Shown: in pieces, positions 1-64,000 of the stretch
How the letters are laid out: every line of letters starts with the position of its first letter
Numbering within the stretch: position 1 is the first letter of the stretch
IMG/VR virus record: IMGVR_UViG_3300042939_000736
Coordinates: 124,001-188,000 of that record
Direction: 5' to 3' (one strand)
Origin: a virus
Length of the DNA stretch: 64,000 bases
Notes under the pieces: model-generated
The model's database searches: none
The model's input: only the letters and a program-made list of their open reading frames with translations
Told to the model about the DNA's origin: nothing
Position numbers and translations under genes: made by a program

Positions 1-630
1 GCGGCAACATTTAATATTTCAACAGCACCTAATATAGATACAAATGTACCTACAGAATATCTAACAAGAGATGCTTCGACCGGTGAAGTTAAAATCAAAC
101 AAATTCCAGGACCAACCGTTTTCGGTTTATTTGCACAAACAGGAAACAGTGTGGTTATCAGCGGTACCACAGTTGAATCTACTTTAATTGATGGAGGTGT
201 TGGAACTTTATCTGTTCCGGCAAATGGTTTTTCTATTGGGGATAGTTTTAGAGCGGACTTTGGTGGTTTAATGAGTGTAAAACCTGGTGGTGATACTTTA
301 AGAATTAGAATAAAAACTGGTAGTGTTATTTTAGGTGATACTGGAGTTTTAAGTATACCGGCAGTAACAAACGATGTTTGGCTTTTAAATATAAATTTTA
401 CGGTAAGAAAACTTGGGGGACCAACGTTTGCTTCAATTGTAAGTTTAGGAAATCTACATGTAATAAAAGCCGCAAGTACAACACCAACAAGTTTTGCCTT
501 TAACACTGTTAACTCATCAACTTTTGATACAACAATATCAAATACACTTGACGTTACCGCCGAATGGGGAAGCAATAGTACTAATAACAAAATATATTCT
601 GATATTTTTGTTCTAAATAAAATATATTAA
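1..630 (+). CDS. Fibre-like virion protein, 5' end outside window
   Basis: Frame 1 is open from the first base to TAA at 628-630, giving 209 residues without a start, so the gene begins upstream. The GTG at 151 is internal. The sequence is rich in Gly, Ser, Thr, Asn and Val in alternating beta-strand-like patterns, with no catalytic motif, signal peptide or membrane segment. That composition, and the adhesin-like genes downstream, suggest the C-terminal part of a tail fibre or similar surface protein. The exact role is inferred. Confidence 0.6.
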   Translation, partial: AATFNISTAPNIDTNVPTEYLTRDASTGEVKIKQIPGPTVFGLFAQTGNSVVISGTTVESTLIDGGVGTLSVPANGFSIGDSFRADFGGLMSVKPGGDTLRIRIKTGSVILGDTGVLSIPAVTNDVWLLNINFTVRKLGGPTFASIVSLGNLHVIKAASTTPTSFAFNTVNSSTFDTTISNTLDVTAEWGSNSTNNKIYSDIFVLNKIY

Positions 631-665
631 ATTCACTTTGTCTATTTTGACAATATATTTTCAAT

Positions 666-1643
666 ATGAAAGATATTGTATTTGTTACGGCACAACCAGA
701 CGTTCCTTATTTCCATTGGCAAGTTAAATTATATACCCACAATTTTATAAAAAAAGGCATCAATCCAAATAACATACATGTAATATTTGCAATGGTTCAT
801 GGTGCAAAAAAACCAACTGATGAAGCTTTAAAAATAAAAGATTATGGTGTTAATGTTCATTTTTATGAAGATAATAGAGATATTAAAACATATATACCAA
901 GCATAAAACCTTATATGATCACACAGTGGTTAAAAGAGTTTCCCGAACATGGTAAATTGTTTTTTTTACATGATGCGGATATAATATTTAACTACCTACC
1001 AAATTTCGAAGAACTTTTAAAAGACGAACTTACTTATGTATCTGACACAATTGGGTATATAGGTTATAACTATATTATGGATTGTTGTAATAGATATGAA
1101 ACAAAACATCCAAATTCACAAAAAGGACAGTTACTACAAGAAATGGTTAATATTGTAGGTGTAACAGTAGATTGTGTAAAATGTAATCAAGAAAATTCTG
1201 GTGGTGGTCAATATCTAATTAAAAACACTGATCATAATTTATGGCAAAAAATATATGACGATTGTTCTCCATTATATTATCAGATGTTAGATTATCAAAA
1301 AAGATTTCCCATAAGTCCAGGTGAAATTCAATTTTGGACGGCAGAAATGTGGTCATTACTTTGGAATCTATGGTTAAACGGTAACGAAACCAAAATAACT
1401 AAAGAGCTTAATTTTTCATGGGCAACTGACACCATAGGAGTTTTCGAAAAAAATCCAATACTACATATGGCAGGTGTAACCGAAAATCTAAAAGGTACTA
1501 AGTTTTACAAAGGAGAATACATTAATATTGACCCAATCCAAAAATTAAAATCTAACCCAAACCATTTTGATTACATAGATAAAAACAGCTCAACAATCAA
1601 GTATGTTGAAGTAATGAAATCTTTCATTCAAAATGACTTATAA
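666..1643 (+). CDS. Putative glycosyltransferase (DxD motif)
   Basis: A 325-residue soluble protein. The N-terminus (DIVFVTAQPDVPYFHWQV) looks like the first strand and loop of a GT-A type nucleotide-sugar transferase. FFLHDADIIF at about residues 99-108 supplies a DxD metal and sugar-nucleotide motif (D103, D105). A C-terminal ILHMAG stretch resembles the late His motif of such enzymes. It lies between virion genes, so it could glycosylate a virion protein or host surface glycan. Donor and acceptor cannot be read. The spacer before it has a poor promoter match (TATATTTT at 654-661). Confidence 0.55.
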   Translation: MKDIVFVTAQPDVPYFHWQVKLYTHNFIKKGINPNNIHVIFAMVHGAKKPTDEALKIKDYGVNVHFYEDNRDIKTYIPSIKPYMITQWLKEFPEHGKLFFLHDADIIFNYLPNFEELLKDELTYVSDTIGYIGYNYIMDCCNRYETKHPNSQKGQLLQEMVNIVGVTVDCVKCNQENSGGGQYLIKNTDHNLWQKIYDDCSPLYYQMLDYQKRFPISPGEIQFWTAEMWSLLWNLWLNGNETKITKELNFSWATDTIGVFEKNPILHMAGVTENLKGTKFYKGEYINIDPIQKLKSNPNHFDYIDKNSSTIKYVEVMKSFIQNDL

Positions 1644-1646
1644 ATG

Positions 1647-1653
1647 TATTTAT
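1647..1653 (+). promoter_or_regulatory. Candidate late promoter element TATTTAT
   Basis: TATTTAT ends 14 nt before the GTG start at 1668, just after the preceding stop. The same heptamer recurs at similar spacing before many virion-type genes in the window. Confidence 0.45.
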
Positions 1654-1667
1654 AATTAAAATATACA

Positions 1668-2720
1668 GTGGGACAAACAGATAGACCTAAACCAGTACTT
1701 GCACCCAGGAATGAATGTGATGTTATTACAATTTTTCCTATGGGGGCAAAATGTTTTACAAAAGAACCAACTAATGTAACAACATTTGATGGTGCGGTTT
1801 CGGTTGGTATTACAGGGGGAACACCACCATATACTATAGCTTGGGAAAATGGTAATGTTGCGCCGGCAATAACAAATTTAGGTGTCGGTGAATATAACGT
1901 AACAATTACAGATTCCTACGGTGATTTTGTTATAAACCAAAAATGTGTTCTCAACGCCACACCACTTCCAACTCCAACTCCAACTCCAACACCGACCATA
2001 ACTCCAACACCGACCATAACTCCAACACCTTCTGTAACACCAACATCAACTCCTATACCAACATTGACACCATCGGCAACACCAGAACCTTTAATTTGTT
2101 TTACCACTGAATATGAATTTTTAGGTCCGATTTATACATCAATGTCATCAACAGGACAATATAATGGAAGACCATACTACGAACTAATAGGTCTTGGTGG
2201 AAGTGCTTTTGTTTGGTGGAATTCCGGATTGTCAAGATGGGAAATGACATTATTCTTAGGTGGTGGTCTACTTTTGGCATATTTACCAAGTACTAATTCT
2301 TTTCCTGTTGACCAAACAGTTGATTGGGTAAATGTAAGAACTGTTTATATGTTAACATCATATGGGCTTTGTAGTTATCCACCAACAGAAATGTGTTTTG
2401 AAGTTTTAAAGAATGACCCACCAACAACACTGATATGTAATGGATATATTGTTGGTACTTATAATAATAAGTTTTATTTTGCAATATACAGTCCTGTAAC
2501 GTCACCACCAACATTAATTGGGTATGTATTTTGGGATGATGTTGACAACAGATGGGAATGTTGGCAAACTTTTAACCCATCTACAGGCCCCACAGGAAGT
2601 TTTTATGCTTATTTATCAAATAACGCTAATTACCCAAATAGTACAATTTCTCAAAACTGGGTTTCAAACCCACTTGTGACATATGGAATAAACAGTTCTT
2701 CACTAGGGACTTGTCAGTAA
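1668..2720 (+). CDS. Adhesin-like virion protein with SprB-like repeat and Thr/Pro linker
   Basis: 350 residues with a GTG start, chosen because it follows the TATTTAT element and keeps the whole frame. Residues about 45-85 (ITGGTPPYTIAWENG ... GEYNVTITDSYG) match the SprB repeat found in Bacteroidota cell-surface adhesins. Residues about 98-142 form a Thr/Pro linker of TPTPT units. The C-terminal half holds two related aromatic-rich modules, each starting with a short Cys segment (LICFTTEYEF, MCFEVLKN) and containing YNGRPYYEL or YNNKFYFAI. No signal peptide is seen, consistent with assembly onto a phage tail. Host-surface recognition is inferred. Confidence 0.6.
   Translation: MGQTDRPKPVLAPRNECDVITIFPMGAKCFTKEPTNVTTFDGAVSVGITGGTPPYTIAWENGNVAPAITNLGVGEYNVTITDSYGDFVINQKCVLNATPLPTPTPTPTPTITPTPTITPTPSVTPTSTPIPTLTPSATPEPLICFTTEYEFLGPIYTSMSSTGQYNGRPYYELIGLGGSAFVWWNSGLSRWEMTLFLGGGLLLAYLPSTNSFPVDQTVDWVNVRTVYMLTSYGLCSYPPTEMCFEVLKNDPPTTLICNGYIVGTYNNKFYFAIYSPVTSPPTLIGYVFWDDVDNRWECWQTFNPSTGPTGSFYAYLSNNANYPNSTISQNWVSNPLVTYGINSSSLGTCQ
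1967..2092 (+). repeat. Thr/Pro codon repeat encoding flexible linker
   Basis: Tandem 6-mers of the ccaact/ccaaca type encode TPTP units. Similar tracts lie at about 4327-4480 on this strand and at about 8070-8130, 8440-8490 and 8545-8605 inside the reverse-strand gene 7537-9153. They are in frame and coding, and are not CRISPR repeats. Confidence 0.8.
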
Positions 2721-2733
2721 AATACTAATTTAA

Positions 2734-3729
2734 ATGAATTTGTGTGTAGTTACAGAAGTTTTAGAAAATAGGGAAAGAAAAATAGAAACCTATAATTTTA
2801 TTGAATCCGAAATGTTGAACGGTAAAAGTTCTTGGGTTTTTGAAGAACAATATTTTTTATATTGGTCTACTGGTACAACAAATCAGTGGATTTTAAGTGG
2901 GTTTCCAAATACTTTTATTTATACATTTTCGAATACAGAAATACCTTTCACTAATTGGCAAATTTTAGGATCAAGACCCCCAAAACAAATAACAAACTTA
3001 AGAATAACAACTGGTGAGTGTGAAAATAATGTCGTGGTAGATTATAATGTTAATATTAAAAACAGTTCTTGTAAATGTGATGGTATTATATCAATAGATC
3101 CATTTAGCGGAACAGAACCATTTACATATTATCTAAACGGTCAAATACAGACAGGAAACATAATTCAAAATTTATGTAGTGGTAGATATGTTATTACGGT
3201 TGAAGACGTAAACGGAAACACAACAATTAAAGAAGTAGTAATACCACAAAATGATGTTACCCAATATTTTGTCACGTTGAATTTTGATAAAACAACGGGA
3301 TATTTTAATATTTTTTGTAACCCAAGTTTAAACAATAACATTCAGTTAAGTTTAGATTTAGTGTATCAAAACACACTCAAATATAAACCTAATTTTGGTG
3401 ATGTAAGTCAAAATACAAATGAACAAATTATTTTAAATGGAAATGACATAGGACAGTATACTACCAAAATTGATAATACACAGTCTACGCCACTTTTGAG
3501 ACCCTGTGTTGGTAATAATTACAATAACGTTACAACTAAAGAATGGAAAAATTTAATTATTGGTAATGGTGATACTTTGGAAGGTTACATTAGTAGTGAT
3601 TTAATCTATAATGTAGATTTGAAAACACCTTGTTTAAGTGCATCACAGGATCTTGTACTTAATTTGAATAATCTTAGATTAATAAATTGTGAATGTTGTA
3701 ATGTTACAAAAGTTATTATTAACAAATAA
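2734..3729 (+). CDS. Virion protein with SprB-like repeat
   Basis: 331 residues, starting 13 nt after the previous stop, so probably the same transcript. Residues about 108-168 (CKCDGIISIDPFSGTEPF ... GRYVITVEDVNGNTTI) form one SprB-like module, the same domain type as in the preceding gene. The N-terminal region has a short WxxExxYFLYWSTG-like motif. The C-terminus ends with paired cysteines (CECCNV). No enzyme motif or membrane segment is seen. A tail- or baseplate-attached adhesion subunit is the best guess. Confidence 0.55.
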   Translation: MNLCVVTEVLENRERKIETYNFIESEMLNGKSSWVFEEQYFLYWSTGTTNQWILSGFPNTFIYTFSNTEIPFTNWQILGSRPPKQITNLRITTGECENNVVVDYNVNIKNSSCKCDGIISIDPFSGTEPFTYYLNGQIQTGNIIQNLCSGRYVITVEDVNGNTTIKEVVIPQNDVTQYFVTLNFDKTTGYFNIFCNPSLNNNIQLSLDLVYQNTLKYKPNFGDVSQNTNEQIILNGNDIGQYTTKIDNTQSTPLLRPCVGNNYNNVTTKEWKNLIIGNGDTLEGYISSDLIYNVDLKTPCLSASQDLVLNLNNLRLINCECCNVTKVIINK

Positions 3730-3743
3730 AAAAAGTTATTTAA

Positions 3744-3750
3744 TATTTAT
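3744..3750 (+). promoter_or_regulatory. Candidate late promoter element TATTTAT
   Basis: TATTTAT ends 7 nt before the ATG of the 862-residue virion gene at 3758. Confidence 0.45.
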
Positions 3751-3757
3751 TATTTAA

Positions 3758-6346
3758 ATGGCATATATAATTAAAAATACATCGGGATTGGTTAACACAA
3801 GAGTTACCGATACAGGTAGACAAAAGTTATCACAAGGTAACTTCAAAGTTGCCTATTTCCAAATTGGGGATAGTGAAATATCATACGATAAATTACCTTC
3901 TAATTATAACTTTACAAATTCCTTTGTTTTAGAACCAGCATTTAATACTCAAAATTCTGCAGGTGTTCCAGAGTCAAATAGACAAAGCATTAAATATCCA
4001 TACTATGTTGATGGAACTAGTGGATCTACTTATGGAATACCTTACATGGATTCTACGATAGATCCTGTTTATAATAGGGCACCACTAAGAGGGTTTTTTA
4101 CAGGAAACACAACCGCAAGTACAGTCGTTTGGAGTGCATTAACTAACAATCAATACGTGGTTTCTTCAAACTATATTATTGATATGTCAACTCTAAATGG
4201 TACTAATAAAGTTGATTTAATTTATTCTGGATGTAATTATACAAATACAAACAAACCATCTATTGGGGATTTAATTACAATATATTATGATGGTTTTGGT
4301 GAGTATGACTGTAATTGTGTTAATTTACCAACACCGACTCCTACACCTACACCGTCAATCACACCAACCGAAACTATCACACCAACTCCAACACCAAGTA
4401 TCACACCTAATTATAACCCTTGTGCATCGCCAACCCCAACACCAACTCCAACAAGGACACCGTGTTTAACACCTACTCCGAGTAGACTTTGTCCTCCACC
4501 ACCGCCACCAAGTTGTGTTATGTCTATGAATTCATGTTATCAAATTCTGACATATAGAATAATTGATATATGTGAAAATACTATAACACTTGATAGAAAC
4601 ACACCCGATTTTTGTGGTACAGTAATAACACATTGTTACGCACGTACATTGATCTATCCGCCAAATATGACTTCTATTTATGATAGTATAACTCCAAGTC
4701 CACATTGGGGCGAACAAGTAATCGATTTTGAATCTATTTGTGATACAGATCAATTTGATGTGAAAATATGGAACATGAATATTCCATGGACCGAAAATCC
4801 CGCTGGTATGATACCTACAAAATATGAAGGATATCAATATTTTGGTTCAGTTGATTATATAGGATCAAAAGAATACTTTGGATACAATTCAAATTCAGGA
4901 CAAACATTTTTTATCAATAATACTTTGAGTGCTGAGACTACAGATACTTTTTATTACAATTCTTTAGGTGAAATCGTCAAAGTACAACCCGAAGAACAAA
5001 AGGCAATTGCCATCATACATTATACTAATCAAACAATTGATTTCTTTTATGGTGAAAAATTTGCACTGGAACCGTATGATCCAAGCAACTTAGACGATAC
5101 AACAGGACAGGCTAGAAATTTTAGACTTCATATACCTTGGTTGATGTGGCATAAGAATCCTGAATGTTGTTTTGGTCAAACTTTTTGGGTTGATCCTCCA
5201 GGATTTGAAGGTAAAAATCTTTTTGATGTTAGATATGTTCAGACAACTAGAAATGATGATATGAATAATCCCGGTATTAGATATTATCATTTGTGGGATA
5301 CTAATAAAAACAAAAACGGTTTACCTAATCGAATTGGTAAAGTTTTCCCTGATAGTAAATTAATTATTATTGACGATGAAGAAATAATTGCCGCGATGTC
5401 TTATAAGGCAAATAGAAATTGGACTTTGCCGGCACCTCAATTATCGCTTATAACCCCAAATACTTGTGGATTAGCGTCTTTAACTGCTGATGGGGTTTTG
5501 ACAGGTCATGGTGAAACTATGTATGTCACTTATAGGTTTACAAATAAAACTTGTAGTACAAATTCACTTCATTGCAATTACTATGTAAAACTTGTTGGGA
5601 ATAATAATGATTGTACGCCTAATGTTTCACAAAATGTTGCCATTAGATTTGGTCGCGAATTTAATTGTTTGGATTATATGATACCAACAACAACGACGAC
5701 AACGATACCAATATTTACTACTACAACTACAATTCCATTCACAACTACAACAACAACAGATCCTTTTCCATTAACAACGACTACAACTTTTTGGCCGTAC
5801 ACCACAAGTACAACAACAATATGCCCACCTTCTTGTAATATAAATAAAGGTTTCTTTGCTGAATCATTCCAAGTTTTATGTCAGAAAGTGAAAACAGGAC
5901 AAAGACCGGATCCATCAAGTTGGAAAATAATTGATTACACACAAGACTTAGGTAATTTAGTAACACAAGATACTTTGACAAACAATACTTTTGTTATAAC
6001 GAAAGATCTTTACGATAAGGCTCCATATTACGACTTGGGTAGTTATATAAACTTGACTAAATTAGGAAATGACAAACCTGATTTAAATTTTGGTGACGAA
6101 TATTATTTTTACGGTTCCTTTGAATCAGATATAATGGCAACCATATATCAGATGAAATATAAGATAAATTTAAATTTTACAGAATTTCAAAATTCAACTA
6201 ACCCAACATGGAAACAAGGAACAAAATCATTCGTAACCGAAATTGCATTATTGGATGAGGATAAAGACATTCTTGTAATGTCAAAGTTACAATCACCTGT
6301 GTTAAGACAAGGAATACAACAGTATTTAGTCAAACTTGACTTTTAA
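3758..6346 (+). CDS. Large modular virion (tail/baseplate or fibre) protein with Thr/Pro and poly-Thr linkers
   Basis: 862 residues. The N-terminal about 60 residues ([20 protein letters not shown], then [12 protein letters not shown]) resemble N-termini of baseplate- or fibre-attachment proteins in T4-like phages; I cannot assign a T4 gene number. Residues about 190-245 are a Thr/Pro linker followed by CPPPPPPSC. The middle, about 250-640, is a Cys- and aromatic-rich globular part. Residues about 645-690 are a second linker of TTTTT and IPFTTTTTT units. A final domain of about 170 residues ends in KLDF. The two linkers divide the chain into three modules. Confidence 0.6.
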
Positions 6347-6394
6347 CCTTTAATTTTTTTTCATTTAAATTATTTTATAACTAAAACCAACTTT

Positions 6395-6994
6395 ATGGCT
6401 AAAATCAAAAATTCACCAAAAGTCTTAGGATTAGATATATCTACTAAAACAATTGGTTGGGCTTTGTTCGATATACAAAGTCAACAACTTTTAGAACTAA
6501 CACACGTTTCCCCAAGACCAAAAATGAAAGAAGATGAAAAATTAAAAGAGTTACTTTTAAAATGTGAAATCTTTAGAGAAAAATTGATACAATACAAAAA
6601 TTTAGGAATTGTCAGTGTGGTAATTGAAGAACCACTTCTTAATTCGAATAATATCTATACAATCCAAACCCTGTTAAGATTTAATAGTTTTATTTTCAAA
6701 GAAATATATGAAATATTAAATGTTGTACCTGAATTTATATCAACATATAATTCCCGTAAATTTGCTTTTCCTGAATTAGTCCAAGAAAATGAAAAGAAAA
6801 AATTTGTTTTGTTTGGAGGTCTACCAAAAGATATTGATAAGAAAATGATTATATGGGAAAAAGTTGCTAAAAGAGAACCACAAATAAAATGGTTATACAC
6901 AAGAAATAATACACTTAAAAAAGAAAATTTTGACCAAACAGATGCATATACCTGTGTTTTAGGATATATGAGATCTAAAGAAATTTGGAAATGA
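6395..6994 (+). CDS. RuvC-like Holliday junction resolvase (RNase H fold)
   Basis: 199 residues. VLGLDISTKTIGWALFD at 10-26 is the first acidic strand of RuvC-type nucleases (D14). VVIEEP at 75-80 gives the second acidic site (E78/E79). FDQTDAY at 179-185 gives the C-terminal Asp pair (D180, D183). Length and motif order fit a metal-dependent RuvC/RNase H-like resolvase, expected to cut branched DNA before or during packaging, the role of endonuclease VII in T4. It is followed by a strong terminator. Confidence 0.75.
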   Translation: MAKIKNSPKVLGLDISTKTIGWALFDIQSQQLLELTHVSPRPKMKEDEKLKELLLKCEIFREKLIQYKNLGIVSVVIEEPLLNSNNIYTIQTLLRFNSFIFKEIYEILNVVPEFISTYNSRKFAFPELVQENEKKKFVLFGGLPKDIDKKMIIWEKVAKREPQIKWLYTRNNTLKKENFDQTDAYTCVLGYMRSKEIWK

Positions 6995-7023
6995 TATCGT
7001 TCAAAATACCGATAATTTGAAAT

Positions 7024-7049
7024 ATCGTCTTTTTAGACGATTTTTTTTT
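7024..7049 (+). terminator. Rho-independent terminator
   Basis: A 7-bp stem (ATCGTCT/AGACGAT), a TTTT loop and a run of nine T, placed 30 nt after the RuvC-like gene. Confidence 0.85.
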
Positions 7050-7065
7050 ATTCAAAAAAAATTAT

Positions 7066-7073
7066 TATATTTG
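7066..7073 (+). promoter_or_regulatory. Bacteroidota-type promoter, -7 box TATATTTG
   Basis: TATATTTG fits the TAnnTTTG -7 consensus of Bacteroidota sigma factors. It lies 24 nt before the ATG at 7098 and directly after a terminator. The -33 position 19 nt upstream is TTTT rather than TTTG. Confidence 0.65.
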
Positions 7074-7097
7074 TAAAATAAACAAATAAAAATAACT

Positions 7098-7514
7098 ATG
7101 AAAATCTTATCTTTGGTTTTTTCACTATTATTAACTTTTAATTTTTTTTCTCAACAAGTCGTAATTCAAGTAGATGAAGTTCAGTCATACTTTGGTGATA
7201 CTACATCAACCATGACAGAAATATTTGAAAAAAAATATAACTTGGAACCACAACATAAAAATTGTAGGTATATAATCGATTTTACAAATAATAAAGCAAG
7301 TTTTTTTAGAGATGGGGAACTTATTGATCACGGATCTATAAAAGTAGGGCATGAAAACGAATATACAGTTGTTGAGTTTCTTAACGACGGATTTAATTAT
7401 GGACTAATTTTAAATTTAGATATCCATAATGAATTGGTAGTTCTTTATCAAATAGATAATGATAAGGTTGAGTATATGAATTTCACTAGATTTCAGATTC
7501 TTAAACCAATGTAG
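7098..7514 (+). CDS. Small secreted protein of unknown function
   Basis: 138 residues. The first 20 or so ([20 protein letters not shown]) form a signal peptide with cleavage likely near FFSQ, a common pattern in Bacteroidota. The mature part has beta-rich stretches (CRYIIDFTNNKASFFRDGEL). It has its own housekeeping-type promoter and follows a terminator, so it is probably expressed separately and early. It converges on the reverse-strand adhesin gene. Function not recognised. Confidence 0.6.
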   Translation: MKILSLVFSLLLTFNFFSQQVVIQVDEVQSYFGDTTSTMTEIFEKKYNLEPQHKNCRYIIDFTNNKASFFRDGELIDHGSIKVGHENEYTVVEFLNDGFNYGLILNLDIHNELVVLYQIDNDKVEYMNFTRFQILKPM

Positions 7515-7536
7515 AAATATTTTTTTTTATAATACT

Positions 7537-9153
7537 TTAGTGAATTGAATCTGAACAAAGATCTATAATAGTTCCACCGGCCATAGAAGCCCCATTACCC
7601 GAAATTGTTATTGTGGTATATGGTACATCGTTTGAAAAGGTGAATATTCCCGATCCAATATCACCGTATGGTGCATTTTGTGGACAAGGTATTGCGGAAA
7701 TTACGTTCCCATTAATTTTTGCACAACAACTACTACAAGTACTTATCACTGGATTACCTGTATTTGTTGTGATTATAAATTCTTCGTAAACAGTTGATGA
7801 AATGTAATTGTAATTTATGAATCTAAGCGTTACATTATTAACAGGACTATCAAAAGTTAGAGTGTAAGTAAATGGGTTGTTTCCTGGTAAAATATCATTA
7901 CCCAAATATAAAAAGTTGTCTTCTACATTTGGACCCGAAATACACCAACCTAAAAATCCACCAAAAGTTCCCGCTTCTATTTTTCCAGTACCACTACCTG
8001 TAATATTAACACCGTTAACAACTATTGAATTACCAACTTGAGGTAATGTTACAACTTGTGAACATTCAAAACAACCAGGTGGTGTTGTAGGTGTGGGAGT
8101 TGGTGTTGCTGTAGGCGTTGGTGTAGGTGTTTGGGAAGGACTTGGGATACAATCTAAACATTTACCTTCATTTTCAGGACCTAATTCTGAAATTAATTCT
8201 ATTTGATCTACACCACTTATGTTATCAACCAAACCTATGAAGGTTGCACAAATTGATTCGTTGTTTATTATAGTTTTATAAACATATCCTTCTAAAGGAA
8301 TTTCACCATTTATTAACAATAATTCGGTTGAGTAATATTCTATACCTGTGAAACAATCTCTGAATTTCTTACTACTTGAACATCTAATGTAATCATCAAT
8401 CACATTAAATGTTACTTGACCAGAAACCAAACAATTTATTGTAGGTGTTGGTGTTGGACTTGGAGTTTCACTTGGAGTTGGAGTTGGTGTTGGTGTGAAT
8501 GTTATTCCTGTTGCTTGAAAACTCAAACTATTACAAACATTTGATGGTGTCGGTGTAGGTGTCGGTGTAGGTGTCGGTGTTTTTGTCGGGGTGACAGTAG
8601 GTGTTGGTGTAATGTCACAATTAAAATATGCTTCAAAATCTATTAGCTCACAACTTGGAAAAGTTGTTGATGTAGTTATGACACAGTATCCTTCAGAAAA
8701 AAATGAATCACATAAATCAGGACAATCACTTGTACATGGACTTTTACCAAATAGTAAACACGGCTCATCAAGGTCGTTAGCCAAACACCAACAATTCTCA
8801 TCAGAACTATAGTATATTACAAAATCACCAGTCCCACCTGTGTAATAAGGAAGTCCATTATATGTTCCATTCGAAGTGTAGTTACCATCGTACAACGATG
8901 TCCCTGAAATACAATACTGATTTGAACACGGACAATCATCAATGGAATCAATCCCCGATATTTGTTTATATTCTAAAACTATTGACCCATTTGAATAGTA
9001 CCCGTTTGTTGCTTCTGAAGTACAGATTGAATCGAAATATAAAATTGTACCAAGATTCAAATCATTCCCATACAATGGTATAATCAAAGGTTCTGAACAT
9101 AATTCAGGGTCAATAGTTGAGTTTGAAAAATATCCTAAAAAAATACAAGCCAT
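7537..9153 (-). CDS. Adhesin-like modular protein with three Thr/Pro linkers
   Basis: 538 residues on the reverse strand. Three Thr/Pro linkers, at about residues 180-205, 217-240 and 333-357, separate four Cys-rich beta modules. The first module contains [10 protein letters not shown], closely matching YNGRPYYEL of the forward-strand adhesin at 1668, so the two share a module. The C-terminal module ([20 protein letters not shown] ...) is Gly, Asn and Thr rich. No signal peptide. Likely a tail-fibre or host-binding protein. Its ATG follows the upstream stop by one base. Confidence 0.6.
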
Positions 9154-9154
9154 T

Positions 9155-9370
9155 TTATACTTCTATTATGTTTGTTTTTATACATTCATTGTCATCGATT
9201 ACTTTTACTACAAACTGTGAAAAACTTGAATATATTGAAGGTATTTCAAATGTATACGGGGCGGTTGTAATTGTGTCGACATATATACATGTAGTTAATC
9301 CCGTATTACATACCCAAACATCAAAAGGTGATGAACCGGCAAGATTTGTTATTGTTACTGTTGTAGGCAT
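9155..9370 (-). CDS. Small Ig/SprB-like virion protein
   Basis: 71 residues, immediately upstream of the 538-residue adhesin-like gene on the same strand (TAA, one base, then ATG). The sequence ([20 protein letters not shown] ... [12 protein letters not shown]) looks like a single beta-sandwich module ending in a Cys-containing strand. Coupling to its neighbour suggests an accessory subunit of the same fibre. Confidence 0.55.
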
Positions 9371-9385
9371 AATTTTCTGTCTTAA

Positions 9386-9392
9386 ATAAATA
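9386..9392 (-). promoter_or_regulatory. Candidate late promoter element TATTTAT, reverse strand
   Basis: Read on the reverse strand this is TATTTAT, 15 nt upstream of the ATG at 9370. It would drive the reverse-strand adhesin pair. Confidence 0.45.
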
Positions 9393-9440
9393 TAGAAAAA
9401 TAGAAAAACATGTGAAGTTGATAAATTTAAATAATGTACC

Positions 9441-9448
9441 TATCTTTT
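9441..9448 (+). promoter_or_regulatory. Near-consensus Bacteroidota promoter (TATCTTTT)
   Basis: TTG at 9418-9420, a 20-nt spacer and TATCTTTT, ending 5 nt before the primase ATG at 9454. The last base of the -7 box differs from TAnnTTTG. Confidence 0.4.
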
Positions 9449-9453
9449 AAAAG

Positions 9454-10356
9454 ATGGAAGAACAAGAAGCTTTAGTTGAGTTATTAGAAGAAGTTTTAGG
9501 TAGTCACGGACTTCACTATCCCAATAGGGGTCAAATATCTTTTAATTGCCCTGTTTGTGACGAAGAAAGAAACAAACATAATTTGGAAGTGAACTACTTC
9601 AACGGAGTTTACAAATGTTGGGCTTGTGGTGATAGTGAAAACACACACGGTTCTTTAGGAAAATTATTTGACAAATACGGAACTAGAAAACAAAAAAAAT
9701 TGTACAAAATTCTAAGACCCGAAGAAGAACAAAAAGTGGTAAGAAAAAAAAAACCAAAAGTTGTTTTACCTGAAAATTTTATATTATTTAAAGAATCAAA
9801 CCCAATCTATCCTGTAAGAAGACAGGCATATAATTACTTAAAAAGTAGGGGAATAACTGAAGATATCATAGAAAAGTTTGGAATCGGATTTTGCGATAAA
9901 GGTAGTCACCAAGGAAGAATAATTATTCCATCATATGATAACAAGGGTAATTTGAATTATTATGTTGGTAGAAGTTGGGACCCACACAGTAGGGCGAAAT
10001 ATCGAAATCCTGAGGCAGAAAAAGAAAAAATTATTTTTTGGGAAAATTTAATAGATTGGAATAAAGATATTTACTTAGTGGAAGGTGCTTTTGATGGGAT
10101 GTTTTTGGATAACCCAGTTGTAATGTTAGGTAAACACATGTCTGAATTATTGTTCGAAACAATTTATAACAAGGCTAAGGCTAATGTAATTATTTGTTTA
10201 GACGGTGATGCATGGGAAAACGCTGTGAACCTTTATCACGAATTAAATGGTGGTGAACTTTGGGGTAAAATTAAAATTGTCAAACTTCCAAAAGACAGGG
10301 ACGTTTGTGATCTGAAGGGTGAAATAAATGAATATTATTATGAAATTAAAGATTGA
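9454..10356 (+). CDS. DnaG-type DNA primase
   Basis: 300 residues. A zinc-binding domain comes first, with C32PVC35 and C55WAC58. A TOPRIM core follows, with YLVEGAFDGMF (E210) and ICLDGDAW (D250, D252), then an acidic pair DRD at 281-283. The order zinc ribbon then TOPRIM is that of bacterial and T4 gp61-like primases, which lay RNA primers for lagging-strand synthesis. No helicase domain is fused. It is the first gene of a replication/recombination block, and its TGA shares one base with the next ATG. Confidence 0.88.
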   Translation: MEEQEALVELLEEVLGSHGLHYPNRGQISFNCPVCDEERNKHNLEVNYFNGVYKCWACGDSENTHGSLGKLFDKYGTRKQKKLYKILRPEEEQKVVRKKKPKVVLPENFILFKESNPIYPVRRQAYNYLKSRGITEDIIEKFGIGFCDKGSHQGRIIIPSYDNKGNLNYYVGRSWDPHSRAKYRNPEAEKEKIIFWENLIDWNKDIYLVEGAFDGMFLDNPVVMLGKHMSELLFETIYNKAKANVIICLDGDAWENAVNLYHELNGGELWGKIKIVKLPKDRDVCDLKGEINEYYYEIKD

Positions 10357-11219
10357 TGGATTTATATAAAGTTGCAGAAGAAATAAGAAATATCTTATCT
10401 GAAAGACAAAAAGAGTTCAAATTAACTTTTGAAGAAGATACTCACAAATATACAATGTTGAGTTTAGATGGGGAATTAAGGTCGGACTACCCATCAGTTT
10501 CAAAAGTTATGAAGCTTTTTTATGATGAATTTCCTTCCGAACAAAAAGCATTTGATATGGCCGGTGGAAATCCTGATGAAGCCGAACGAATCTTAGCTGA
10601 GTGGGCGGAAAAAGGTAAAAAGTCAACCAACATGGGATCAAGAGTTCACTATTTTTTAGAAGAACATGTGTTAAAAGTTTTTAATCAAAACAAACAAGTC
10701 AGAGAACCAATTTTTGAATGTGATGCACAACAAATAGTAGTTAGTGATACTATGATTGTTGCAGGTAAAAACTATATTGATCTATTGAAACAAAGAGGTT
10801 GTGTTTTGTTAGATACAGAAATAGTTTTAGGTCACCCTGAGTTAGGTTATACGGGTCAACCAGATAAAGTTTGGATAGTGTTAAGTACAAAAAATGAGAT
10901 AGGTTTATTAATTACCGATTGGAAAACTAATCAGGAAAAGAATTTTTTAGTTCAAAGATATACTAAACCAATGAGAAAGCCATTTGAGTACTTACCAAAT
11001 AATGCATTAGGTCATTATAAAACACAATTACCGTTATATGGTAAGTTGCTTATTAAAATGTTGGAAGGCACAAAATATGAAAAAATACCCTTACTTGGAT
11101 GTATAATTGTAAGACTAACAGAAGATCGTGAATACGTGGAATATAGGGTTGATAAATCAACAATTACAACTATACTTGAGATGGACATTAAATCAAAATT
11201 GAATAAATTAAAAAAATAA
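10356..11219 (+). CDS. PD-(D/E)XK nuclease (RecB/Cas4-like)
   Basis: 287 residues from the ATG at 10356, which overlaps the primase stop as TGATG; a TTG one codon earlier is less likely. GSRVHYFLEEH at about 94-104 matches the helical motif of RecB-family nucleases. E154, D170 (GYTGQPDKV) and D188-W-K190 (LLITDWKT) form the PD-(D/E)XK metal site. Such enzymes are 5'-3' or single-strand exonucleases in phage recombination or end processing. No Cys cluster is present, so it is not a typical iron-sulfur Cas4. Confidence 0.75.
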   Translation: MDLYKVAEEIRNILSERQKEFKLTFEEDTHKYTMLSLDGELRSDYPSVSKVMKLFYDEFPSEQKAFDMAGGNPDEAERILAEWAEKGKKSTNMGSRVHYFLEEHVLKVFNQNKQVREPIFECDAQQIVVSDTMIVAGKNYIDLLKQRGCVLLDTEIVLGHPELGYTGQPDKVWIVLSTKNEIGLLITDWKTNQEKNFLVQRYTKPMRKPFEYLPNNALGHYKTQLPLYGKLLIKMLEGTKYEKIPLLGCIIVRLTEDREYVEYRVDKSTITTILEMDIKSKLNKLKK

Positions 11220-11225
11220 TATAAA

Positions 11226-11441
11226 ATGGATGAAATTATAAAACCAAGGATTGACCTCAAGTCACAAGAAACGGTAAAGTGTGAAAAGTGTGAATCAAAA
11301 TTCTTCAAAGAAGTCACAATGATTAAGAAAGTTCCAAAACTTTTAACAGGTAGTTCTGAAGACACTTTAGTACCATTCCCAACATACATGTGCAATGAGT
11401 GTGGACATGTAAATAAAGACTTTGAACTTTTTATTGACTAA
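11226..11441 (+). CDS. Small zinc-ribbon protein
   Basis: 71 residues with two CxxC knuckles, CEKC at about 19-22 and CNEC near 57-60, separated by about 35 residues: a classic zinc ribbon. No other domain. It lies in the primase operon and its stop shares a base with the next ATG. Probably a nucleic-acid or protein-binding accessory factor; the function cannot be named. Confidence 0.65.
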   Translation: MDEIIKPRIDLKSQETVKCEKCESKFFKEVTMIKKVPKLLTGSSEDTLVPFPTYMCNECGHVNKDFELFID

Positions 11442-11587
11442 TGGAAATAGGTAAAATGACCATAAGCGAAGCGTATCCACACCTGAAAACTGTGGCATTA
11501 GCTTATGGATTAAAACTAAACAGAGCTAAGGAATTTAAGTTCGCAAGAATTGTTTTAGCAAACCTTTATTGTAGAGAATTAGTATGA
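11441..11587 (+). CDS. 48-residue hypothetical protein
   Basis: A short frame from ATG at 11441 (overlapping TAA as TAATG) to TGA at 11585-11587, which overlaps the next start as ATGA. Both junctions are the coupled type used throughout this genome, supporting a real gene. The peptide is mostly helical and basic (LKLNRAKEFKFARIVLANLY). Function unknown. Confidence 0.6.
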   Translation: MEIGKMTISEAYPHLKTVALAYGLKLNRAKEFKFARIVLANLYCRELV

Positions 11588-11808
11588 CACACAAAGAATT
11601 TTATATTTGGTTAGAAGGATACCTTCACGGTAAACTTGAAAACAAACAGATAGATATTGCACCTATTGTGGAAAAGATGAGTCAAGTTAAGGATGAACCT
11701 AAAATTGGTATTGCTGAACCATACCGAGTCCCTATACCCGTAAATCCTTTTCCTGTGAAAGACGATCCATATAAACCTCCTTACGAAGTTTTGTGTAATC
11801 AAAAATAA
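11584..11808 (+). CDS. 74-residue hypothetical protein
   Basis: An N-terminal helix (KEFYIWLEGYLHGKLENK) is followed by a Pro-rich tail (PYRVPIPVNPFPVKDDPYKP). It is translationally coupled to the 48-residue gene by ATGA. N-terminal segments of the type FYxWLEGYL occur in small phage proteins; no function is assigned. Confidence 0.6.
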   Translation: MTHKEFYIWLEGYLHGKLENKQIDIAPIVEKMSQVKDEPKIGIAEPYRVPIPVNPFPVKDDPYKPPYEVLCNQK

Positions 11809-11826
11809 TTTTTTTAATTATAGGTA

Positions 11827-11833
11827 TATTTAT
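11827..11833 (+). promoter_or_regulatory. Candidate late promoter element TATTTAT
   Basis: TATTTAT ends 13 nt before the ATG at 11847, in the short gap after the primase operon. Confidence 0.45.
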
Positions 11834-11846
11834 CAATAAAAAAAAT

Positions 11847-12200
11847 ATGAAAAATATACTATCAAGTCTAACCACATCAGAAAAAAATAGAATTCTTGAA
11901 ATGCACAGAAGAGCAACATCAAAATTTTATTTATTTGAATCAGATATAGATGGTGAAATTTATTGGCAATCTTGTGATCAAGAAATGAATTTATTATCAG
12001 ATGAATCAAAATCTGGTTTAAAACCTGCGGGGAATGAAAATGGAAAAGATTTATTTTATTTTGAAATTTTACCCGAAGATAAGGCAAAAAATCCGCAATA
12101 TGACATACAAGGTTGTGTCGGGATTGAAGGTAAAGATAGTAAAGTCTATATTGAAGAATATGATGGTAAAAAAGTTTTAAGACTTTATGAAGGTTTTTAA
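11847..12200 (+). CDS. Hypothetical late protein with IxE-containing N-terminus
   Basis: 117 residues. The N-terminus MKNILSSLTTSEKNRILEMH contains ILE (I-x-E), the type of site cut by T4 gp21 prohead protease. The rest is an acidic beta-rich domain. It is preceded by TATTTAT and followed by a strong terminator, so it is a single-gene late unit inside the replication region. A virion-internal protein is plausible but inferred. Confidence 0.5.
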   Translation: MKNILSSLTTSEKNRILEMHRRATSKFYLFESDIDGEIYWQSCDQEMNLLSDESKSGLKPAGNENGKDLFYFEILPEDKAKNPQYDIQGCVGIEGKDSKVYIEEYDGKKVLRLYEGF

Positions 12201-12219
12201 AATTAAAAAATAAATAAGT

Positions 12220-12244
12220 AACCCACCCAAAAGGTGGGTTTTTT
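12220..12244 (+). terminator. Rho-independent terminator
   Basis: An 8-bp stem AACCCACC/GGTGGGTT with a CAAAA loop, and a run of six T at 12239-12244. It ends the gene at 11847-12200. Confidence 0.88.
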
Positions 12245-12284
12245 GTTAATTGACAATCTAATCAAATATGACTATATTTAGTAT

Positions 12285-13064
12285 ATGATTAAAAAACTTA
12301 TACACTTTTCTGATTTACATATAAGATTATTCAAAGACCATGAGATTTACAGATTAATTCTTGAAAATGCATTTAACGAATGGAAAAATTTAAATCCTGA
12401 TAGAATTGTGTTTACTGGTGATTTAGTCCATTCAAAAAATCAAATGACTCCCGAACTTATTGAAATGGTAAGTTGGGTATTGAAAGAATGTTCTTCGATT
12501 GCAAAAACAATAATTATACCTGGTAACCACGACTTTTTAGTGAATAACACAGAAAGATTAGACGCTCTTTCACCAATAATAAATTCTTTGAACAACCAAA
12601 ATATTGTATATTACAAAGATCGCGGTGTTTATGAAGACGAAAATGTTAGTTGGTGTGTTTATTCTCAGTATCAACATAATATACCGCCAGATATCAACGT
12701 AGCAACAGGAATAAAAATTGGATTGTTCCATGGACCTATATCTGGTCTTAAAACGGATTTAGGGTTTGAATTTGGTGAAGAAGCTTATGATGTTGAAAAA
12801 TTTGATGGTTTAGATGTTGTTTTGTGTGGGGACATTCACAAAAGATCTGAATTTAAATTCAAAACAGGAAAAGGATATATGATTGGGTCTACAATCCAAA
12901 ATAATATTGGTGAAAGTGTTAACAATCACGGATATGGTGTTTACGACATACCAAATAAAGATTATGTTTATGTTGATCTATTTAATCCTAAACCATTTCT
13001 TAAGTTTTCAATTAGTTCATTCACAGATTTAGAACATGGAACCGAAAAAATCCAAAATATTTAG
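12285..13064 (+). CDS. gp47/SbcD-like recombination endonuclease (Mre11 family)
   Basis: 259 residues with all metallophosphoesterase motifs in order: D10LH12, G45D46, G80N81H82D, H149G and G182D183IH185. The best overall match is the T4 gp47/SbcD/Mre11 nuclease, which works with a Rad50-like ATPase to resect DNA ends. That partner is encoded at 14446-16821, separated by three small genes. The upstream element is TATATTTA/TATTTAG (12273-12281), intermediate between the two promoter types. The 3' end overlaps the next gene by 29 nt. Confidence 0.85.
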   Translation: MIKKLIHFSDLHIRLFKDHEIYRLILENAFNEWKNLNPDRIVFTGDLVHSKNQMTPELIEMVSWVLKECSSIAKTIIIPGNHDFLVNNTERLDALSPIINSLNNQNIVYYKDRGVYEDENVSWCVYSQYQHNIPPDINVATGIKIGLFHGPISGLKTDLGFEFGEEAYDVEKFDGLDVVLCGDIHKRSEFKFKTGKGYMIGSTIQNNIGESVNNHGYGVYDIPNKDYVYVDLFNPKPFLKFSISSFTDLEHGTEKIQNI

Positions 13065-13746
13065 TAAAGAAACAATGCAGGCAGTGTCTGCATATTGTGA
13101 GTCCGAAGATATTAAAGACGTTGATAAGTTTATGTACCTTTGTTTTAAACAAGGATTTGATATCAAAAGATATGGATTTTTGGGGGAAACACTTAATGAA
13201 GGTGAAAAAGACTTAAAAATGAACGAAGTCCAAGAAAAATGGGTGGAAAAGGAGGTAATTGTTGAAAAACGAGTGGAAATTCCTGTTGAAGTCATCAAAG
13301 AAGTTGAAAAAATTGTTGAAGTCATAAAAGAAGTTATTGTAGAAAAGGAAATAATAAAAGAAGTTCCAGTTGAGATTGTAAAAGAGGTTGAAAAGATTGT
13401 AACAATAACCAATAATGAAGAGCTTGAGGAAAAAATTTTCCAATTAAACAAAGATTTGGAGTCAGAACGGAAAATTTTTTCCACTAAAATGGAAGAAATG
13501 GAAAATAATTTCCAAAATGAAATGTCTAAAAAGATTAAAGAATTAGATGAACTTAGACATAATTTAGACATTATAAAAGAAAATGACAAAACAAAACTCC
13601 TTCAGGATACTTTACAAAAATTAAGAAAAGAAATTTCAGATAAAAATAAAAAAATTGAAGAATTAGAAAAAATAAACAATAGACCAAATAGTGATGTAAT
13701 AAATGCAATTTTCATGAAAGGGTCAAATTTAAAAGATATATTATGA
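13036..13746 (+). CDS. Coiled-coil protein with Val-Glu-Lys-Ile repeats
   Basis: 236 residues. The N-terminal about 60 residues are globular (FSKETMQAVSAYCESEDIKD). Residues 70-124 are a charged repeat built from VEKIVEV, PVEVIKE and IVEKE units. Residues 127-225 form a long coiled coil (EELEEKIFQLNKDLESERK ...). The repeat is nearly the same as the C-terminal tail of the membrane protein at 20301. It lies between the gp47- and gp46-like genes, overlapping the first by 29 nt. Function unknown; perhaps a structural tether. Confidence 0.6.
   Translation: MEPKKSKIFSKETMQAVSAYCESEDIKDVDKFMYLCFKQGFDIKRYGFLGETLNEGEKDLKMNEVQEKWVEKEVIVEKRVEIPVEVIKEVEKIVEVIKEVIVEKEIIKEVPVEIVKEVEKIVTITNNEELEEKIFQLNKDLESERKIFSTKMEEMENNFQNEMSKKIKELDELRHNLDIIKENDKTKLLQDTLQKLRKEISDKNKKIEELEKINNRPNSDVINAIFMKGSNLKDIL
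13243..13407 (+). repeat. Degenerate in-frame repeat encoding VEKIVEV/PVEVIKE units
   Basis: Units of gaagttgaaaaaattgt and similar sequences recur in frame. The same unit makes a longer array at 21141-21353. Confidence 0.75.
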
Positions 13747-14150
13747 TACAATTATTAATTTGGGTGATGGTTGCCTACGGAATGACAAACATTTTGGTTT
13801 ACGGATCAATTTTTAATGGAATAAGGGATGGAATACGTAATTGGGGTAACAATGAGTTAGCTCCTTTTAACTATATGGGATCTTTTATATCGGCATTAAT
13901 ATCGTGTGTTTTATGTACATCAACATGGGTTGGGTTTTTCTTATCATTAACATATTTTTCACCAAGTTATAATATCATTGGAACTAATAAAATTTTATCC
14001 GTATTTTTTGACGGGATGTTATCTGCTGGTTTTGTTTGGGCAATAAACTCTATAATCGAATGGTTCGAAGAAAATAGATTGTCAAATCAAAAACAAGAAG
14101 TTACATATGTGATACCTGAAGATGAAGAAGAACAAATATTAAACGATTAA
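13743..14150 (+). CDS. Small multi-pass membrane protein
   Basis: 135 residues with an N-terminal hydrophobic helix (IQLLIWVMVAYGMTNILVYG), a central pair (FISALISCVLCTSTWVGFFL and SVFFDGMLSAGFVWAINSII) and an acidic cytoplasmic tail. CVLCTSTW resembles the CxxCxxxW core of DUF1360 phage membrane proteins, but this is a weak call. It starts by ATGA overlap with the coiled-coil gene. Role unknown. Confidence 0.55.
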   Translation: MIQLLIWVMVAYGMTNILVYGSIFNGIRDGIRNWGNNELAPFNYMGSFISALISCVLCTSTWVGFFLSLTYFSPSYNIIGTNKILSVFFDGMLSAGFVWAINSIIEWFEENRLSNQKQEVTYVIPEDEEEQILND

Positions 14151-14160
14151 TAAAAATAAA

Positions 14161-14445
14161 ATGGGAAAAAAAGCAAAAGAACACAGAAAAAAAGTTGAAA
14201 AAAGAAATGCAAAAATAAAATCACAAAAAAGTGCAATGCAAAAAGCTTTTGACATTCTAATGAAACAACAAATAGAAAAATTGAAAGAAAATAATAATTT
14301 GAATGTAAGTTTATCAGGACAACCATTATCATTCAATGTTATGGATGAGAATGAAGAATTAATTGATGAAATTAATATTGAATCTGTAAAACCAACTGAA
14401 TTTATTGAACTGAAAACACAAGAAAATAAGGAAGAAGAAGAATAA
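14161..14445 (+). CDS. Basic/acidic small hypothetical protein
   Basis: 94 residues: a Lys-rich first half (MGKKAKEHRKKVEKRNAKIK) and an acidic second half ending in KEEEE. It directly abuts the gp46-like gene (TAA then ATG), suggesting co-translation. The basic helix could contact DNA; no family recognised. Confidence 0.55.
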   Translation: MGKKAKEHRKKVEKRNAKIKSQKSAMQKAFDILMKQQIEKLKENNNLNVSLSGQPLSFNVMDENEELIDEINIESVKPTEFIELKTQENKEEEE

Positions 14446-16821
14446 ATGGATCTATTTAATCCACCGAAGTTATTTAATTATGAATTTATGATAAAAGAAT
14501 TAGACTTTTCTAAGTTTGAAAATCCAACAATACAGGTAGTTTGGGAAGATAATCAAGAAAACTTTACGCAAGATAAAATTAAAAGTGTAAAATATTACTT
14601 TCAAAAAAAGTACAACACAACTAATGTTAATGTGTTAACAAAAGTTAAAACAAAAAATGAAGATACACAACAAACTATTGATGTTTCTTTGAACGTTACT
14701 GATAGTAATTACCAAATAGATTTGTTAAAAGGTTTTTTAGAATCTAAAGGATATGACAAAAGTTTGAAAGAAGTTTTGGATCTCAACAAAACTGTGGAAT
14801 ATAAAATGGAAGAAAGTGATGTTGATATCACACAATTCAAAAAATGGTATATTAAAAATATTGAGTTTTCTAATTTTTTATCCTATGGTGAAAATCAAAA
14901 ATTAGATTTTGACAGGTTAAATGGTTTGATTGTTGTCGAGTCTAATCCACCAAACTTTGGTGGTAAAACTGTTTTATCTGTTGACCTTCTGATGTTTTTA
15001 TTTTTTAATGAAACAACAAAAACAACAAAGGCTGAAGAAATATTTAATCGATTTACCGATAAAAACTCGGTAGTTGTTAAAGGTGAAATAACAATAGACG
15101 GTGAAGACTACATTATCATAAGAAAAATTGAAAGGAAGTTATCCAAAAAGGGAGAATGGAACGTAAAAACAGAATTAGATTTTTTTAAAAAACTATCTGA
15201 TGGTAGTCTACAAAATTTCACTGGTGAACAAAGACGTGAAACTGAAACTTTCATCAAAAATTCTATAGGGACTAAAGAAGATTTTTTGATGACAATTTTA
15301 ACTACTGCCACAAATTTAGAAGAACTTTTGGAATCTAAACCAACTGCAAGAGGACAAGTATTATCAAGGTTTATGGGACTTGAATTTTTAAAAAAGAAAG
15401 AAGAAGTCGCTAAAGAAATATATTCAGATTTTTCAAAACAAAAACTTTCTAACATATATTCATCCGAACAACTTAAAACTGATATATCTGATTATGAAAA
15501 CACAATTAAATCACTTAATAATCAAATTGAAGATAGTAATAAAGAATTGACAAATGTGGAAGAAGCGATCACAAAAGGTAAGTCCTACCGTGATGATATG
15601 TTGAAGAAAAAACATTCCAACATCGATCAAGAAATTAGTAGATTAAATCCGACTAAAGTTCAAGAAGAAATTAACACGATTGATTTTGAAAAGAAAGGTT
15701 ATATTTCCAAGATTAATGAACTAAAAGTTGTTGAACCAAGTGAATATTATCATGAAGATAAACACGATGAGGTTAAAGAACAATATAACGATGTTTATAA
15801 AGAAGTGGTCCAGATTGATACTGAAATTTCATCAATTAACAAATTGAAATCTGAAGTTGAGGGTGGTATTAAATGTGAACACTGTGGAATTGAGTTAATG
15901 AACGCGGCAATAACAAATGCCAAAATTGCAGAACTTGATGGACTTATCATGCATAAAACCACAAAAACGACACTTATGCAGGATTTATCCCGCAAAGAAC
16001 AAAGTTTTGTACAATTAAAGAAGGAGTTTGATGAATACGAAAAAAACAAACTTGTTAAAGAAAAGTATGAGATTTCTGTTGAAAGTTGTGATTTGAAAAT
16101 AAGCGCGTTAAAAGACAAACTCAAAAGGTGGGGAGAAATTCAAGACAAAATTCAAGAAAATCAAAAGATCGACGGACAATTAATAAAGGCCGATATGCGA
16201 TTAGAAGAACTTGAAAGAGAAAAAACAAGAATTAATTCAATCCTTTCGACAAACAAGGTTTCTATAGTTTCTTATCAGGAAAAGATTGAAAAAAATAAAA
16301 CAATGATTGAAAAAATTCAAAAAGAAGAAGATAAAGAAAAAATATATAAAACTTATCTTGAAGCTTATGGAAAAAATGGTGTTTCTAAAACAATTATGAA
16401 AACTATGATGCCAATCATAAATTCTGAACTTCAAAGACTTATGGAAGATTCTTGTTACTTTAAATTAGAAATTAGAATCAATGATAAGAATGAAGTTGAA
16501 TTTATTATGATTGATAATGGAACGGGTATAGAAAAGTTAATGACATCTGGAAGTGGTTACGAAAAAACTATCGCATCATTGGCACTTAGATCAGTACTAA
16601 GTAAGATATGTTCACTTTCTAAACCCAACGTAATCGTTTTCGATGAAGTATTTGGGAAAATAAGTAATGATAATTTGGAGTTAGTATCTGAATTTTTTAT
16701 GAAAATTAAAGATTACTTCGAAAAAATATTCATAATCAGTCACAACCCAATGGTTAGTCAATGGGCTGAGTCAACCGTAAAAATTTCTAAAGAAAACAAT
16801 ATATCTAAAATTGTCAATTGA
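14446..16821 (+). CDS. gp46/SbcC/Rad50-like recombination ATPase
   Basis: 791 residues. An N-terminal extension of about 130 residues precedes the ATPase head. The Walker A region is SNPPNFGGKT (166-175, K174, a diverged P-loop). Long coiled coils run from about 340 to 640, interrupted by a CEHC zinc hook at C477/C480. The C-terminal head has the signature-like SGSGYEKTIASLALRS, Walker B VIVFDEVFG (D733, E734) and ISHNP as the H-loop. This is the SbcC/Rad50/T4 gp46 architecture. With the gp47-like nuclease it should process DNA ends for recombination-dependent replication. Confidence 0.88.
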   Translation: MDLFNPPKLFNYEFMIKELDFSKFENPTIQVVWEDNQENFTQDKIKSVKYYFQKKYNTTNVNVLTKVKTKNEDTQQTIDVSLNVTDSNYQIDLLKGFLESKGYDKSLKEVLDLNKTVEYKMEESDVDITQFKKWYIKNIEFSNFLSYGENQKLDFDRLNGLIVVESNPPNFGGKTVLSVDLLMFLFFNETTKTTKAEEIFNRFTDKNSVVVKGEITIDGEDYIIIRKIERKLSKKGEWNVKTELDFFKKLSDGSLQNFTGEQRRETETFIKNSIGTKEDFLMTILTTATNLEELLESKPTARGQVLSRFMGLEFLKKKEEVAKEIYSDFSKQKLSNIYSSEQLKTDISDYENTIKSLNNQIEDSNKELTNVEEAITKGKSYRDDMLKKKHSNIDQEISRLNPTKVQEEINTIDFEKKGYISKINELKVVEPSEYYHEDKHDEVKEQYNDVYKEVVQIDTEISSINKLKSEVEGGIKCEHCGIELMNAAITNAKIAELDGLIMHKTTKTTLMQDLSRKEQSFVQLKKEFDEYEKNKLVKEKYEISVESCDLKISALKDKLKRWGEIQDKIQENQKIDGQLIKADMRLEELEREKTRINSILSTNKVSIVSYQEKIEKNKTMIEKIQKEEDKEKIYKTYLEAYGKNGVSKTIMKTMMPIINSELQRLMEDSCYFKLEIRINDKNEVEFIMIDNGTGIEKLMTSGSGYEKTIASLALRSVLSKICSLSKPNVIVFDEVFGKISNDNLELVSEFFMKIKDYFEKIFIISHNPMVSQWAESTVKISKENNISKIVN

Positions 16822-16840
16822 TTTAGTACTGTTTAAAATC

Positions 16841-16848
16841 TATATTTT
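16841..16848 (+). promoter_or_regulatory. Near-consensus Bacteroidota promoter (TATATTTT)
   Basis: TTG at 16818-16820, a 20-nt spacer and TATATTTT, ending 7 nt before the methylase ATG. The final G of the -7 box is replaced by T. Confidence 0.35.
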
Positions 16849-16855
16849 ATAAGAA

Positions 16856-17533
16856 ATGTTTTATTACTACGGAAGAAAAGAAAAAATATTCAAGTACTAC
16901 CCAAAACCCAAGTACGATACTATTGTGGAACCATTCGCGGGATCTGCGGCATATTCAATGAACTATCATGACAGAAATGTAATTTTAATTGAAAAAGACG
17001 TTAGAATTGCAAAACTATGGGAATATCTTATAAATGTCAGTTCTGAAGAAATTTTATCGTTACCTATTTTATCAAAAGGACAATCATTGAATAATGATAA
17101 TTTCAATTATTTAAATGAAAACCAAAAGTCTATCATAGGTTTATTTTTAAATCCTGGTTCTGCACAACCAAAAAAGTCCCCAGGTAAGTTTTGTGCTTGG
17201 AATGAAAAAAATAGATTAAAACTTTCACAAGATGTGAATAAAGTTAAACATTGGCAAATAATAAATAATGATTATACGTCAATTGAAAACATAGAAGCAA
17301 CTTGGTTTATTGACCCACCATATCAAGGAAATGGTGGTAAGTATTATAAACATGGTAATAAAGGTTTTGACTATGAATTTTTATCCGAATGGTCACTCAA
17401 TCGTAATGGTGAAATTATAGTATGCGAAAATTCTGAAGCTGATTGGATGGACTTCAAACCTTTAGTTGAAATACAAGGACAAAAACACAAAACAAAAGAA
17501 GTTATTTTTTATCAAAATAACGCCTTAGTTTAA
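16856..17533 (+). CDS. Dam-like (D12 class) DNA adenine methyltransferase
   Basis: 225 residues. TIVEPFAGSAAYS at 22-34 is SAM-binding motif I, and WFIDPPYQ with D153-P-P-Y is catalytic motif IV of N6-adenine methylases. Aromatic YYYGRKEK near the start is typical of the D12 class. It would methylate phage DNA for self-protection, or form the modification half of a pair with the nuclease-like gene 36 nt downstream. Recognition sequence not readable. Confidence 0.8.
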   Translation: MFYYYGRKEKIFKYYPKPKYDTIVEPFAGSAAYSMNYHDRNVILIEKDVRIAKLWEYLINVSSEEILSLPILSKGQSLNNDNFNYLNENQKSIIGLFLNPGSAQPKKSPGKFCAWNEKNRLKLSQDVNKVKHWQIINNDYTSIENIEATWFIDPPYQGNGGKYYKHGNKGFDYEFLSEWSLNRNGEIIVCENSEADWMDFKPLVEIQGQKHKTKEVIFYQNNALV

Positions 17534-17543
17534 AAAAAAACAC

Positions 17544-17551
17544 TATCTTTG
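17544..17551 (+). promoter_or_regulatory. Bacteroidota-type promoter, -7 box TATCTTTG
   Basis: TATCTTTG lies 18 nt before the ATG at 17570. The -33 region is A-rich, without a clear TTTG. Confidence 0.6.
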
Positions 17552-17569
17552 TACTATCAATAATAAAAA

Positions 17570-18445
17570 ATGGGTATTTCATCATCGACAAAAACAATTC
17601 CTGAATTTGTACTAAACTATATAAAGTTTCAAAACTCTATCGGTAACATAATAACTCGTACCGATATTAAAAATGCTTTAAGACAAGCTTTAAATCAAAT
17701 GCCTTGGATGTTTGGTACATCAAACAATGGTTCTGATGTTGCATCTTGGGAAAGTAGTATATACCCCACTTTTAGATCGATGTATTCAAGGGCTAAAAAT
17801 GGCTCAGGTGGGTCAAAAGGATTAGAAGATATTAAAATCATCACAAAAGATGGTATAGATTATGTTTTTCATATTGACACATTTTTGATGTCGAGCATTG
17901 GTTTCAACCTTGGTGAAATATATGGGGGAGGTCAGGAAAAAATTTCAAAAGATCCACACACAACACTACAATTCATGTTATGTAGTATCGGTAGGAAGGC
18001 GGGATATAAATTATTTGTACCAAATAACAATAGAACATCTTTCAAGGCCGATAATGGACTTACAATCGGGGGTGAATTTTCTAACGATTTAGTTGATGAT
18101 TTTATAGGATATAATGATATAACAAGACAAATTGATGTTATTTTTTTAGAAAAAACTGAAAACGGGTATCTACCAATTAGATCTTTCGAAGTTGAAAATT
18201 CTACAAGTGTTGTTACTGGTTTAACAAGAATCAAATCATTGGGTGTAAATGGTTGTATTATATCAACTCAAAAATCTTACAAAAATATTTTTGATAAACA
18301 ATTGGAACACACCTTTACAGAATTACAAGGGAAAGTTAAGTACATAGAAGGGTCAAGAATATTCAAAATGTCAGAAGACTTTGAAGAATATGAAAAATCA
18401 TTCAGTGAAGAAGAAATCAGAGAACATATTAATACAAAACTATAA
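17570..18445 (+). CDS. Putative restriction-type PD-(D/E)XK endonuclease
   Basis: 291 residues. The core RQIDVIFLE ... IRSFEVENSTSVVTGLTRI at about 184-225 resembles a restriction-like nuclease signature in which an Asp on one strand is followed by FEVExTTSxxxGLxR. In that motif the catalytic D and E(V)E sit on adjacent strands. The N-terminal half (MPWMFGTSNNGSDVASWESS) may be a DNA-binding part. It follows a Dam-like methylase and has its own housekeeping-type promoter, so the two may form a phage restriction-modification-like pair. The family call is from memory of the motif. Confidence 0.5.
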   Translation: MGISSSTKTIPEFVLNYIKFQNSIGNIITRTDIKNALRQALNQMPWMFGTSNNGSDVASWESSIYPTFRSMYSRAKNGSGGSKGLEDIKIITKDGIDYVFHIDTFLMSSIGFNLGEIYGGGQEKISKDPHTTLQFMLCSIGRKAGYKLFVPNNNRTSFKADNGLTIGGEFSNDLVDDFIGYNDITRQIDVIFLEKTENGYLPIRSFEVENSTSVVTGLTRIKSLGVNGCIISTQKSYKNIFDKQLEHTFTELQGKVKYIEGSRIFKMSEDFEEYEKSFSEEEIREHINTKL

Positions 18446-18448
18446 AAA

Positions 18449-18979
18449 ATGAAATACATTTTATTTACGTATCGTTGTGACGATAAAAAAAATGAAACGG
18501 AATTTATTCGTCGCATCGCAGAAGAAATAAGTCCTGTTGTTAAATCAGATGAAATAAAATATATTTTTGGTGATACAAGTTCAGTTTTTCATTTTGAAAC
18601 TGAAATGTGTTTACCTGAACTAAATATTTATATTGATTTAGTAAGTAAGGATTTTGAAAACTTTACGTACTTTTTATTACCAAAAGGTAGAAACTTTGCC
18701 AGTAACATGGAAGAAGAAAATCTAAACCATTTAATGGAATTATATCCAAATAAAAAGAAACGAAAAAGTAATAAAAACGTATTTCAGTTACCAAAAATTG
18801 AATTTAATGATGAAGAATTTATAAAAAATTATTTATCATCTATTGAAATAAAAGAAAAAAAAGAAGATATTTGTAATCTTACAGTTGATGAAATTTTAGA
18901 TAAAATTCTTGATCAAGGAATGGATTCTTTAACAATTGCGGAAAAAAATAAACTTGACGAACAATCTAAAAGCATATAA
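18449..18979 (+). CDS. Hypothetical protein with DUF6576-like C-terminus
   Basis: 176 residues. The N-terminal about 90 residues form an alpha/beta domain (KYILFTYRCDDKKNETEFIR). The C-terminus LTVDEILDKILDQGMDSLTI with AEKNKLDEQSK matches the LDEILDKI..G.DSLT..EK..L...SK tail known as DUF6576 in Bacteroidota rhomboid-like proteins. It lies 3 nt after the nuclease-like gene and 2 nt before the sigma factor gene. The tail supports a Bacteroidota host; the function is unknown. Confidence 0.6.
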   Translation: MKYILFTYRCDDKKNETEFIRRIAEEISPVVKSDEIKYIFGDTSSVFHFETEMCLPELNIYIDLVSKDFENFTYFLLPKGRNFASNMEEENLNHLMELYPNKKKRKSNKNVFQLPKIEFNDEEFIKNYLSSIEIKEKKEDICNLTVDEILDKILDQGMDSLTIAEKNKLDEQSKSI

Positions 18980-18981
18980 AT

Positions 18982-19782
18982 ATGAAAGACAAAAATGTTG
19001 GGGCACCAATAAATCAAGAAGAAATTCAACACTATCTTAAAGACATAAGAAAAATCAAGGTAATGACTCCTGATCGGGAAAAAGAACTTGCTAAGATTAT
19101 GAAATCAGAAGGTATTAGTTTAAGACAACGTAAAGAAATTGAAGAAGAATTACTTAGGGGTAATTTAAGATTTGTTATAACTGTGGCAAAACAGTATCAA
19201 AATCAAGGTATGGACCTTTCAGATTTAATTGCTGAAGGAAACTTTGGATTAATGAAGGCGATCAAAAATTTTGATTGGAACAAAGACTTAAGATTTATTT
19301 CCTACGCAGTTTGGTGGGTAAAACAATCAATAATTCAGTCTCTAAATGACAACGCAAGAACAATAAGACTACCGGTTAATGTTGTACAAGATTTACAACG
19401 AGCAAAAAAAGAAGTGGAACAAACAGGGAAAAAATTAGACGATAAATTTTCTACACTACCATCTATTATTGATTTAGACATGACAATTAATGAAGATGGG
19501 GATACATTAATTGATATGATATCAAATCCTGATGCTGAACAACCAGATTCAGTATTTAACACAAAAGATATTTTAAAAGATAAACTAATGTCTCTTTTAA
19601 ATGTTTTAGACGACCGTGAAAAAACAATCATTGGTGATTACTTTGGTCTTACCGGCACTCCAAGAACTTTAGAAGATATTGGATCAGATTTCGGACTTAC
19701 AAAAGAAAGGGTCAGACAGATTAAAGAAAAGGCATTACGTAGACTTAGAAACGATAGTTCAGAATTATTTGATTATTTATAA
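18982..19782 (+). CDS. RpoD-like sigma-70 family RNA polymerase sigma factor
   Basis: 266 residues. Region 1.2/2 starts with INQEEIQHYLKDIRKIKVMT. Region 2 (NLRFVITVAKQYQNQGMDLS ... FISYAVWWVKQSIIQSL) is nearly that of Bacteroidota housekeeping sigma, including core-binding and -10 recognition helices. Region 3 begins at RTIRLPVNV, and region 4 ends with TLEDIGSDFGLTKERVRQIK, the -35 recognition helix-turn-helix. Region 1.1 is absent, as in the short RpoD of this phylum. It probably redirects host polymerase to phage promoters, possibly the TATTTAT class. Confidence 0.88.
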   Translation: MKDKNVGAPINQEEIQHYLKDIRKIKVMTPDREKELAKIMKSEGISLRQRKEIEEELLRGNLRFVITVAKQYQNQGMDLSDLIAEGNFGLMKAIKNFDWNKDLRFISYAVWWVKQSIIQSLNDNARTIRLPVNVVQDLQRAKKEVEQTGKKLDDKFSTLPSIIDLDMTINEDGDTLIDMISNPDAEQPDSVFNTKDILKDKLMSLLNVLDDREKTIIGDYFGLTGTPRTLEDIGSDFGLTKERVRQIKEKALRRLRNDSSELFDYL

Positions 19783-19795
19783 AAATAAAATTAGT

Positions 19796-20200
19796 ATGGG
19801 AAGTGTAATAGATTATATTGAATGTCCAAATTGTAAAGAAGAAGCTTTTAGTGACTTCTATTACAAGACAGGTGAAGAATATGTAGGATGTAATAATTGT
19901 GGGTATCATAGATCTGCTTTTTATAAAAGAGATGAAAATGGTAAGTTTGTAACTAAAGATGGTACTGATGATTATAAATTTGAAAATCTTGTGATGGAAT
20001 TTTCGGAACTTAAAAATCCATATGGTTCATACCGATTGAAAGTTTACCATTCGATTGCGACACAATGTGGATCATTTGAAACTGAAGAACAATACAATCA
20101 GTTCAAAGAAAACATTAAAGAAGATGTTGAAATTGAATTTTGTTCCGTTTCAAGATTTGTTGATGGTGAAATAAAAAAAGAAGTTTTGATTGAAAATTAA
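19796..20200 (+). CDS. Zinc-ribbon protein
   Basis: 134 residues from ATG at 19796. A longer frame opens at 19679 inside the sigma gene but is unlikely. CPNCKEEAF at about 9-17 and CNNCGYHR at about 31-38 form a zinc ribbon, followed by an alpha/beta domain (YGSYRLKVYHSIATQCG). It is co-transcribed with the sigma factor and followed by a terminator. The ribbon could contact nucleic acid or polymerase; the role is unknown. Confidence 0.6.
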   Translation: MGSVIDYIECPNCKEEAFSDFYYKTGEEYVGCNNCGYHRSAFYKRDENGKFVTKDGTDDYKFENLVMEFSELKNPYGSYRLKVYHSIATQCGSFETEEQYNQFKENIKEDVEIEFCSVSRFVDGEIKKEVLIEN

Positions 20201-20238
20201 AATAGTAATTAATAAACAAACAACCCTATCATATATAG

Positions 20239-20263
20239 ACCCCCACCTTAAATGGGGGTTTTT
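20239..20263 (+). terminator. Rho-independent terminator
   Basis: A 7-bp stem ACCCCCA/TGGGGGT with a 7-nt loop, and TTTTT at 20259-20263. It ends the sigma-factor operon. Confidence 0.88.
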
Positions 20264-20275
20264 CTTTATCTTTTA

Positions 20276-20282
20276 TATTTAT
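20276..20282 (+). promoter_or_regulatory. Candidate late promoter element TATTTAT
   Basis: TATTTAT lies 18 nt before the ATG at 20301 and directly after a terminator, so it starts the lysis/virion block. Confidence 0.5.
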
Positions 20283-20300
20283 TAAGTATAGTTTAAAGAT

Positions 20301-21407
20301 ATGAATAAAAAATTTTTACCTTGGTTTTTGTTATTTTGTGCAATAGGATTATCAGGAACCGCAGCGTATTACAGTGTTATAGGTTTATCTATAATATTTT
20401 CGGCAGTTGCCATTCCTGTGATCATTATGGGATCTTTTTTGGAAATATCCAAGATAGCAATCGCGACGTACTTACATGATAAATGGAAAGAAACTTACGG
20501 TATTCTAAAGATATATTTAACAATAGCATTAGTTACTCTTTCAATACTCACATCTGTAGGAATTTATGGATTATTATCTACAGGATTTCAAAAAAATATC
20601 GCAGGACTTGAAATCAATAATAAAAAAATTGAAAACATCGAAGTTAAGAAAAACAGGTTTGATGAAATAAAGAAAGAATATCAAAAGGAAAAAGATGTGT
20701 TGGATAAAGACATAACAAATTTAAGAAATGCACTTTCCACAAATACAACAACTCAGACCATTGATAGAACAACGGGTCAAGTAGTTACAAGAGCTAATGG
20801 TGGTAATAGAAAGGCTTTCGAAACACAATTAAAAGTTGCTCAAACAAACAGAGATACACTATCAATCAAAATAGAAGCACTAAATGATAGTATAACCAAG
20901 TTAGATTTAGAAGTTTTAGATCTCACTTCACAAGAAATTCAATCAGGAGAATTAGGGGCAATTAAGTATTTAAGTGAAATAACTGGATGGGACGTTAAAA
21001 AAACCGCTAATTTTTTTATTCTTACATTAATTTTTGTTTTTGACCCATTAGCTATTGCATTAGTTATTTCTACTAATCAAGCTTTTAAAAACTATAGAAA
21101 AAAAGAAAGTAATGAAATTCACAAAGTTTCTGAACCAAAACCCGAAGTTGTTGAAAAAATTGTAGAAGTCATCAAAGAAGTGGAAGTACCTGTTCAAGTA
21201 ATTAAAGAAGTGGAAGTACCCGTCCAAGTAATTAAAGAAGTTGAAAAAATTGTAGAAGTACCTGTGGAAGTTATAAAAGAAGTGGAAAAAATTGTAGAAG
21301 TACCTGTAGAAGTTATAAAAGAAGTTGAAAAAATTGTAGAAGTACCGATTGAAACAACGACAGTAGGTGAAAATAATAAAAAAAGATTGGTTTATAAAAA
21401 AGAATAA
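20301..21407 (+). CDS. Multi-pass membrane protein with VEKIVEV-repeat tail
   Basis: 368 residues. Three transmembrane helices lie near residues 7-26, 28-48 and 70-92. A coiled-coil loop of about 140 residues follows, then a fourth helix at about 238-258 (ILTLIFVFDPLAIALVI). The tail from about 281 to 352 is an array of VIKEVEKIVEVPVE units and is probably extended and cytoplasmic. The same unit occurs in the protein at 13036. It begins the block containing amidase and spanin-like genes, so a lysis or envelope role is possible; a classical holin is much smaller. Confidence 0.6.
   Translation: MNKKFLPWFLLFCAIGLSGTAAYYSVIGLSIIFSAVAIPVIIMGSFLEISKIAIATYLHDKWKETYGILKIYLTIALVTLSILTSVGIYGLLSTGFQKNIAGLEINNKKIENIEVKKNRFDEIKKEYQKEKDVLDKDITNLRNALSTNTTTQTIDRTTGQVVTRANGGNRKAFETQLKVAQTNRDTLSIKIEALNDSITKLDLEVLDLTSQEIQSGELGAIKYLSEITGWDVKKTANFFILTLIFVFDPLAIALVISTNQAFKNYRKKESNEIHKVSEPKPEVVEKIVEVIKEVEVPVQVIKEVEVPVQVIKEVEKIVEVPVEVIKEVEKIVEVPVEVIKEVEKIVEVPIETTTVGENNKKRLVYKKE
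21141..21353 (+). repeat. In-frame repeat array encoding EVPVEVIKEVEKIV units
   Basis: About five units of roughly 36-45 nt with near-identical DNA (for example gaagttgaaaaaattgtag). Two units carry PVQ and the later ones PVE. Near-identity at DNA level suggests recent tandem expansion. Confidence 0.8.
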
Positions 21408-22000
21408 TGGATATTATAGAATACGGTAATTTCAATACTGAGTTTGTTTCAAACCAAAAAAAACAAATAATTTTATTACATTCAGGAAGAAATTCTGAAA
21501 ATTATATAACATCCTTGAAATACAGACATAATGGATCATATAGTAAAATACCTAACTATTTTGTTGATCGTGAAGGTAAAGTTGTAAAACTACTTGAGGA
21601 CAATCAATACTCAAAATTTTTTTATAAAAATGAAATTAACAAGAAGGCAATATTTGTTTGTTTAGAAAATTTAGGGTGGTTAGAAAAACAACCATTAAAA
21701 AATGGATACATAAACTGGATTGGCAATATTTATAATAGTGTTGTTGTACAAAAAAAATGGAGGGACTACTACTATTGGCAACCATATACTGAAGAACAAT
21801 TAAAATCGACTTCAGAACTATGTTTGAAATTATGTAATAATAACTCAATAAAAATCCAAGTTTTAGGTCACAACACTAAGATAAATGGGATAGAAAATTT
21901 TGAAGGAATAGTGACAAGAAGTAATTTTCTAACAGAAATAACCGATCTGAGTCCGGCTTTCGACTTTGAATTATTTGAAAAACAAATTAAAAATGAATAG
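21407..22000 (+). CDS. N-acetylmuramoyl-L-alanine amidase, probable endolysin
   Basis: 197 residues. IILLHSGRNS gives zinc ligand H25, VLGHNTKING gives H155, and TDLSPAFDF (D180) is the DPGxxFD-type third ligand, the set of amidase_2 (T7 lysozyme-type) enzymes. FVDREGKVVKL in the middle is the conserved strand pair. There is no signal peptide, so release to the periplasm needs a membrane-disrupting partner. The ATG overlaps the previous stop (TAATG), and spanin-like genes follow, forming a lysis cassette. Confidence 0.72.
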   Translation: MDIIEYGNFNTEFVSNQKKQIILLHSGRNSENYITSLKYRHNGSYSKIPNYFVDREGKVVKLLEDNQYSKFFYKNEINKKAIFVCLENLGWLEKQPLKNGYINWIGNIYNSVVVQKKWRDYYYWQPYTEEQLKSTSELCLKLCNNNSIKIQVLGHNTKINGIENFEGIVTRSNFLTEITDLSPAFDFELFEKQIKNE

Positions 22001-22574
22001 ACACGAAGAAATTAAAAAACTACTTTCAGCATCTAGAACTTTATTAAATAAAGAATCACTAAGTGAAAGTACAGAAATACTTGATAAGTATTATGGTTTA
22101 ATCAAAGAAGATTCAGAAGAAAAAGAATATGAAACGGCTGAGTTAGAAACAGACCTTGAAAGTGATACGCCTGAAGATAGGAAGTTTGAAAAGAAAAAAA
22201 CTTATAGAATTTCAGGTGGTTTAATGACAATCAACGCTAAAGATAAAATGGGGTTACAACTTACTACAGATGACAAAACCGCATATCAAGAATCGATGGA
22301 TGAGTTTGTTAGTGAAGTTTCTGAATTAGTAGATTTTAACACTTTGAACCTATATCAAAACAATGTTGAATGGTCCGGTAAAATACAAGATTTAGATATA
22401 GAATTCTTTTTTTCAATTGGAGAAACAAATGGTGTTTATATAAATGGGGACATGATAAACATAAATGATGAATTTGTTGAGTTCATTGGAAAACTTAGAA
22501 GTTACTATGAAAAATTTAAAGCTAAATGGTCAAAGGTTATTGCCAATAGAAAAAAAACACCAAGTGAAAAATGA
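21993..22574 (+). CDS. Hypothetical virion-type protein
   Basis: 193 residues from ATG at 21993 (8-nt overlap with the amidase); an upstream TTG gives a less likely start. The N-terminus MNRHEEIKKLLSASRTLLNK with ESTEILDKYYGLI is a helical leader followed by an acidic linker. The globular domain has FFFSIGETNGVYINGDMINI. Its place in the late block next to virion-type genes suggests a head or tail component. Function not recognised. Confidence 0.5.
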   Translation: MNRHEEIKKLLSASRTLLNKESLSESTEILDKYYGLIKEDSEEKEYETAELETDLESDTPEDRKFEKKKTYRISGGLMTINAKDKMGLQLTTDDKTAYQESMDEFVSEVSELVDFNTLNLYQNNVEWSGKIQDLDIEFFFSIGETNGVYINGDMININDEFVEFIGKLRSYYEKFKAKWSKVIANRKKTPSEK

Positions 22575-22924
22575 AAAAGTTTCTGATAAAAAATTATAAA
22601 GATGTCTTATTAGTTGTTTTAACTCTGTTATTAACAATCATACTTGTGAAGTTATTCAGACCGGTAGAAGATAGGTCAGAATTACTCAAGTATAAATTAG
22701 AACAACTCGATCAGAACATTAATAAGATGAAGGAATTACAATTAAAGTTGAACGATTCTATAGTTTCTTATAAAAAAGACATTGAAAAAATAGATCAAAA
22801 TATATCAAAAATTAAGTTCGAAAAAAATGTAATAAATAATTATTATGAACAGAAAAAAGAAAAAATAGAAGGTATGGGAAAAAAAGAAATTGACAGCACC
22901 TTTAAACAAAGATACAAATATTAA
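22571..22924 (+). CDS. Inner-membrane spanin-like protein
   Basis: 117 residues. A short basic N-terminus precedes one transmembrane helix (VLLVVLTLLLTIILVKLF, about 12-29). A long periplasmic coiled coil follows (LLKYKLEQLDQNINKMKELQ ...). This N-in, C-out helix plus coiled coil is the layout of i-spanins. It overlaps the previous gene by ATGA, lies two genes after the amidase and is followed by a secreted coiled-coil protein, as expected for a spanin pair. The role is inferred from topology. Confidence 0.5.
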   Translation: MKKFLIKNYKDVLLVVLTLLLTIILVKLFRPVEDRSELLKYKLEQLDQNINKMKELQLKLNDSIVSYKKDIEKIDQNISKIKFEKNVINNYYEQKKEKIEGMGKKEIDSTFKQRYKY

Positions 22925-22926
22925 GT

Positions 22927-23343
22927 ATGAAAAAATTTTTATTTACATTATTTATTTTTATTTCCTGTCTAAGTTACGGGCAAAAAAATTTACAAAAAGA
23001 AGATACGACAACAATATGTTTTCCTGTAAATGTAGGAAAACAAATACTTTTAGACTTGAACGAATTGGATAGATTGAAAAAACAATCATTAATGGATCAA
23101 AAAGAAATTAATCAGTTAGAATCGAAAGTAGAAAAAAAAGATACTATAATTGGGCTGTTAGAGCTAAAAGATAAAAACAATGAAATAATAATTAAAAATA
23201 CTGAAGAAAAAGTAAAATTATTGGACGAAGAAAATAAAGAACTTAGAAAGGACATAAGAAAAATTAAAACAAAAAATACAGTTATAGAAATTGTTTCAGG
23301 ATCAATAGTTGCGGCATTAACTTACGTATTAGTTTTTAAATAA
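22927..23343 (+). CDS. Exported coiled-coil protein, possible spanin partner
   Basis: 138 residues. A signal peptide (MKKFLFTLFIFISCLSYGQ) has either cleavage near YGQ or a weak lipobox at FISC. A coiled coil (about 45-110) follows, and a C-terminal hydrophobic helix (VIEIVSGSIVAALTYVLVFK). Two membrane-interacting ends joined by a coiled coil resemble a unimolecular spanin spanning both membranes. Placement directly after the i-spanin-like gene supports a lysis role. Confidence 0.5.
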   Translation: MKKFLFTLFIFISCLSYGQKNLQKEDTTTICFPVNVGKQILLDLNELDRLKKQSLMDQKEINQLESKVEKKDTIIGLLELKDKNNEIIIKNTEEKVKLLDEENKELRKDIRKIKTKNTVIEIVSGSIVAALTYVLVFK

Positions 23344-23346
23344 AAA

Positions 23347-24075
23347 ATGGAAGATTGGAAATCAGAAATACAAAAAAGTTTCTCTGATGTAATCGCTAAG
23401 GCTAGAGGTTACGAAGGTGGTGATCAAGTAGATCCTTCTTTAGCTATGCAATCCAAAAACGAACTATTATCAAACATACAAACAGAAGAAGAAAATGATA
23501 ATGGTAAAAAAACTCATTATTTAGATTTCTTAAAAAATAAAAGTGAAATTGGTGAAATTTACAAACTTATTAAAAACAAAAAATTATCCAATAACAAAAT
23601 TAAACAAGAAATAAAAAATTACTTGAAAAACCCTGAAGACATAAAAACCTTCTTAGAAACTATTTTGGATAATAAAAAAACCAAAAAAGAAACTAAGGAA
23701 GCCACAGGAACAGGATCTGCTGGTGGATATGAGGCACCTCTTTTTTCTGGCGAAGAACCTAAAAAAGTAGAAGCCACTGAAGCAACTGATTCTTCATCAT
23801 CAGGGTCATACGTTACTACCGCGGCATGGGCTAAATCTTTAAGTAAAAAAGATTGGAGAGGAAGATCAAAAACACAAATACCTGGAGGAAAATTCGTCCA
23901 AGTTAAAAAAAAATGTAAACGTTTCCCATATTGTAATCAGGGTGATATCAAGGCTCTTAATATTTTTGAAAATAAAACATTGAACGGTGTAATAAAACGA
24001 ATCAGTGATCGATATCAAATTCATGAAGATATTATAAAAGATATTATCCTGAGTGAAATGAATAAACTCCACTGA
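23347..24075 (+). CDS. Putative virion-associated protein with duplicated Gly/Ser motif
   Basis: 242 residues. A helical N-terminal half precedes two related motifs, EATGTGSAGGYEAPLFSGEE and EATDSSSSGSYVTTAAWAKS, spaced about 30 residues apart. The C-terminal domain contains GGKFVQVKKKCKRFPYCNQG. I recall similar motifs from structural-region proteins of environmental T4-like phages, but the exact role is unknown. It ends the late block before another TATTTAT element. Confidence 0.5.
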   Translation: MEDWKSEIQKSFSDVIAKARGYEGGDQVDPSLAMQSKNELLSNIQTEEENDNGKKTHYLDFLKNKSEIGEIYKLIKNKKLSNNKIKQEIKNYLKNPEDIKTFLETILDNKKTKKETKEATGTGSAGGYEAPLFSGEEPKKVEATEATDSSSSGSYVTTAAWAKSLSKKDWRGRSKTQIPGGKFVQVKKKCKRFPYCNQGDIKALNIFENKTLNGVIKRISDRYQIHEDIIKDIILSEMNKLH

Positions 24076-24080
24076 TCATA

Positions 24081-24087
24081 TATTTAT
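24081..24087 (+). promoter_or_regulatory. Candidate late promoter element TATTTAT
   Basis: TATTTAT lies 15 nt before the ATG at 24103. Confidence 0.5.
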
Positions 24088-24102
24088 AATAAAAACAAAA
24101 AA

Positions 24103-25533
24103 ATGAAAAACTATTCTAGATTTCTAAATGAAAAATATAATACGACAAAATTTAATAGACCTGGAAAGTCTTTTGATTATGTTGAAGAAGAAGAAACATC
24201 CGAAGGAAATGCTTTCACAAAAATGTTGAAAAACACAAAAAAAGGGGATAAATTTTCTTTGAATGGTAAAGAATATACTGATAGATCATCATTAGATGAA
24301 GAACCAATTTATGAAATTGAAGTCAACGATGGTGAAATGTGTGAATGTGGTGGTCAAATGATGGAAGGTGAATGTACAGAATGTGGATACATGAAAGAAT
24401 CTGAAATGAATGAAAAACTTCATGGAAATCAATTCAAATTGGACAAAAACAAAAACGGTAAAATTGATAAGTCAGACTTTGATTTATTAAGGAAAAGTAA
24501 AAAAAATATGAACGAAATTTCTGATGAGTTTGATTATGAAATGCAAGAACCATGTCCTCATTGTAATGGTACGGGATATAACGAGTTTGATGATGTTGAA
24601 TGCGAATGGTGTGATGGGACTGGTGAATATGATGAATATGGGGATTTAAAAATTTCTGACGACATGCCAGATTATAAAACCAATTGGAAAATGCCTGAAG
24701 ACGATTTTAATACAGATAGTAGTGATATTGTTTATGAAATAGAAATTGACGAAGACATGTATGATAACGCCGAAAAAACAACAGATTTTTGGAATCCTGG
24801 AAAAAAAGAATTGAGAACTAAAATGTATGAATACGAAATTTTTAATGAAAGATTAGGTAGATCAATTCGACTTACAGAAGAACAAGTCGTTAATTTAATT
24901 GAAAATTTGGCGGAAGAAAAAATGAAACCCGCCAAAAAAACTAGAGGATACACTGAATATGAAAGATCATTCAAAAAATCTGGAGACGAAAATCAAGACT
25001 ATTATAAAGAGGTTGGGCAAAAAATGAAAAAATATGCTAAAGATGGGTCAATGGAAGATTTCACTATGGACGCAAAACATTTTCCTATGGGTAATGGTGA
25101 ATTGAAAAAGATGGATAAAATGGCATATGTTCCATCAGACAGTGTGGCGGAATATGTAGAAAACTTTACAGCGGCGGCACTTGAAAACATTGATTATGAT
25201 GAATTTGCTCCTAATGAAGAATGGGTAAAAGACAACATTGTCGGTTCTTCAAGAACAGGTAACAATCCTGAATGGGGCAATGCGGTCGAAACACCAACAA
25301 ACAAAAAAAGAAACGAAATTAGAGAAAAAAATATGTTGGCTCAAATAAAAAGGAAGGCATATAATAAATCCGCACAACCTGTGGTTAAAGATAGACCAGG
25401 AAATGATGATGCATCCGATTTACTAAATAAAGTTGAAAAAGGTGAAAAGGCCGTATCAAAAAAGTCAAAAAAAGTTAATGAAAATATTGAAAGAATTGCT
25501 GGTTTGATTACCTACAATTCCAAAACACAATAA
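24103..25533 (+). CDS. Acidic virion-type protein with EF-hand-like loop and DnaJ-like zinc fingers
   Basis: 476 residues. The N-terminus MKNYSRFLNEKYN resembles the T4 capsid-targeting leader (MKTYQEFIAE) and contains L-x-E. Next come a zinc ribbon (CECGG ... CTECGY, about 78-98), an EF-hand-like loop DKNKNGKIDKSDF (about 113-125), and two DnaJ-type knuckles, CPHCNGTGY and CEWCDGTGEY (about 148-175). RLTEEQVVNLIENLAEE near 257-273 echoes the LTExQ motif at the start of other late proteins. The C-terminal third is Lys-rich. A core or internal head protein is inferred. Confidence 0.55.
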   Translation: MKNYSRFLNEKYNTTKFNRPGKSFDYVEEEETSEGNAFTKMLKNTKKGDKFSLNGKEYTDRSSLDEEPIYEIEVNDGEMCECGGQMMEGECTECGYMKESEMNEKLHGNQFKLDKNKNGKIDKSDFDLLRKSKKNMNEISDEFDYEMQEPCPHCNGTGYNEFDDVECEWCDGTGEYDEYGDLKISDDMPDYKTNWKMPEDDFNTDSSDIVYEIEIDEDMYDNAEKTTDFWNPGKKELRTKMYEYEIFNERLGRSIRLTEEQVVNLIENLAEEKMKPAKKTRGYTEYERSFKKSGDENQDYYKEVGQKMKKYAKDGSMEDFTMDAKHFPMGNGELKKMDKMAYVPSDSVAEYVENFTAAALENIDYDEFAPNEEWVKDNIVGSSRTGNNPEWGNAVETPTNKKRNEIREKNMLAQIKRKAYNKSAQPVVKDRPGNDDASDLLNKVEKGEKAVSKKSKKVNENIERIAGLITYNSKTQ

Positions 25534-25558
25534 TTTACATAATTTTATATTACCGTAT

Positions 25559-25594
25559 AATTATCCATAGATGACCTCTATGGATAATTTTTTT
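25559..25594 (+). terminator. Terminator-like hairpin overlapping the next start codon
   Basis: A perfect 12-bp stem (25559-25570 with 25578-25589) with a 7-nt loop, followed by a run of seven T. The ATG at 25571 forms the first bases of the loop and a second in-frame ATG (25580) lies in the 3' arm. It would end the preceding transcript and could also hide or expose the start of the next gene. Confidence 0.75.
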
Positions 25595-26044
25595 AATTAC
25601 ATATCAAAACCAATCAATAAAGAAGACATTGATTTATGGTTCAGAATAAATAATATTTTACCTGAAAAATTAGAATTATATTACGATTTTTCGTATTCCC
25701 TTTACGATTTAATAAGAAAAACTTTTTTGGGTGAGGAAGACAATAGTGAAACCAAAATTCAAATGTCTGAAGAAGACATCGTGAACCACTTCAAGTGGTG
25801 TTGGAATAAAACAATCGAAAGTTTTGAAAAAGAAGGAATTATTTTTACAAATGAAGGAGATCATTTGAAATACTTCAAGTCATTTTTTATTGAAATATTT
25901 TATAAACAAGAAGATAAAAAAATCAAAGAGTCTATTGGTGAATTTTTTGATGATATTTTTAACATAGAAAAAACATTTACCCAATCTGATTTAGATATTA
26001 TGTTGAACATATATAAATCTTTAGATAACAATTTAAGTATTTAA
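25571..26044 (+). CDS. Hypothetical protein
   Basis: 157 residues from ATG at 25571 (MTSMDNFFNYISKP); starting at 25580 removes three residues. The sequence is helical and acidic, with aromatic clusters (ELYYDFSYSLYDLIRKTF and HFKWCWNKTIESFEKEG). Both candidate starts lie inside a terminator-like hairpin, so expression may depend on read-through or hairpin melting. No known family recognised. Confidence 0.55.
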   Translation: MTSMDNFFNYISKPINKEDIDLWFRINNILPEKLELYYDFSYSLYDLIRKTFLGEEDNSETKIQMSEEDIVNHFKWCWNKTIESFEKEGIIFTNEGDHLKYFKSFFIEIFYKQEDKKIKESIGEFFDDIFNIEKTFTQSDLDIMLNIYKSLDNNLSI

Positions 26045-26060
26045 ATGTTTACATAAACAT
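26045..26060. promoter_or_regulatory. Inverted repeat ATGTTTA-CA-TAAACAT, possible operator
   Basis: A perfect 7-bp inverted repeat with a 2-nt centre, 45 nt upstream of the histone-like gene. ATGTTTA recurs at 26071-26077. There is no T-run, so it is not a terminator. It could bind a dimeric regulator; the evidence is only symmetry. Confidence 0.3.
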
Positions 26061-26105
26061 CATAATTAATATGTTTAACATTAAATAAACCTATAATATT
26101 TAAAA

Positions 26106-26276
26106 ATGGAAACACTTGAACAAATTAAAGTTTTGACAGAACAATTGAGCGTGGATACAACCAAATTCTTTGCTGGTAACAAAAGTGCTGGTACAAGAGC
26201 TAGAAAATCAGCACAAGAACTGAAATCTTTATTACAACAATTAAGAGGTGAAATTTTAGAAAGTAAAAGGGCTTAA
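26106..26276 (+). CDS. Histone H1-like DNA-binding protein (Hc1 family)
   Basis: 56 residues. FFAGNKSAGTRARKSAQELK matches the core of Bacteroidota Hc1-type histone H1-like proteins (GNKAAGTRARKA..ELK), and a second helix (LLQQLRGEILESKRA) is also typical in length and place. These basic helical proteins bind and compact DNA. Stop and next ATG are separated by one base. In a phage it could package or shield phage DNA, or alter the host nucleoid. The family call is strong from the motif. Confidence 0.75.
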   Translation: METLEQIKVLTEQLSVDTTKFFAGNKSAGTRARKSAQELKSLLQQLRGEILESKRA

Positions 26277-26277
26277 T

Positions 26278-26472
26278 ATGACTAATATCGATACGTTATA
26301 TTTGTTTGTATTTATATTTTCGATTATATCAATAACTAGAATTTTTCTAAAATTTATTATTTCCCTATTACAGACAGATCCTAAACCTATTTTGTTTAGT
26401 AATAGGGAAATCTTTCTTTATGGTTTATTTTTAACTTATATAATAACATTTCTAATACAAAACAACAAATGA
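26278..26472 (+). CDS. Small two-helix membrane protein
   Basis: 64 residues with two hydrophobic segments, LYLFVFIFSIISITRIFLKF and IFLYGLFLTYIITFLI, joined by a short polar loop (LLQTDPKPILFSNRE). It overlaps the next gene by ATGA. The hairpin topology is compatible with a holin or accessory membrane protein; nothing else supports that. Confidence 0.5.
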   Translation: MTNIDTLYLFVFIFSIISITRIFLKFIISLLQTDPKPILFSNREIFLYGLFLTYIITFLIQNNK

Positions 26473-26891
26473 GTTTATTTAAAGAATTTAACATTCTATT
26501 TCCGTATTTACAATCGGTAAGAAAAATGAAAAACTATCTATCTTTTGATATAGAATTTCCAAATACTTGGAAATTACCAAAAAAGTTTGTAGATGAAAAA
26601 AGTGTTGTTGAAAACGACCCAACCAACGTCGGTGTAAGATTTTTTTCTTTTGTAACTCAGTTCAATGAACAATCTGTAGAAAATCAAATATCTAATATAA
26701 AAAACATTATTGCTTACAATAAAGAAAGAGAAGAAAAAGATCGACTATTTCAACAGAAGATAGATGAACTAAAACACATATTTGAAAAACAAAAGTTAAA
26801 TGATCTACAAGGACTAAAATTTGAAATTAATAATCCTAAAATAGAATTAGAAGATGACGAAGAAGAAAACCAAGTTGGAAGCGGAAATTGA
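26469..26891 (+). CDS. Hypothetical protein with coiled coil
   Basis: 140 residues. An N-terminal globular part (FNILFPYLQSVRKMKNYLSF) is followed by a coiled coil near 75-120 (IIAYNKEREEKDRLFQQKID) and an acidic tail. It overlaps both neighbours, the membrane gene by ATGA and the next small gene by 38 nt. Function unknown. Confidence 0.55.
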   Translation: MSLFKEFNILFPYLQSVRKMKNYLSFDIEFPNTWKLPKKFVDEKSVVENDPTNVGVRFFSFVTQFNEQSVENQISNIKNIIAYNKEREEKDRLFQQKIDELKHIFEKQKLNDLQGLKFEINNPKIELEDDEEENQVGSGN

Positions 26892-27054
26892 TTGGTTGAA
26901 AAGTGAAATAGAAAAAGACAAAAATGATCTTGATATTGAAAAACACAATTTAATTGCTGAAATTAAAAAACTAAAAAAAGAAGATATATTACCAAAAAAA
27001 CCTGAAAAACTAAGTGTATGGGAGAAGATGAAAAAAATATTAATGATATCTTAG
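26854..27054 (+). CDS. Small coiled-coil protein
   Basis: 66 residues, almost wholly a charged helix (LEAEIDWLKSEIEKDKNDLD), starting inside the previous gene (38-nt overlap) and running 37 nt into the next. The overlaps continue the dense arrangement of this operon, but the ORF is short and simple in composition, so the gene call is moderate. Confidence 0.45.
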   Translation: MTKKKTKLEAEIDWLKSEIEKDKNDLDIEKHNLIAEIKKLKKEDILPKKPEKLSVWEKMKKILMIS

Positions 27055-27344
27055 AAAAATTGTTAGTTGTTACTGAAGCGGCTAATGAAATTTTCCCAGA
27101 AGGAAAACCGATCTTGGTTTATGAATTGAATGATCAAGATTTCAAAAAAGTACAAAGTAATTTTAGAAAAATTGATATAAATAAATTAAGATTTAAAATA
27201 GATATTTCAGGTACAGAAATAGTTTTTGTTAATACAAAAGTTTACGAAGAAACAAAAGACGAAGAAGTAAAGAATGAAAAAAAACCAAGTTTTTTCAAAA
27301 GATTATTCTTTCGTAAAAGTAGTGAATCTTCTGTAAAGAAATGA
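27018..27344 (+). CDS. Hypothetical protein
   Basis: 108 residues. The middle looks like an alpha/beta domain (LVYELNDQDFKKVQSNFRKI, then FKIDISGTEIVFVNTKVYEE) and the C-terminus is a basic tail (FFKRLFFRKSSESSVKK). Its 3' end overlaps the convergent reverse-strand gene by 42 nt. No family recognised. Confidence 0.5.
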   Translation: MGEDEKNINDILEKLLVVTEAANEIFPEGKPILVYELNDQDFKKVQSNFRKIDINKLRFKIDISGTEIVFVNTKVYEETKDEEVKNEKKPSFFKRLFFRKSSESSVKK

Positions 27345-27941
27345 TTTGTTAATTCCTTTTGATTCTAAAATATTATATAAATATTTTTTTTGTTCTTTAG
27401 AAGAATCTTTGACTAAAATACAATCCAACCTGTTATTACTTATCAAGTAAGATTCCAATACATCCATAAACCTTGAACACTCGTCGATAGACTTCAATGA
27501 AATCAAATTGACATCATTATCATTTTGTATCGCGACTTTATTGTTCAATTTTGAAACTAACTTTATGTTTGATTTAGGTAAATATTTTTTTACAAAAGAA
27601 TCAAAATTAATTTTAGATTTTTCCTGAACGTCATAAACTTCTTCATGAATATTATATTTCGAAATTTTACTTAATCTATAGTTAGTATCGTCGAGATCAA
27701 CTTTTACCTGCCTTCCGAGTTCATCTTTTACAAAGTATAAATCAAAATTTGTACTACCCGATTCCAAAAAACCAATTTCGTAATCACACAATTTTCCATT
27801 TTCAAAACGTTTAGGAAAATTCACTGAATTGCTAGTTTGTAGTAAAAAATCAAAGTATTTTAATGCTCTTTCTTTATTCAAAAATTTATTTAGAATCTTT
27901 TTTCTTTTTTTATTTTTGAATAGTACTATTAGATATTTCAT
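27303..27941 (-). CDS. Hypothetical protein, reverse strand
   Basis: 212 residues from the ATG at 27941; an open frame extends further upstream but runs into the dnaJ region. The start MKYLIVLFKNKKRKKILNKF is basic. KYFDFLLQTSNSVNFPKRFE and CDYEIGFLESGS suggest an alpha/beta fold. The C-terminus (YNILESKGINKSFLYRRF) is basic. It is divergent from dnaJ, with only about 45 nt between the starts. Function unknown. Confidence 0.55.
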   Translation of the reverse strand: MKYLIVLFKNKKRKKILNKFLNKERALKYFDFLLQTSNSVNFPKRFENGKLCDYEIGFLESGSTNFDLYFVKDELGRQVKVDLDDTNYRLSKISKYNIHEEVYDVQEKSKINFDSFVKKYLPKSNIKLVSKLNNKVAIQNDNDVNLISLKSIDECSRFMDVLESYLISNNRLDCILVKDSSKEQKKYLYNILESKGINKSFLYRRFTTFTKE

Positions 27942-27985
27942 TTTTTTTATCCTATAATTTAAAATATACAAGAAAAAAACAATAA

Positions 27986-28909
27986 ATGAACGCTGAAAAT
28001 CATTACTCTGTTTTAGGGGTTGAAGAAACCGCAACTCAAGAAGAAATAAAAAAAGCTTATAGAAAATTGGCAAAAGAAAATCATCCCGATAAAGGTGGGG
28101 ATGAAGAATTATTTAAAAAAATTTCCGTGGCATATGATGTAGTTGGTGATGAACAAAAAAGAAAAGAATACGACATACAAAGAAAAAATCCGTTTGCCGG
28201 GTCCAACTTCAGGGATTTTAGTAGTATGTTTAATATGTTTAATCAGAATTTTAGACAACAACAGAAACCTTCAAGAATTATTACACTTTCTGTAGATGTT
28301 ATAAAAAGTTTCATGAATGAAAAAGTTAACTTGAATTATCAAAGAAAAGAAAAGTGTGATCCATGTAATGGTACTGGTGGGGACAAACGATCATGTGCCA
28401 CTTGTAAAGGTGAAGGTGTTTTATGGGCACAAGTTGGTAGTGGGATGTTTGTTCAGATGGTACAAAAGATTTGTACTTCATGTAATGGTTTTGGTCATAC
28501 ATTGATTAATGCATGTCATGTTTGTAAAGGTGATGGTAATAAAGATGAGGTAAAAAGTGTTGAACTTAGAATACCACATGGGATTGATGATGGTCAAATG
28601 ATGCGTTTACAAAACATGGGAGATTTCGAAAATGGTATTTACGGTGATCTTTTAGTTAAAATAACATTAACAAATGAAAGTGGTTTTGAAAAGTTTGGTG
28701 AACACCTATTATATAATAAATATTTCACATTGGACGATCTCAATCAGGAAAATTTTGTTATCCCACATCCACAAGGTGAAATAATGGTTAATTTTCCAAA
28801 ACAAATGGATACATCAAAACCATTAAGACTTAAAGGAAAAGGATTTAAAGGTAGAAACGTTATTGGGGATCTACTTGTCAAACAATTTTTAAAATATGAA
28901 AGAAGTTAG
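27986..28909 (+). CDS. dnaJ: DnaJ (Hsp40) co-chaperone
   Basis: 307 residues with the full type-I layout. The J domain is at 5-65, with HPD at 33-35. A short Phe-rich linker ([20 protein letters not shown]) follows. Four zinc-binding repeats start at C124 ([36 protein letters not shown]), then the C-terminal substrate-binding domain. It should stimulate host DnaK, probably during virion assembly or replication. It is shorter than bacterial DnaJ (about 370) because the G/F linker and C-terminus are reduced. Confidence 0.9.
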
Positions 28910-29064
28910 AAAGAACTAATAATGTCCTGTACTAATCTTACTGCCCCATATATAGAAAGACCTAATAAAACTATACCAAAAGTGACCAAAAATAATTGTA
29001 ATTTTTCTTGTCCTTTATTACATTTTCTACATCCTGTAACTTGTGTTGCTTCTTTTTTTTCCAT
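28906..29064 (-). CDS. 52-residue membrane microprotein with CxxC
   Basis: Reverse-strand frame from ATG at 29064 to TAA at 28906, its stop overlapping the dnaJ stop tail to tail. The N-terminus carries GCRKCNKGQ, a CxxC pair, and residues about 24-45 form one hydrophobic helix ([19 protein letters not shown]). Other small proteins with an N-terminal CxxC before one helix occur in large phages. Role unknown. Confidence 0.55.
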
Positions 29065-29071
29065 ATAATAA

Positions 29072-29578
29072 TTATAATATTACAGTCCTTAAATGAAAAT
29101 ACTTTTCTAACATAACTTTTCTTGATTGAAGAACATCTTTACCGTATAGTTTTAGATAAGTACCATTATCAGAAAATGTACTTGACACAATTAAAAATGT
29201 ATTATCATCACTTCTTGCAAGTATGAATTCAATATAGTCAAATACGTGTTCATCTTTATTATCTTCTCTTTTAAATACAAATTTTATTTTTTTTTCTGTT
29301 GGATCTTTAGAAAATTCATATAAAATTTTTTTATATTTATCACGAATTATATCAGAAAGCATAGTATTAGGTACTCCAACTCTTGTATGAATCTTACTAC
29401 CTGAATAAATTGCATTTAAAATTATATCTTTTATTTCCCCATAACTTAAATTACTTTTTCTATCTGAAGTTTGATGAGTTGTTGCAATAAATTTTGGACC
29501 TTCAGGCGCAGTAAAAAGTTTATGGTGTTTACCACGATTTTCTATTATTATACTTTTAAGTACACTTAATACTTTCAT
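29072..29578 (-). CDS. Hypothetical late protein, reverse strand
   Basis: 168 residues from ATG at 29578, chosen because TATTTAT lies 5 nt upstream; an earlier in-frame ATG six codons up would overlap that element. The N-terminus MKVLSVLKSIIIENRGKHHK is helical. Later parts alternate strands and charged loops (KIKFVFKREDNKDEHVFDYI). It ends 7 nt before the CxxC microprotein start, so the two may share a transcript. No family recognised. Confidence 0.55.
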   Translation of the reverse strand: MKVLSVLKSIIIENRGKHHKLFTAPEGPKFIATTHQTSDRKSNLSYGEIKDIILNAIYSGSKIHTRVGVPNTMLSDIIRDKYKKILYEFSKDPTEKKIKFVFKREDNKDEHVFDYIEFILARSDDNTFLIVSSTFSDNGTYLKLYGKDVLQSRKVMLEKYFHLRTVIL

Positions 29579-29583
29579 TAGTA

Positions 29584-29590
29584 ATAAATA
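29584..29590 (-). promoter_or_regulatory. Candidate late promoter element TATTTAT, reverse strand
   Basis: Reads TATTTAT on the reverse strand, 5 nt upstream of the ATG at 29578 and just past a terminator from the adjacent small unit. Confidence 0.5.
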
Positions 29591-29601
29591 GCACAAAAAA
29601 T

Positions 29602-29622
29602 AAAAAAGGGGACAAAGTCCCC
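29602..29622 (-). terminator. Rho-independent terminator, reverse strand
   Basis: On the reverse strand: GGGGAC, loop TTT, GTCCCC, then six T. It closes the tiny unit that starts at the promoter near 29753-29783. Confidence 0.85.
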
Positions 29623-29650
29623 CTTTATGTTTTTCCTGTTAGGAAGGTAA

Positions 29651-29722
29651 TTAACCTGTCTCTAATAACCGTAAGATGACATCACGACTTGCGTTTTTTA
29701 AATGGTGTACCAAATCATCCAT
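29651..29722 (-). CDS. 23-residue peptide or leader inside a tiny transcription unit
   Basis: From ATG at 29722 to TAA at 29651, encoding MDDLVHHLKNASRDVILRLL plus ETG. A consensus promoter lies upstream and a terminator 29 nt downstream, and this is the only clear frame in the transcript of about 140 nt. It may be a real microprotein, or the unit may be a regulatory RNA with a chance frame. Confidence 0.45.
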   Translation of the reverse strand: MDDLVHHLKNASRDVILRLLETG

Positions 29723-29730
29723 TTTGTTTA

Positions 29731-29742
29731 GTGGTTAACCAC
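29731..29742. promoter_or_regulatory. 12-bp perfect palindrome GTGGTTAACCAC
   Basis: Lies between the reverse-strand -7 box (29753-29760) and the peptide start, at about +3 to +14 of the predicted transcript. A half-site (GTGGTT) recurs at 29761-29766 next to the -7 box. Its place fits an operator for a dimeric repressor or a 5' RNA hairpin. Confidence 0.4.
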
Positions 29743-29752
29743 ATCAACAATA

Positions 29753-29783
29753 CAAAGATAGTGGTTTTTTATTAATATCCAAA
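29753..29783 (-). promoter_or_regulatory. Consensus Bacteroidota promoter TTTG-N19-TATCTTTG, reverse strand
   Basis: On the reverse strand TTTG (29783-29780), exactly 19 nt, then TATCTTTG (29760-29753). Both boxes and the spacing match the Bacteroidota consensus perfectly. Confidence 0.8.
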
Positions 29784-29840
29784 TAAATTATAAAAAAGTT
29801 TGATGTTGATTAATATGATTAAGTTTATTATTTTTTATAC

Positions 29841-30680
29841 ATGTTAAGTTATATCGGAGGTAAAAGTAAAATCGGGAAATGGATTGTTCCTTATTACGAT
29901 AAAAATATGGAGGTTTATTTAGAAACTTTCGGAGGAATGTTTTGGTGTTTCTATAATATGGATCTAAAACAATTCCCCAGACTTAAAAAAGTTGTATACA
30001 ATGACTTCAACCCACTAAACTATAATCTATTTAAATGTGTTCAAAATCCAACTGAATTATTAAGGGCAATAAACAATATTGATTGTCAAAAACAAGGAGT
30101 AGATAATACCCCTGAAATATATAAACAACAGTTTATAAGCTTTCAGGCTGAATTATTTAATGAAGGTTTCAGCTTAGAACCTGGCAATTATGAAGTCGCG
30201 GCTAAGTATGTTTACATTTTAACACAGGTTTTCAGTGGATCAAAACCTGAAACATCAAACTTTATTGACCTTAAAGGAAAATATAAATCGAAATATCTTA
30301 CGTTTAGAGATAAGTTGTCTAAACCTGATTGGGTGGATCACTTTTTAAAAATTACAGATGTTGAAAATATGGATTTTGCGGACGTGATACAAAAATACGA
30401 TTCACCATCTACGTACATTTATTTGGACCCACCATATTGGAAAACAGAAAACTATTATTCCAATCATGATTTCGATAGACAAGACCATGAAAGATTGGCA
30501 AACGTATTACACAAAGTCCAGAGTAAGTTTTCTCTATCATACTATGATTTCGAACTACTTCACAATTGGTTTCCTGAAGATCAATATACTTGGGTCAGAA
30601 AAGAATTTGCAAAAGCCGCCGCAGCAAAGAAAGGTGAAAAACAAAACATGGGTGAAGAATTACTTATTATGAATTATTAA
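29841..30680 (+). CDS. D12-class DNA adenine methyltransferase
   Basis: 279 residues. YIGGKSKIGKWI at 4-15 is the N-terminal SAM/DNA motif of D12 methylases (usually YxGGKxxL). YLETFGGMFW at about 31-40 stands for motif I, and YLDPPYWKTENYY with D196-P-P-Y is motif IV. Length is normal for Dam-like enzymes. It differs from the shorter methylase at 16856, so the phage carries two distinct D12 enzymes. Likely role: N6-adenine modification of phage DNA against host restriction. Confidence 0.82.
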   Translation: MLSYIGGKSKIGKWIVPYYDKNMEVYLETFGGMFWCFYNMDLKQFPRLKKVVYNDFNPLNYNLFKCVQNPTELLRAINNIDCQKQGVDNTPEIYKQQFISFQAELFNEGFSLEPGNYEVAAKYVYILTQVFSGSKPETSNFIDLKGKYKSKYLTFRDKLSKPDWVDHFLKITDVENMDFADVIQKYDSPSTYIYLDPPYWKTENYYSNHDFDRQDHERLANVLHKVQSKFSLSYYDFELLHNWFPEDQYTWVRKEFAKAAAAKKGEKQNMGEELLIMNY

Positions 30681-30698
30681 TTTTTTGACTTGTTGAAA

Positions 30699-30705
30699 TA
30701 TTTAT
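30699..30705 (+). promoter_or_regulatory. Candidate late promoter element TATTTAT
   Basis: TATTTAT lies 13 nt before the ATG at 30719. Confidence 0.48.
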
Positions 30706-30718
30706 TAATAAAAAAATT

Positions 30719-32656
30719 ATGGAATTAGTAAAGTTATTATCCAATATAGTAAAAGAAAACACCAAAGTTAAAAATAGTTTATTATTAGAATATCCAGAAT
30801 CAACAATTAAAAGGTTAGTCCTTAAGTTTAGTGGAAGTACAGAAGACACGGTAGATCAAATTAGACAAACCATTTCTGATTTTGAAAGATTCAAAAATAC
30901 CTTGGTAGGAGCTGAAAGGGACATCTTCACATATGATTATCAAAAATTAAAGGATCTTGTAAAGTCTAAAAGTGAAAGTCAAAAATCTAAAAGAACTTTT
31001 GATGATGTTTTTAAAACATTCATGGAAAAAAATGCTGGTGCAGACAAAAGACTTACTAAATTGAATATTAAAAAGTTTTTTGAAATGAAAGCTTTAGATC
31101 CAAAAAGATTCAGAAAAGACATTTTGGACATGACATCTATGGAATTGTCATCTTTGGTTAGACGTGAATTTGAAAATTTCATGAAAGAAAAATTAACAGA
31201 AAAGTTAATAAAAGAAAATCCTCAAGAAAATATTGAACAAATAGTCAATAGGGTTGATAGATATGTTGCAAACTACACATTAGTCCCTATAAATACAAAA
31301 CCTGCAGGTATGATGAATTTTGTTGAATTCGAACATGTTGTGGATGTTTTACCAATGGAAGACGAATATAAAATTCCTGAAATTGATGTTTCTGATGTTG
31401 ATGTTGTTTTTGAAGACGACAGCATTCTGATATTCAATCCTGATCAAAAACACAAGTGTATCAATATACGAAAAAAGTTTGCCCCTGATAGAAGATGGTG
31501 TACATCTTGGGAAGGGTCATCGAATTATTTTTATAATTATAGGCTTAGACAAAATCTTACATTATACTATGTTATAAATAAAAATTTAAATGAAAGCGAT
31601 GTAAATTTTGCGGTTGTTATACTGGTTGATTATGATTGGAGAAAAAATGTACAATTTAGATTAGCCGATGGTACAAACTCAGGAAAATACGCCGGAGCAA
31701 CCGTTTTACCTTGGAGTGAAATAACTAAAAAAATACCAAATTTAATCGGTAAAGAAAAATATTTTGTACCGCATCCATACTCTTCTGAACAACAAAGTAT
31801 GATGATGAGCTTCGAAAGAAAAAATTTGACATCTACCGACGCAATAAAAGAACTTGGTTCTGAAGAAAACGTTGAATTATGGTTAGAATTAAGGACTCCT
31901 GATTTAACTCAGATCGCTACTGGCCCAATAATTTGGAAAAATTTTACACCTTATTTGAGACATAAATACATTGGTATGGACGGTAAATTGAATGCTGAAA
32001 TGTTGAAATTTACTGATAAGGAAAGTAAAGATTACTATCTTACTAAAAAACGTAAATCACTTTTGTTAACTGACATTGACAAATTGACAGAGGCGGATGT
32101 TTCTTTGATTATGAGTGATGAAATGTCACCATATCATGAAGCACTTATTAATTCATATGCAAAACAATTGGCAAAGAAAAATATTGATCTTAGTTATCTA
32201 CCGATATCATTCCCTAATGATTCCGCAGCTAAATTTGCCACCATGTTTGGTTTAGACACATTGTTTTCTATTTTACCTGAAGATACAAGATTCCTTAATT
32301 TGGAAAACAAATCAGACAAACAGGAACCATTTGACGTACCCGCAAACATATCAAGATTCAAAAATTTGAAAACATTTGTTGCTGACAATATTATCAAAAG
32401 TTTACCTGAATCAATTGGTGAATGTAAAATGTTGTCTTTCCTAAATGTCACAGGAAATAAAGAATTAAAAACTTTACCAAAGTCACTAGCAACTTTGTAT
32501 TGTCTCAACTTTATTTCAGTTATGGATTCTGGCATTGATATTGATAACCTACCAAAGGAGCTATTCAAACACATGATACCTACTGAAGATTTTTTCATAG
32601 TCAATTTCCCTGAAGAGCTCAAAGTTAAAAGAGGTTGTAAATCTAACGAAGACTAA
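30719..32656 (+). CDS. Large late protein with W-C motif domain and leucine-rich C-terminus
   Basis: 645 residues. The helical N-terminal part starts with MELVKLLSNIVKENTKVKNS and LLLEYPE. A central domain (about 225-345) carries DDSILIFNP and DRRWCTSW (W260, C261), shared with proteins at 48023 and 54809. The C-terminal about 130 residues contain leucine-rich-repeat-like units (FKNLKTFVADNIIKSLPESI, then CKMLSFLNVTGNKELKTLP). A TATTTAT element lies directly upstream. Late, possibly virion-borne or effector-like, by inference only. Confidence 0.55.
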   Translation: MELVKLLSNIVKENTKVKNSLLLEYPESTIKRLVLKFSGSTEDTVDQIRQTISDFERFKNTLVGAERDIFTYDYQKLKDLVKSKSESQKSKRTFDDVFKTFMEKNAGADKRLTKLNIKKFFEMKALDPKRFRKDILDMTSMELSSLVRREFENFMKEKLTEKLIKENPQENIEQIVNRVDRYVANYTLVPINTKPAGMMNFVEFEHVVDVLPMEDEYKIPEIDVSDVDVVFEDDSILIFNPDQKHKCINIRKKFAPDRRWCTSWEGSSNYFYNYRLRQNLTLYYVINKNLNESDVNFAVVILVDYDWRKNVQFRLADGTNSGKYAGATVLPWSEITKKIPNLIGKEKYFVPHPYSSEQQSMMMSFERKNLTSTDAIKELGSEENVELWLELRTPDLTQIATGPIIWKNFTPYLRHKYIGMDGKLNAEMLKFTDKESKDYYLTKKRKSLLLTDIDKLTEADVSLIMSDEMSPYHEALINSYAKQLAKKNIDLSYLPISFPNDSAAKFATMFGLDTLFSILPEDTRFLNLENKSDKQEPFDVPANISRFKNLKTFVADNIIKSLPESIGECKMLSFLNVTGNKELKTLPKSLATLYCLNFISVMDSGIDIDNLPKELFKHMIPTEDFFIVNFPEELKVKRGCKSNED

Positions 32657-32660
32657 TTAT

Positions 32661-32957
32661 ATGACTAATGTTGATATTGAAGTTTACATAAGTAATCTAA
32701 TCAATTTTTTTGAAAAGAATCCTAATGATTTAATGGTTCTGATAGGTAATTTACAAAAAGAAGATTTTTATAAAAAACTTAAAGAAAAATCAATACAAAA
32801 TTTTGATAACGGTATTGATTATATACTATCAAAAGACCAAATAGTTGAAATTGTAATCGAACTCAAGTTACCTGAACTTGTAGAAACTTCTAATCCAAAA
32901 GAAGTAATTGAAGGGTACATCCAAAAAACAAAGTTTGGTAATATAATTTTGAATTAA
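32661..32957 (+). CDS. Hypothetical protein
   Basis: 98 residues, all helical (VDIEVYISNLINFFEKNPND, then KLKEKSIQNFDNGIDYIL), starting 4 nt after the large leucine-rich gene and so probably on the same transcript. No metal site or membrane segment seen. Unrecognised. Confidence 0.55.
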   Translation: MTNVDIEVYISNLINFFEKNPNDLMVLIGNLQKEDFYKKLKEKSIQNFDNGIDYILSKDQIVEIVIELKLPELVETSNPKEVIEGYIQKTKFGNIILN

Positions 32958-32959
32958 AA

Positions 32960-32990
32960 TTTGTTTTTATTGAAAAAACGTTTATCTTTG
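32960..32990 (+). promoter_or_regulatory. Consensus Bacteroidota promoter TTTG-N19-TATCTTTG
   Basis: TTTG at 32960-32963, 19 nt, TATCTTTG at 32983-32990, 22 nt before the ATG at 33013. A perfect match to the phylum's consensus. Confidence 0.82.
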
Positions 32991-33012
32991 TTCAATAATT
33001 AAAAACAAATAT

Positions 33013-33768
33013 ATGATCTACACTCCTGAACTTATTAAATCCCAAGCACCTTCAGTATTCGCAACTTCAGCATCTCCAAAGATGACTAACAAGTACACTT
33101 TTGTACCAACTGATCAAGTTTTAGAATTTTTTGATCGCGAAGGTTGGCAAATAGCATCTGTTAAACAAACAGGTAAGGGAATACATTCATTACACGAAAT
33201 CAGATTCCGTAACAGCGAACTTCCCAAAGTTGGTGATACATTAGTTGAAGCAATTGTCAAAAATTCACACAACGGTACTTCTGCTTTTTCTTTGAGTGCT
33301 GGACTATTCAGATTAGTTTGTTCAAACGGATTGACGGTACCAACAGCAGTGGCGGATAGATTTACTATGAGACACAATCATTTTCAACTTGACGATGTTA
33401 AAGAACTGGCAGATCAATTTTCTAAAAAATTACCATTGATTGAACAATCGGTAGGAAGAATGATGGAACGTGAAATGTCAACTGATGAAAAAATTAGTTT
33501 TGTTCGTGAATCTGCTAAAATCAGATTTAACGCTGAAAAAACATTGAACGATATGGAAATTATGGGTCTTCTAACACCTAATCGGAAAGAAGATGAAGGA
33601 GATGACCTTTGGAAAGTTTTTAACACAGTACAAGAAAAATTTATTCGTGGTGGTGTTCAGGTATCAAACCAAAGGGGTAGGGTTTCTAAGATGAGAAAAA
33701 TTGATAGTATTATCGCACAAAATAGTATCAATACGAAACTTTGGGAGTTGGCCGAAGAAATGATCTAA
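33013..33768 (+). CDS. DUF932 family protein
   Basis: 251 residues. FDREGWQIASVKQTGKG, SLHEIRFRN and especially AGLFRLVCSNGLTVPTAVAD match the conserved core of DUF932 phage/plasmid proteins. The C-terminal half is helical. DUF932 members are common in mobile elements, and their biochemical role is not settled. It stands alone between a consensus early promoter and a strong terminator, suggesting an early, highly expressed gene. Confidence 0.75.
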   Translation: MIYTPELIKSQAPSVFATSASPKMTNKYTFVPTDQVLEFFDREGWQIASVKQTGKGIHSLHEIRFRNSELPKVGDTLVEAIVKNSHNGTSAFSLSAGLFRLVCSNGLTVPTAVADRFTMRHNHFQLDDVKELADQFSKKLPLIEQSVGRMMEREMSTDEKISFVRESAKIRFNAEKTLNDMEIMGLLTPNRKEDEGDDLWKVFNTVQEKFIRGGVQVSNQRGRVSKMRKIDSIIAQNSINTKLWELAEEMI

Positions 33769-33806
33769 AAATAAAGTGGTGACTTTTTCACCACTTTATT
33801 TATTTT
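33769..33806 (+). terminator. Rho-independent terminator
   Basis: A 14-bp perfect stem (33769-33782 with 33788-33801), a CTTTT loop and a T-rich tail, starting right after the DUF932 stop. Confidence 0.85.
33797..33803 (+). promoter_or_regulatory. Candidate late promoter element TATTTAT
   Basis: TATTTAT within the 3' arm and tail of the terminator, 9 nt before the ATG at 33813. The overlap with the hairpin makes this one less certain. Confidence 0.35.
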
Positions 33807-33812
33807 TATATT

Positions 33813-34154
33813 ATGACAAATACTAAAGAACTTTTTGATAAAGAAACTGAGTTTCTAAAATCTATTTATGATAGGGAAGGAAAAATATTATCAAAAAACA
33901 GAATCCAAGGTCAATTAAATGTCACACCCGAAATTCTTTTAGAAAAAAACTATAAACCAGAATATCTTAATATGTACACTTATGAAAATGGTGTTTCTTT
34001 TATAGATGCAATTTTTCGTAACAAGTCTGACATTTTCATATATTTATCTAAAAAGATAGCTGTAGACTCGGGATATCAAATAATGATTTATTTTGAACCA
34101 GAAAAACTAGAAGAAACTAAATTCTTTGTAAAAAACTTAATAAAATTAAAATAA
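33813..34154 (+). CDS. Hypothetical protein
   Basis: 113 residues. Contains ILSKNRIQGQLNVTPEILLE and a C-terminal alpha/beta part (DIFIYLSKKIAVDSGYQIMI). It precedes thioredoxin by 7 nt and probably shares its transcript. No family recognised. Confidence 0.55.
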   Translation: MTNTKELFDKETEFLKSIYDREGKILSKNRIQGQLNVTPEILLEKNYKPEYLNMYTYENGVSFIDAIFRNKSDIFIYLSKKIAVDSGYQIMIYFEPEKLEETKFFVKNLIKLK

Positions 34155-34161
34155 TAAAAAA

Positions 34162-34476
34162 ATGGAAATTACCGCAACTGAACTTAAAGAAAAAATAGAA
34201 TCAGGTAAAAAAATTATTGTTGAATTTTGGGCTGAATGGTGTGGTCCCTGTAAAATGATGAAACCTAGATTTGAAAAAGTATCAAATGAAAATGAAACTG
34301 ACGTGGAAATGTACACCATGAATGTTGATCAAAATAAAGACATAAGTGTTTCACTTGGCATTAGAAGTATCCCCACAGTTAAAATTATTAATGGTGGTAA
34401 AGTTGTTGAAACAAAAGTTGGGGTTTTAGAAGAAGGGGACATTAAAAATTTAGTTAAAGAATTATTATTGAATTGA
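34162..34476 (+). CDS. trxA: Thioredoxin
   Basis: 104 residues, the usual thioredoxin length. VEFWAEWCGPCKMMKP carries the WCGPC redox motif (C27, C30), and SIPTVKII supplies the cis-Pro (P71). It would serve as a cytoplasmic reductant, for example for ribonucleotide reductase (no such gene is in this window) or as a polymerase cofactor as in T7. A small lipoprotein and a glutaredoxin follow in the same operon. Confidence 0.9.
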   Translation: MEITATELKEKIESGKKIIVEFWAEWCGPCKMMKPRFEKVSNENETDVEMYTMNVDQNKDISVSLGIRSIPTVKIINGGKVVETKVGVLEEGDIKNLVKELLLN

Positions 34477-34477
34477 T

Positions 34478-34630
34478 ATGATTAAAGTAGTCTTAACATT
34501 TTTTATTTTACTATTTTTGTTTTCATGTAAAACCAGTAAAAGTAGTTGCGATGCTTATGGAAGCAATGATGATCATAAAAGAATTTACAAATATGAAAAT
34601 TCATCTAAAATAATACAAAACAGTAAGTAA
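34478..34630 (+). CDS. Small lipoprotein (50 residues)
   Basis: ATG at 34478, TAA at 34628-34630 sharing a base with the next ATG. The N-terminus MIKVVLTFFILLFLFSCKTS is a lipoprotein signal with lipobox LFSC, so Cys17 would be lipidated. The remaining 33 residues are polar. It lies between thioredoxin and glutaredoxin genes. Possibly a superinfection-exclusion type surface lipoprotein, by analogy only. Confidence 0.6.
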   Translation: MIKVVLTFFILLFLFSCKTSKSSCDAYGSNDDHKRIYKYENSSKIIQNSK

Positions 34631-34917
34631 TGGATAAGTTGGTTGTAGTTTACAGTATGGTTGGTTGTCCTTTTTGTACAGAGTTAAAAGAAATGTTAGA
34701 CAAGGAAGATCTAAATTACGTTGATAGAGATATTGACAAATATAAAGATGAATATGATATTTTTGTTGAAATTACTGAAAACGAATATGTACCGGCATTT
34801 ATGACCATTTTAGATCCTGATTCAGAAAGACCAAAAACAAAACTATATGCTCCTGACAGAGATTTTGATGACTTAGAAGAAGGTCTTAAAATAATCAAAA
34901 ACTTTTATGAAGAATAA
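34630..34917 (+). CDS. Glutaredoxin-like protein
   Basis: 95 residues. VVYSMVGCPFCTELK holds the CPFC redox pair (C13, C16), followed by EYVPAFM with the cis-Pro (P55). It fits the short phage glutaredoxins that reduce ribonucleotide reductase. The C-terminal region is more acidic than in cellular members. It ends the thioredoxin operon before a bidirectional terminator. Confidence 0.8.
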   Translation: MDKLVVVYSMVGCPFCTELKEMLDKEDLNYVDRDIDKYKDEYDIFVEITENEYVPAFMTILDPDSERPKTKLYAPDRDFDDLEEGLKIIKNFYEE

Positions 34918-34920
34918 AAA

Positions 34921-34949
34921 AAACCACCTATAAACGGTGGTTTTTTTTT
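34921..34949. terminator. Terminator between convergent genes
   Basis: An 8-bp stem AAACCACC/GGTGGTTT with a 7-nt loop and nine T on the forward strand, and an A-run on the left that serves the reverse strand. It separates the glutaredoxin gene from the convergent gene at 34948. Confidence 0.85.
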
Positions 34950-35643
34950 AAATTAATATTACGTGTTCTAACATATCTTGAATCAAGTATGGTTTTTCTT
35001 TGTTTTGAGTTAACAGATCCTCAAACAAATTATAATTATTAATTCTTTCGTTAAATTTATCTAAATCAAAATCGAATACATCTAAAATCAAAGATTTGAT
35101 TTTTTCTTTGGGTATATTTGAATTTGAAATTATGTCAATATCAAAGTCTTCATCACTATTAAGTTTTTTGGTAAAATAAAATTCCAAATTATTTACACCT
35201 AACAAATTATACATGTGGTTAAACATATAGTTTGAATAATAAACTATAGACCGACCACAATTCAAACTATGTCCATAAGGAAATTCAGACACTGTAAATA
35301 GATTTGTCACAGGTTCAGACTTACTTGTGAAAACATTTTTATCTAAAGAAATCCAAACATCTTCCAAAACATCAAAATCTGATCCATACGAAAGTAAATC
35401 AATAATATTCATATGGTCTACGTTTGCATCTTCTAATTCGGACGAATATTCTTTGAAGAATTCTTCTTTTATTTTTTGTAAATCCAAGATATCTTTGCTT
35501 GAACTTTTACCCGAAACAACAACAAAATTTATGCAATCACATACTTGAATTATACTTTTTTCTGACTTGTTAATTTTTGATAAAATGTAGTCAGAAAATA
35601 AATTTACAATAAATCTTTTTGTTTTTTTATTTATTAATCTCAT
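34948..35643 (-). CDS. Hypothetical protein, reverse strand
   Basis: 231 residues. The N-terminus is basic (MRLINKKTKRFIVNLFSDYI). The central INFVVVSGKSSSKDILDLQK followed by EFFKEYSSELED could be a small alpha/beta domain. CGRSIVYYSNYMFNHMYNLL is conserved-looking and the C-terminal half is acidic. It is the last of three reverse-strand genes; a TATTTAT copy lies 41 nt upstream. No family named with confidence. Confidence 0.5.
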   Translation of the reverse strand: MRLINKKTKRFIVNLFSDYILSKINKSEKSIIQVCDCINFVVVSGKSSSKDILDLQKIKEEFFKEYSSELEDANVDHMNIIDLLSYGSDFDVLEDVWISLDKNVFTSKSEPVTNLFTVSEFPYGHSLNCGRSIVYYSNYMFNHMYNLLGVNNLEFYFTKKLNSDEDFDIDIISNSNIPKEKIKSLILDVFDFDLDKFNERINNYNLFEDLLTQNKEKPYLIQDMLEHVILI

Positions 35644-35684
35644 AATATATTTTTTTACAATTGATATGAGATTTATTTGATATT

Positions 35685-35691
35685 ATAAATA
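35685..35691 (-). promoter_or_regulatory. Possible late promoter element TATTTAT, reverse strand
   Basis: Reverse-strand TATTTAT, 41 nt from the ATG at 35643. This is farther than usual, so it is tentative. Confidence 0.3.
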
Positions 35692-35692
35692 G

Positions 35693-36688
35693 TTAATAGA
35701 CGTAATCTAAAAATGCATCATTAAGGTATTGTTTAACTCTATAAGAATCGGAATATTCTGAAGTTCTAAAACTTAAAAAATCACCACAATATTCAAAGTA
35801 TCTAGTTAACATATCTAAATAAGATCTTTCGTCATATATATTATACTCATAATCACTCATACAATTAAAATAATCATATAGATCTGACTTTAAATTTTTA
35901 ATTTTACACAATAAGTATTGTTTTTTATTTTCGTCTTGATCCCACTTAAATTCTGTATCAATTAAACTTCTTAGTTCATTTTTAATATCTTCATATACCT
36001 CATCGTTCCAAGCTTCGTTATATGCCATATTATGTAAACTTCTTAGATTACTTCGTAATTCGTCTAAATAACCAGAATTAATTAGTTCATTGAAAACTTT
36101 ACGATCCGATAAAACATAGTTTATATTGTTATAATTGATAGTAACATAACCTTCTTCATTTGAGTTTTCAGAGAAAAAATTTCCACCAAACTCATCAGAA
36201 TCCATATTTTGATTCTTTAAATCTCTAAGTATTATTTCCTTTAACTCATTTAAATTTTTTTCATTTAGTTCTTCTACAACATCATCATAATAATTATAAA
36301 TTGTATCAGAAAACATCTCGAACCAATCTTCATCTAAAATTCCATTTGCAATTTCTCTATTTGAAATATTTCTATAATCACTATCATCAAACAAAACGGA
36401 TAACTCAACTAATTTGTTTAATTTAAGGTAATAGTCACCCCCAATTTTTTTAACATCCCCAAGAAGAGGTAAAAAATACTCAACACCATATTCTTTTAGA
36501 AGACTAATACAAAGTTGGTTAAGAAAACTATTATCATCTGACTCCCGATAAACGGAGTATAAATCAACTTTATTCAATTTACCAATACCTTTTATGTATG
36601 AAATGAATCTTTCTACCGACTTAAATATAGGCTCAATCCTTTCCCACTTACCGGTATTGAAAGTATCTATTAATTCATTAGTTGTCAT
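35693..36688 (-). CDS. Acidic hypothetical protein, paralogue of its upstream neighbour
   Basis: 331 residues, very rich in Asp, Glu, Asn and Tyr. Its central part (FGGNFFSENSNEEGYVTINY ... VFNELINSGYLDELRSNLRS) aligns with the neighbouring gene at 36685, as do the N-terminal FNTGKWERI and VERFISY segments, so the pair arose by duplication. Stop and start overlap by 4 nt. No catalytic motif visible. Confidence 0.6.
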   Translation of the reverse strand: MTTNELIDTFNTGKWERIEPIFKSVERFISYIKGIGKLNKVDLYSVYRESDDNSFLNQLCISLLKEYGVEYFLPLLGDVKKIGGDYYLKLNKLVELSVLFDDSDYRNISNREIANGILDEDWFEMFSDTIYNYYDDVVEELNEKNLNELKEIILRDLKNQNMDSDEFGGNFFSENSNEEGYVTINYNNINYVLSDRKVFNELINSGYLDELRSNLRSLHNMAYNEAWNDEVYEDIKNELRSLIDTEFKWDQDENKKQYLLCKIKNLKSDLYDYFNCMSDYEYNIYDERSYLDMLTRYFEYCGDFLSFRTSEYSDSYRVKQYLNDAFLDYVY

Positions 36689-37827
36689 ACGTAATCATAA
36701 AACAGTTCATTTATATTTTTTCTTGTTCTATTCCAGTCAGGATATTCAGGGACTCTAAAATCAATACATTCAATATCATCATTATTAATCATAGCAACCA
36801 TCAATTCAGTTAAACCACCATAATATTCTAAAAAAGAATCACTATACGCACTTCCTTTATAATTTTCTAAAAATGTTTCAACTAAATTTCTAAAGTTTCT
36901 AATTTTAATATAACTGTCATATCTAGTCACTTTACTACCATCGCTCTTTGTAACTTCTCTTGGTACCTCATCGATTCTTCCTTCAAAGTACTCATCTAAA
37001 CCACCATAAACTAAGTCATATATTTCATCTTCATATGCACTATTTTCTGCTTGCCAATATAAACTTGTTAAATTAGATCCTAATTCATCTAAATCTTTAT
37101 TACATAATTCATTAAATGCTGCTTCATCGTTAATTAATCCATTCAAATCTTCAGCTCTTATTCTAAAATAACCTTCAGTTCCTTGTTCTTCAGAAAGTTC
37201 AGAGAAAAAATCAGAATCATAATCTTCTAAAGACAATTCTTTATCCCCAATTTCTTTGAAAATAAAATCTATAAGTGTTGTAATATTTGCATCATCAAGT
37301 TCATCAACAACTTGGTGTGGTTTTACGCTGTCATCAAAATACCAATCATGTCCTAAACCATCTTCACTTAAAATGAGTTTTGCAACATATCTTGCACTTT
37401 CACCTCTTTGTGAACCACAAAAAAGTATTTCCAATTCTTCTCTATCTCTTAAATGAAGATAAAATCCATCTTGTCTAATATTTACGTCACTTAATAGATT
37501 TTTTGTAATAAATTCCATGGCGTCTTCATAGTTAGTATCAATGTAATATAATAATAATTGATTTTTTGTTGATTCGTCAATTTCATCGTATAAACGCGAA
37601 AAGTCATCAAAGTCAATTAAGTTATTTTCAATTAGAAAGTCAAATAAGGTTGAATCATGATCGAATTCATTACCAGATATAGTAGTTGGGTCTATGTAAT
37701 CTACTTTATTATTTTTAATTAAAAATGATAAAAAATTACGTGTAGATTTGAAAACTTTCATCAGTTTAACATAATCTGTTTCATCCCCACTACGATACCA
37801 TTCTATAAAAGTGTTAAGATCTGCCAT
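36685..37827 (-). CDS. Acidic hypothetical protein, paralogue pair member
   Basis: 380 residues. It shares with the downstream paralogue an N-terminal helical part (FIEWYRSGDETDYVKLMKVF) and a core (DSDFFSELSEEQGTEGYFRI, then AAFNELCNKDLDELGSNLTS). Highly acidic, without membrane segment or zinc site. Reverse-strand TATTTAT lies 5 nt upstream, so it is probably late. The family's function is unknown. Confidence 0.6.
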   Translation of the reverse strand: MADLNTFIEWYRSGDETDYVKLMKVFKSTRNFLSFLIKNNKVDYIDPTTISGNEFDHDSTLFDFLIENNLIDFDDFSRLYDEIDESTKNQLLLYYIDTNYEDAMEFITKNLLSDVNIRQDGFYLHLRDREELEILFCGSQRGESARYVAKLILSEDGLGHDWYFDDSVKPHQVVDELDDANITTLIDFIFKEIGDKELSLEDYDSDFFSELSEEQGTEGYFRIRAEDLNGLINDEAAFNELCNKDLDELGSNLTSLYWQAENSAYEDEIYDLVYGGLDEYFEGRIDEVPREVTKSDGSKVTRYDSYIKIRNFRNLVETFLENYKGSAYSDSFLEYYGGLTELMVAMINNDDIECIDFRVPEYPDWNRTRKNINELFYDYV

Positions 37828-37832
37828 ATATC

Positions 37833-37839
37833 ATAAATA
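37833..37839 (-). promoter_or_regulatory. Candidate late promoter element TATTTAT, reverse strand
   Basis: Reverse-strand TATTTAT, 5 nt upstream of the ATG at 37827 and just past the terminator of the next unit. Confidence 0.5.
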
Positions 37840-37840
37840 C

Positions 37841-37865
37841 AAAAAAGGTGGAAAAATTCCACCTT
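37841..37865 (-). terminator. Rho-independent terminator, reverse strand
   Basis: A 9-bp stem AAGGTGGAA/TTCCACCTT with a 3-nt loop, and six T on the reverse strand. It ends the 48-residue gene at 37891-38037. A second palindrome (CTTTGGCCAAAG, 37871-37882) lies just before it. Confidence 0.82.
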
Positions 37866-37890
37866 AATTTCTTTGGCCAAAGGAATTAAA

Positions 37891-38037
37891 TTACTTTTTA
37901 TTATAGTATTTTTCAACTATCTTCTTCACCGATTCTTGAACGTTCTGATTTTTTTGGGCTTGAGCCTGTGGTCTAGCCGCTTGATTTGGTGTTGAAGCCT
38001 GTTGGTTCCCTTGTTTGTTTTTACAACCGCATCCCAT
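37891..38037 (-). CDS. 48-residue MGCGCK microprotein
   Basis: Reverse-strand ATG at 38037 to TAA at 37891. Starts MGCGCKNKQGNQQ, continues with a Gln/Ala/Pro-rich linker, and ends with a helix (NVQESVKKIVEKYYNKK). The N-terminal CxC pair could bind metal. It has its own TATTTAT element (38069-38075) and its own terminator, so it is a separate late transcription unit. The Cys head, disordered linker and basic helix layout looks purposeful; function unknown. Confidence 0.6.
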   Translation of the reverse strand: MGCGCKNKQGNQQASTPNQAARPQAQAQKNQNVQESVKKIVEKYYNKK

Positions 38038-38068
38038 GGTCAATTGTTTTTATAAGGTTTATTTATTT

Positions 38069-38075
38069 ATAAATA
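38069..38075 (-). promoter_or_regulatory. Candidate late promoter element TATTTAT, reverse strand
   Basis: Reverse-strand TATTTAT, 31 nt upstream of the ATG at 38037. This is 31 bp from the forward-strand copy at 38107. Confidence 0.42.
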
Positions 38076-38106
38076 TCAACACTAAGACTATTTTGTAAAT
38101 CACAAA

Positions 38107-38113
38107 TATTTAT
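38107..38113 (+). promoter_or_regulatory. Candidate late promoter element TATTTAT
   Basis: TATTTAT lies 6 nt before the ATG at 38120. Confidence 0.5.
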
Positions 38114-38119
38114 GATTGT

Positions 38120-39649
38120 ATGAAAAAGAAATTAATTCTAACCGAAACACAATTTAAAACTGTTTTACAAAGGATTGTAGAAGATGATGTTGTTGAAAAA
38201 ATATATTTAACACCTGAAGAATATATGCAGTATTTGAAACAAGTAGGGTTTATGGCACACGCTATTCCATATTTACCAAAATTTACAGGAAAAAAAATTG
38301 TGGTAAAAGGGAACTTGAACCTTTCAGATCTCAGTGGTAAAAATAAAATTTACAAGTTAGGGAATATAGAAGTAACAGGTAATTTAGATGCTTCTAAAAC
38401 AGGAATTAAAAATTTCGATGATGTTGTTGTTGGTGGAAGAATATCATTTTGGGATACACCTTATGAAAAGGAACTTATAAGAAAAAAACAACTTGCAAAA
38501 AGAAACGAACAGGATGGTAAAAGGGATAGAAATGAATGGAGTTTAGATGGTACTGATGAAGAAGGTGAAAAGGCTAACGCAGCGTTTGAATATGCCGTTA
38601 ATGAAGGGTATTTAGAAGGTATAACTGATGATGAACAAGATAGAATATCTGAAATAAATAGAGAAATTGAAGAATTAGAAGAAGAACAAGAAAATTTGGA
38701 TGCTGGTGATGAAAATTATAGTGAAAAGTTTGATGAAATTACTGATAAACAAATGGAACTTGAAGATGAAAAAAATGAAATATTATCTGATAGAGTTGAT
38801 GTTTACGATTTATATAATATCGGAAGACATTATGATCTAACAAATTTTGAATCTTTATCCACAGGCCATCAATATGCGGTTGGTACTGAAGATGAATGTG
38901 ACGAGTCATTAAAAATGTACTATGAAGAAATGGTCGATAGTATGGAACATTATTTTGATAATAATTTTATTTCAAGATATGTTGATGGGGATGAAGTGGC
39001 AGAGTACTTCGAAGATTCTGTAAGTGAATGGGTTAGGGATGAACCAGATAGTTATGGGGTCGAAAAACAATTAAGTAAAGATCAAGAAAAAGAAATTTGG
39101 GTTTTAGAAATGGAAAAATGGGTATATGAAAACGAAGGTGTTAGATTTCCGATAAAATACCCAACAATGGAAGAAAATGGTAAAGTATTTGATTTTTGGG
39201 ATGAAAATGAAGAACATGAGTTTCAATATAGAAATGAAAGTTCAGACCCATCCAAAAGTCATTGGGTGTTATATAAAGATGGGCAAGTTGTCCCACCTCA
39301 CCAAATATATGATGATGAAGAAACCCAAGAACAAAAAGATGATCGTGAAAGTAGAATATCCGATATTGATTATGAAATAGAAGAAATAAAAGATAATCCT
39401 GATGGTGAACCATCAGAAGAAGATATAGAATATGCGATAGAAAGTTATATTGATGACAACATTAAAAACGATCCTGTAAGTTTTTTACAACAGATGGGAT
39501 ATGACGACTATTCGAATTTTGTAAATAAACAGGAAATGTTAGATGATCTTGTAAGTGATGGTGAATATGGTTCGTTAAATGGTTACGACGGTAGTTATGA
39601 TTCTGTTAGAATTAACGGTACATACTATATAGTAATGAGAATTGATTAA
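38120..39649 (+). CDS. Large acidic late protein with LTE N-terminal motif
   Basis: 509 residues. MKKKLILTETQFKTVLQRIV contains LTE (L-x-E) and closely matches the start of the protein at 49618. Residues about 60-110 have a bactofilin-like repeated pattern (VVKGNLNLSDLSG, IEVTGNLDASKTG, VVVGGRISFWD) suggesting short parallel beta coils. The rest is extremely acidic with a coiled coil near 178-215. Candidate internal or core virion protein. Confidence 0.55.
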   Translation: MKKKLILTETQFKTVLQRIVEDDVVEKIYLTPEEYMQYLKQVGFMAHAIPYLPKFTGKKIVVKGNLNLSDLSGKNKIYKLGNIEVTGNLDASKTGIKNFDDVVVGGRISFWDTPYEKELIRKKQLAKRNEQDGKRDRNEWSLDGTDEEGEKANAAFEYAVNEGYLEGITDDEQDRISEINREIEELEEEQENLDAGDENYSEKFDEITDKQMELEDEKNEILSDRVDVYDLYNIGRHYDLTNFESLSTGHQYAVGTEDECDESLKMYYEEMVDSMEHYFDNNFISRYVDGDEVAEYFEDSVSEWVRDEPDSYGVEKQLSKDQEKEIWVLEMEKWVYENEGVRFPIKYPTMEENGKVFDFWDENEEHEFQYRNESSDPSKSHWVLYKDGQVVPPHQIYDDEETQEQKDDRESRISDIDYEIEEIKDNPDGEPSEEDIEYAIESYIDDNIKNDPVSFLQQMGYDDYSNFVNKQEMLDDLVSDGEYGSLNGYDGSYDSVRINGTYYIVMRID

Positions 39650-39688
39650 TCTTTACTGCCAAGTAATTTATTGTTATAATTTTGTCAG

Positions 39689-40459
39689 ATGGGAAGAAAA
39701 AAGAAAATAGAATTTTTGATGGACACTGATTGGATGTTCGAAAAACCAATTGACAGAGAACATAAAGAATACAAGTTATTGTCATATTTTCAAAAAATGG
39801 GGGAAAAGTTGGATAAAATGGAACTTTATCCAGGTTTCATTGAACTTTCTTTGCACCTAGCAAACGTACAAACCTTAATCAAAGACAAAAAAATAATGTA
39901 TACCAACAAAAAGTTAGATTCTGTTGACGACGAACTTTTGGTTAAAGATCTAAAATTGAAAGATATTCCTGAATTAAACAATGAAGAAATAGATGAATTT
40001 GTACAGATACTCAGTTATAGTGCACCAAGGATGTTAGAATATTTTAACATCGCTAAATCAGTTTGGACAATAGTTTATGAAAACGTAGATATGAAACCTA
40101 ATAAAAGGGCTAAAGAAGTTATTTCTGATGTTGGTTATTTTCATTTCACTGATACTAAAACAAATAAAATATACGTTTGGGAATACAATATTAAACCAGC
40201 AGCAAAAAAATCCCCTGAAAGTAAAACTTCTGTGAATTTAATTTACTGTGATGAAAAAAATTTGACAATCACTAAAATAATTAATAATTTTTCTGTGTGG
40301 AATTCTGAAAATAAAAAATTACCCGTATTCGAAATGATTAGCCGTGGGGATTTTCCAATTTTCGAAACACTATTACCAATTTTTAAAAGAAAACTAATTT
40401 CATACATTAATCAAAAGAAATTTTTAGAAAGCACAAAAAAAACACAAGAAGTAATTTAA
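39689..40459 (+). CDS. Hypothetical phage protein
   Basis: 256 residues. The segment MDTDWMFEKPIDREHKEYKL followed by LLSYFQKMGEKLDKMELYPG and FIELSLHLANVQTLIKDKKI looks strongly constrained, and I recall similar blocks in environmental T4-like phages. The C-terminal part (PVFEMISRGDFPIFETLLPI) is amphipathic. It is followed by three short overlapping genes in one operon. No function known. Confidence 0.6.
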   Translation: MGRKKKIEFLMDTDWMFEKPIDREHKEYKLLSYFQKMGEKLDKMELYPGFIELSLHLANVQTLIKDKKIMYTNKKLDSVDDELLVKDLKLKDIPELNNEEIDEFVQILSYSAPRMLEYFNIAKSVWTIVYENVDMKPNKRAKEVISDVGYFHFTDTKTNKIYVWEYNIKPAAKKSPESKTSVNLIYCDEKNLTITKIINNFSVWNSENKKLPVFEMISRGDFPIFETLLPIFKRKLISYINQKKFLESTKKTQEVI

Positions 40460-40460
40460 A

Positions 40461-40703
40461 ATGAAACAAAAAAACTATCCGAAACCTCAAGAAAAATTTC
40501 AACATTATAAAGGTGGTCAGTACGAAGTTATTTGTATGTGTAATCATACAGAAACTAAAGAACCTCTTGTGATTTACAAATCTCTTTCTTTTGGTTCACA
40601 ATACGCAAGACCATTTTCTCAGTGGTATGAGGAAGTTGATATCGAAACATACGGGGGAAAGGAATACCCAATTTCAAGATTTATAAAAATAGAAGAATTT
40701 TAA
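40461..40703 (+). CDS. DUF1653 domain protein
   Basis: 80 residues. FQHYKGGQYEVICMCNHTET with KEPLVIYKSLSFG and ARPFSQWYEEVD match the DUF1653 pattern (YxHyKGxxYEVlxxAxHsETxExlVvYxxL), a small domain in many bacteria and phages of unknown biochemical role. The stop shares one base with the next ATG. Confidence 0.78.
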   Translation: MKQKNYPKPQEKFQHYKGGQYEVICMCNHTETKEPLVIYKSLSFGSQYARPFSQWYEEVDIETYGGKEYPISRFIKIEEF

Positions 40704-40987
40704 TGGATAATATTAAATCATGTGTTTGTGGTGGCATCGAAGATTGTAAGTGCCCCACTATTAAAGTAGAACAAGTAAATCACCCAACACACTATGGTGG
40801 GGTTAATAATCCTTATGAGGCGATAAAAGTTATTGATGCTTGGGATCTAAGTTTTTCGTTAGGTAATACAATAAAGTATATTTCAAGAGCAGGTAAGAAA
40901 AACAAACAAAAAGAATTAGAAGATTTAGAAAAGGCCGCTTGGTATCTTAACCACCATATTCAAAAATTAAAAGTTGAAAATTTATGA
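40703..40987 (+). CDS. DUF3310 family protein
   Basis: 94 residues. A short Cys-rich head (CVCGGIEDCKC) precedes VNHPTHYGGVNNPYEAIKVI and FSLGNTIKYISRAGKKN, the signature of DUF3310, a small phage family sometimes annotated as nucleotide kinase-like without proof. It overlaps the RmlB gene by ATGA. Confidence 0.75.
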   Translation: MDNIKSCVCGGIEDCKCPTIKVEQVNHPTHYGGVNNPYEAIKVIDAWDLSFSLGNTIKYISRAGKKNKQKELEDLEKAAWYLNHHIQKLKVENL

Positions 40988-41910
40988 AAATAGTAGTAAC
41001 AGGTGGGGCTGGTTTTATAGGTTCCGCATTTATAAATCACCTACTTGATAATTTTGAATGTGATGTTCTTTGTGTTGATAAATTGACTTACGCTGGTAAA
41101 AAAGAAAATATCAAACACAATATTCCATTTCTACAAAAAGACATTTGTGATGTAACCGAAGACGACCTTGGTGATTTTGATTACATAGTTCATTTTGCTG
41201 CGGAATCTCACGTTGACAACTCAATTAAAAATGGTTTACCTTTTGTTAGAACTAATGTGGAGGGAACCTTCAACTTATTAGAGATATCAAGGAAAAACAA
41301 AAACTTAAAGAAGTTCATTCACATATCAACTGATGAGGTTTACGGAGATATGGATGAACATATTGCAATAAATCATACGGCAACGGAAGATGATAAGATT
41401 AAACCTAGTTCATATTATTCATCAACTAAGGCGGCTTCTGATATGTTAGTATTTTCGGCAAATAGAACATATGGTCTACCTTACTTAATTACAAGAACTT
41501 GTAATAATTTTGGAGAACATCAATTTGAGGAAAAATTCCTCCCAACGATTACACGATCAATTAATAAAGGTAAAGCGATACCGGTTTATGGTGATGGAAA
41601 ACAAATTAGAGAGTGGATGTATGTTTATGACAACGTTAAAGTCATATGTGATCTTATGTTTGACGATGAGGTCATAAACCAAGTTTTTAACATTGGAACC
41701 CGATTCAGGGTAACTAATTTAGATATAATAAATCAAATTGGTGTGATATTAAATAAAAAAGTTAAAATAAAACACGTCGAAGATAGATTGGGGCATGATA
41801 AAAAATATGGTCTGAATTCATCAAAAATGGAAAATTATTACAGACAAAAACACGGACAATTTCCTAATTTTTTAAATTTATTTGATTATCTAAAAAAAGT
41901 GTATGGATAA
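40984..41910 (+). CDS. dTDP-glucose 4,6-dehydratase-like (RmlB family)
   Basis: 308 residues, an extended short-chain dehydrogenase. GGAGFIGS at 7-14 is the NAD-binding motif, HISTDEVYGD near 113-122 carries the catalytic Thr-Asp-Glu typical of RmlB, and YYSSTKAAS gives Y145 and K149. Closest to dTDP-glucose 4,6-dehydratase, making 4-keto-6-deoxy sugar nucleotides. With the glycosyltransferases at 666, 57161 and 58703 it points to glycan decoration of virion or DNA, or host surface change. Confidence 0.8.
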   Translation: MKIVVTGGAGFIGSAFINHLLDNFECDVLCVDKLTYAGKKENIKHNIPFLQKDICDVTEDDLGDFDYIVHFAAESHVDNSIKNGLPFVRTNVEGTFNLLEISRKNKNLKKFIHISTDEVYGDMDEHIAINHTATEDDKIKPSSYYSSTKAASDMLVFSANRTYGLPYLITRTCNNFGEHQFEEKFLPTITRSINKGKAIPVYGDGKQIREWMYVYDNVKVICDLMFDDEVINQVFNIGTRFRVTNLDIINQIGVILNKKVKIKHVEDRLGHDKKYGLNSSKMENYYRQKHGQFPNFLNLFDYLKKVYG

Positions 41911-42232
41911 AAAACTTACAAAACCAAGGAAAGGCCTAAATAAAAAAATAAATATTTTGGACGCAATAACAACTCCTAATGAACTTATCAGAGAAACCCT
42001 AATAAATTTTATGTGGGGATTCCTTGGTAATTCTATTGTTGTTTTTGTTGCAAAAGAACTAGATTTTTTGGTTTTGATAAATTATATTGTCTATTACATT
42101 CTAATTTCTTATATTGTAAATAGAAAAAAGTATGAAACAATGTTAGGTAAATTTATTGTGTTGCCAGGTTCCGCAGCGGCGGGTGCTTACACGGGATATA
42201 AAGTGGCACAAATGTTAACGCAAATGCTTTAA
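41903..42232 (+). CDS. Small membrane protein
   Basis: 109 residues. A basic head, two hydrophobic helices (INFMWGFLGNSIVVFVAKEL; FLVLINYIVYYILISYIV) and a weaker C-terminal one (IVLPGSAAAGAYTGYKVAQM). It overlaps the RmlB gene by 8 nt. The size and topology would fit a holin, but no lysis gene is adjacent, so this stays open. Confidence 0.5.
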   Translation: MDKKLTKPRKGLNKKINILDAITTPNELIRETLINFMWGFLGNSIVVFVAKELDFLVLINYIVYYILISYIVNRKKYETMLGKFIVLPGSAAAGAYTGYKVAQMLTQML

Positions 42233-42251
42233 AAAAGTTGAAATCAGAAAT

Positions 42252-42258
42252 TATTTAT
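42252..42258 (+). promoter_or_regulatory. Possible late promoter element TATTTAT
   Basis: TATTTAT between the membrane gene and the methylase, 85 nt before the methylase ATG and 21 nt before a tiny hydrophobic frame at 42280-42342. Confidence 0.3.
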
Positions 42259-42343
42259 CGAGTAATTTTTTTTATAATCATGATTGGTACTATAACTTTG
42301 ACATGGACTTTAATATACAAGTTAATAAAAATAATTTTTTAAA

Positions 42344-43192
42344 ATGATAGAAACAGGAAAAATAATAAATGGGGATTGTGTGGAAGTAATGAAGACACTA
42401 CCTGAAGGATGTATTGATTTGGTGGTAACATCTCCCCCATATGGTGTTGGAATTGACTATGACGTACATAATGATGACATGGAATTTAATGATTATGTTG
42501 AATTTGCAAAGTCATGGTTAACAGAAACATATAGAGTATTGAAAGATGATGGAAGAATTGCTCTTAATATACCATATGAGATCAATCGTCAAAAAAAAGG
42601 TGGTCGTATATTTTTTGTTTCAGAAATATGGCAAATTATGAAAGAAATTGGTTATGGTTTCTTTGGTATTGTTGATTTAGAAGAACAATCACCACACAGA
42701 AGTAAAACCACAGCTTGGGGTTCATGGATGAGCCCATCGTCACCATACATTTATAACCCTAAAGAATGTGTAATATTGGCTTACAAGAAAAAACACATCA
42801 AGAAAGTTAAAGGTGAACCTGAATGGACCGGTGAATTAACAGAAATTGAAAATGAAGATGGGACAAAAAGAAACAAAATGGTTTATGAAGATAAAGACAA
42901 AAAAGAATTTATGGAACTTGTCTTCGGTCAGTGGAATTATTTTGCTGACACTAAATCTCTCACTAAAGCAACCTTCTCTATGGACATCCCGACCAAGGCA
43001 ATCAAAATATTGTCATATAAGAACGATATAATATTAGATCCCTTTGCTGGAAGTGGAACAACTTTGGTTGCCGCTCAAGTGTTAGGAAGAAATTGGTTAG
43101 GTATAGAATTAAGTCCAAACTATTCAGAAATTGCAAAAACAAGGGTAGAATATTTCAAAACCTTGGAACAAATAAAAGAAATAGAGTTTTAA
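42344..43192 (+). CDS. DNA methyltransferase, SPPY type (probable N4-cytosine or N6-adenine, beta class)
   Basis: 282 residues. The catalytic motif VVTSPPYGVG (T29-S-P-P-Y33) comes first, and the SAM motif DPFAGSGTT (D232) follows at the C-terminus: the beta-class order with a target-recognition region between. SPPY favours N4-cytosine, though some N6-adenine enzymes share it. GIVDLEEQSPHRSKTTAWGS and PKECVILAYKK are typical family blocks. This is the third DNA methylase in the window, of a different class from the two D12 enzymes. Confidence 0.85.
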   Translation: MIETGKIINGDCVEVMKTLPEGCIDLVVTSPPYGVGIDYDVHNDDMEFNDYVEFAKSWLTETYRVLKDDGRIALNIPYEINRQKKGGRIFFVSEIWQIMKEIGYGFFGIVDLEEQSPHRSKTTAWGSWMSPSSPYIYNPKECVILAYKKKHIKKVKGEPEWTGELTEIENEDGTKRNKMVYEDKDKKEFMELVFGQWNYFADTKSLTKATFSMDIPTKAIKILSYKNDIILDPFAGSGTTLVAAQVLGRNWLGIELSPNYSEIAKTRVEYFKTLEQIKEIEF

Positions 43193-43194
43193 GT

Positions 43195-43220
43195 AAACCC
43201 CCTTAAATGGGGGTTTTTTT
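43195..43220 (+). terminator. Rho-independent terminator
   Basis: An 8-bp stem AAACCCCC/GGGGGTTT with a 6-nt loop and a T-run to 43220, right after the methylase stop and before a convergent gene. Confidence 0.87.
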
Positions 43221-43758
43221 ATTGTAATGAAATCCATTTAGATTTATAATCTAAATTGGTGGCACAATATCTACCATAGTCATTTACAACTGGCCTACCT
43301 GTATTGTACCAACCACAAACAATTGACCAATTACCATACTTTTTGTGCAAGTAATTAAGAAGTTTCATACTTGTCATGACATTTAATTCTAAATCAGACA
43401 TTATTTTATTTTTACTGTAGTTTGAATTGTTGATCCAATTACAAGTTTTTGGTAAAACTTGCATCGGACCAACAGCTCCAACAGAAGAAACCTGATTCGG
43501 ATTGTAATTCCAATGAAACGGTCCCATATATCTTGTTTCTTTAAACGCAACATTGTAGGCGATGTATTTTGGAACTGAATATTCATCAGAATATTTTTCT
43601 ATTAAATCAAAAAGAACCATAGAACTAAATTGTTTAGTTTTGAAATTACTTTTGTTGTCTAATGGTTTGTAATCGTTGGAAAAACTATCGAATGAAAATG
43701 AAAAATATATCAAAAATGAACAAAAAAGTCCGTAATAAAAAACTGTTTTTATCTTCAT
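43219..43758 (-). CDS. Lytic transglycosylase (SLT domain)
   Basis: 179 residues. An N-terminal hydrophobic helix (about 5-24) anchors or exports it. AYNVAFKETRYMG provides the catalytic Glu (E74), SSVGAVGPMQVLPKT is the substrate-groove motif GxxGxMQ, and VCGWYNTGRP the C-terminal YNxG motif. This is a soluble-lytic-transglycosylase fold cutting glycan strands, probably in the periplasm for DNA entry or lysis. It is co-transcribed with the membrane gene one base upstream. Confidence 0.82.
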   Translation of the reverse strand: MKIKTVFYYGLFCSFLIYFSFSFDSFSNDYKPLDNKSNFKTKQFSSMVLFDLIEKYSDEYSVPKYIAYNVAFKETRYMGPFHWNYNPNQVSSVGAVGPMQVLPKTCNWINNSNYSKNKIMSDLELNVMTSMKLLNYLHKKYGNWSIVCGWYNTGRPVVNDYGRYCATNLDYKSKWISLQ

Positions 43759-43759
43759 A

Positions 43760-44077
43760 CTATTTTTCCGATTTGACTATAACATTTCTGGCGTACATAT
43801 TAAAAATTGCAACACCAATTGAATCTTCATAAACAGTGTAATTACCATTATTCTTATCAATTATGATTAAGTGGTTATTTTCATCAATTGCCAAATTAAC
43901 CTGTGACTTGTCCAAAGAAATCATTTCTATGGTTGGTGATTTGGGACCATAAATTCTGTGGTAAAGATAACCAACAGAAAACCCACTAACAATGGAAAGT
44001 GAAAGTACAGTTATGACTGTGACTTTTTTGATCATTGGTTTTGAATTCTCGATTAAAGCTTTGATTTTTTCTTTCAT
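43760..44077 (-). CDS. Single-pass membrane protein
   Basis: 105 residues: a cytoplasmic basic head, one helix at about 18-38 (VTVITVLSLSIVSGFSVGYL) and a periplasmic beta-rich domain (LAIDENNHLIIIDKNNGNYT). It starts the reverse-strand operon with the transglycosylase and has a good housekeeping-type promoter. It may position the transglycosylase at the membrane. Confidence 0.55.
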   Translation of the reverse strand: MKEKIKALIENSKPMIKKVTVITVLSLSIVSGFSVGYLYHRIYGPKSPTIEMISLDKSQVNLAIDENNHLIIIDKNNGNYTVYEDSIGVAIFNMYARNVIVKSEK

Positions 44078-44103
44078 AATATATTTTTTTTATTGGTTTG
44101 ATA

Positions 44104-44135
44104 CAAATATAATAATTTTATCAACAATTTACAAA
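44104..44135 (-). promoter_or_regulatory. Bacteroidota promoter TTTG-N20-TATATTTG, reverse strand
   Basis: On the reverse strand TTTG (44135-44132), 20 nt, then TATATTTG (44111-44104), 26 nt before the ATG at 44077. Confidence 0.75.
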
Positions 44136-44155
44136 ATTTAATCTTCAACAATCGA

Positions 44156-44162
44156 TATTTAT
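44156..44162 (+). promoter_or_regulatory. Candidate late promoter element TATTTAT
   Basis: TATTTAT lies 5 nt before the ATG at 44168. The divergent reverse-strand promoter of the other class lies only 20 bp away. Confidence 0.48.
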
Positions 44163-44167
44163 GTTAT

Positions 44168-45550
44168 ATGAAAAAAGGAATATTAGTAGAATCAGGAATT
44201 AGGGACATTAAAAAGCTTGCTGATAGATACAAAAAGGCTAAAATTTATTTTCATCAAGATTTGGATGGTGTAACTACTGCAATTGCTATGAAAGAATATT
44301 TGGAAGATAATGGTATTGACGTTGTTGACGCCGAAATAATACAATATGGTGATAAAGAATTTGCAATAAAAAAACTTGACGCTGAAGGTGATACGATGCC
44401 GGTTTTGGTTGATTTTGCCCACGGAAAACCAATGTTTGTAATTCACACAGATCACCATGATACACAAGCTGGTGTAGAAAAAGGAACATCTACATCATTC
44501 AAAAGTTCAAGGTCTAACGTTGAAACAATATCTCAAAGTTTATCACCTAAAGAAATTTTTACACAAGAAGACATAACGTTAATATCAACTGTTGATTCTG
44601 CAAATTTTGCTCAATACAATATATCAGTTGACGATGTAATGAAGTATATTTTCAAATTAGATAAGAATTCTGATGTTAAAAGAAATAAAATGTTGTTAGG
44701 ATTAGTTGCTAATAAATTACTTTTAGCGTTCAAAAATAAACCCGGATTTCTTGAAGAATTAGTATTAGACTGTAAACCATCGTTACTGAATATTTTATTA
44801 AAGATCAAATCAATTATGAAACGAGAAGGTTTTGATGATGAAGAAAAACTCACACAAAATCAACAGGCCTACATCCAAAATATGAATGTTAGCCCCAACG
44901 TTAATGTTAGCGGTAACATATTAGTTCAATACGGAGGTGGATACATGACACCACAAGGTTCATATGATAGATATACACCATTTAAAAACAATCCAGACGC
45001 TGATTTTTTAGTAATTGCATGGCCGTTGGGATTAGTTCAAGCATCATGTAACCCATACAAAAAAGAACGAGCACTTAAGGGTGTTGATTTGGGTGAAATC
45101 AAAAATGAAGTATTGGATGAAATGAATCCAGAATTACAAAGTATTATTGTACCATTATCAGTTTTGAAAAGAATATCTGAAACAAAAGCAACCTTCAAGT
45201 CTGTTGGTTTTACATTTAAGGATTTTATGGCAATTTATGGTAACAGTCCATCTTTGAAAGTTTTGGGTAGAAAAGAAAGTTTATTCCCAATATTGGATAA
45301 CATAATGAATAGACCTTACAGAAAACTAAGTGAAAAACAAATTGCTTTATTAGATAAAGTTGTACTAAATGGTAGAGATATCATAAATGCAAATTCTGGG
45401 GGACATAAATGTATTACCAATATTTCAGGTATTAGTTTTCTTTACAGAAAAAAAGATGGTGGAGAACAAAAAAGTTATGTAGATTTAACAAAGCAGATAC
45501 AAAGTAAGTTTTACGAAATTTTACAGGCAAAAATCAGTTCTGAAAAATAA
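44168..45550 (+). CDS. DHH-family phosphoesterase
   Basis: 460 residues. YFHQDLDGVTTA (D31, D33), VLVDFAHGK (D82), IHTDHHDTQ (D95-H-H) and STVDSANF supply the four DHH metal motifs. A C-terminal SGGHKCITNISG at about 410-421 matches the GGHxxAaG element of the DHHA1 domain. Family members are RecJ-type exonucleases or nanoRNA/cyclic-dinucleotide phosphodiesterases, and which applies is not visible. The first residues, MKKGILVESG, contain LVE (L-x-E). Overlaps the convergent DUF192 gene by 17 nt. Confidence 0.75.
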   Translation: MKKGILVESGIRDIKKLADRYKKAKIYFHQDLDGVTTAIAMKEYLEDNGIDVVDAEIIQYGDKEFAIKKLDAEGDTMPVLVDFAHGKPMFVIHTDHHDTQAGVEKGTSTSFKSSRSNVETISQSLSPKEIFTQEDITLISTVDSANFAQYNISVDDVMKYIFKLDKNSDVKRNKMLLGLVANKLLLAFKNKPGFLEELVLDCKPSLLNILLKIKSIMKREGFDDEEKLTQNQQAYIQNMNVSPNVNVSGNILVQYGGGYMTPQGSYDRYTPFKNNPDADFLVIAWPLGLVQASCNPYKKERALKGVDLGEIKNEVLDEMNPELQSIIVPLSVLKRISETKATFKSVGFTFKDFMAIYGNSPSLKVLGRKESLFPILDNIMNRPYRKLSEKQIALLDKVVLNGRDIINANSGGHKCITNISGISFLYRKKDGGEQKSYVDLTKQIQSKFYEILQAKISSEK

Positions 45551-45881
45551 TTTCGTCACCTTCATTTATGTTATATTTTTTACATTCACCACCTGGTAAT
45601 TCTAAAACAATATCGCCATTTCCATTATATGTCTGACACTTACCTTGATTACATGGTTTACAATTGTGATGAATTTTAGTTATAACATCTTCATTTATAA
45701 AAATAATATCAAGTGGTATAATACAATTTTTCATCCAAAAGGAGTGATCCCTACCGTCTAACATGAATAACATACCATCAAAGTCTTCATCAAATTTTTT
45801 ATTCATCATACCATTTGAAATATCTTTATTTGTCAATGCCGACTTGACCCTATAACTATTATTATTTATTACTATGTTCAT
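45534..45881 (-). CDS. DUF192 family protein
   Basis: 115 residues. GMLFMLDGRDHSFWMKNCII with PLDIIFINED and VLELPGGECKKYNI match the DUF192 fold (GMLFxF...xFWMKNTxIPLDiiFi). Family members are small beta-barrels, often exported; this one lacks a signal peptide. A Cys-rich insert (HHNCKPCNQGKCQTY) could bind metal. Reverse-strand TATTTAT lies 4 nt from its ATG, shared with the divergent NUDIX gene. Confidence 0.8.
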   Translation of the reverse strand: MNIVINNNSYRVKSALTNKDISNGMMNKKFDEDFDGMLFMLDGRDHSFWMKNCIIPLDIIFINEDVITKIHHNCKPCNQGKCQTYNGNGDIVLELPGGECKKYNINEGDEIIFQN

Positions 45882-45892
45882 ATTTATAAATA
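45881..45892. promoter_or_regulatory. Palindromic TATTTATAAATA, candidate divergent late promoter
   Basis: A perfect 12-bp palindrome holding TATTTAT on both strands. It is 12 nt (forward) before the ATG at 45900 and, on the reverse strand, 4 nt before the ATG at 45881. Confidence 0.45.
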
Positions 45893-45899
45893 TTGTATT

Positions 45900-46322
45900 A
45901 TGAAAGAATTCAAAAGGTATTCGGGTATTGTTATAAAAAAAGGTAATGAAGTTTTACTATGTAAAAGAAGCCCAAAAAATTCCTTACCTAATGAATGGTC
46001 CATTCCATCAGGAGGTATGGAAGGAAAAGAAACGCCAAAAGAAACCGCAATCAGGGAATTCAAGGAAGAAACAAATATTCAAATAAAAGGGGAATTAAAG
46101 TTAGTCGACATACTTAACCTGTATGAGGATGAAGATACAAAAAAAGGTTTAATGTATATTTTTCTTCATGAAACAAATAGATATGTGTTTCCTGAACTTG
46201 AATCAGCAAAAGATGGTCATGAACACACAGAATGTGGGTACTTCAACTTAAAAAACAATCCTATAAGTAAAAAAAATCAAGAATTTGGTAAAATAATTAC
46301 AAATATTTTGAAAAAATATTGA
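45900..46322 (+). CDS. NUDIX hydrolase
   Basis: 140 residues. The NUDIX box runs from residue 38 to 60: GGMEGKETPKETAIREFKEE followed by TNI, with all consensus Gly, Arg and Glu positions present. WSIPSGG precedes it as usual. Such enzymes hydrolyse nucleoside diphosphates linked to another moiety; the substrate cannot be read. It is a single-gene unit between the palindromic element and a candidate RNA/terminator region. Confidence 0.85.
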   Translation: MKEFKRYSGIVIKKGNEVLLCKRSPKNSLPNEWSIPSGGMEGKETPKETAIREFKEETNIQIKGELKLVDILNLYEDEDTKKGLMYIFLHETNRYVFPELESAKDGHEHTECGYFNLKNNPISKKNQEFGKIITNILKKY

Positions 46323-46341
46323 TTTTTACCAATTTATCACA

Positions 46342-46443
46342 TATTTATTTAACACAAAAAAACATTACACCCCTTTCACTTACTGTAATGGTTTATCAAA
46401 ACCCAACCCACAAATTAAGTAAAATTTCTTTGTGGGTTTTTTT
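46342..46443 (+). ncRNA. Possible small RNA unit (TATTTAT element, hairpin, terminator)
   Basis: TATTTAT at 46342-46348 has no gene after it until 46483. Between them lie a 7-bp inverted repeat CATTACA/TGTAATG (46363-46369 with 46384-46390) and a strong terminator. No convincing reading frame. This would give an RNA of about 90 nt, or it is just the 3' end of the NUDIX message. Confidence 0.3.
46405..46443 (+). terminator. Rho-independent terminator
   Basis: A 10-bp perfect stem AACCCACAAA/TTTGTGGGTT with a 14-nt loop, and seven T at 46437-46443. Confidence 0.85.
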
Positions 46444-46460
46444 ATATACAAAATTTCCCT

Positions 46461-46468
46461 TATATTTG
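46461..46468 (+). promoter_or_regulatory. Bacteroidota-type promoter, -7 box TATATTTG
   Basis: TATATTTG lies 14 nt before the ATG at 46483, directly after a terminator; -33 region TTTT. Confidence 0.65.
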
Positions 46469-46482
46469 TATAAATAAAAAAA

Positions 46483-46674
46483 ATGAAATCAATTCCGTTG
46501 TATATTGTAATAAACAGTCACTTGAGTGACTCACTTATTGAAATTTCCTTCAACCCTGAACTAGCAAGAAATAGGATTCAATTTGTAAAAGTTTTAACAA
46601 ACATGTTTACCGATCTGACAGAAAGAATAAGTGAAGAAGAATTGAATAAAATTTGGGATGAAAAAATAAATTAA
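46483..46674 (+). CDS. 63-residue hypothetical protein
   Basis: Starts MKSIPLYIVINSHLSDSLIE and ends with an acidic helix (ISEEELNKIWDEKIN). Has an early-type promoter and is followed after one base by the next ATG. The short strand-helix pattern with conserved-looking SFNPELARNRIQF gives no family. Confidence 0.6.
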   Translation: MKSIPLYIVINSHLSDSLIEISFNPELARNRIQFVKVLTNMFTDLTERISEEELNKIWDEKIN

Positions 46675-46675
46675 A

Positions 46676-47005
46676 ATGGGAACTTACATTTACACTTACA
46701 AGAAAAAATTAGATAAAAAGGCAATTCTTAACGGACAAGAAGTTAAGGTTGGTGAAGCTACTTTTTTATGTAAACAAGATTGGTCAGGAAATTACACACC
46801 ACAAGAAAAACGTGAAATGACAAGAGCCACATGTTTACTTGAAAACGATCAACCAGAATACATTACATTTGGTGAAGAAGTTTATAAAAATAATAAACGT
46901 GGTATTTGGACTGATGGTAGTGGTTTTTGGTCAGGTATTGATCATAAAAAAGATTTTGTTGGAACATTAAAAAAATCGGGTAAAAAATTTGTTATTGAAA
47001 AATAA
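46676..47005 (+). CDS. 109-residue hypothetical protein
   Basis: A basic, beta-rich protein starting MGTYIYTYKKKLDKKAILNG, with the aromatic tail GIWTDGSGFWSGIDHKKDF. Coupled to the preceding 63-residue gene. No family recognised; placement after an early promoter suggests a host-takeover or accessory role. Confidence 0.6.
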   Translation: MGTYIYTYKKKLDKKAILNGQEVKVGEATFLCKQDWSGNYTPQEKREMTRATCLLENDQPEYITFGEEVYKNNKRGIWTDGSGFWSGIDHKKDFVGTLKKSGKKFVIEK

Positions 47006-47019
47006 TTCATGTATATTTG
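46988..47019 (+). promoter_or_regulatory. Bacteroidota promoter TTTG-N20-TATATTTG
   Basis: TTTG at 46988-46991, 20 nt, TATATTTG at 47012-47019, ending only 4 nt before the ATG at 47024. Confidence 0.68.
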
Positions 47020-47023
47020 TATT

Positions 47024-47299
47024 ATGAATAAAGTAGGTTTCAATATTAAAGTTATGAATGAAAAGTTTGGTGATTTAATCAACGAAACTTTTATGGACCA
47101 AGTACAGTTTAAACTTTTTTTAAAAATGGTACACGGTTGTGTAGAATTAGGCGAAGACCTAACATTCTTCAACGGAGATACTTTCTTTGTAAACATACCA
47201 AACAAAATCCTCAAAGAATCTGTTATTGTAACTAACGTTAAAGAAATTACAATGACTGAACAAGTTAAAAGTAAAATAGAGGCTCTTGTAACAAAATAG
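47024..47299 (+). CDS. Hypothetical protein, possibly leaderless
   Basis: 91 residues from ATG at 47024. The open frame extends to an ATG at 47009, but that lies upstream of the -7 box, so it is unlikely; an in-frame ATG at 47054 is the alternative if the transcript begins past 47024. Contains FLKMVHGCVELGEDLTFFNG and DTFFVNIPNKILKESVIVTN. Its 3' region carries three hairpins. Function unknown. Confidence 0.5.
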   Translation: MNKVGFNIKVMNEKFGDLINETFMDQVQFKLFLKMVHGCVELGEDLTFFNGDTFFVNIPNKILKESVIVTNVKEITMTEQVKSKIEALVTK

Positions 47300-47302
47300 T
47301 TT

Positions 47303-47387
47303 CTTTGTTTCCTATAAAACAAAGTGGTGGAGTCAGTCCAATTTGGACGGCCTGAAAAAAAGGGATCTTTTACGATCTCTTTTTTTG
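47303..47387 (+). other. Structured 3' region with three hairpins, last one a terminator
   Basis: Hairpin 1: CTTTGTTT/AAACAAAG (47303-47310 with 47317-47324). Hairpin 2: GTCCA/TGGAC (47336-47340 with 47344-47348), flanked by TCA/TGA. Hairpin 3: a 7-bp stem 47361-47367 with 47374-47380 and seven T, a terminator. No reading frame. Could be a stable 3' end or a small RNA. Confidence 0.5.
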
Positions 47388-47415
47388 TTTTATATTAAAA
47401 TTTTTATTATCTTTG
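47384..47415 (+). promoter_or_regulatory. Bacteroidota promoter TTTG-N20-TATCTTTG
   Basis: TTTG at 47384-47387 in the terminator tail, 20 nt, TATCTTTG at 47408-47415, ending 4 nt before the ATG at 47420. Confidence 0.72.
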
Positions 47416-47419
47416 TTTT

Positions 47420-47632
47420 ATGAAATTAACTAAAAAAGAACAATTATTTTTAGACCAATTAGAAAAAAATGGTGTAGTTTGGAATTTTGACCCTATATAC
47501 TTAGAAACCAAAGACAAAAAAGGTTTTGACAAGGTAATTGGTTATAAATCTTCTTTTATTGCCTACGACTTAATTGAAAAAGGTTTGATTAAAAAAAATC
47601 CCGAAAATCCATCAAGTTGGATCAAAGCTTAA
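47420..47632 (+). CDS. 70-residue hypothetical protein
   Basis: MKLTKKEQLFLDQLEKNGVV suggests a small winged-helix-like or helical start; the remainder (YKSSFIAYDLIEKGLIKKNP) reads like a second helix of a helix-turn-helix. It could be a small regulator but no family can be named. The start codon lies 4 nt past the -7 box. First gene of an operon with a P-loop kinase and two further genes. Confidence 0.55.
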   Translation: MKLTKKEQLFLDQLEKNGVVWNFDPIYLETKDKKGFDKVIGYKSSFIAYDLIEKGLIKKNPENPSSWIKA

Positions 47633-47636
47633 TACT

Positions 47637-48026
47637 ATGGAAAAAATATTATATATTGTAAGAGGGGTGCCGGGTTCAGGTAAAACAACTTTAGCAAAAG
47701 AATTAACTGCAAACGTGTTTGAGGCGGATCATTATTTTTATGATAATGATGGTAATTATAATTTCATTCCTTCAGAAATAAAAGAAGCACATAAAGAATG
47801 TCAACAGTTTGTTGGATATGCGATGGAATCAGGAATTAAAAAAATTGCAGTATCTAACACATTCACTCAAGAGTGGGAAATGGAACCCTACTTTGAGTTA
47901 GCAAAAAAACATGGGTTCAAAGTTTTTACTATCATAGTTGAAAATAGACATGGTGGTGTTAATCAACATGGAGTTCCCGAAGATAAAATAGAACAAATGA
48001 AAAAACGTTTTGAAATAAAATTATGA
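47637..48026 (+). CDS. P-loop kinase (AAA_33 / polynucleotide-kinase-like)
   Basis: 129 residues. IVRGVPGSGKTTLAKEL carries Walker A (K16, T17), followed by FEADHYFYDNDGNYNFIPSE, a block typical of small polynucleotide/ATP-dependent kinases related to the T4 Pnk kinase domain. AVSNTFTQEWEMEPYF and KVFTIIVENRHGG continue the fold. Length suits a stand-alone kinase without phosphatase. Possible RNA/DNA 5'-kinase in the repair set of this region. Overlaps the next gene by ATGA. Confidence 0.72.
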   Translation: MEKILYIVRGVPGSGKTTLAKELTANVFEADHYFYDNDGNYNFIPSEIKEAHKECQQFVGYAMESGIKKIAVSNTFTQEWEMEPYFELAKKHGFKVFTIIVENRHGGVNQHGVPEDKIEQMKKRFEIKL

Positions 48027-48925
48027 ATAGATTAGAAAGACTTAAGCAACAACATCAAGATCTTGATGTTTCTTTGATTGATATTATTTCTTTTTTAGAC
48101 CCAACGGATTCATATAAATATTTAGAATTTTTAATCAAAAATTTCAAAAATGAAAATGATTACTACAGCCCAAACAAAGAAGAATTTATGGGGTATATGG
48201 GTGTATTTTTATTTGGGTCTGGTGAAATTGAAACTTTGAATGAATTTGAAAGACATTCCAAGGCCAACCGAATTAAAAACAAAGATATTAGTTCATATAA
48301 TGATTTCTTAGAATTACATGAAGTTGTCAAGAAAGCTGAAGAAATTGAAAAAAGAAAACGTATTGAAAAAGAAATTATAAAAATACATGAAGATGACATT
48401 TGGTTAGTTTTGACACCATTAAGTTTTGAATCTGCTAAAATTTATGGGTCTAATACGAAATGGTGTGTCACTCAAGAAAAGTATTGGGTAGATTATTTAT
48501 CAACACACAGACTGATATATCTTATAAATAAAGAAAATGGGTGGAAGATGGCTTTTTCAAGAAATTTCAGATTAAATAATGGAAGAAGAAGTTTTGGGAA
48601 TGAAGTACAAGCTTGGGATCAACAAGATAAAGAACAAGATCCCATGTCCATAGAAAATATACCTGATGAAATCTTTTTGAAAATAAAAAAAGAGTTGCAA
48701 ATCTATAAAACTACTGGTGAGTTATGTGGAATAAAAAATGAAACGCTTTTGACTACTTCAGATTCTTTTCATGGTACAATTCATCATAATTCTCATATAA
48801 CAACAACAAGGTCTTTTGGTGAAATAATGGGTTTATACACACCAAATTCTCCAATAGATGGTTTAACATATAATAGTCCATGGTCACAATCGTCCGATAT
48901 CATCGAATTGGATGATTTACCTTAA
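48023..48925 (+). CDS. W-C motif domain protein (paralogue family)
   Basis: 300 residues. The N-terminal helical part (LIDIISFLDPTDSYKYLEFL) and KDISSYNDFLELHE align with the protein at 54809. The shared core is EDDIWLVLTPLSFESAKIYG with TKWCVTQ (W147, C148), then LIYLINKENGWKMAFS. A third, larger relative lies at 30719. The constant TKWC-LIYLI pattern suggests a catalytic or binding Cys, but no known enzyme is recognised. Confidence 0.58.
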   Translation: MNRLERLKQQHQDLDVSLIDIISFLDPTDSYKYLEFLIKNFKNENDYYSPNKEEFMGYMGVFLFGSGEIETLNEFERHSKANRIKNKDISSYNDFLELHEVVKKAEEIEKRKRIEKEIIKIHEDDIWLVLTPLSFESAKIYGSNTKWCVTQEKYWVDYLSTHRLIYLINKENGWKMAFSRNFRLNNGRRSFGNEVQAWDQQDKEQDPMSIENIPDEIFLKIKKELQIYKTTGELCGIKNETLLTTSDSFHGTIHHNSHITTTRSFGEIMGLYTPNSPIDGLTYNSPWSQSSDIIELDDLP

Positions 48926-48936
48926 AAATAAATTTT

Positions 48937-49590
48937 ATGGGATTCAAAAAAATTTTAACAACAGGAAAAGTATATATAACTTCAGATATACATTTTGGTC
49001 ATAAAAATATCTGTCGAGGTGTTACTAATTGGAGAACACAAAATGGTGAAATACCTGTAGAATCAACTAGGGATTTCCAAACAATAGAACAAATGAATCA
49101 AAGATTAGTTGATGGGATTAACCACTTTGTTGGTCAAGACGATACGTTAATTATTTTGGGGGATGTTTCATTTGGTGGATTTGATAATGTAGGGATTTTT
49201 TTAAGTCGGTTAGTTTGTAAAAATATTCATTTAATACTTGGGAACCACGACCATCATATTGAAAATGATAGAATGGGAATACAAAGTAATTTTTTAAGTG
49301 TACAACATTATTTGGAAGTTAATATTAATGGGGAAAATTTTGTATTATGTCATTACCCATTACAAAGTTGGCACGGAATGAATAAAGGGGTTATTCACCT
49401 TCACGGTCACGTTCATTTACCAGAAAGCCGTAAATTTGGGAATGGTAAAAAAATGGATGTTGGCGTTGATGGTAATGGTATGGATCCATATGACATCGAT
49501 GAAATTATTAAAATTATGAACAGAAGAAATATTTTTTCTGACATGGATGGCGACCATCATATGGATAATTTGGTTGGAATTGTTGGTTAA
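48937..49590 (+). CDS. Calcineurin-like metallophosphoesterase
   Basis: 217 residues. YITSDIHFGHKNI (D17, H19), ILGDVSFGG, LILGNHDHHI, LCHYPLQSWHG and HLHGHVHLP are the five metal motifs. This short form is common in phages and bacteria and is distinct from the gp47-like nuclease at 12285. It could remove 2',3'-cyclic phosphates or other phosphodiesters, which fits the RNA-repair genes near by. The C-terminal tail (FSDMDGDHHMDNLVGIVG) is an extra extension. Confidence 0.82.
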   Translation: MGFKKILTTGKVYITSDIHFGHKNICRGVTNWRTQNGEIPVESTRDFQTIEQMNQRLVDGINHFVGQDDTLIILGDVSFGGFDNVGIFLSRLVCKNIHLILGNHDHHIENDRMGIQSNFLSVQHYLEVNINGENFVLCHYPLQSWHGMNKGVIHLHGHVHLPESRKFGNGKKMDVGVDGNGMDPYDIDEIIKIMNRRNIFSDMDGDHHMDNLVGIVG

Positions 49591-49604
49591 ACTTTTTTTT
49601 TAGA

Positions 49605-49611
49605 TATTTAT
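49605..49611 (+). promoter_or_regulatory. Candidate late promoter element TATTTAT
   Basis: TATTTAT lies 6 nt before the ATG at 49618, inside an otherwise early-type region. Confidence 0.52.
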
Positions 49612-49617
49612 CTGAAT

Positions 49618-50874
49618 ATGAAAACTTTTATTTTAACAGAAAAACAATTTGATAAATTAAGTAAAAAACTTATTAGCGAAGCGGTTGGTGTACCTCAAGG
49701 TATTTTAGAAGCTTCAGAAAAACTATACAAGTTGATATCTGAAGAGTTAAAAAAAATAAATACTAAAGAGACAGAATATACTTTTTACATCAGGAATCAA
49801 AAATTAAAAATATCTGACATAGTTATAAAAACTATACATGTAACGATCAACGTTGAAGAGTTGGAAAGTTATGACGGTAAACCCGTAATTGCGTCCATGG
49901 GTGTTGCTAATGAATTTAATTTTGATGAAGGTATTATGATGCAGGTAAACAAAGTAAGTAAAGAAGTGCAATTAACCTTAAATTATATTGTTTCGGAAAA
50001 TTGGGAACCAAATGAATTATACGATAATTTTGTTTCAGATGAAATACAAACTATTTCGGTTATGTCTCATGAATTGAAACACAAATATGATAGGACTAAA
50101 AAAACAAAAGGTTTTGTTGGTGATATTTCAGACTACCAAGCTTATTCATCAGGTAGGCTTAGGTTTGGCATTCCTATAATTGATCAATTTATGAGATATA
50201 GTTATTACATTCAAAATGTGGAAAATCTAGTTAGACCAACTGAAGTCTCAACAAGAATGATCAAGAAAGGTATAAATAAAGAAACTTTTTATGATTTCAT
50301 CACAAATGATGAAACCTTTTTAGAATTAAAGGAAATTCAAAATTTTTCATATGATTATTTTATTAAGAGTTTATATGAACAAATGGAAGATATTGACAGT
50401 TTAATTGAACATGCTGGTGGGGATCCATCAACTATGTCTGAAGAAGAAAAGGTGGAAGGTGTTTTACAATTGGTTTATGTTAATTTGGCTAATCTTAAAA
50501 CTGATTTATTTGATCATTATTTTTATACTTCAAAAGAAAAAATTGATAAAATGTTTGGGGGTATGTTGAGGTCTCTTTTTGGTCAATCAGATAATTCCAA
50601 TGAAGGTAAAGAAAAAATTAGAAATAAGTATTGGAATTACGTTATGAAATATAAAAATAACGAAATAAAATTTTTCGAAGATGAATGTGAAAGATTTAAT
50701 TATGTTTCAACAAAACTTCTTAAAAAAATTAGTAAAATATATTCTTTAATTCCTGATGATAAAGAAGTTACCAATGAATCAATTATAAATTGGGAACTTC
50801 ATCACAAACTAATGGAAAAAAAATATGGTAAAAGAAAAATTCAAACAACATACAATTACAAAAATTTTAAATAA
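49618..50874 (+). CDS. Putative zinc metallopeptidase (HELKH) with LTE N-terminal motif
   Basis: 418 residues. MKTFILTEKQFDKLSKKLIS contains L-x-E and matches the start of the protein at 38120. ISVMSHELKHKYD holds an HExxH zinc site (H151, E152, H155), and NLVRPTEVSTR about 54 residues on supplies a candidate third ligand (E209), as in gluzincin-like peptidases. The rest is helical. A TATTTAT element just upstream suggests late expression and maybe packaging in the virion. The peptidase call is by motif only. Confidence 0.58.
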   Translation: MKTFILTEKQFDKLSKKLISEAVGVPQGILEASEKLYKLISEELKKINTKETEYTFYIRNQKLKISDIVIKTIHVTINVEELESYDGKPVIASMGVANEFNFDEGIMMQVNKVSKEVQLTLNYIVSENWEPNELYDNFVSDEIQTISVMSHELKHKYDRTKKTKGFVGDISDYQAYSSGRLRFGIPIIDQFMRYSYYIQNVENLVRPTEVSTRMIKKGINKETFYDFITNDETFLELKEIQNFSYDYFIKSLYEQMEDIDSLIEHAGGDPSTMSEEEKVEGVLQLVYVNLANLKTDLFDHYFYTSKEKIDKMFGGMLRSLFGQSDNSNEGKEKIRNKYWNYVMKYKNNEIKFFEDECERFNYVSTKLLKKISKIYSLIPDDKEVTNESIINWELHHKLMEKKYGKRKIQTTYNYKNFK

Positions 50875-51238
50875 AGTATTTCTAATCTTAATTTCTTTAT
50901 TTCTTTTGTCTTTTATTTTTTCTGAATTTAAAGAATACAAAGGAACCGCAACTTACTACGGACAACATTGGACAGGAAGACTAACTTCATCAGGGGAAAG
51001 ATTCCATGCAGATAGTTTGACTGCAGCCCACAAATACTTTAAGTTTGGAACAATTCTTAAAGTAACTAATACAATCAATGACTCAGTTCGTTATGTTAAG
51101 GTGAATGACAGACTACCAAAAAGTTCAAAATTTATAATTGATCTTAGTTATGGAACGGCAAAAGAACTTAACTTTTTGAAAAGAGGTGTAATTCCAGTCA
51201 TCTTAGTTCCTGTTGACACCGTAAAAATTGTAAAATAA
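50825..51238 (+). CDS. RlpA-like double-psi beta-barrel protein
   Basis: 137 residues, overlapping the peptidase gene by 50 nt. A basic head and one membrane/signal helix (VFLILISLFLLSFIFSEF) are followed by an RlpA-type barrel: GTATYYGQHWTGRLTSSGER, LTAAHKYFKFGTILKVTN and VKVNDRLPKSSKFIIDLSYG. RlpA proteins cut naked glycan strands at septa; the conserved Asp of VNDR is present. With the amidase and SLT this is the third cell-wall-active protein here. Confidence 0.8.
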   Translation: MVKEKFKQHTITKILNKVFLILISLFLLSFIFSEFKEYKGTATYYGQHWTGRLTSSGERFHADSLTAAHKYFKFGTILKVTNTINDSVRYVKVNDRLPKSSKFIIDLSYGTAKELNFLKRGVIPVILVPVDTVKIVK

Positions 51239-51262
51239 TTTTTCTAATCCAATTTAATTTCC

Positions 51263-51270
51263 TATCTTTG
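51263..51270 (+). promoter_or_regulatory. Bacteroidota-type promoter, -7 box TATCTTTG
   Basis: TATCTTTG ends 5 nt before the ATG at 51276; no clear -33 TTTG at 19-20 nt. Confidence 0.6.
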
Positions 51271-51275
51271 TTTCT

Positions 51276-51509
51276 ATGTGGACAACTAAAGAAACTAAAA
51301 GAGAGTATCGTGGGGTAACAATATGGAAGTTTGAAGGATCAAAAGTTAAAGACTCCTTCAGAAAAAGAGACCCACGCACATTTCAAAAAGACGACAGTAG
51401 ATTTACCAAATGGCATTCCTATCAGGTTGAACTATTTGGTGTTAAATACGAATCAGAATTGTTAAGAGATGTAAAAGAGTACATTGATTCAATCTTTGAT
51501 AAAATATGA
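51276..51509 (+). CDS. 77-residue hypothetical protein
   Basis: Basic protein (RKRDPRTFQKDDSRFTKWHS) with a C-terminal helix (LLRDVKEYIDSIFDKI). Start codon is 5 nt past the -7 box; stop overlaps the next ATG by 4 nt. Heads a run of small coupled genes to 53.5 kb. No family. Confidence 0.6.
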   Translation: MWTTKETKREYRGVTIWKFEGSKVKDSFRKRDPRTFQKDDSRFTKWHSYQVELFGVKYESELLRDVKEYIDSIFDKI

Positions 51510-51697
51510 AAAACCCCTGTAAAGAGTGTCCCCACTTTATTCGTAATCGTCATAATGATATGATTGTGGAGTTTGGAAAAAGAACTGGAAAAAAACACAA
51601 TTGTCATATGACTGAAGGAGTAAAAGATTTATGGAATGTTAAGAATGAAAAATTAGAATGTTATGGTTCAAAGAAAGATAATTTACGGAGTGTGTGA
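51506..51697 (+). CDS. Small Cys/His-rich protein (DUF6283-like)
   Basis: 63 residues. CKECPHFIRNRHN at 4-16, then KKHNCHMTEG and ECYG give a CxxCP...HxCH...C arrangement as in DUF6283 proteins (PCxxCPxR...HxCHxT...CxG). Likely a small zinc-binding domain. The next gene begins inside its 3' end (35-nt overlap). Confidence 0.6.
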   Translation: MKNPCKECPHFIRNRHNDMIVEFGKRTGKKHNCHMTEGVKDLWNVKNEKLECYGSKKDNLRSV

Positions 51698-51884
51698 TAA
51701 GACAGGATCTTGTGATTCATATTTTGGTTTTTTTAAAACCAAGTCAGACGCAGAACACGAAGTTGAGATACAAGCAAAACGACTCAAAGAAGACTTGGGT
51801 ATGATGGATATTGAAATCAAATCAGACCGAGCATTGTTCGGAGGTAAAGTAGTAATTGTTATTCACCAGTATATGTTAAGGTGA
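51663..51884 (+). CDS. 73-residue hypothetical protein
   Basis: MVQRKIIYGVCDKTGSCDSY and KSDAEHEVEIQAKRLKEDLG suggest a small alpha/beta domain. It overlaps the DUF6283-like gene by 35 nt and joins the next gene as TGATG. No family recognised. Confidence 0.55.
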   Translation: MVQRKIIYGVCDKTGSCDSYFGFFKTKSDAEHEVEIQAKRLKEDLGMMDIEIKSDRALFGGKVVIVIHQYMLR

Positions 51885-52249
51885 TGAAAAAAGTACAAAC
51901 TAAATTTGGAACCTATATAGATATGGAAACAAAAAGTAATACAGAATTAACCGGTGATAAAATCAAGGTATTTGTAGAGAGATTAAAAAAGATTGGTATT
52001 GAAGTTAAACTTGTGGGTAACTATCCTTGGGTTTATATTGATGAAATCTGTGGTATCAAAGTAAAAGAAAAGTTTGAAGGAAATCATGGGTTTACTCTAA
52101 TATTCTTACCTGCAAAAACTGACTCACCACCATCCGACTTCACAGATATAACGGAGATATTCAAACTAATACGAAAGTATATTAGACAAGCGAATCTTAT
52201 TGAATTAATGAAAATAGACGAAAAAGACGGAATGTATGACACTGAATGA
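51884..52249 (+). CDS. 121-residue hypothetical protein
   Basis: Start taken at ATG 51884 (TGATG overlap); a GTG one codon earlier is possible. KVFVERLKKIGIEVKLVGNY, VYIDEICGIKVKEKFEGNHG and FTLIFLPAKTD form an alternating beta/alpha pattern. The 3' end overlaps the next gene by 14 nt. Unrecognised. Confidence 0.58.
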   Translation: MKKVQTKFGTYIDMETKSNTELTGDKIKVFVERLKKIGIEVKLVGNYPWVYIDEICGIKVKEKFEGNHGFTLIFLPAKTDSPPSDFTDITEIFKLIRKYIRQANLIELMKIDEKDGMYDTE

Positions 52250-52625
52250 ATTAAGAGTTGGTAGTATTGTAACCCACCCAATTTTTGGAACACCTGTTGC
52301 TGTAAGGGCGATTGCTTTTAACGGATTATATATCGGAACTGAAAACGGTCTTCCACTTCATATCGATGACTTCAAACCTGTCGAAATAACTGAACAGATA
52401 TTAGAGTTGTTACATTTTGTTAGAATGGAAGCCGAAGCACCTGGTATTGGTGAATACGAGTGGTGGGAAACAGATACCTTTTCCCTAACGCACCTTTATA
52501 AAGGTTTATATGGTGTTGAAGGATTAAGTGGTATCAACCCAATTAGATATGTTCATCAACTTCAAAATGCGGCATTTGTTATTGATGGAAAAGAATTAGA
52601 TACGAAAGAATTATTATATTTGTAA
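52236..52625 (+). CDS. Bacteroidota-prophage-type hypothetical protein
   Basis: 129 residues. The order NELRVGSIV, ITEQILELLHF and NPIRYVHQLQNAAFVIDGKE follows a small protein common in Bacteroidota genomes and prophages (NELRiGNyv ... iryVHqLQNlyfaLtGkEL). Function unknown, but the family supports the host assignment. The next promoter box lies at the extreme 3' end of this gene. Confidence 0.68.
   Translation: MTLNELRVGSIVTHPIFGTPVAVRAIAFNGLYIGTENGLPLHIDDFKPVEITEQILELLHFVRMEAEAPGIGEYEWWETDTFSLTHLYKGLYGVEGLSGINPIRYVHQLQNAAFVIDGKELDTKELLYL
52615..52622 (+). promoter_or_regulatory. Bacteroidota-type promoter, -7 box TATATTTG, inside gene end
   Basis: TATATTTG overlaps the last codons of the preceding gene and lies 8 nt before the ATG at 52631; no -33 match. 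Confidence 0.45.
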
Positions 52626-52630
52626 AAGTT

Positions 52631-53044
52631 ATGGAAAAGAAAAGAATTTATTTAGATGATGTTCGTACACCAGTCGATAAAGACAATTGGATTGTGGTTC
52701 GTTCTTATGATGAGTTCGTTCAAAAGATTAATGAGGTTGGTATGGAGAATATTGAACTCATATCTTTGGATCACGACTTGGGTGATAGTGCGATGAAAGA
52801 GTGGTTACATGGTGTTGTAAGAAACTATGAAATCAACTACGATAATATCACCGAAAAGACTGGTATGGATTGTACTAAGTGGTTAGTGAATCAGTGGATG
52901 GATGGTAAACCTATTGTTGATGTTGTAGTTCACTCCGCAAACGCTATTGGATCTGCAAACATGATGGGTTACATCAACAACTACCGACACATCAATCGAC
53001 TACCACAGAATTGTAATAGAATATTTTGGGAACACACAGTATAA
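52631..53044 (+). CDS. Cyclic-phosphate processing receiver-domain protein (cREC)
   Basis: 137 residues. RIYLDDVRTP (D9, D10), VRSYDEFVQKI, ISLDHDLGD (D47-H-D49), GMDCTKWLVNQWMDG and VHSANAIGSANMMGYI match the cREC family, a receiver-like fold predicted in the literature to act on cyclic phosphates in RNA repair. It lies one gene before the RNA ligase, which supports that context. Confidence 0.72.
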   Translation: MEKKRIYLDDVRTPVDKDNWIVVRSYDEFVQKINEVGMENIELISLDHDLGDSAMKEWLHGVVRNYEINYDNITEKTGMDCTKWLVNQWMDGKPIVDVVVHSANAIGSANMMGYINNYRHINRLPQNCNRIFWEHTV

Positions 53045-53054
53045 AAAATTAGTA

Positions 53055-53579
53055 ATGGAATTAGAAAAATTAACAATGGACGAACTTATTTCTTTAAGAA
53101 ATAAAATTGAAGGACTTATTCATTCATATGAGGACGGTTATATCTACATATGTTCTGTTCGTCAGTTCGGTAGTGTTTGGGAAGAAAGACCTTCTAGTTT
53201 ATATTCTTTAAGGGAACTGTGTGATTCTTATTACGGAGATAATGGAATTGTGGATGTTTATACCAACAACCCGAATTTAGAATTTCCTGAAATGGAGTTT
53301 GAAAATTATGGTGATGTTATGTATATTGAATCTGAGTATGATTACAGAGAGTGGATTAAACACACTAAAGCTAAAAATCTTATTAAAGATGTGACACAAC
53401 GACTTGATGAGTGGGATGAAAGTAAAAATTTACCATTTAAGTACCGTCCTTCTTTTGCGCCACATTGGACAAGAGAAGATGTTAATGGATGGATTGAAGA
53501 ATTTGAAAATACTAAGTGGGATTTTGTTGAACCAAGATCAATAAAAATAAATTATCTTGAAGAAGATACTGACGAATAA
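53055..53579 (+). CDS. 174-residue hypothetical protein
   Basis: A helical start (LEKLTMDELISLRNKIEGLI) and a Tyr- and acid-rich remainder (YGDVMYIESEYDYREWIKHT). It is between the cREC gene and the RNA ligase, with a promoter for the ligase after it. No family recognised. Confidence 0.58.
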   Translation: MELEKLTMDELISLRNKIEGLIHSYEDGYIYICSVRQFGSVWEERPSSLYSLRELCDSYYGDNGIVDVYTNNPNLEFPEMEFENYGDVMYIESEYDYREWIKHTKAKNLIKDVTQRLDEWDESKNLPFKYRPSFAPHWTREDVNGWIEEFENTKWDFVEPRSIKINYLEEDTDE

Positions 53580-53590
53580 AAAAATATTAT

Positions 53591-53598
53591 TATTTTTG
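53591..53598 (+). promoter_or_regulatory. Bacteroidota-type promoter, -7 box TATTTTTG
   Basis: TATTTTTG fits TAnnTTTG and ends 4 nt before the ATG at 53603; the -33 box is not evident. Confidence 0.5.
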
Positions 53599-53602
53599 TA
53601 AA

Positions 53603-54736
53603 ATGGAAAATTTAAATAGTGTATGTTATGTTGGTTTTATAGGTGAAGTTCTATCAATAGAAGGCGCAGATAACATAGAATTGGTCTTAGTTAGTGGATG
53701 GCAAGCAATTACAAAAAAAGGTGAATACCAGGTTGGGGATAAGGTTGTAATTGCAACCACTGATGCTGTGATCCCAAAGGATTTATCTGATCTTATGCAG
53801 GTGACTAGCTACCTTCGTAAAGGTCAGCGAGTTAGAACCGTTAAACTTCGTGGGGTATATTCTGAATGTTTGTTAATACCGTTTAAGTACTTGGCACCAG
53901 AGTCTTTAGAGACAAATGTTGAAGAAGGTCACGACATGATGGGTATCTTAGGTATCACTAAATACGAACCTCCTGTTAAGATGGTTGAGATGAGTGTTGG
54001 TGGTAGAAAAATAAAATATCACCAAAACCCAAACTTCCATGTTTACTACAAGTTTCCTAACTTGAAGAATGTTCCTGAGTTATTTACTGAAGAAGATAAG
54101 GTATCTATAACTAGAAAAATTCATGGTACAAACGCAAGATACGGTATTGTTAAAAAGAAAAAAATTACAATTATTGATCGTATAAAAAAGTTTTTTGGTA
54201 ATGAATGGGCATTTTACGAATATGTTTACGGATCTCACAACGTTGAAAAAGGTTCTGATTCGCAAGGTTTCTATTCTACCGATGTTTGGAGAACAATTGC
54301 TGAAAAATACGAAATTAAACAAAAACTTTGGAAATATGTGAAATCTTATTATAGTCATAGAACATTTAAAAGTGGAATTATTATTTACGGTGAAATTTAC
54401 GGACACGGAATTCAAAAAAATTACGATTATGGATTACAAGAAATAAAATTTGTTGGATTTGATGTCGAAGTAGATGGTGAATACAAAAGTTTTTTTACTG
54501 AAAGAGGTATATTTGAAAGTTTGTCTTTACCTACGGTGGAACTTTTGTACACAGGATATTGGTCTAAAGAAAAACAAGACAAGTATGTGTTTGGAAATTT
54601 TATCGAAGGAACTAAAATTCCGCACGAAGGTATTGTTGTTAAGTGTTTAAGTGGTGATCGTCACAAAGTGGCAAAAGTTATAAATCCTGATTACTTAATC
54701 TACGGAGAAAAAAATAATGTTGGTGACTCCCATTGA
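53603..54736 (+). CDS. RNA ligase with N-terminal OB domain (DraRnl/DRB0094-like)
   Basis: 377 residues. An OB-like domain (about 1-110, with GWQAITKKGEYQVGDKVVIA) precedes the nucleotidyltransferase core: motif I ITRKIHGTNARYG (K172 is the AMP-accepting Lys), motif III region IKFVGFDVEVDG, motif IV PHEGIVVKC and motif V KVAKVINPDYL. This layout fits the DRB0094-type RNA ligases that seal nicked RNA. Phage RNA ligases repair tRNAs cut by host defences. The stop lies inside a terminator hairpin. Confidence 0.85.
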   Translation: MENLNSVCYVGFIGEVLSIEGADNIELVLVSGWQAITKKGEYQVGDKVVIATTDAVIPKDLSDLMQVTSYLRKGQRVRTVKLRGVYSECLLIPFKYLAPESLETNVEEGHDMMGILGITKYEPPVKMVEMSVGGRKIKYHQNPNFHVYYKFPNLKNVPELFTEEDKVSITRKIHGTNARYGIVKKKKITIIDRIKKFFGNEWAFYEYVYGSHNVEKGSDSQGFYSTDVWRTIAEKYEIKQKLWKYVKSYYSHRTFKSGIIIYGEIYGHGIQKNYDYGLQEIKFVGFDVEVDGEYKSFFTERGIFESLSLPTVELLYTGYWSKEKQDKYVFGNFIEGTKIPHEGIVVKCLSGDRHKVAKVINPDYLIYGEKNNVGDSH

Positions 54737-54752
54737 TGGGGTCACCTTTTTT
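54722..54752 (+). terminator. Rho-independent terminator overlapping the ligase stop codon
   Basis: Stem GGTGAC/GTCACC extended by CCC/GGG pairs across one unpaired T, with TGA of the ligase in the loop, then six T. Confidence 0.82.
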
Positions 54753-54808
54753 ACTTATAATTAAAAACAAACTATAATGGGAGAAGAAAACGACCAAAAT
54801 AAAATAAA

Positions 54809-55774
54809 ATGGGAATTAAAAAAATTAAAAAAGAAAATGATCAATTAAATTTAAATTTAATTGAAATGTTGGGGGCTTTTGATACAAGTAAAACAAAAAA
54901 ATACACTCAATTCTTAATCAAAGTTTTGAACAAAAGAATAAAAGAGTATGAAAATTACCCTCAACTTGTAGAAAATGAAAATGTTATTGATAAAATTTTA
55001 CCTTTGAATTCTTGGAAAAATTTACAGATTAGGAATTATGTTTGTGATTTTTTATTTTCTTGGAATCAAATGAAAACTTTCATTGAATTTTGTGAATTAA
55101 TGGAAAAAGGGTTAATTGAAGAAAATGACATCAGTAAATACGATTCATGGGAAATGTTAGAACATAATCTTTTTTATGCTAAAAATAAAGAAATGTTTAA
55201 AAAATCAAAAAAAGACATTAAGGTTATATTCGAAGATGAAAAGTATCTGATTTTCAAACCAACAAGTTATTTGGCATCATGTTCCTATGGTTATCAAACT
55301 AAATGGTGTACCGCAATGGTGAATGATCCAGATTATTTTTATCGTCACAGTCACAATGGTATTTTAATTTATTTGATTGATAAAAAAGAAAATAAAAAGT
55401 TTGCGTTTTATAAAAGAGTTTCTGATAATGATGTGGATGATCATGAACAGTATATTTTTAAAACTTTCAATCAGCAAGATAAACAAATAGATACTATTCA
55501 AACAGGATTACCTGTTGAAATATTGAAAGTAATAATGTTAGAAATGGACATTACGAACCCGACTAACTTACCAAATTATAAATTATTTTCTGAAGATGAA
55601 ATTTCAAAAATGAAATATTACATCAACTTGAATGAAGAAGTTACTGAAAATGTAACACGACCACGTTTTAGAAATATATACCGAAGGTTAGAAGTTCTAA
55701 GAAACAATGAAGAGATTAATGAAGCTGAAATTGTTTCAGAATCTGAAGAAAATGTTGAAAACACATCAATTTAA
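54809..55774 (+). CDS. W-C motif domain protein (paralogue family)
   Basis: 321 residues, full-length relative of the protein at 48023. Shared features: N-terminal helices (LIEMLGAFDTSKTKKYTQFL), NDISKYDSWEMLEH, core FEDEKYLIFKPTSYL with TKWCTAM (W166, C167), ILIYLIDKKENKKFAFYKRV and FNQQDKQ. It ends in an acidic, Asn-rich tail. ATG at 54777 opens only a 23-residue frame in another phase. Function unknown. Confidence 0.58.
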   Translation: MGIKKIKKENDQLNLNLIEMLGAFDTSKTKKYTQFLIKVLNKRIKEYENYPQLVENENVIDKILPLNSWKNLQIRNYVCDFLFSWNQMKTFIEFCELMEKGLIEENDISKYDSWEMLEHNLFYAKNKEMFKKSKKDIKVIFEDEKYLIFKPTSYLASCSYGYQTKWCTAMVNDPDYFYRHSHNGILIYLIDKKENKKFAFYKRVSDNDVDDHEQYIFKTFNQQDKQIDTIQTGLPVEILKVIMLEMDITNPTNLPNYKLFSEDEISKMKYYINLNEEVTENVTRPRFRNIYRRLEVLRNNEEINEAEIVSESEENVENTSI

Positions 55775-55786
55775 TTATAATATTAT

Positions 55787-55972
55787 ATGAAAAAAGTAGA
55801 AATAAAAGTTAGGTTTGCTAATGAAAGTAATTACTACAATAAAATAACTATTGACCCCCAAAAAATAGAAACCCCAACAATCCTGAATAAAGAAGTTTTT
55901 TTTACAATTGACGGTATAAGAGTTGCGACTAAATCAGAAGATTGGGAACAAATAAAAAAATTAATTAATTAA
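55787..55972 (+). CDS. 61-residue hypothetical protein
   Basis: A small beta-rich protein (MKKVEIKVRFANESNYYNKI ... VFFTIDGIRVATKSEDWEQI). It starts 12 nt after the W-C gene and is followed after one base by the next ATG. No family. Confidence 0.55.
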   Translation: MKKVEIKVRFANESNYYNKITIDPQKIETPTILNKEVFFTIDGIRVATKSEDWEQIKKLIN

Positions 55973-55973
55973 T

Positions 55974-56111
55974 ATGAAAAAATTGGATACATTTTTAACA
56001 TTTGTTTTTTTAATAAATGTAATAGGATCATTTTTTATGAGTGATTTGTTTGGTACTTTAGGATGGAGCTGTGCTTTACTAACACAATTAAGAATTAAAG
56101 AACTATTTTAA
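55974..56111 (+). CDS. 45-residue membrane microprotein
   Basis: ATG at 55974 to TAA at 56109-56111, sharing a base with the next ATG. The sequence has one strong hydrophobic helix (FLTFVFLINVIGSFFMSDLF) and a weaker second (LGWSCALLTQL). The coupled junctions on both sides support it. Role unknown. Confidence 0.55.
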   Translation: MKKLDTFLTFVFLINVIGSFFMSDLFGTLGWSCALLTQLRIKELF

Positions 56112-56542
56112 TGAGATATCATGCTAATTTTTATGTAAACAGATTAGTTTCTGAATGGTTAGAAAATGATAAGATAATCATTGCTTGTGATTTAGATGAT
56201 ACTATCATACCCAAAAACAATGAAATAAAGACAAACTGTGATAAGATGGTAAAACTTATCCTTGATTGTCAAAAAGAAGGTATTATATTTCTAATTAACA
56301 CTGCTAGAAGTAAAGAACAGTTAAAAACTGTAAAAGAAGAAGTTGAAAATCTTGGAATAAAAGTACATGGTGTGAATGAGATGCATCCCGAATGGAATAA
56401 AGACTATGGTGTAAATGGAAAGTTGTATGCTAACATTTTTTTAGATGATCGTGGAGGTTTTTGGGATTCATATTGGACACTATTTACAACTTTAACACAT
56501 GTAAAAATTAACAGAAAAAAAATATCAACAAGTAATGATTGA
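56111..56542 (+). CDS. HAD-superfamily phosphatase-like protein
   Basis: 143 residues. IIIACDLDDTIIPK carries motif I (D27, D29), FLINTARSKEQ motif II with the Thr, and NIFLDDRGGFWD the acidic motif IV. No large cap domain is present, so it is close to small polynucleotide 3'-phosphatase-like HADs. It could pair with the P-loop kinase at 47637 to prepare RNA ends for the ligase, but a sugar-phosphate role in the glycan cluster that follows is equally possible. Confidence 0.72.
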   Translation: MRYHANFYVNRLVSEWLENDKIIIACDLDDTIIPKNNEIKTNCDKMVKLILDCQKEGIIFLINTARSKEQLKTVKEEVENLGIKVHGVNEMHPEWNKDYGVNGKLYANIFLDDRGGFWDSYWTLFTTLTHVKINRKKISTSND

Positions 56543-57164
56543 TAATTATGAAATATTAGAAAACGGTCTTATTAGACAAATTAAAATATTGGATAAAATA
56601 CAAAGTTATGATTTCCAATACGTTGACGAAAGATATAATAAATATGGCGAAAAGGGCCCGCAAATGGCCGGTTTACGACTTGGTTATTTAATAGGTAATC
56701 TTGGTTATATTCCTAAATCTATTTTAGATATTGGATATGGTAATGGTGATTTTTTAAAAGTAACAGAACAGGGAATTGAATCATATGGAAATGACATTTC
56801 AGGATATCCAATCCCAACGGGATCCAAGTTTGTTAATAATATTTTTGATAAACACTATGATGTTATCTGTATGTTCGATGTACTTGAACATTTTGAAGAT
56901 ATTTCATTCGTTAAGGACTTAAGTTGTGATTATATATATATAAGTTTACCTTGGTGTCATAATTTTTCTGATGATTGGTTTGAAAATTGGAAACATAGAA
57001 GACCAGACGAACATTTGTGGCATTTCAATGAAACATCCATAACTAATTTTTTTAAAGAAATGGGATTTGAATTAGTAATACATTCAAACGTTGAAGATAT
57101 AATAAGAAAGTCAACAGATAATAACCCAAATATATTAACTTGTTTATTCAAAAAGACAAAATGA
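56535..57164 (+). CDS. Class I SAM-dependent methyltransferase
   Basis: 209 residues. SILDIGYGNGDFLKV is SAM motif I, CMFDVLEHFED is the post-II acidic motif typical of small-molecule or sugar methyltransferases, and HLWHFNETSITNFFKEMGF follows the Methyltransf_23 pattern. It overlaps the HAD gene by 8 nt and precedes glycosyltransferase-type genes, so methylation of a sugar is the likely task. Confidence 0.75.
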   Translation: MIDNYEILENGLIRQIKILDKIQSYDFQYVDERYNKYGEKGPQMAGLRLGYLIGNLGYIPKSILDIGYGNGDFLKVTEQGIESYGNDISGYPIPTGSKFVNNIFDKHYDVICMFDVLEHFEDISFVKDLSCDYIYISLPWCHNFSDDWFENWKHRRPDEHLWHFNETSITNFFKEMGFELVIHSNVEDIIRKSTDNNPNILTCLFKKTK

Positions 57165-58093
57165 GATTTGGATTCAAAATATCTGGATGTTTTGGAGATG
57201 TCTTATATTCAACACCAGTATTAAAATATCTCAGTCAGTGTCACCAAGATAAATTGGATGTTGAAACAAATTATCCTGAAATATTTGAAAATAATCCTTA
57301 TGTTGGTTTGATTTATAATCCTGAAAAAGGTGAAATTATGCCTCATGATCAAATTTTTTATGATTGTAATGGTCACAATTTTGGTGACATACAAAAACAA
57401 ATAAGAAAAATGCATTTAACTGATTATTGGTCAACTCATTTAGGATTTATTTTATCTCCCAAAGAAAAAACAATTGAATATTATCCATCCGAAATTGATT
57501 TTGAATTACCTGAAAGTAATTATGTGGTTATAAATCCATCAAAAACATGGGAATGTAGAACTTGGTCAAAAGAAAATTGGGAAAGACTTACAGAAAAAAT
57601 ATTGAATTTGGGAATCAAGGTTGTAGTTACTGGTAAAAACATTGTTTACGGAGATAATGATCAAAAAACATTTTTAAAAGTTGATAATTCAAATGTCATC
57701 AATTTGGTCGATAAACTTAACCTATCACAACTTTGGCACCTACTACAAAATAGTTTAATGGTCATAACAATGAACGCTGGTTTGCTACCTTTTGCAGGTT
57801 CTACAGACTGTAATATCTTACAACTTGGCGGAGCTATCGACCCAAGTTATAGAACTCCATTCAGACATGGTACACAAGATTATAAACATAAATTTATTGG
57901 TGGGTCTTGTAAGTTACTTTGTCAATCAGATATGAAATATAATGTTTTAGAGGACAAAAAAATAACAAGATGGAATGGATATCGATCACCTGGTTGTTAT
58001 GAAAATAAACCAACTTTCGAATGTCATCCATCCGTAAACGGGGTTTTTAATGAAGTTTTAGAAATTTTAAAAAATGAAAAAAAAATATATTGA
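57161..58093 (+). CDS. GT9-like glycosyltransferase
   Basis: 310 residues from ATG at 57161, overlapping the previous stop; an upstream TTG is less likely. FKISGCFGDVLYSTPVLKYL is the N-terminal loop of heptosyltransferase-type GT-B enzymes. VVINPSKTWECRTWSKENWE starts the second Rossmann domain, and VDKLNLSQLWHLLQNSLMVI with NAGLLPFAGSTD is the nucleotide-sugar site of GT9. It overlaps the next gene by 20 nt. Confidence 0.7.
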   Translation: MRFGFKISGCFGDVLYSTPVLKYLSQCHQDKLDVETNYPEIFENNPYVGLIYNPEKGEIMPHDQIFYDCNGHNFGDIQKQIRKMHLTDYWSTHLGFILSPKEKTIEYYPSEIDFELPESNYVVINPSKTWECRTWSKENWERLTEKILNLGIKVVVTGKNIVYGDNDQKTFLKVDNSNVINLVDKLNLSQLWHLLQNSLMVITMNAGLLPFAGSTDCNILQLGGAIDPSYRTPFRHGTQDYKHKFIGGSCKLLCQSDMKYNVLEDKKITRWNGYRSPGCYENKPTFECHPSVNGVFNEVLEILKNEKKIY

Positions 58094-58697
58094 TAGAATA
58101 GAACTTGTTAAGGATTTAGATACTTTTTATCCAAAAGGGAAAGGTGTTGAACTAGGTTCTTTTAAAGGGGAATTTGCTAAAATTATTTCAGAAAATTGGA
58201 GTGGTAAACTTTATCTTATAGATGTTTGGAGACCATTAGATTTTGACGAATATGACGACACATCTAACCATTTTAATCATTCAGACGCTTATAGAACCTG
58301 TATTGATAATTTAAAAGGTTATGAAAATAAAACATTTATGTTACGGATGGATGGAAACGAAGGGTCTAAACTATTTTCAGATGAATCATTAGATTTTGTT
58401 TATATTGATGCCAATCACACTTATGAATCGGTGAAAAATGATTTAGAAATTTGGTATCGTAAAGTTAAATCAGGTGGAATGATTATGGGTCATGATTATT
58501 TACCTGATTATTTTTATGAAGGTAAAGAAGGGAAGGATCAAGCTCTTTACACTTTTCCGAATGGAAAACCTGAAGAAGCTAAATACGCGGGCATGTTCGG
58601 TGTAAATCCGGCGGTTAATGAATTTTGTGAAAAAAATGATTATGAACTTAACAAAACTGAAGAATTTTTGGCTACATGGTGGTTCGTTAAAAAGTAA
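58074..58697 (+). CDS. Class I SAM-dependent methyltransferase (Methyltransf_24-like)
   Basis: 207 residues. GVELGSFKGEFAKIISENW is SAM motif I, LYLIDVWRP gives the ribose-binding acidic residue, and DFVYIDANHTYESVKNDLEI with GGMIMGHDY follow the Methyltransf_24 pattern of sugar O-methyltransferases. It lies within the glycan set, between two glycosyltransferase genes. Confidence 0.78.
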   Translation: MKKKYIDRIELVKDLDTFYPKGKGVELGSFKGEFAKIISENWSGKLYLIDVWRPLDFDEYDDTSNHFNHSDAYRTCIDNLKGYENKTFMLRMDGNEGSKLFSDESLDFVYIDANHTYESVKNDLEIWYRKVKSGGMIMGHDYLPDYFYEGKEGKDQALYTFPNGKPEEAKYAGMFGVNPAVNEFCEKNDYELNKTEEFLATWWFVKK

Positions 58698-58702
58698 TTG
58701 AA

Positions 58703-59839
58703 ATGAAAAAAATACCCATAGTTTTACATTGTACTGAAAATTATCTGAAAAATTCTTTGAATCTGATTAAATCGCTCCAATCATTCCACGACGACCTTAT
58801 TTACTATCTTTATACTGTAAATTTTTTATACGAAAGTAATGATGAAGATATTGTAAGTATATACTACAATAAAACAGGTATAGAAAATAGTATGTCATTT
58901 GTTGGAAATAAAAATGATACTGCTAACTTAAACATGTTTAAATCTGTTTTCTTGAAAAGTGAAATAATTTTGGACTCATTAATCAATCAAAAGTTAGATC
59001 AGGCAATTTACATTGATTCAGACATGATACCAACTGGGAATATTTCGTATTTGTTTCAATTTTTTACTGAATTAGAAGATTACCCCTTAATCCAAAAAGG
59101 TTTGTTTGAATATCAAATAAACTATGGTAGGGGAAATCCGTTTCATAACGGGGGATTTGATAAAACAAATATTTTAGAATTTCCTCTTATGGATTTATCT
59201 TACGTTCCTATTGAAAATAGAAGTCATTATTCGGTATCATCAATTATGATCTATAATCAAAAATGTTTACAATTTATTAGAGAATATGATTTTATAAATA
59301 AATTATCCAACAAATTAGATATAGAAAAAATCAAATATTATTTTCCATTTAGTGATGAAACAACAATCAATGTATTGTTATGGAAATACAAATTTGACAA
59401 AAGGTTACCCACCCTTCAAATGAACATTGACACATTAGAAAACGTAATTGAATTTTATGAATCAAATAATGACAGTGAAAAAGAAATTAGTCCATTTATC
59501 AGAGTACCTGACAAAAAAAATCGTAAGAACATACTTTTTTTTCACGGAGTCAAAGGAGAACTTTCAAATAAATTATCTAATTACCAAAGTGAAATATTTG
59601 ATTTTAAAATAGATTTTATTCAGAATAAAATTTTCATTTTAAGTAATTGCGATTTCCAAAGGGTGTTAAAATTTGTCGTGTTTGATCAAAATAAAGAAGT
59701 ATATACCTTTGAAAGTTACATTAGTAAAAATGAAGAATATTGGGTTTCCACTAATAAACTTCTGATTGACTATCAAAAAATAAAAATAAAAATTTTTGAT
59801 GAAGACAAACTAATTTATAATTATGAAAATATTGGGTAA
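58703..59839 (+). CDS. Putative glycosyltransferase (GT-A, DxD)
   Basis: 378 residues. The N-terminus IPIVLHCTENYLKNSLNLIK is a GT-A first strand and AIYIDSDMIPTG holds D105-S-D107. NPFHNGGFD and YSVSSIMIYNQKC are acceptor-region-like. The C-terminal 100 residues form an extra beta domain. Different in sequence from the DxD enzyme at 666. Last gene of the glycan set. Confidence 0.62.
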   Translation: MKKIPIVLHCTENYLKNSLNLIKSLQSFHDDLIYYLYTVNFLYESNDEDIVSIYYNKTGIENSMSFVGNKNDTANLNMFKSVFLKSEIILDSLINQKLDQAIYIDSDMIPTGNISYLFQFFTELEDYPLIQKGLFEYQINYGRGNPFHNGGFDKTNILEFPLMDLSYVPIENRSHYSVSSIMIYNQKCLQFIREYDFINKLSNKLDIEKIKYYFPFSDETTINVLLWKYKFDKRLPTLQMNIDTLENVIEFYESNNDSEKEISPFIRVPDKKNRKNILFFHGVKGELSNKLSNYQSEIFDFKIDFIQNKIFILSNCDFQRVLKFVVFDQNKEVYTFESYISKNEEYWVSTNKLLIDYQKIKIKIFDEDKLIYNYENIG

Positions 59840-59857
59840 TATAAAATGTTAATTCAA

Positions 59858-59864
59858 TATTTAT
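59858..59864 (+). promoter_or_regulatory. Candidate late promoter element TATTTAT
   Basis: TATTTAT lies 4 nt before the ATG at 59869. A second copy (59864-59870) overlaps it and the start codon. Confidence 0.48.
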
Positions 59865-59868
59865 ATTT

Positions 59869-60498
59869 ATGAAATTTTTATTGAAAGAATCACAAATTGA
59901 CAGTTTATCAAAAGAAATATTAAAATCTGTAAATAACATAGGTTATTTTGATACTTTATTAAGATACAAATTTCCATTTAAAGCCGCAAGTATATTTTTA
60001 AAACCAAAAAATAAAGAATATTTCACCCCGAAGGAATTAACTGAAATAATGTATTATTATGTTTTTTATGCAAAACAAATACCTAGCAGAATAGAATATA
60101 AAAATTTTATTATTGAAAACAGGGAAACCGATTCTGAAGGTTTTTATTGGGACACGGACATAATAAAAAATCCAAAAAAAAAGTCATTAACTGAAACTTG
60201 TTTTGGATATGCCCAACCATTTTGGGAAGACAAAAAAATTAGTTATTTTGGTAATTTAACCCAAATGCTTTTAGTCGCTCGATTTGATTTCTATACTAAA
60301 GGTGATTGGGCTGATCCTGATGAAGAATACATCGAAGAAGATAAATTTTCCAAAAGTTACCAATTTGATATGTCAGGTCTAAAGTTTAGAACCTTGGATG
60401 AAGCAAAAAATTGGTATTTGAATGATTACCCAAAATTAGTAGTTGAATTTGCAAATGATTTTTTTGAAAGTGCAAGAACTTTTGAGGAAAATAACTGA
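59869..60498 (+). CDS. Late protein with LxE-type N-terminal motif
   Basis: 209 residues. MKFLLKESQIDSLSKEILKS is a variant of the MK..LTExQ start seen at 38120 and 49618, with LKE as L-x-E. The body is aromatic and acidic (IMYYYVFYAKQIPSRIEYKN, PDEEYIEEDKFSKSYQFDMS). Directly preceded by TATTTAT. Candidate internal virion protein; no enzyme motif. Confidence 0.52.
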   Translation: MKFLLKESQIDSLSKEILKSVNNIGYFDTLLRYKFPFKAASIFLKPKNKEYFTPKELTEIMYYYVFYAKQIPSRIEYKNFIIENRETDSEGFYWDTDIIKNPKKKSLTETCFGYAQPFWEDKKISYFGNLTQMLLVARFDFYTKGDWADPDEEYIEEDKFSKSYQFDMSGLKFRTLDEAKNWYLNDYPKLVVEFANDFFESARTFEENN

Positions 60499-60543
60499 TT
60501 ATTTTATTTGTAAAATTACTTTTTGTTTATTATATTTACATCC

Positions 60544-61128
60544 ATGAAGATAATCTTTTTAGATAACGACGGTGTAATTTGTCTTTCTACTAATTGGGGG
60601 GGACGAACAAAAAAATGGGCGAAATACCGTTCAGCAAATCCCGACAGTAGTAGGGAAAAGAAAGACGCCCCTGTATTTGTTCGATTTGACGACTTTGATA
60701 AAAAGGCGATTAAGATTCTTAATGAGATAATTGAAGAAACAGGTTGTGAGATTGTTGTAAGTTCTGATTGGAAGTTACATGCGACATTAGAAGAACTTGG
60801 GGATTACTACGAAAGTCAGGGAATAATCAAACGTCCAGTTGCCGTAACACCAAACATTCAAAATTGTACCGTTCATGGTAATTTATTCATATGGTCACCA
60901 CGATGGGATTTAGAACAAACAAGAACTATTGAGATCAGACAATACCTACACGATCATCCTGAAGTAACACACTGGGTTTCAGTTGATGATTTGAACATGG
61001 GTAAGATTGGTGAACCATGGAAAGACGAATGGGCGATTGATAACTTTGTTCTTACATCAAGATCAAGTGAAGGAATTAAACAATCTGGTGTTAAAGAAAA
61101 AATAATTAAATATTTGAAAAATGACTAA
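60544..61128 (+). CDS. HAD-superfamily protein of the RNA-repair (HAD_SAK) type
   Basis: 194 residues from ATG at 60544; an earlier in-frame ATG at 60523 is less likely. MKIIFLDNDGVI has D7 and D9 of motif I, KAIKILNEIIEETGCEIVVS with SSDWK is motif II, and HWVSVDDLNMG motif IV. The spacing and the RTIEIRQYLHDHPEV block fit the HAD family found in Swiss-army-knife RNA repair proteins, which trims RNA ends. Overlaps the next gene by 8 nt. Confidence 0.7.
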   Translation: MKIIFLDNDGVICLSTNWGGRTKKWAKYRSANPDSSREKKDAPVFVRFDDFDKKAIKILNEIIEETGCEIVVSSDWKLHATLEELGDYYESQGIIKRPVAVTPNIQNCTVHGNLFIWSPRWDLEQTRTIEIRQYLHDHPEVTHWVSVDDLNMGKIGEPWKDEWAIDNFVLTSRSSEGIKQSGVKEKIIKYLKND

Positions 61129-61504
61129 GGAAGAAATGAATGATTATCTTGAGTCCATAGGTGGACTTGAGAATGGTTTTTATTTGGATAGACCTCCGAT
61201 AAAAGATTGTGGTTTTTTTAGTGTTAACAGTGGATGGTATCCATTAATTAAAGATCTAATAAATGATCTGATAAAGTTAGGTTGGAACAAACAAGTTTGT
61301 CAAGTGAAAGAAAAGTTTGGTGGTTTAAGATTCTATATAAATGAAGGTTCGGAAGAAATACACAACAGAATCTCAAACGCCGAAAAACTTAGTTACGAAA
61401 TATGTGAATTATGTGGTCAAAAGGGTGAATTAAGAACCAAAATAAGATGGTTCACAACTTTATGTGATGAACACTTTGAAAAAAAACATCAACCATTTAT
61501 ATGA
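61121..61504 (+). CDS. Conserved phage-type protein with C-terminal zinc knuckle
   Basis: 127 residues. SGWYPLIKDLINDLIKLGWN and QVCQVKEKFGGLRFYINEGS recall a family common in phages of many hosts. The C-terminus CELCGQKGELRTKIRWFTTL with CDEH gives CxxC and CxxH ligands for zinc. Function unknown. Confidence 0.68.
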   Translation: MTKEEMNDYLESIGGLENGFYLDRPPIKDCGFFSVNSGWYPLIKDLINDLIKLGWNKQVCQVKEKFGGLRFYINEGSEEIHNRISNAEKLSYEICELCGQKGELRTKIRWFTTLCDEHFEKKHQPFI

Positions 61505-61505
61505 A

Positions 61506-61820
61506 ATGAAAAGTATTTGGCAAATATTCAAGGGAAATGAGCATTTGATGGATTTAGCTCCTGTAGAAGAACTTATAGACTATACTCAAGAACTTGAAGG
61601 ACAAGTAATGGAAAAAAAAATTGAAAATAACTATGATAAACAACATATGTTAAAATCGATGTTATCTGATATATTAACAAGTTGTAAGGAATATGAAGAA
61701 AATAAATTACTACAAGACAGATATCCTGAAATTTATCAAAAAATGGAAGCGGATACTTTAGTTAAAAACTTAATGGATTATATTATAACTATGAATGCTA
61801 AAAATGATTTGAGGTTGTGA
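61506..61820 (+). CDS. 104-residue hypothetical protein
   Basis: Start taken at ATG 61506, 1 nt after the previous stop; an in-frame ATG at 61464 would overlap. All-helical (EELIDYTQELEGQVMEKKIE, then YDKQHMLKSMLSDILTSCKE). Its stop overlaps the next gene's GTG start as GTGA. No family. Confidence 0.55.
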   Translation: MKSIWQIFKGNEHLMDLAPVEELIDYTQELEGQVMEKKIENNYDKQHMLKSMLSDILTSCKEYEENKLLQDRYPEIYQKMEADTLVKNLMDYIITMNAKNDLRL

Positions 61821-62122
61821 AAGAAATTATTATAAGTGAAAATTGTTTTGGTCCTGATGTTTTAATTGATCAAGAAAGTTTATTTGTTCATAAATATGAA
61901 AACAGGGATCTGAAAAAAATTGATAATATAAAAAAAATTTTAATAAAAGAGTTAAATGAGTTGAGAAATGATTTGACTATAAATGATTGGACTAAAATAT
62001 TAGAAATAATAATTGATAAGCCCAATAAATATGAATATGATGTAGATAACTCGACTGAAATAAAAAACTGTGAACAATGTGGAAATTGGAATCATAAATA
62101 TGTTTTTAAAAAAATAAAATGA
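61817..62122 (+). CDS. Hypothetical protein with GTG start and CxxC
   Basis: 101 residues, starting at GTG 61817 coupled as GTGA. No ATG is available near the start. A helical middle (NIKKILIKELNELRNDLTIN) precedes a C-terminal CEQCGNWNHKY, a single zinc-knuckle-like pair. Overlaps the next ATG by 4 nt. Confidence 0.55.
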   Translation: MKEIIISENCFGPDVLIDQESLFVHKYENRDLKKIDNIKKILIKELNELRNDLTINDWTKILEIIIDKPNKYEYDVDNSTEIKNCEQCGNWNHKYVFKKIK

Positions 62123-62475
62123 GAAAAACTGTAAAATTATTTAATATAAACAATGAAAATTATTTAGTTTCAGCCGACCCAATCAAAGTTGGTGATTTGG
62201 CGGTTGTGACAGTTGGTGGTGAATATCCAAATATAGTTAAGTGTGAAAATGAAATGGTTTTGAATTTGATTACAGATTCTAAACTTTCCCTAACTAAAGC
62301 ATTCAAAGTTGTTGCAGAACCGAATCAGTTAGATCTTTCGATTGATGAACTATCAAAAATAGAAGAAAATCAATGGTTTTGTTTGATTGAAGAAGACGAA
62401 AGTGAACTTGATGAAAGAAAAGATTGGGGGTTTTCTTTACCAACAACTAAAAAAGTTAAAGTCATAGTAGAATAA
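62119..62475 (+). CDS. 118-residue hypothetical protein
   Basis: An acidic beta-rich protein (NYLVSADPIKVGDLAVVTVG, then FKVVAEPNQLDLSIDELSKI). The KVGDLAVV...GEYPNIVKC pattern recalls small OB/SH3-like folds in Bacteroidota phages. One base separates it from the next gene. Unassigned. Confidence 0.55.
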   Translation: MRKTVKLFNINNENYLVSADPIKVGDLAVVTVGGEYPNIVKCENEMVLNLITDSKLSLTKAFKVVAEPNQLDLSIDELSKIEENQWFCLIEEDESELDERKDWGFSLPTTKKVKVIVE

Positions 62476-62476
62476 A

Positions 62477-62671
62477 ATGTCAGAATTATCTATTTTAACA
62501 CCGAAAGGTTACGGAAAAGTTGATCGAATTTTTTTATCAGAATTAGGTTTTTTTATGTTGAAAATTAGTTTTGAAAATGGTACATTTACAACATATAACC
62601 TCGGAAAACATAATATAGATGATAATATTTTTACAAATGAATTAATGATTTATGAAGAAAAAGAAAATTAA
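62477..62671 (+). CDS. 64-residue hypothetical protein
   Basis: Begins MSELSILTPKGYGKVDRIFL and looks like a small SH3-like beta barrel (FFMLKISFENGTFTTYNLGK). The 3' end overlaps the next small gene by 20 nt. No family. Confidence 0.5.
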   Translation: MSELSILTPKGYGKVDRIFLSELGFFMLKISFENGTFTTYNLGKHNIDDNIFTNELMIYEEKEN

Positions 62672-62825
62672 AATTTTAGTGGATGGTAAAATAGTTTCGG
62701 CAAAAATCGAAAATGACTTCCATTATTTAGGTGGAAAAAAAGTAGTTTATGTATTACCAAATAATGTTACTGGTAACACTTCTTTAGAATTAACAAAAAT
62801 AGTCGAAGATGAAAAAGTTAATTAG
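62652..62825 (+). CDS. 57-residue hypothetical protein
   Basis: ATG at 62652 to TAG at 62823-62825. Basic start (MKKKKIKILVDGKIVSAKIE), then YLGGKKVVYVLPNN. It overlaps the previous gene by 20 nt and the lipoprotein gene after it by 17 nt; it fills what would otherwise be a gap of 137 nt. Confidence 0.5.
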   Translation: MKKKKIKILVDGKIVSAKIENDFHYLGGKKVVYVLPNNVTGNTSLELTKIVEDEKVN

Positions 62826-63066
62826 TTTTTTATTTTTAACTATTGTTTTTTATTCTTGTGAATTCAAACAATATAGATATGAAATTAAAGGTAAAGTTTA
62901 CATACCAACAGGTGGTGTAAGTGGATTACATGATGCGGTTTGGTTTACTGACACAATAAGTTTTGATGGTGATACCGCTTATTATTTCAATAGTGACGGA
63001 AGCGAAGTCAGAATCCAACCACCATTCACAATTATCGATCATTCATCCAAAACCCAAAAAAAATGA
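62809..63066 (+). CDS. Small lipoprotein (85 residues)
   Basis: The signal MKKLISFLFLTIVFYSCEFK has a lipobox-like FYSC, Cys17 being the lipidation site. The mature part is beta-rich (YEIKGKVYIPTGG ... WFTDTISFDGDTAYYF). Overlaps the next lipoprotein gene by ATGA. Outer- or inner-membrane location, probably altering host surface; inferred. Confidence 0.62.
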   Translation: MKKLISFLFLTIVFYSCEFKQYRYEIKGKVYIPTGGVSGLHDAVWFTDTISFDGDTAYYFNSDGSEVRIQPPFTIIDHSSKTQKK

Positions 63067-63281
63067 AATACTTTTATCTACTGTTACTTTTAGTTTTATT
63101 TTCTTGTGTGCCAAAGTACAAATACAAAATAATTAATTCCAAAGGGGATAAATTTTATTGTAACTTCTATAACGAAACGAGTCAAGGATGTATACTTTTT
63201 AATAAAAACCCTGGTTTGAATAATACACCAGGAGAACCATTCATTATTTGTGGTAATTACAAAATTGAAAAATTGAAATGA
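63063..63281 (+). CDS. Small lipoprotein (72 residues)
   Basis: MKYFYLLLLLVLFSCVPKYK has a clear lipobox LFSC (Cys15). The mature part has two or three more Cys (YCNFYNETSQGC, FIICGNYK) that could form disulphides in the periplasm. Tandem with another lipoprotein gene and ATGA-coupled on both sides. Confidence 0.65.
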   Translation: MKYFYLLLLLVLFSCVPKYKYKIINSKGDKFYCNFYNETSQGCILFNKNPGLNNTPGEPFIICGNYKIEKLK

Positions 63282-63412
63282 AGAAAATAAAAATAGACCC
63301 AAAAAAAGTTATTAAAACTGAACCAAAAATGGTTAAACAAGGGGCAGATGCCGGGATTTTATTGGTAATGATATTAGGATTTTTGTTAGGAATGACATTG
63401 ATATCTTTATAA
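63278..63412 (+). CDS. 44-residue membrane microprotein
   Basis: ATG at 63278 (coupled to the lipoprotein stop) to TAA at 63410-63412. A basic head (MKKIKIDPKKVIKTEPKMVK) is followed by one helix (AGILLVMILGFLLGMTLISL). Single-pass N-in protein of unknown role, between lipoprotein and cytosolic genes. Confidence 0.55.
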   Translation: MKKIKIDPKKVIKTEPKMVKQGADAGILLVMILGFLLGMTLISL

Positions 63413-63415
63413 AAA

Positions 63416-63721
63416 ATGAGTTTTGACAAAAAAATATTAAACCTTAGTAGAACAATTTATCAAACTTCGATTATGTCACATGGTACAAAAGAAGATCCAT
63501 CAAAACAAATTGAACAGATAAAAAATTTGATCAGAGAATTTATAAGGGTTGAAGTGGTTCCATATGAACTTACTGATTCTGAAAAAATGTCTTTTATCCT
63601 TAAAAATGAAATGAATATTTGTGAAGCGATATCCAAGGGACATAAAGCAACAGATCAGGATGAATTTGCTGAAGTTAGAAAAAAAATAAATAAGTACAGA
63701 AAAGATTTAAAATTAATATGA
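63416..63721 (+). CDS. 101-residue hypothetical protein
   Basis: Helical protein (KQIEQIKNLIREFIRVEVVP, then KMSFILKNEMNICEAISKGH). Starts 3 nt after the microprotein stop and overlaps the last gene of the window by ATGA. No family recognised. Confidence 0.55.
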   Translation: MSFDKKILNLSRTIYQTSIMSHGTKEDPSKQIEQIKNLIREFIRVEVVPYELTDSEKMSFILKNEMNICEAISKGHKATDQDEFAEVRKKINKYRKDLKLI

Positions 63722-64000
63722 GTGCAAACAAAATACCACATCTTTCAGACGATTTACAAAATGGACCAGATGGTGTATTCGAAGACCAAAATGGAAAAAA
63801 CCCTTTAATTGGTTTAGATAGATATCACTACAATGATGAAGATATGTCAATTTGGGATAATACTTTAAGAGATGGATTAGAAGATTTTGAAGTTTACGAA
63901 ACAATTCAAAAAATAAGAAACTATTATAATGGTCATCACAATATTGATGGAAGGCCACCATCTAAAAAAGATTTCAATGATTATCTTGATTCATTACAAA
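63718..64000 (+). CDS. Hypothetical acidic protein, 3' end outside window
   Basis: ATG at 63718 and open to the end of the window (94 residues seen). The sequence (MSANKIPHLSDDLQNGPDGV ... YNDEDMSIWDNTLRDGLEDF) is acidic. No motif identifiable in the visible part. Confidence 0.5.
   Translation, partial: MSANKIPHLSDDLQNGPDGVFEDQNGKNPLIGLDRYHYNDEDMSIWDNTLRDGLEDFEVYETIQKIRNYYNGHHNIDGRPPSKKDFNDYLDSLQ

Follow-up and report, generated by a model that had tools for sequence, protein, structure and literature searches.

A predicted heal-and-seal RNA repair cassette with an Rnl5-type ligase in a T4-like phage genome

Results and discussion

A candidate RNA repair gene block

A block of neighbouring genes in a T4-like virus record reads as a phage heal-and-seal RNA repair cassette whose activities are carried by separate proteins, an interpretation to which we give a probability of roughly 0.7 and in which we infer the enzymatic activities, the order of the steps, the substrate and the anti-defence role. 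The best-supported unit consists of four genes, encoding a small P-loop kinase, a metallophosphoesterase, a cREC domain protein and an RNA ligase (Table 1). Because many unrelated phages carry the genes for kinase, phosphoesterase and ligase near one another, the cassette is probably a real repair kit directed against host RNA-cutting defences.

The window, by which we mean the whole 64,000 nt stretch that was analysed, covers bases 124001–188000 of a record of 290,710 bases (290.7 kb), for which a nucleotide search found no similarity to named phages; a T4-like terminase is present in locus L002. Twenty-two tRNA genes lie around 265–271 kb of the record and none in the window. The region accepts inserts, such as a glycosyl/methyltransferase block, and the methyltransferases at 56535 and 58074 sit in a strain-specific insert. 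In locus L352 a homing-endonuclease-like insert lies inside the ligase gene, and no Rfam RNA families were found in that insert or in the window.

Table 1 Genes and transcription signals in and around the gene block, in window coordinates
Feature	Position	Strand	Basis
Terminator-like hairpin before the gene block	47355..47386	+	13 pairs, T-rich tail
Bacteroidota-type promoter TTTG-N20-TATCTTTG, before gene 47420	47384..47415	+	Sequence motif
Small first gene of the block, 70 aa	47420..47632	+	ORF; in 10/80 relatives
Stand-alone P-loop kinase, 129 aa, predicted 5'-OH RNA kinase	47637..48026	+	Family and profile matches
TKWC-motif protein, between kinase and phosphoesterase	48023..48925	+	In 35/80 relatives
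Metallophosphoesterase, predicted 2',3'-cyclic phosphodiesterase and/or 3' phosphatase	48937..49590	+	phrog_547; linkage to kinase and ligase
cREC domain protein, predicted cyclic-phosphate hydrolase	52631..53044	+	cREC_REC PF20274, 1e-21
Rnl5-type ATP-dependent RNA ligase, OB and nucleotidyltransferase domains, motif I lysine K172	53603..54736	+	Family, profile and fold
Intrinsic terminator over the ligase stop codon	54722..54746	+	Hairpin, T6 tail; in many relatives
Small HAD hydrolase from the first-pass annotation	56111..56542	+	Hydrolase_3 1e-6 (weak)
HAD_SAK_2 phosphatase, possible accessory 3'-phosphatase	60544..61128	+	ATG start; ORF opens at TTG 60523

A first-pass annotation had listed the four genes together with two HAD genes as a scattered RNA repair toolkit. 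All six are real open reading frames with the family matches claimed for them, and their catalytic motifs are intact; in the kinase, phosphoesterase, cREC, ligase and HAD_SAK proteins, the five covered by our alignment, these motifs are also kept across relatives. The word scattered is misleading, as the stretch from kinase to ligase is an uninterrupted run of genes on the same strand with gaps of ≤37 nt, and both HAD genes lie outside it. The TKWC-motif protein of this run gave a structural model (pLDDT 71) with no significant match in the PDB.

Protein families

The kinase matches AAA_33 (E 7e-11) and phrog_2071, named ‘ATPase’ (6e-40), and in a PDB search its profile retrieves the kinase domains of CthPnkp (E 4e-5), a fungal kinase, T4 Pnk (E 7e-4) and Pnkp1, which bears out the earlier polynucleotide-kinase-like label; the Walker A motif and an acidic residue are invariant in the family. 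The phosphoesterase was likewise correctly named (Metallophos 5e-7, phrog_547 5e-45) and belongs to a phage subfamily, whose sole strong PDB relative in a profile search, aq_1665, carries the label hypothetical protein in its deposition. As its sequence is not close to the Pnkp phosphoesterase either, its predicted role in healing rests on linkage. PDB relatives of kinase and phosphoesterase are detectable by profiles only, and single-sequence PDB searches with these two proteins and cREC gave no matches.

The ligase matches RNA_ligase (PF09414, 1e-13), the OB fold of PHA02142 (2e-13) and phrog_968 (1e-57), in agreement with the OB-fold RNA ligase originally proposed. A broad ligase profile matches the Naegleria RNA ligase over its full length (E 4e-88), and an AF2 model (pLDDT 83) matches the structure of that enzyme (E 9e-22, TM 0.68/0.74), so that an N-terminal OB domain followed by a nucleotidyltransferase domain, the Rnl5 architecture, is found across the full length of the protein. 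The motif I lysine K172 and the residues E264, E342-G343 and K358 of motifs III–V are invariant in an alignment of 25 sequences. From its sequence and model we therefore classify the ligase as Rnl5-type (Naegleria/Deinococcus type) and not as T4 Rnl1. It scores 118 bits (E 4e-34) against the NCBIfam model DRB0094, under the curated cut-off of 151, and on this score is a diverged relative of DRB0094, not that equivalog. In a structure search with the model, the OB part weakly resembles Trbp111-type tRNA-binding domains.

The type of ligase bears on the likely substrate. DraRnl is a nick-sealing RNA ligase. The title of PDB entry 5cot gives nick-sealing ligase activity for characterised Rnl5 enzymes, hence the substrate here may be broken duplex RNA and not the anticodon loop repaired by T4. 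The analogy first drawn with reversal of anticodon nuclease attack in T4 is weaker than claimed, because this ligase falls into a type whose characterised members seal nicks, and not into the Rnl1 type that serves T4 for tRNA loops.

The cREC domain stands as first annotated, with the conserved acidic pair and second aspartate (D9, D10 and D59, A7 numbering) invariant, and its nearest named relative is from a Flavobacterium phage (75.6%). HAD_SAK was also well named: the reading frame (60523/60544–61128) matches HAD_SAK_2 (PF18143, 7e-21) and holds DxD, SSDW and VDDL motifs, whilst a single-sequence PDB search returned chance matches only.

Conservation in close relatives

We defined close relatives as 80 loci with ligases 70–100% identical to that of the window. 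In the 56 with ≥8 kb of sequence preceding the ligase, kinase and phosphoesterase are both present in 53 and both missing from three (L016, L061 and L077), and neither ever occurs alone. Locus L077 and the 272 kb record G003 carry the ligase without the other cassette parts. Sixty-nine loci have ≥3 kb of sequence preceding the ligase, and 43 of them contain the cREC gene, which falls into two sequence classes (31 loci at ≥70% identity, 12 at <50%), mostly directly upstream of the ligase and in a few loci downstream; between immuto strains 3-5A and 2-6A, it is present in one and replaced in the other. This looks like the repeated replacement of a fast-changing gene. Downstream of the ligase, HAD_SAK is found in 38 of 46 close relatives and the HAD at 56111 in only 15 of 46 flanks; being so poorly conserved, the latter was rejected as a member of the cassette.

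Independent variation among relatives, which the first-pass annotation had named as evidence against a functional set, is therefore absent for kinase and phosphoesterase and partly present for the HAD genes and for cREC, whose position sometimes shifts. Conservation within the close clade has little weight by itself, however, because nearby genes that play no part in repair are kept just as well there, for example gene 51506 (28 of 28).

Linkage in distant phages

At non-redundant loci anchored on the kinase, an RNA ligase lies within 10 kb in 23 of 25 (8 of 36 control loci anchored on thymidylate synthase, p 4e-8) and the phosphoesterase in 15 of 25 (6 of 36 controls, p 6e-4), p-values which are strong indications and not exact probabilities, because the linkage statistics assume independence of related records and a uniform-placement null. 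Among large records from beyond the close clade, no more than 10 kb separates kinase and phosphoesterase in 8 of 10 (0.84 expected), and kinase and Rnl5 ligase in six of nine. Proteus phage Mydo has the order phosphoesterase, two genes, RNA ligase, cREC, kinase, one gene, Sir2, and phosphoesterase, ligase and kinase are also grouped in Pseudomonas phage PseuGes_254 and Vibrio phage K354; the ligase of all three phages is of the T4 Rnl1 type, a family other than Rnl5. At one distant locus (G026/L240), a 6 kb stretch contains all five families, with kinase, phosphoesterase and an Rnl5 ligase accompanied by cREC and HAD_SAK. The cassette of proteobacterial phages adjoins genes for NAD rebuilding and Macro/Sir2 proteins (the names of Macro and some of the rest being sequence-based predictions), neighbours which would fit a counter-defence setting.

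The two remaining families are less tightly bound. At the kinase-anchored loci, cREC occurs in 7 of 25, without significant enrichment over the same controls, and HAD_SAK in 3 of 25 against 6 of 36 controls, so HAD_SAK was rejected as a general partner of the kinase; in distant large records HAD_SAK is linked to kinase and phosphoesterase, with kinase and HAD_SAK within 10 kb in four of seven. Grouping thus exceeds chance for kinase, phosphoesterase and ligase, moderately so for cREC and more weakly for HAD_SAK. The proposal that healing and sealing are divided over separate genes is accordingly well supported for the first three, moderately for cREC, and not supported for the HAD at 56111.

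A reading that we hold at somewhat under even odds has the kinase, phosphoesterase and ligase mending RNA, with cREC and HAD_SAK separately destroying cyclic-nucleotide or ADP-ribose defence signals. The turnover of cREC, with its two classes and its exchange between immuto strains, speaks for such a division, as do the 13 of 22 cREC loci at which no ligase of any kind lies within 10 kb (one does in only nine) and published work that also puts cREC in NAD/ADP-ribose contexts. Set against this are its place between ligase and kinase in Mydo, its presence within 10 kb of an Rnl5 ligase in five of nine large records outside the close clade, and its position just upstream of the ligase in most close relatives that have it.

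It is improbable that these are unrelated nucleotide-handling accessory genes which merely share a variable region of jumbo phages. The conservation of non-repair neighbours such as 51506 and the uptake of inserts agree with that explanation, but the linkage holds across unrelated phages whose ligases differ, and no such linkage is seen for a Nudix control, a cassette neighbour in the close clade that lies within 10 kb of the kinase in none of six distant large records (positions compared by hand). A natural kinase–Rnl1 fusion of 431 residues also exists (locus L199), and coincidence is already disfavoured for the core three genes. Less probable still is that the ligase processes the phage's own RNA (introns, circular RNA) or has a structural role instead of repairing defence damage. 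The PHROG name of the Rnl1-type ligase, which refers to the T4 tail-fibre attachment role, and the L352 insert speak for this, but a 5' kinase and end-healing enzymes are unneeded for such tasks yet co-travel with the ligase.

Transcription signals and host

Promoter-like elements of the Bacteroidota type (TAnnTTTGTA) stand upstream of 18 genes against ~2.6 expected, and this, together with the Flavobacterium phage relative of cREC, suggests that the host is probably a Bacteroidota bacterium. The 41 distinct regions that precede the kinase in relatives include 32 with TAnnTTTG (5.5% background). Within the window, the four best-supported genes are bracketed by the hairpin and promoter at 47355–47415 and the terminator at the ligase end (54722–54746). 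Both cREC and ligase also have a promoter-like element of their own, that of cREC (TATATTTGTA) lying 16 nt upstream of the gene.

The hairpin at the end of the ligase occurs in many relatives in two stop-codon forms, and in 20 of 58 it qualifies as a terminator under a strict criterion. Covariation is modest: 90% of cells are paired compared with at most 51% when the alignment is slid, and only two pairs changed on both sides. In about a third of relatives (19 of 58), a terminator-like hairpin interrupts the stretch from kinase to ligase, on which ground a strict single operon across all relatives was rejected; given these internal hairpins and the separate cREC and ligase elements, one or more transcripts are possible.

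Proposed pathway

Under the repair reading, a host or rival nuclease would cut RNA to leave a 2',3'-cyclic phosphate and a 5'-OH. The cyclic phosphate would be opened by the metallophosphoesterase and/or the cREC protein, and the remaining phosphate removed by the phosphoesterase, perhaps with help from HAD_SAK, giving a 3'-OH. The small P-loop kinase would phosphorylate the 5'-OH with ATP, after which the Rnl5-type ligase would self-adenylate on K172, activate the 5'-phosphate and seal the break. RtcB, which could bypass the cyclic-phosphate, kinase and Rnl5 steps, was found in none of 35 large records.

A bolder version, which we consider rather unlikely, is that one kinase–phosphoesterase healing pair serves interchangeable ligases, Rnl1 elsewhere for tRNA loops and Rnl5 here for base-paired RNA (tRNA stems, ribosomal RNA, other duplexes), and that cREC is a novel type of 2',3'-cyclic phosphodiesterase. 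If the pathway is right, it provides a small, testable gene set by which jumbo phages would reverse host RNA cleavage without T4 Pnk or RtcB, and points to activities for cREC and the phrog_547 phosphoesterase, both uncharacterised families; which ligase a phage has may then depend on the type of RNA break that it encounters. As all of the proteins are small, reconstitution in vitro should be possible.

Comparison with known systems

The general idea of RNA repair toolkits in jumbo phages is already published: Iyer et al. (2021, PMC7824862; 2022, PMC9503650) predicted ligase, kinase, cREC, SAK-type HAD and calcineurin-like phosphoesterase as their parts, described the Mydo neighbourhood and predicted SAK-family HAD phosphatases as healers. 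Added here are an Rnl5-based version with healing split over separate genes, evidence for one healing pair common to unrelated ligases together with a kinase–ligase fusion, and a tested boundary of the set (HAD at 56111 out, HAD_SAK uncertain) with its transcription signals.

The V5/Mydo-type neighbourhoods of those authors share with this one an ATP-grasp RNA ligase, a nucleotide kinase, cREC and sometimes a calcineurin-like phosphoesterase, but the ligase here is Rnl5-type and not T4-like, and no Sir2, KptA or 2H genes (PF02146, PF01885, PF13563) were found in the record. With tRNA repair by T4 Pnk and Rnl1 the cassette has in common a 5' kinase, end healing and ATP-dependent sealing; unlike T4 Pnk, its kinase is a single domain without a fused HAD 3'-phosphatase, healing being assigned to other genes, and its ligase is of another family than Rnl1. 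Bacterial Pnkp-Hen1 and Pnkp1-Rnl-Hen1 (PMC4411300) likewise combine kinase, phosphatase and ligase; Pnkp-Hen1 has the three on a single polypeptide, whereas here they are separate genes, with a phosphoesterase of another subfamily. The ligase is closest in design to the Rnl5 enzymes NgrRnl of Naegleria and DraRnl of Deinococcus, which it matches in domain order, full-length profile and fold, and differs from them in being phage-encoded within a healing cassette, in its length of 377 aa and in a motif I that reads KIHG rather than KxDG.

YGxxTKWC paralogues and strain-restricted genes

Three paralogues share a YGxxTKWC motif, two in the window and one in a compared locus (L009), and the compared jumbo-phage loci contain 133 related ORFs. 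None of the three matched a Pfam family and paralogue 1 had no NCBIfam match; the fold of paralogue 2, predicted at pLDDT 71, had no significant match in the PDB. Most genes of the methyltransferase and glycosyltransferase block were confined to about 3 of 80 loci, all from the closest strains.

Coordinates of the paralogues and the block
Feature	Position	Remark
YGxxTKWC-motif paralogue 1	window 48023-48925	
YGxxTKWC-motif paralogue 2	window 54809-55774	
YGxxTKWC-motif paralogue 3	L009:18588-19802	
Methyltransferase + glycosyltransferase block	window 56535-60498	between the ligase region and HAD_SAK

Ligase gene variants and cassette neighbours

At L352:7994-8795 an insert interrupts the RNA ligase gene; its sequence reads as similar to an HNH/NUMOD3-type homing endonuclease and had no intron match in Rfam. 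In three other loci (L086, L088, L260), part of the ligase C-terminus is repeated in tandem after the intact gene. In proteobacterial phages (L177, L179 and the loci collected around kinase homologues), nicotinamide phosphoribosyltransferase and ribose-phosphate pyrophosphokinase genes adjoin the repair cassette, sometimes with Macro- or Sir2-like genes.

Leader and promoter-like elements

A leader of the type MK..ILTE.Q stands at the start of several proteins, among them those encoded at window 38120, 49618 and 59869 and by further ORFs in the record; it may serve in virion targeting or in processing. Across the whole record, TAnnTTTGTA was found upstream of 18 genes vs. 2.6 expected, and TATTTATA, which resembles a T4-type late promoter, precedes 38 genes at a distance of no more than 80 nt vs. 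~4 expected.
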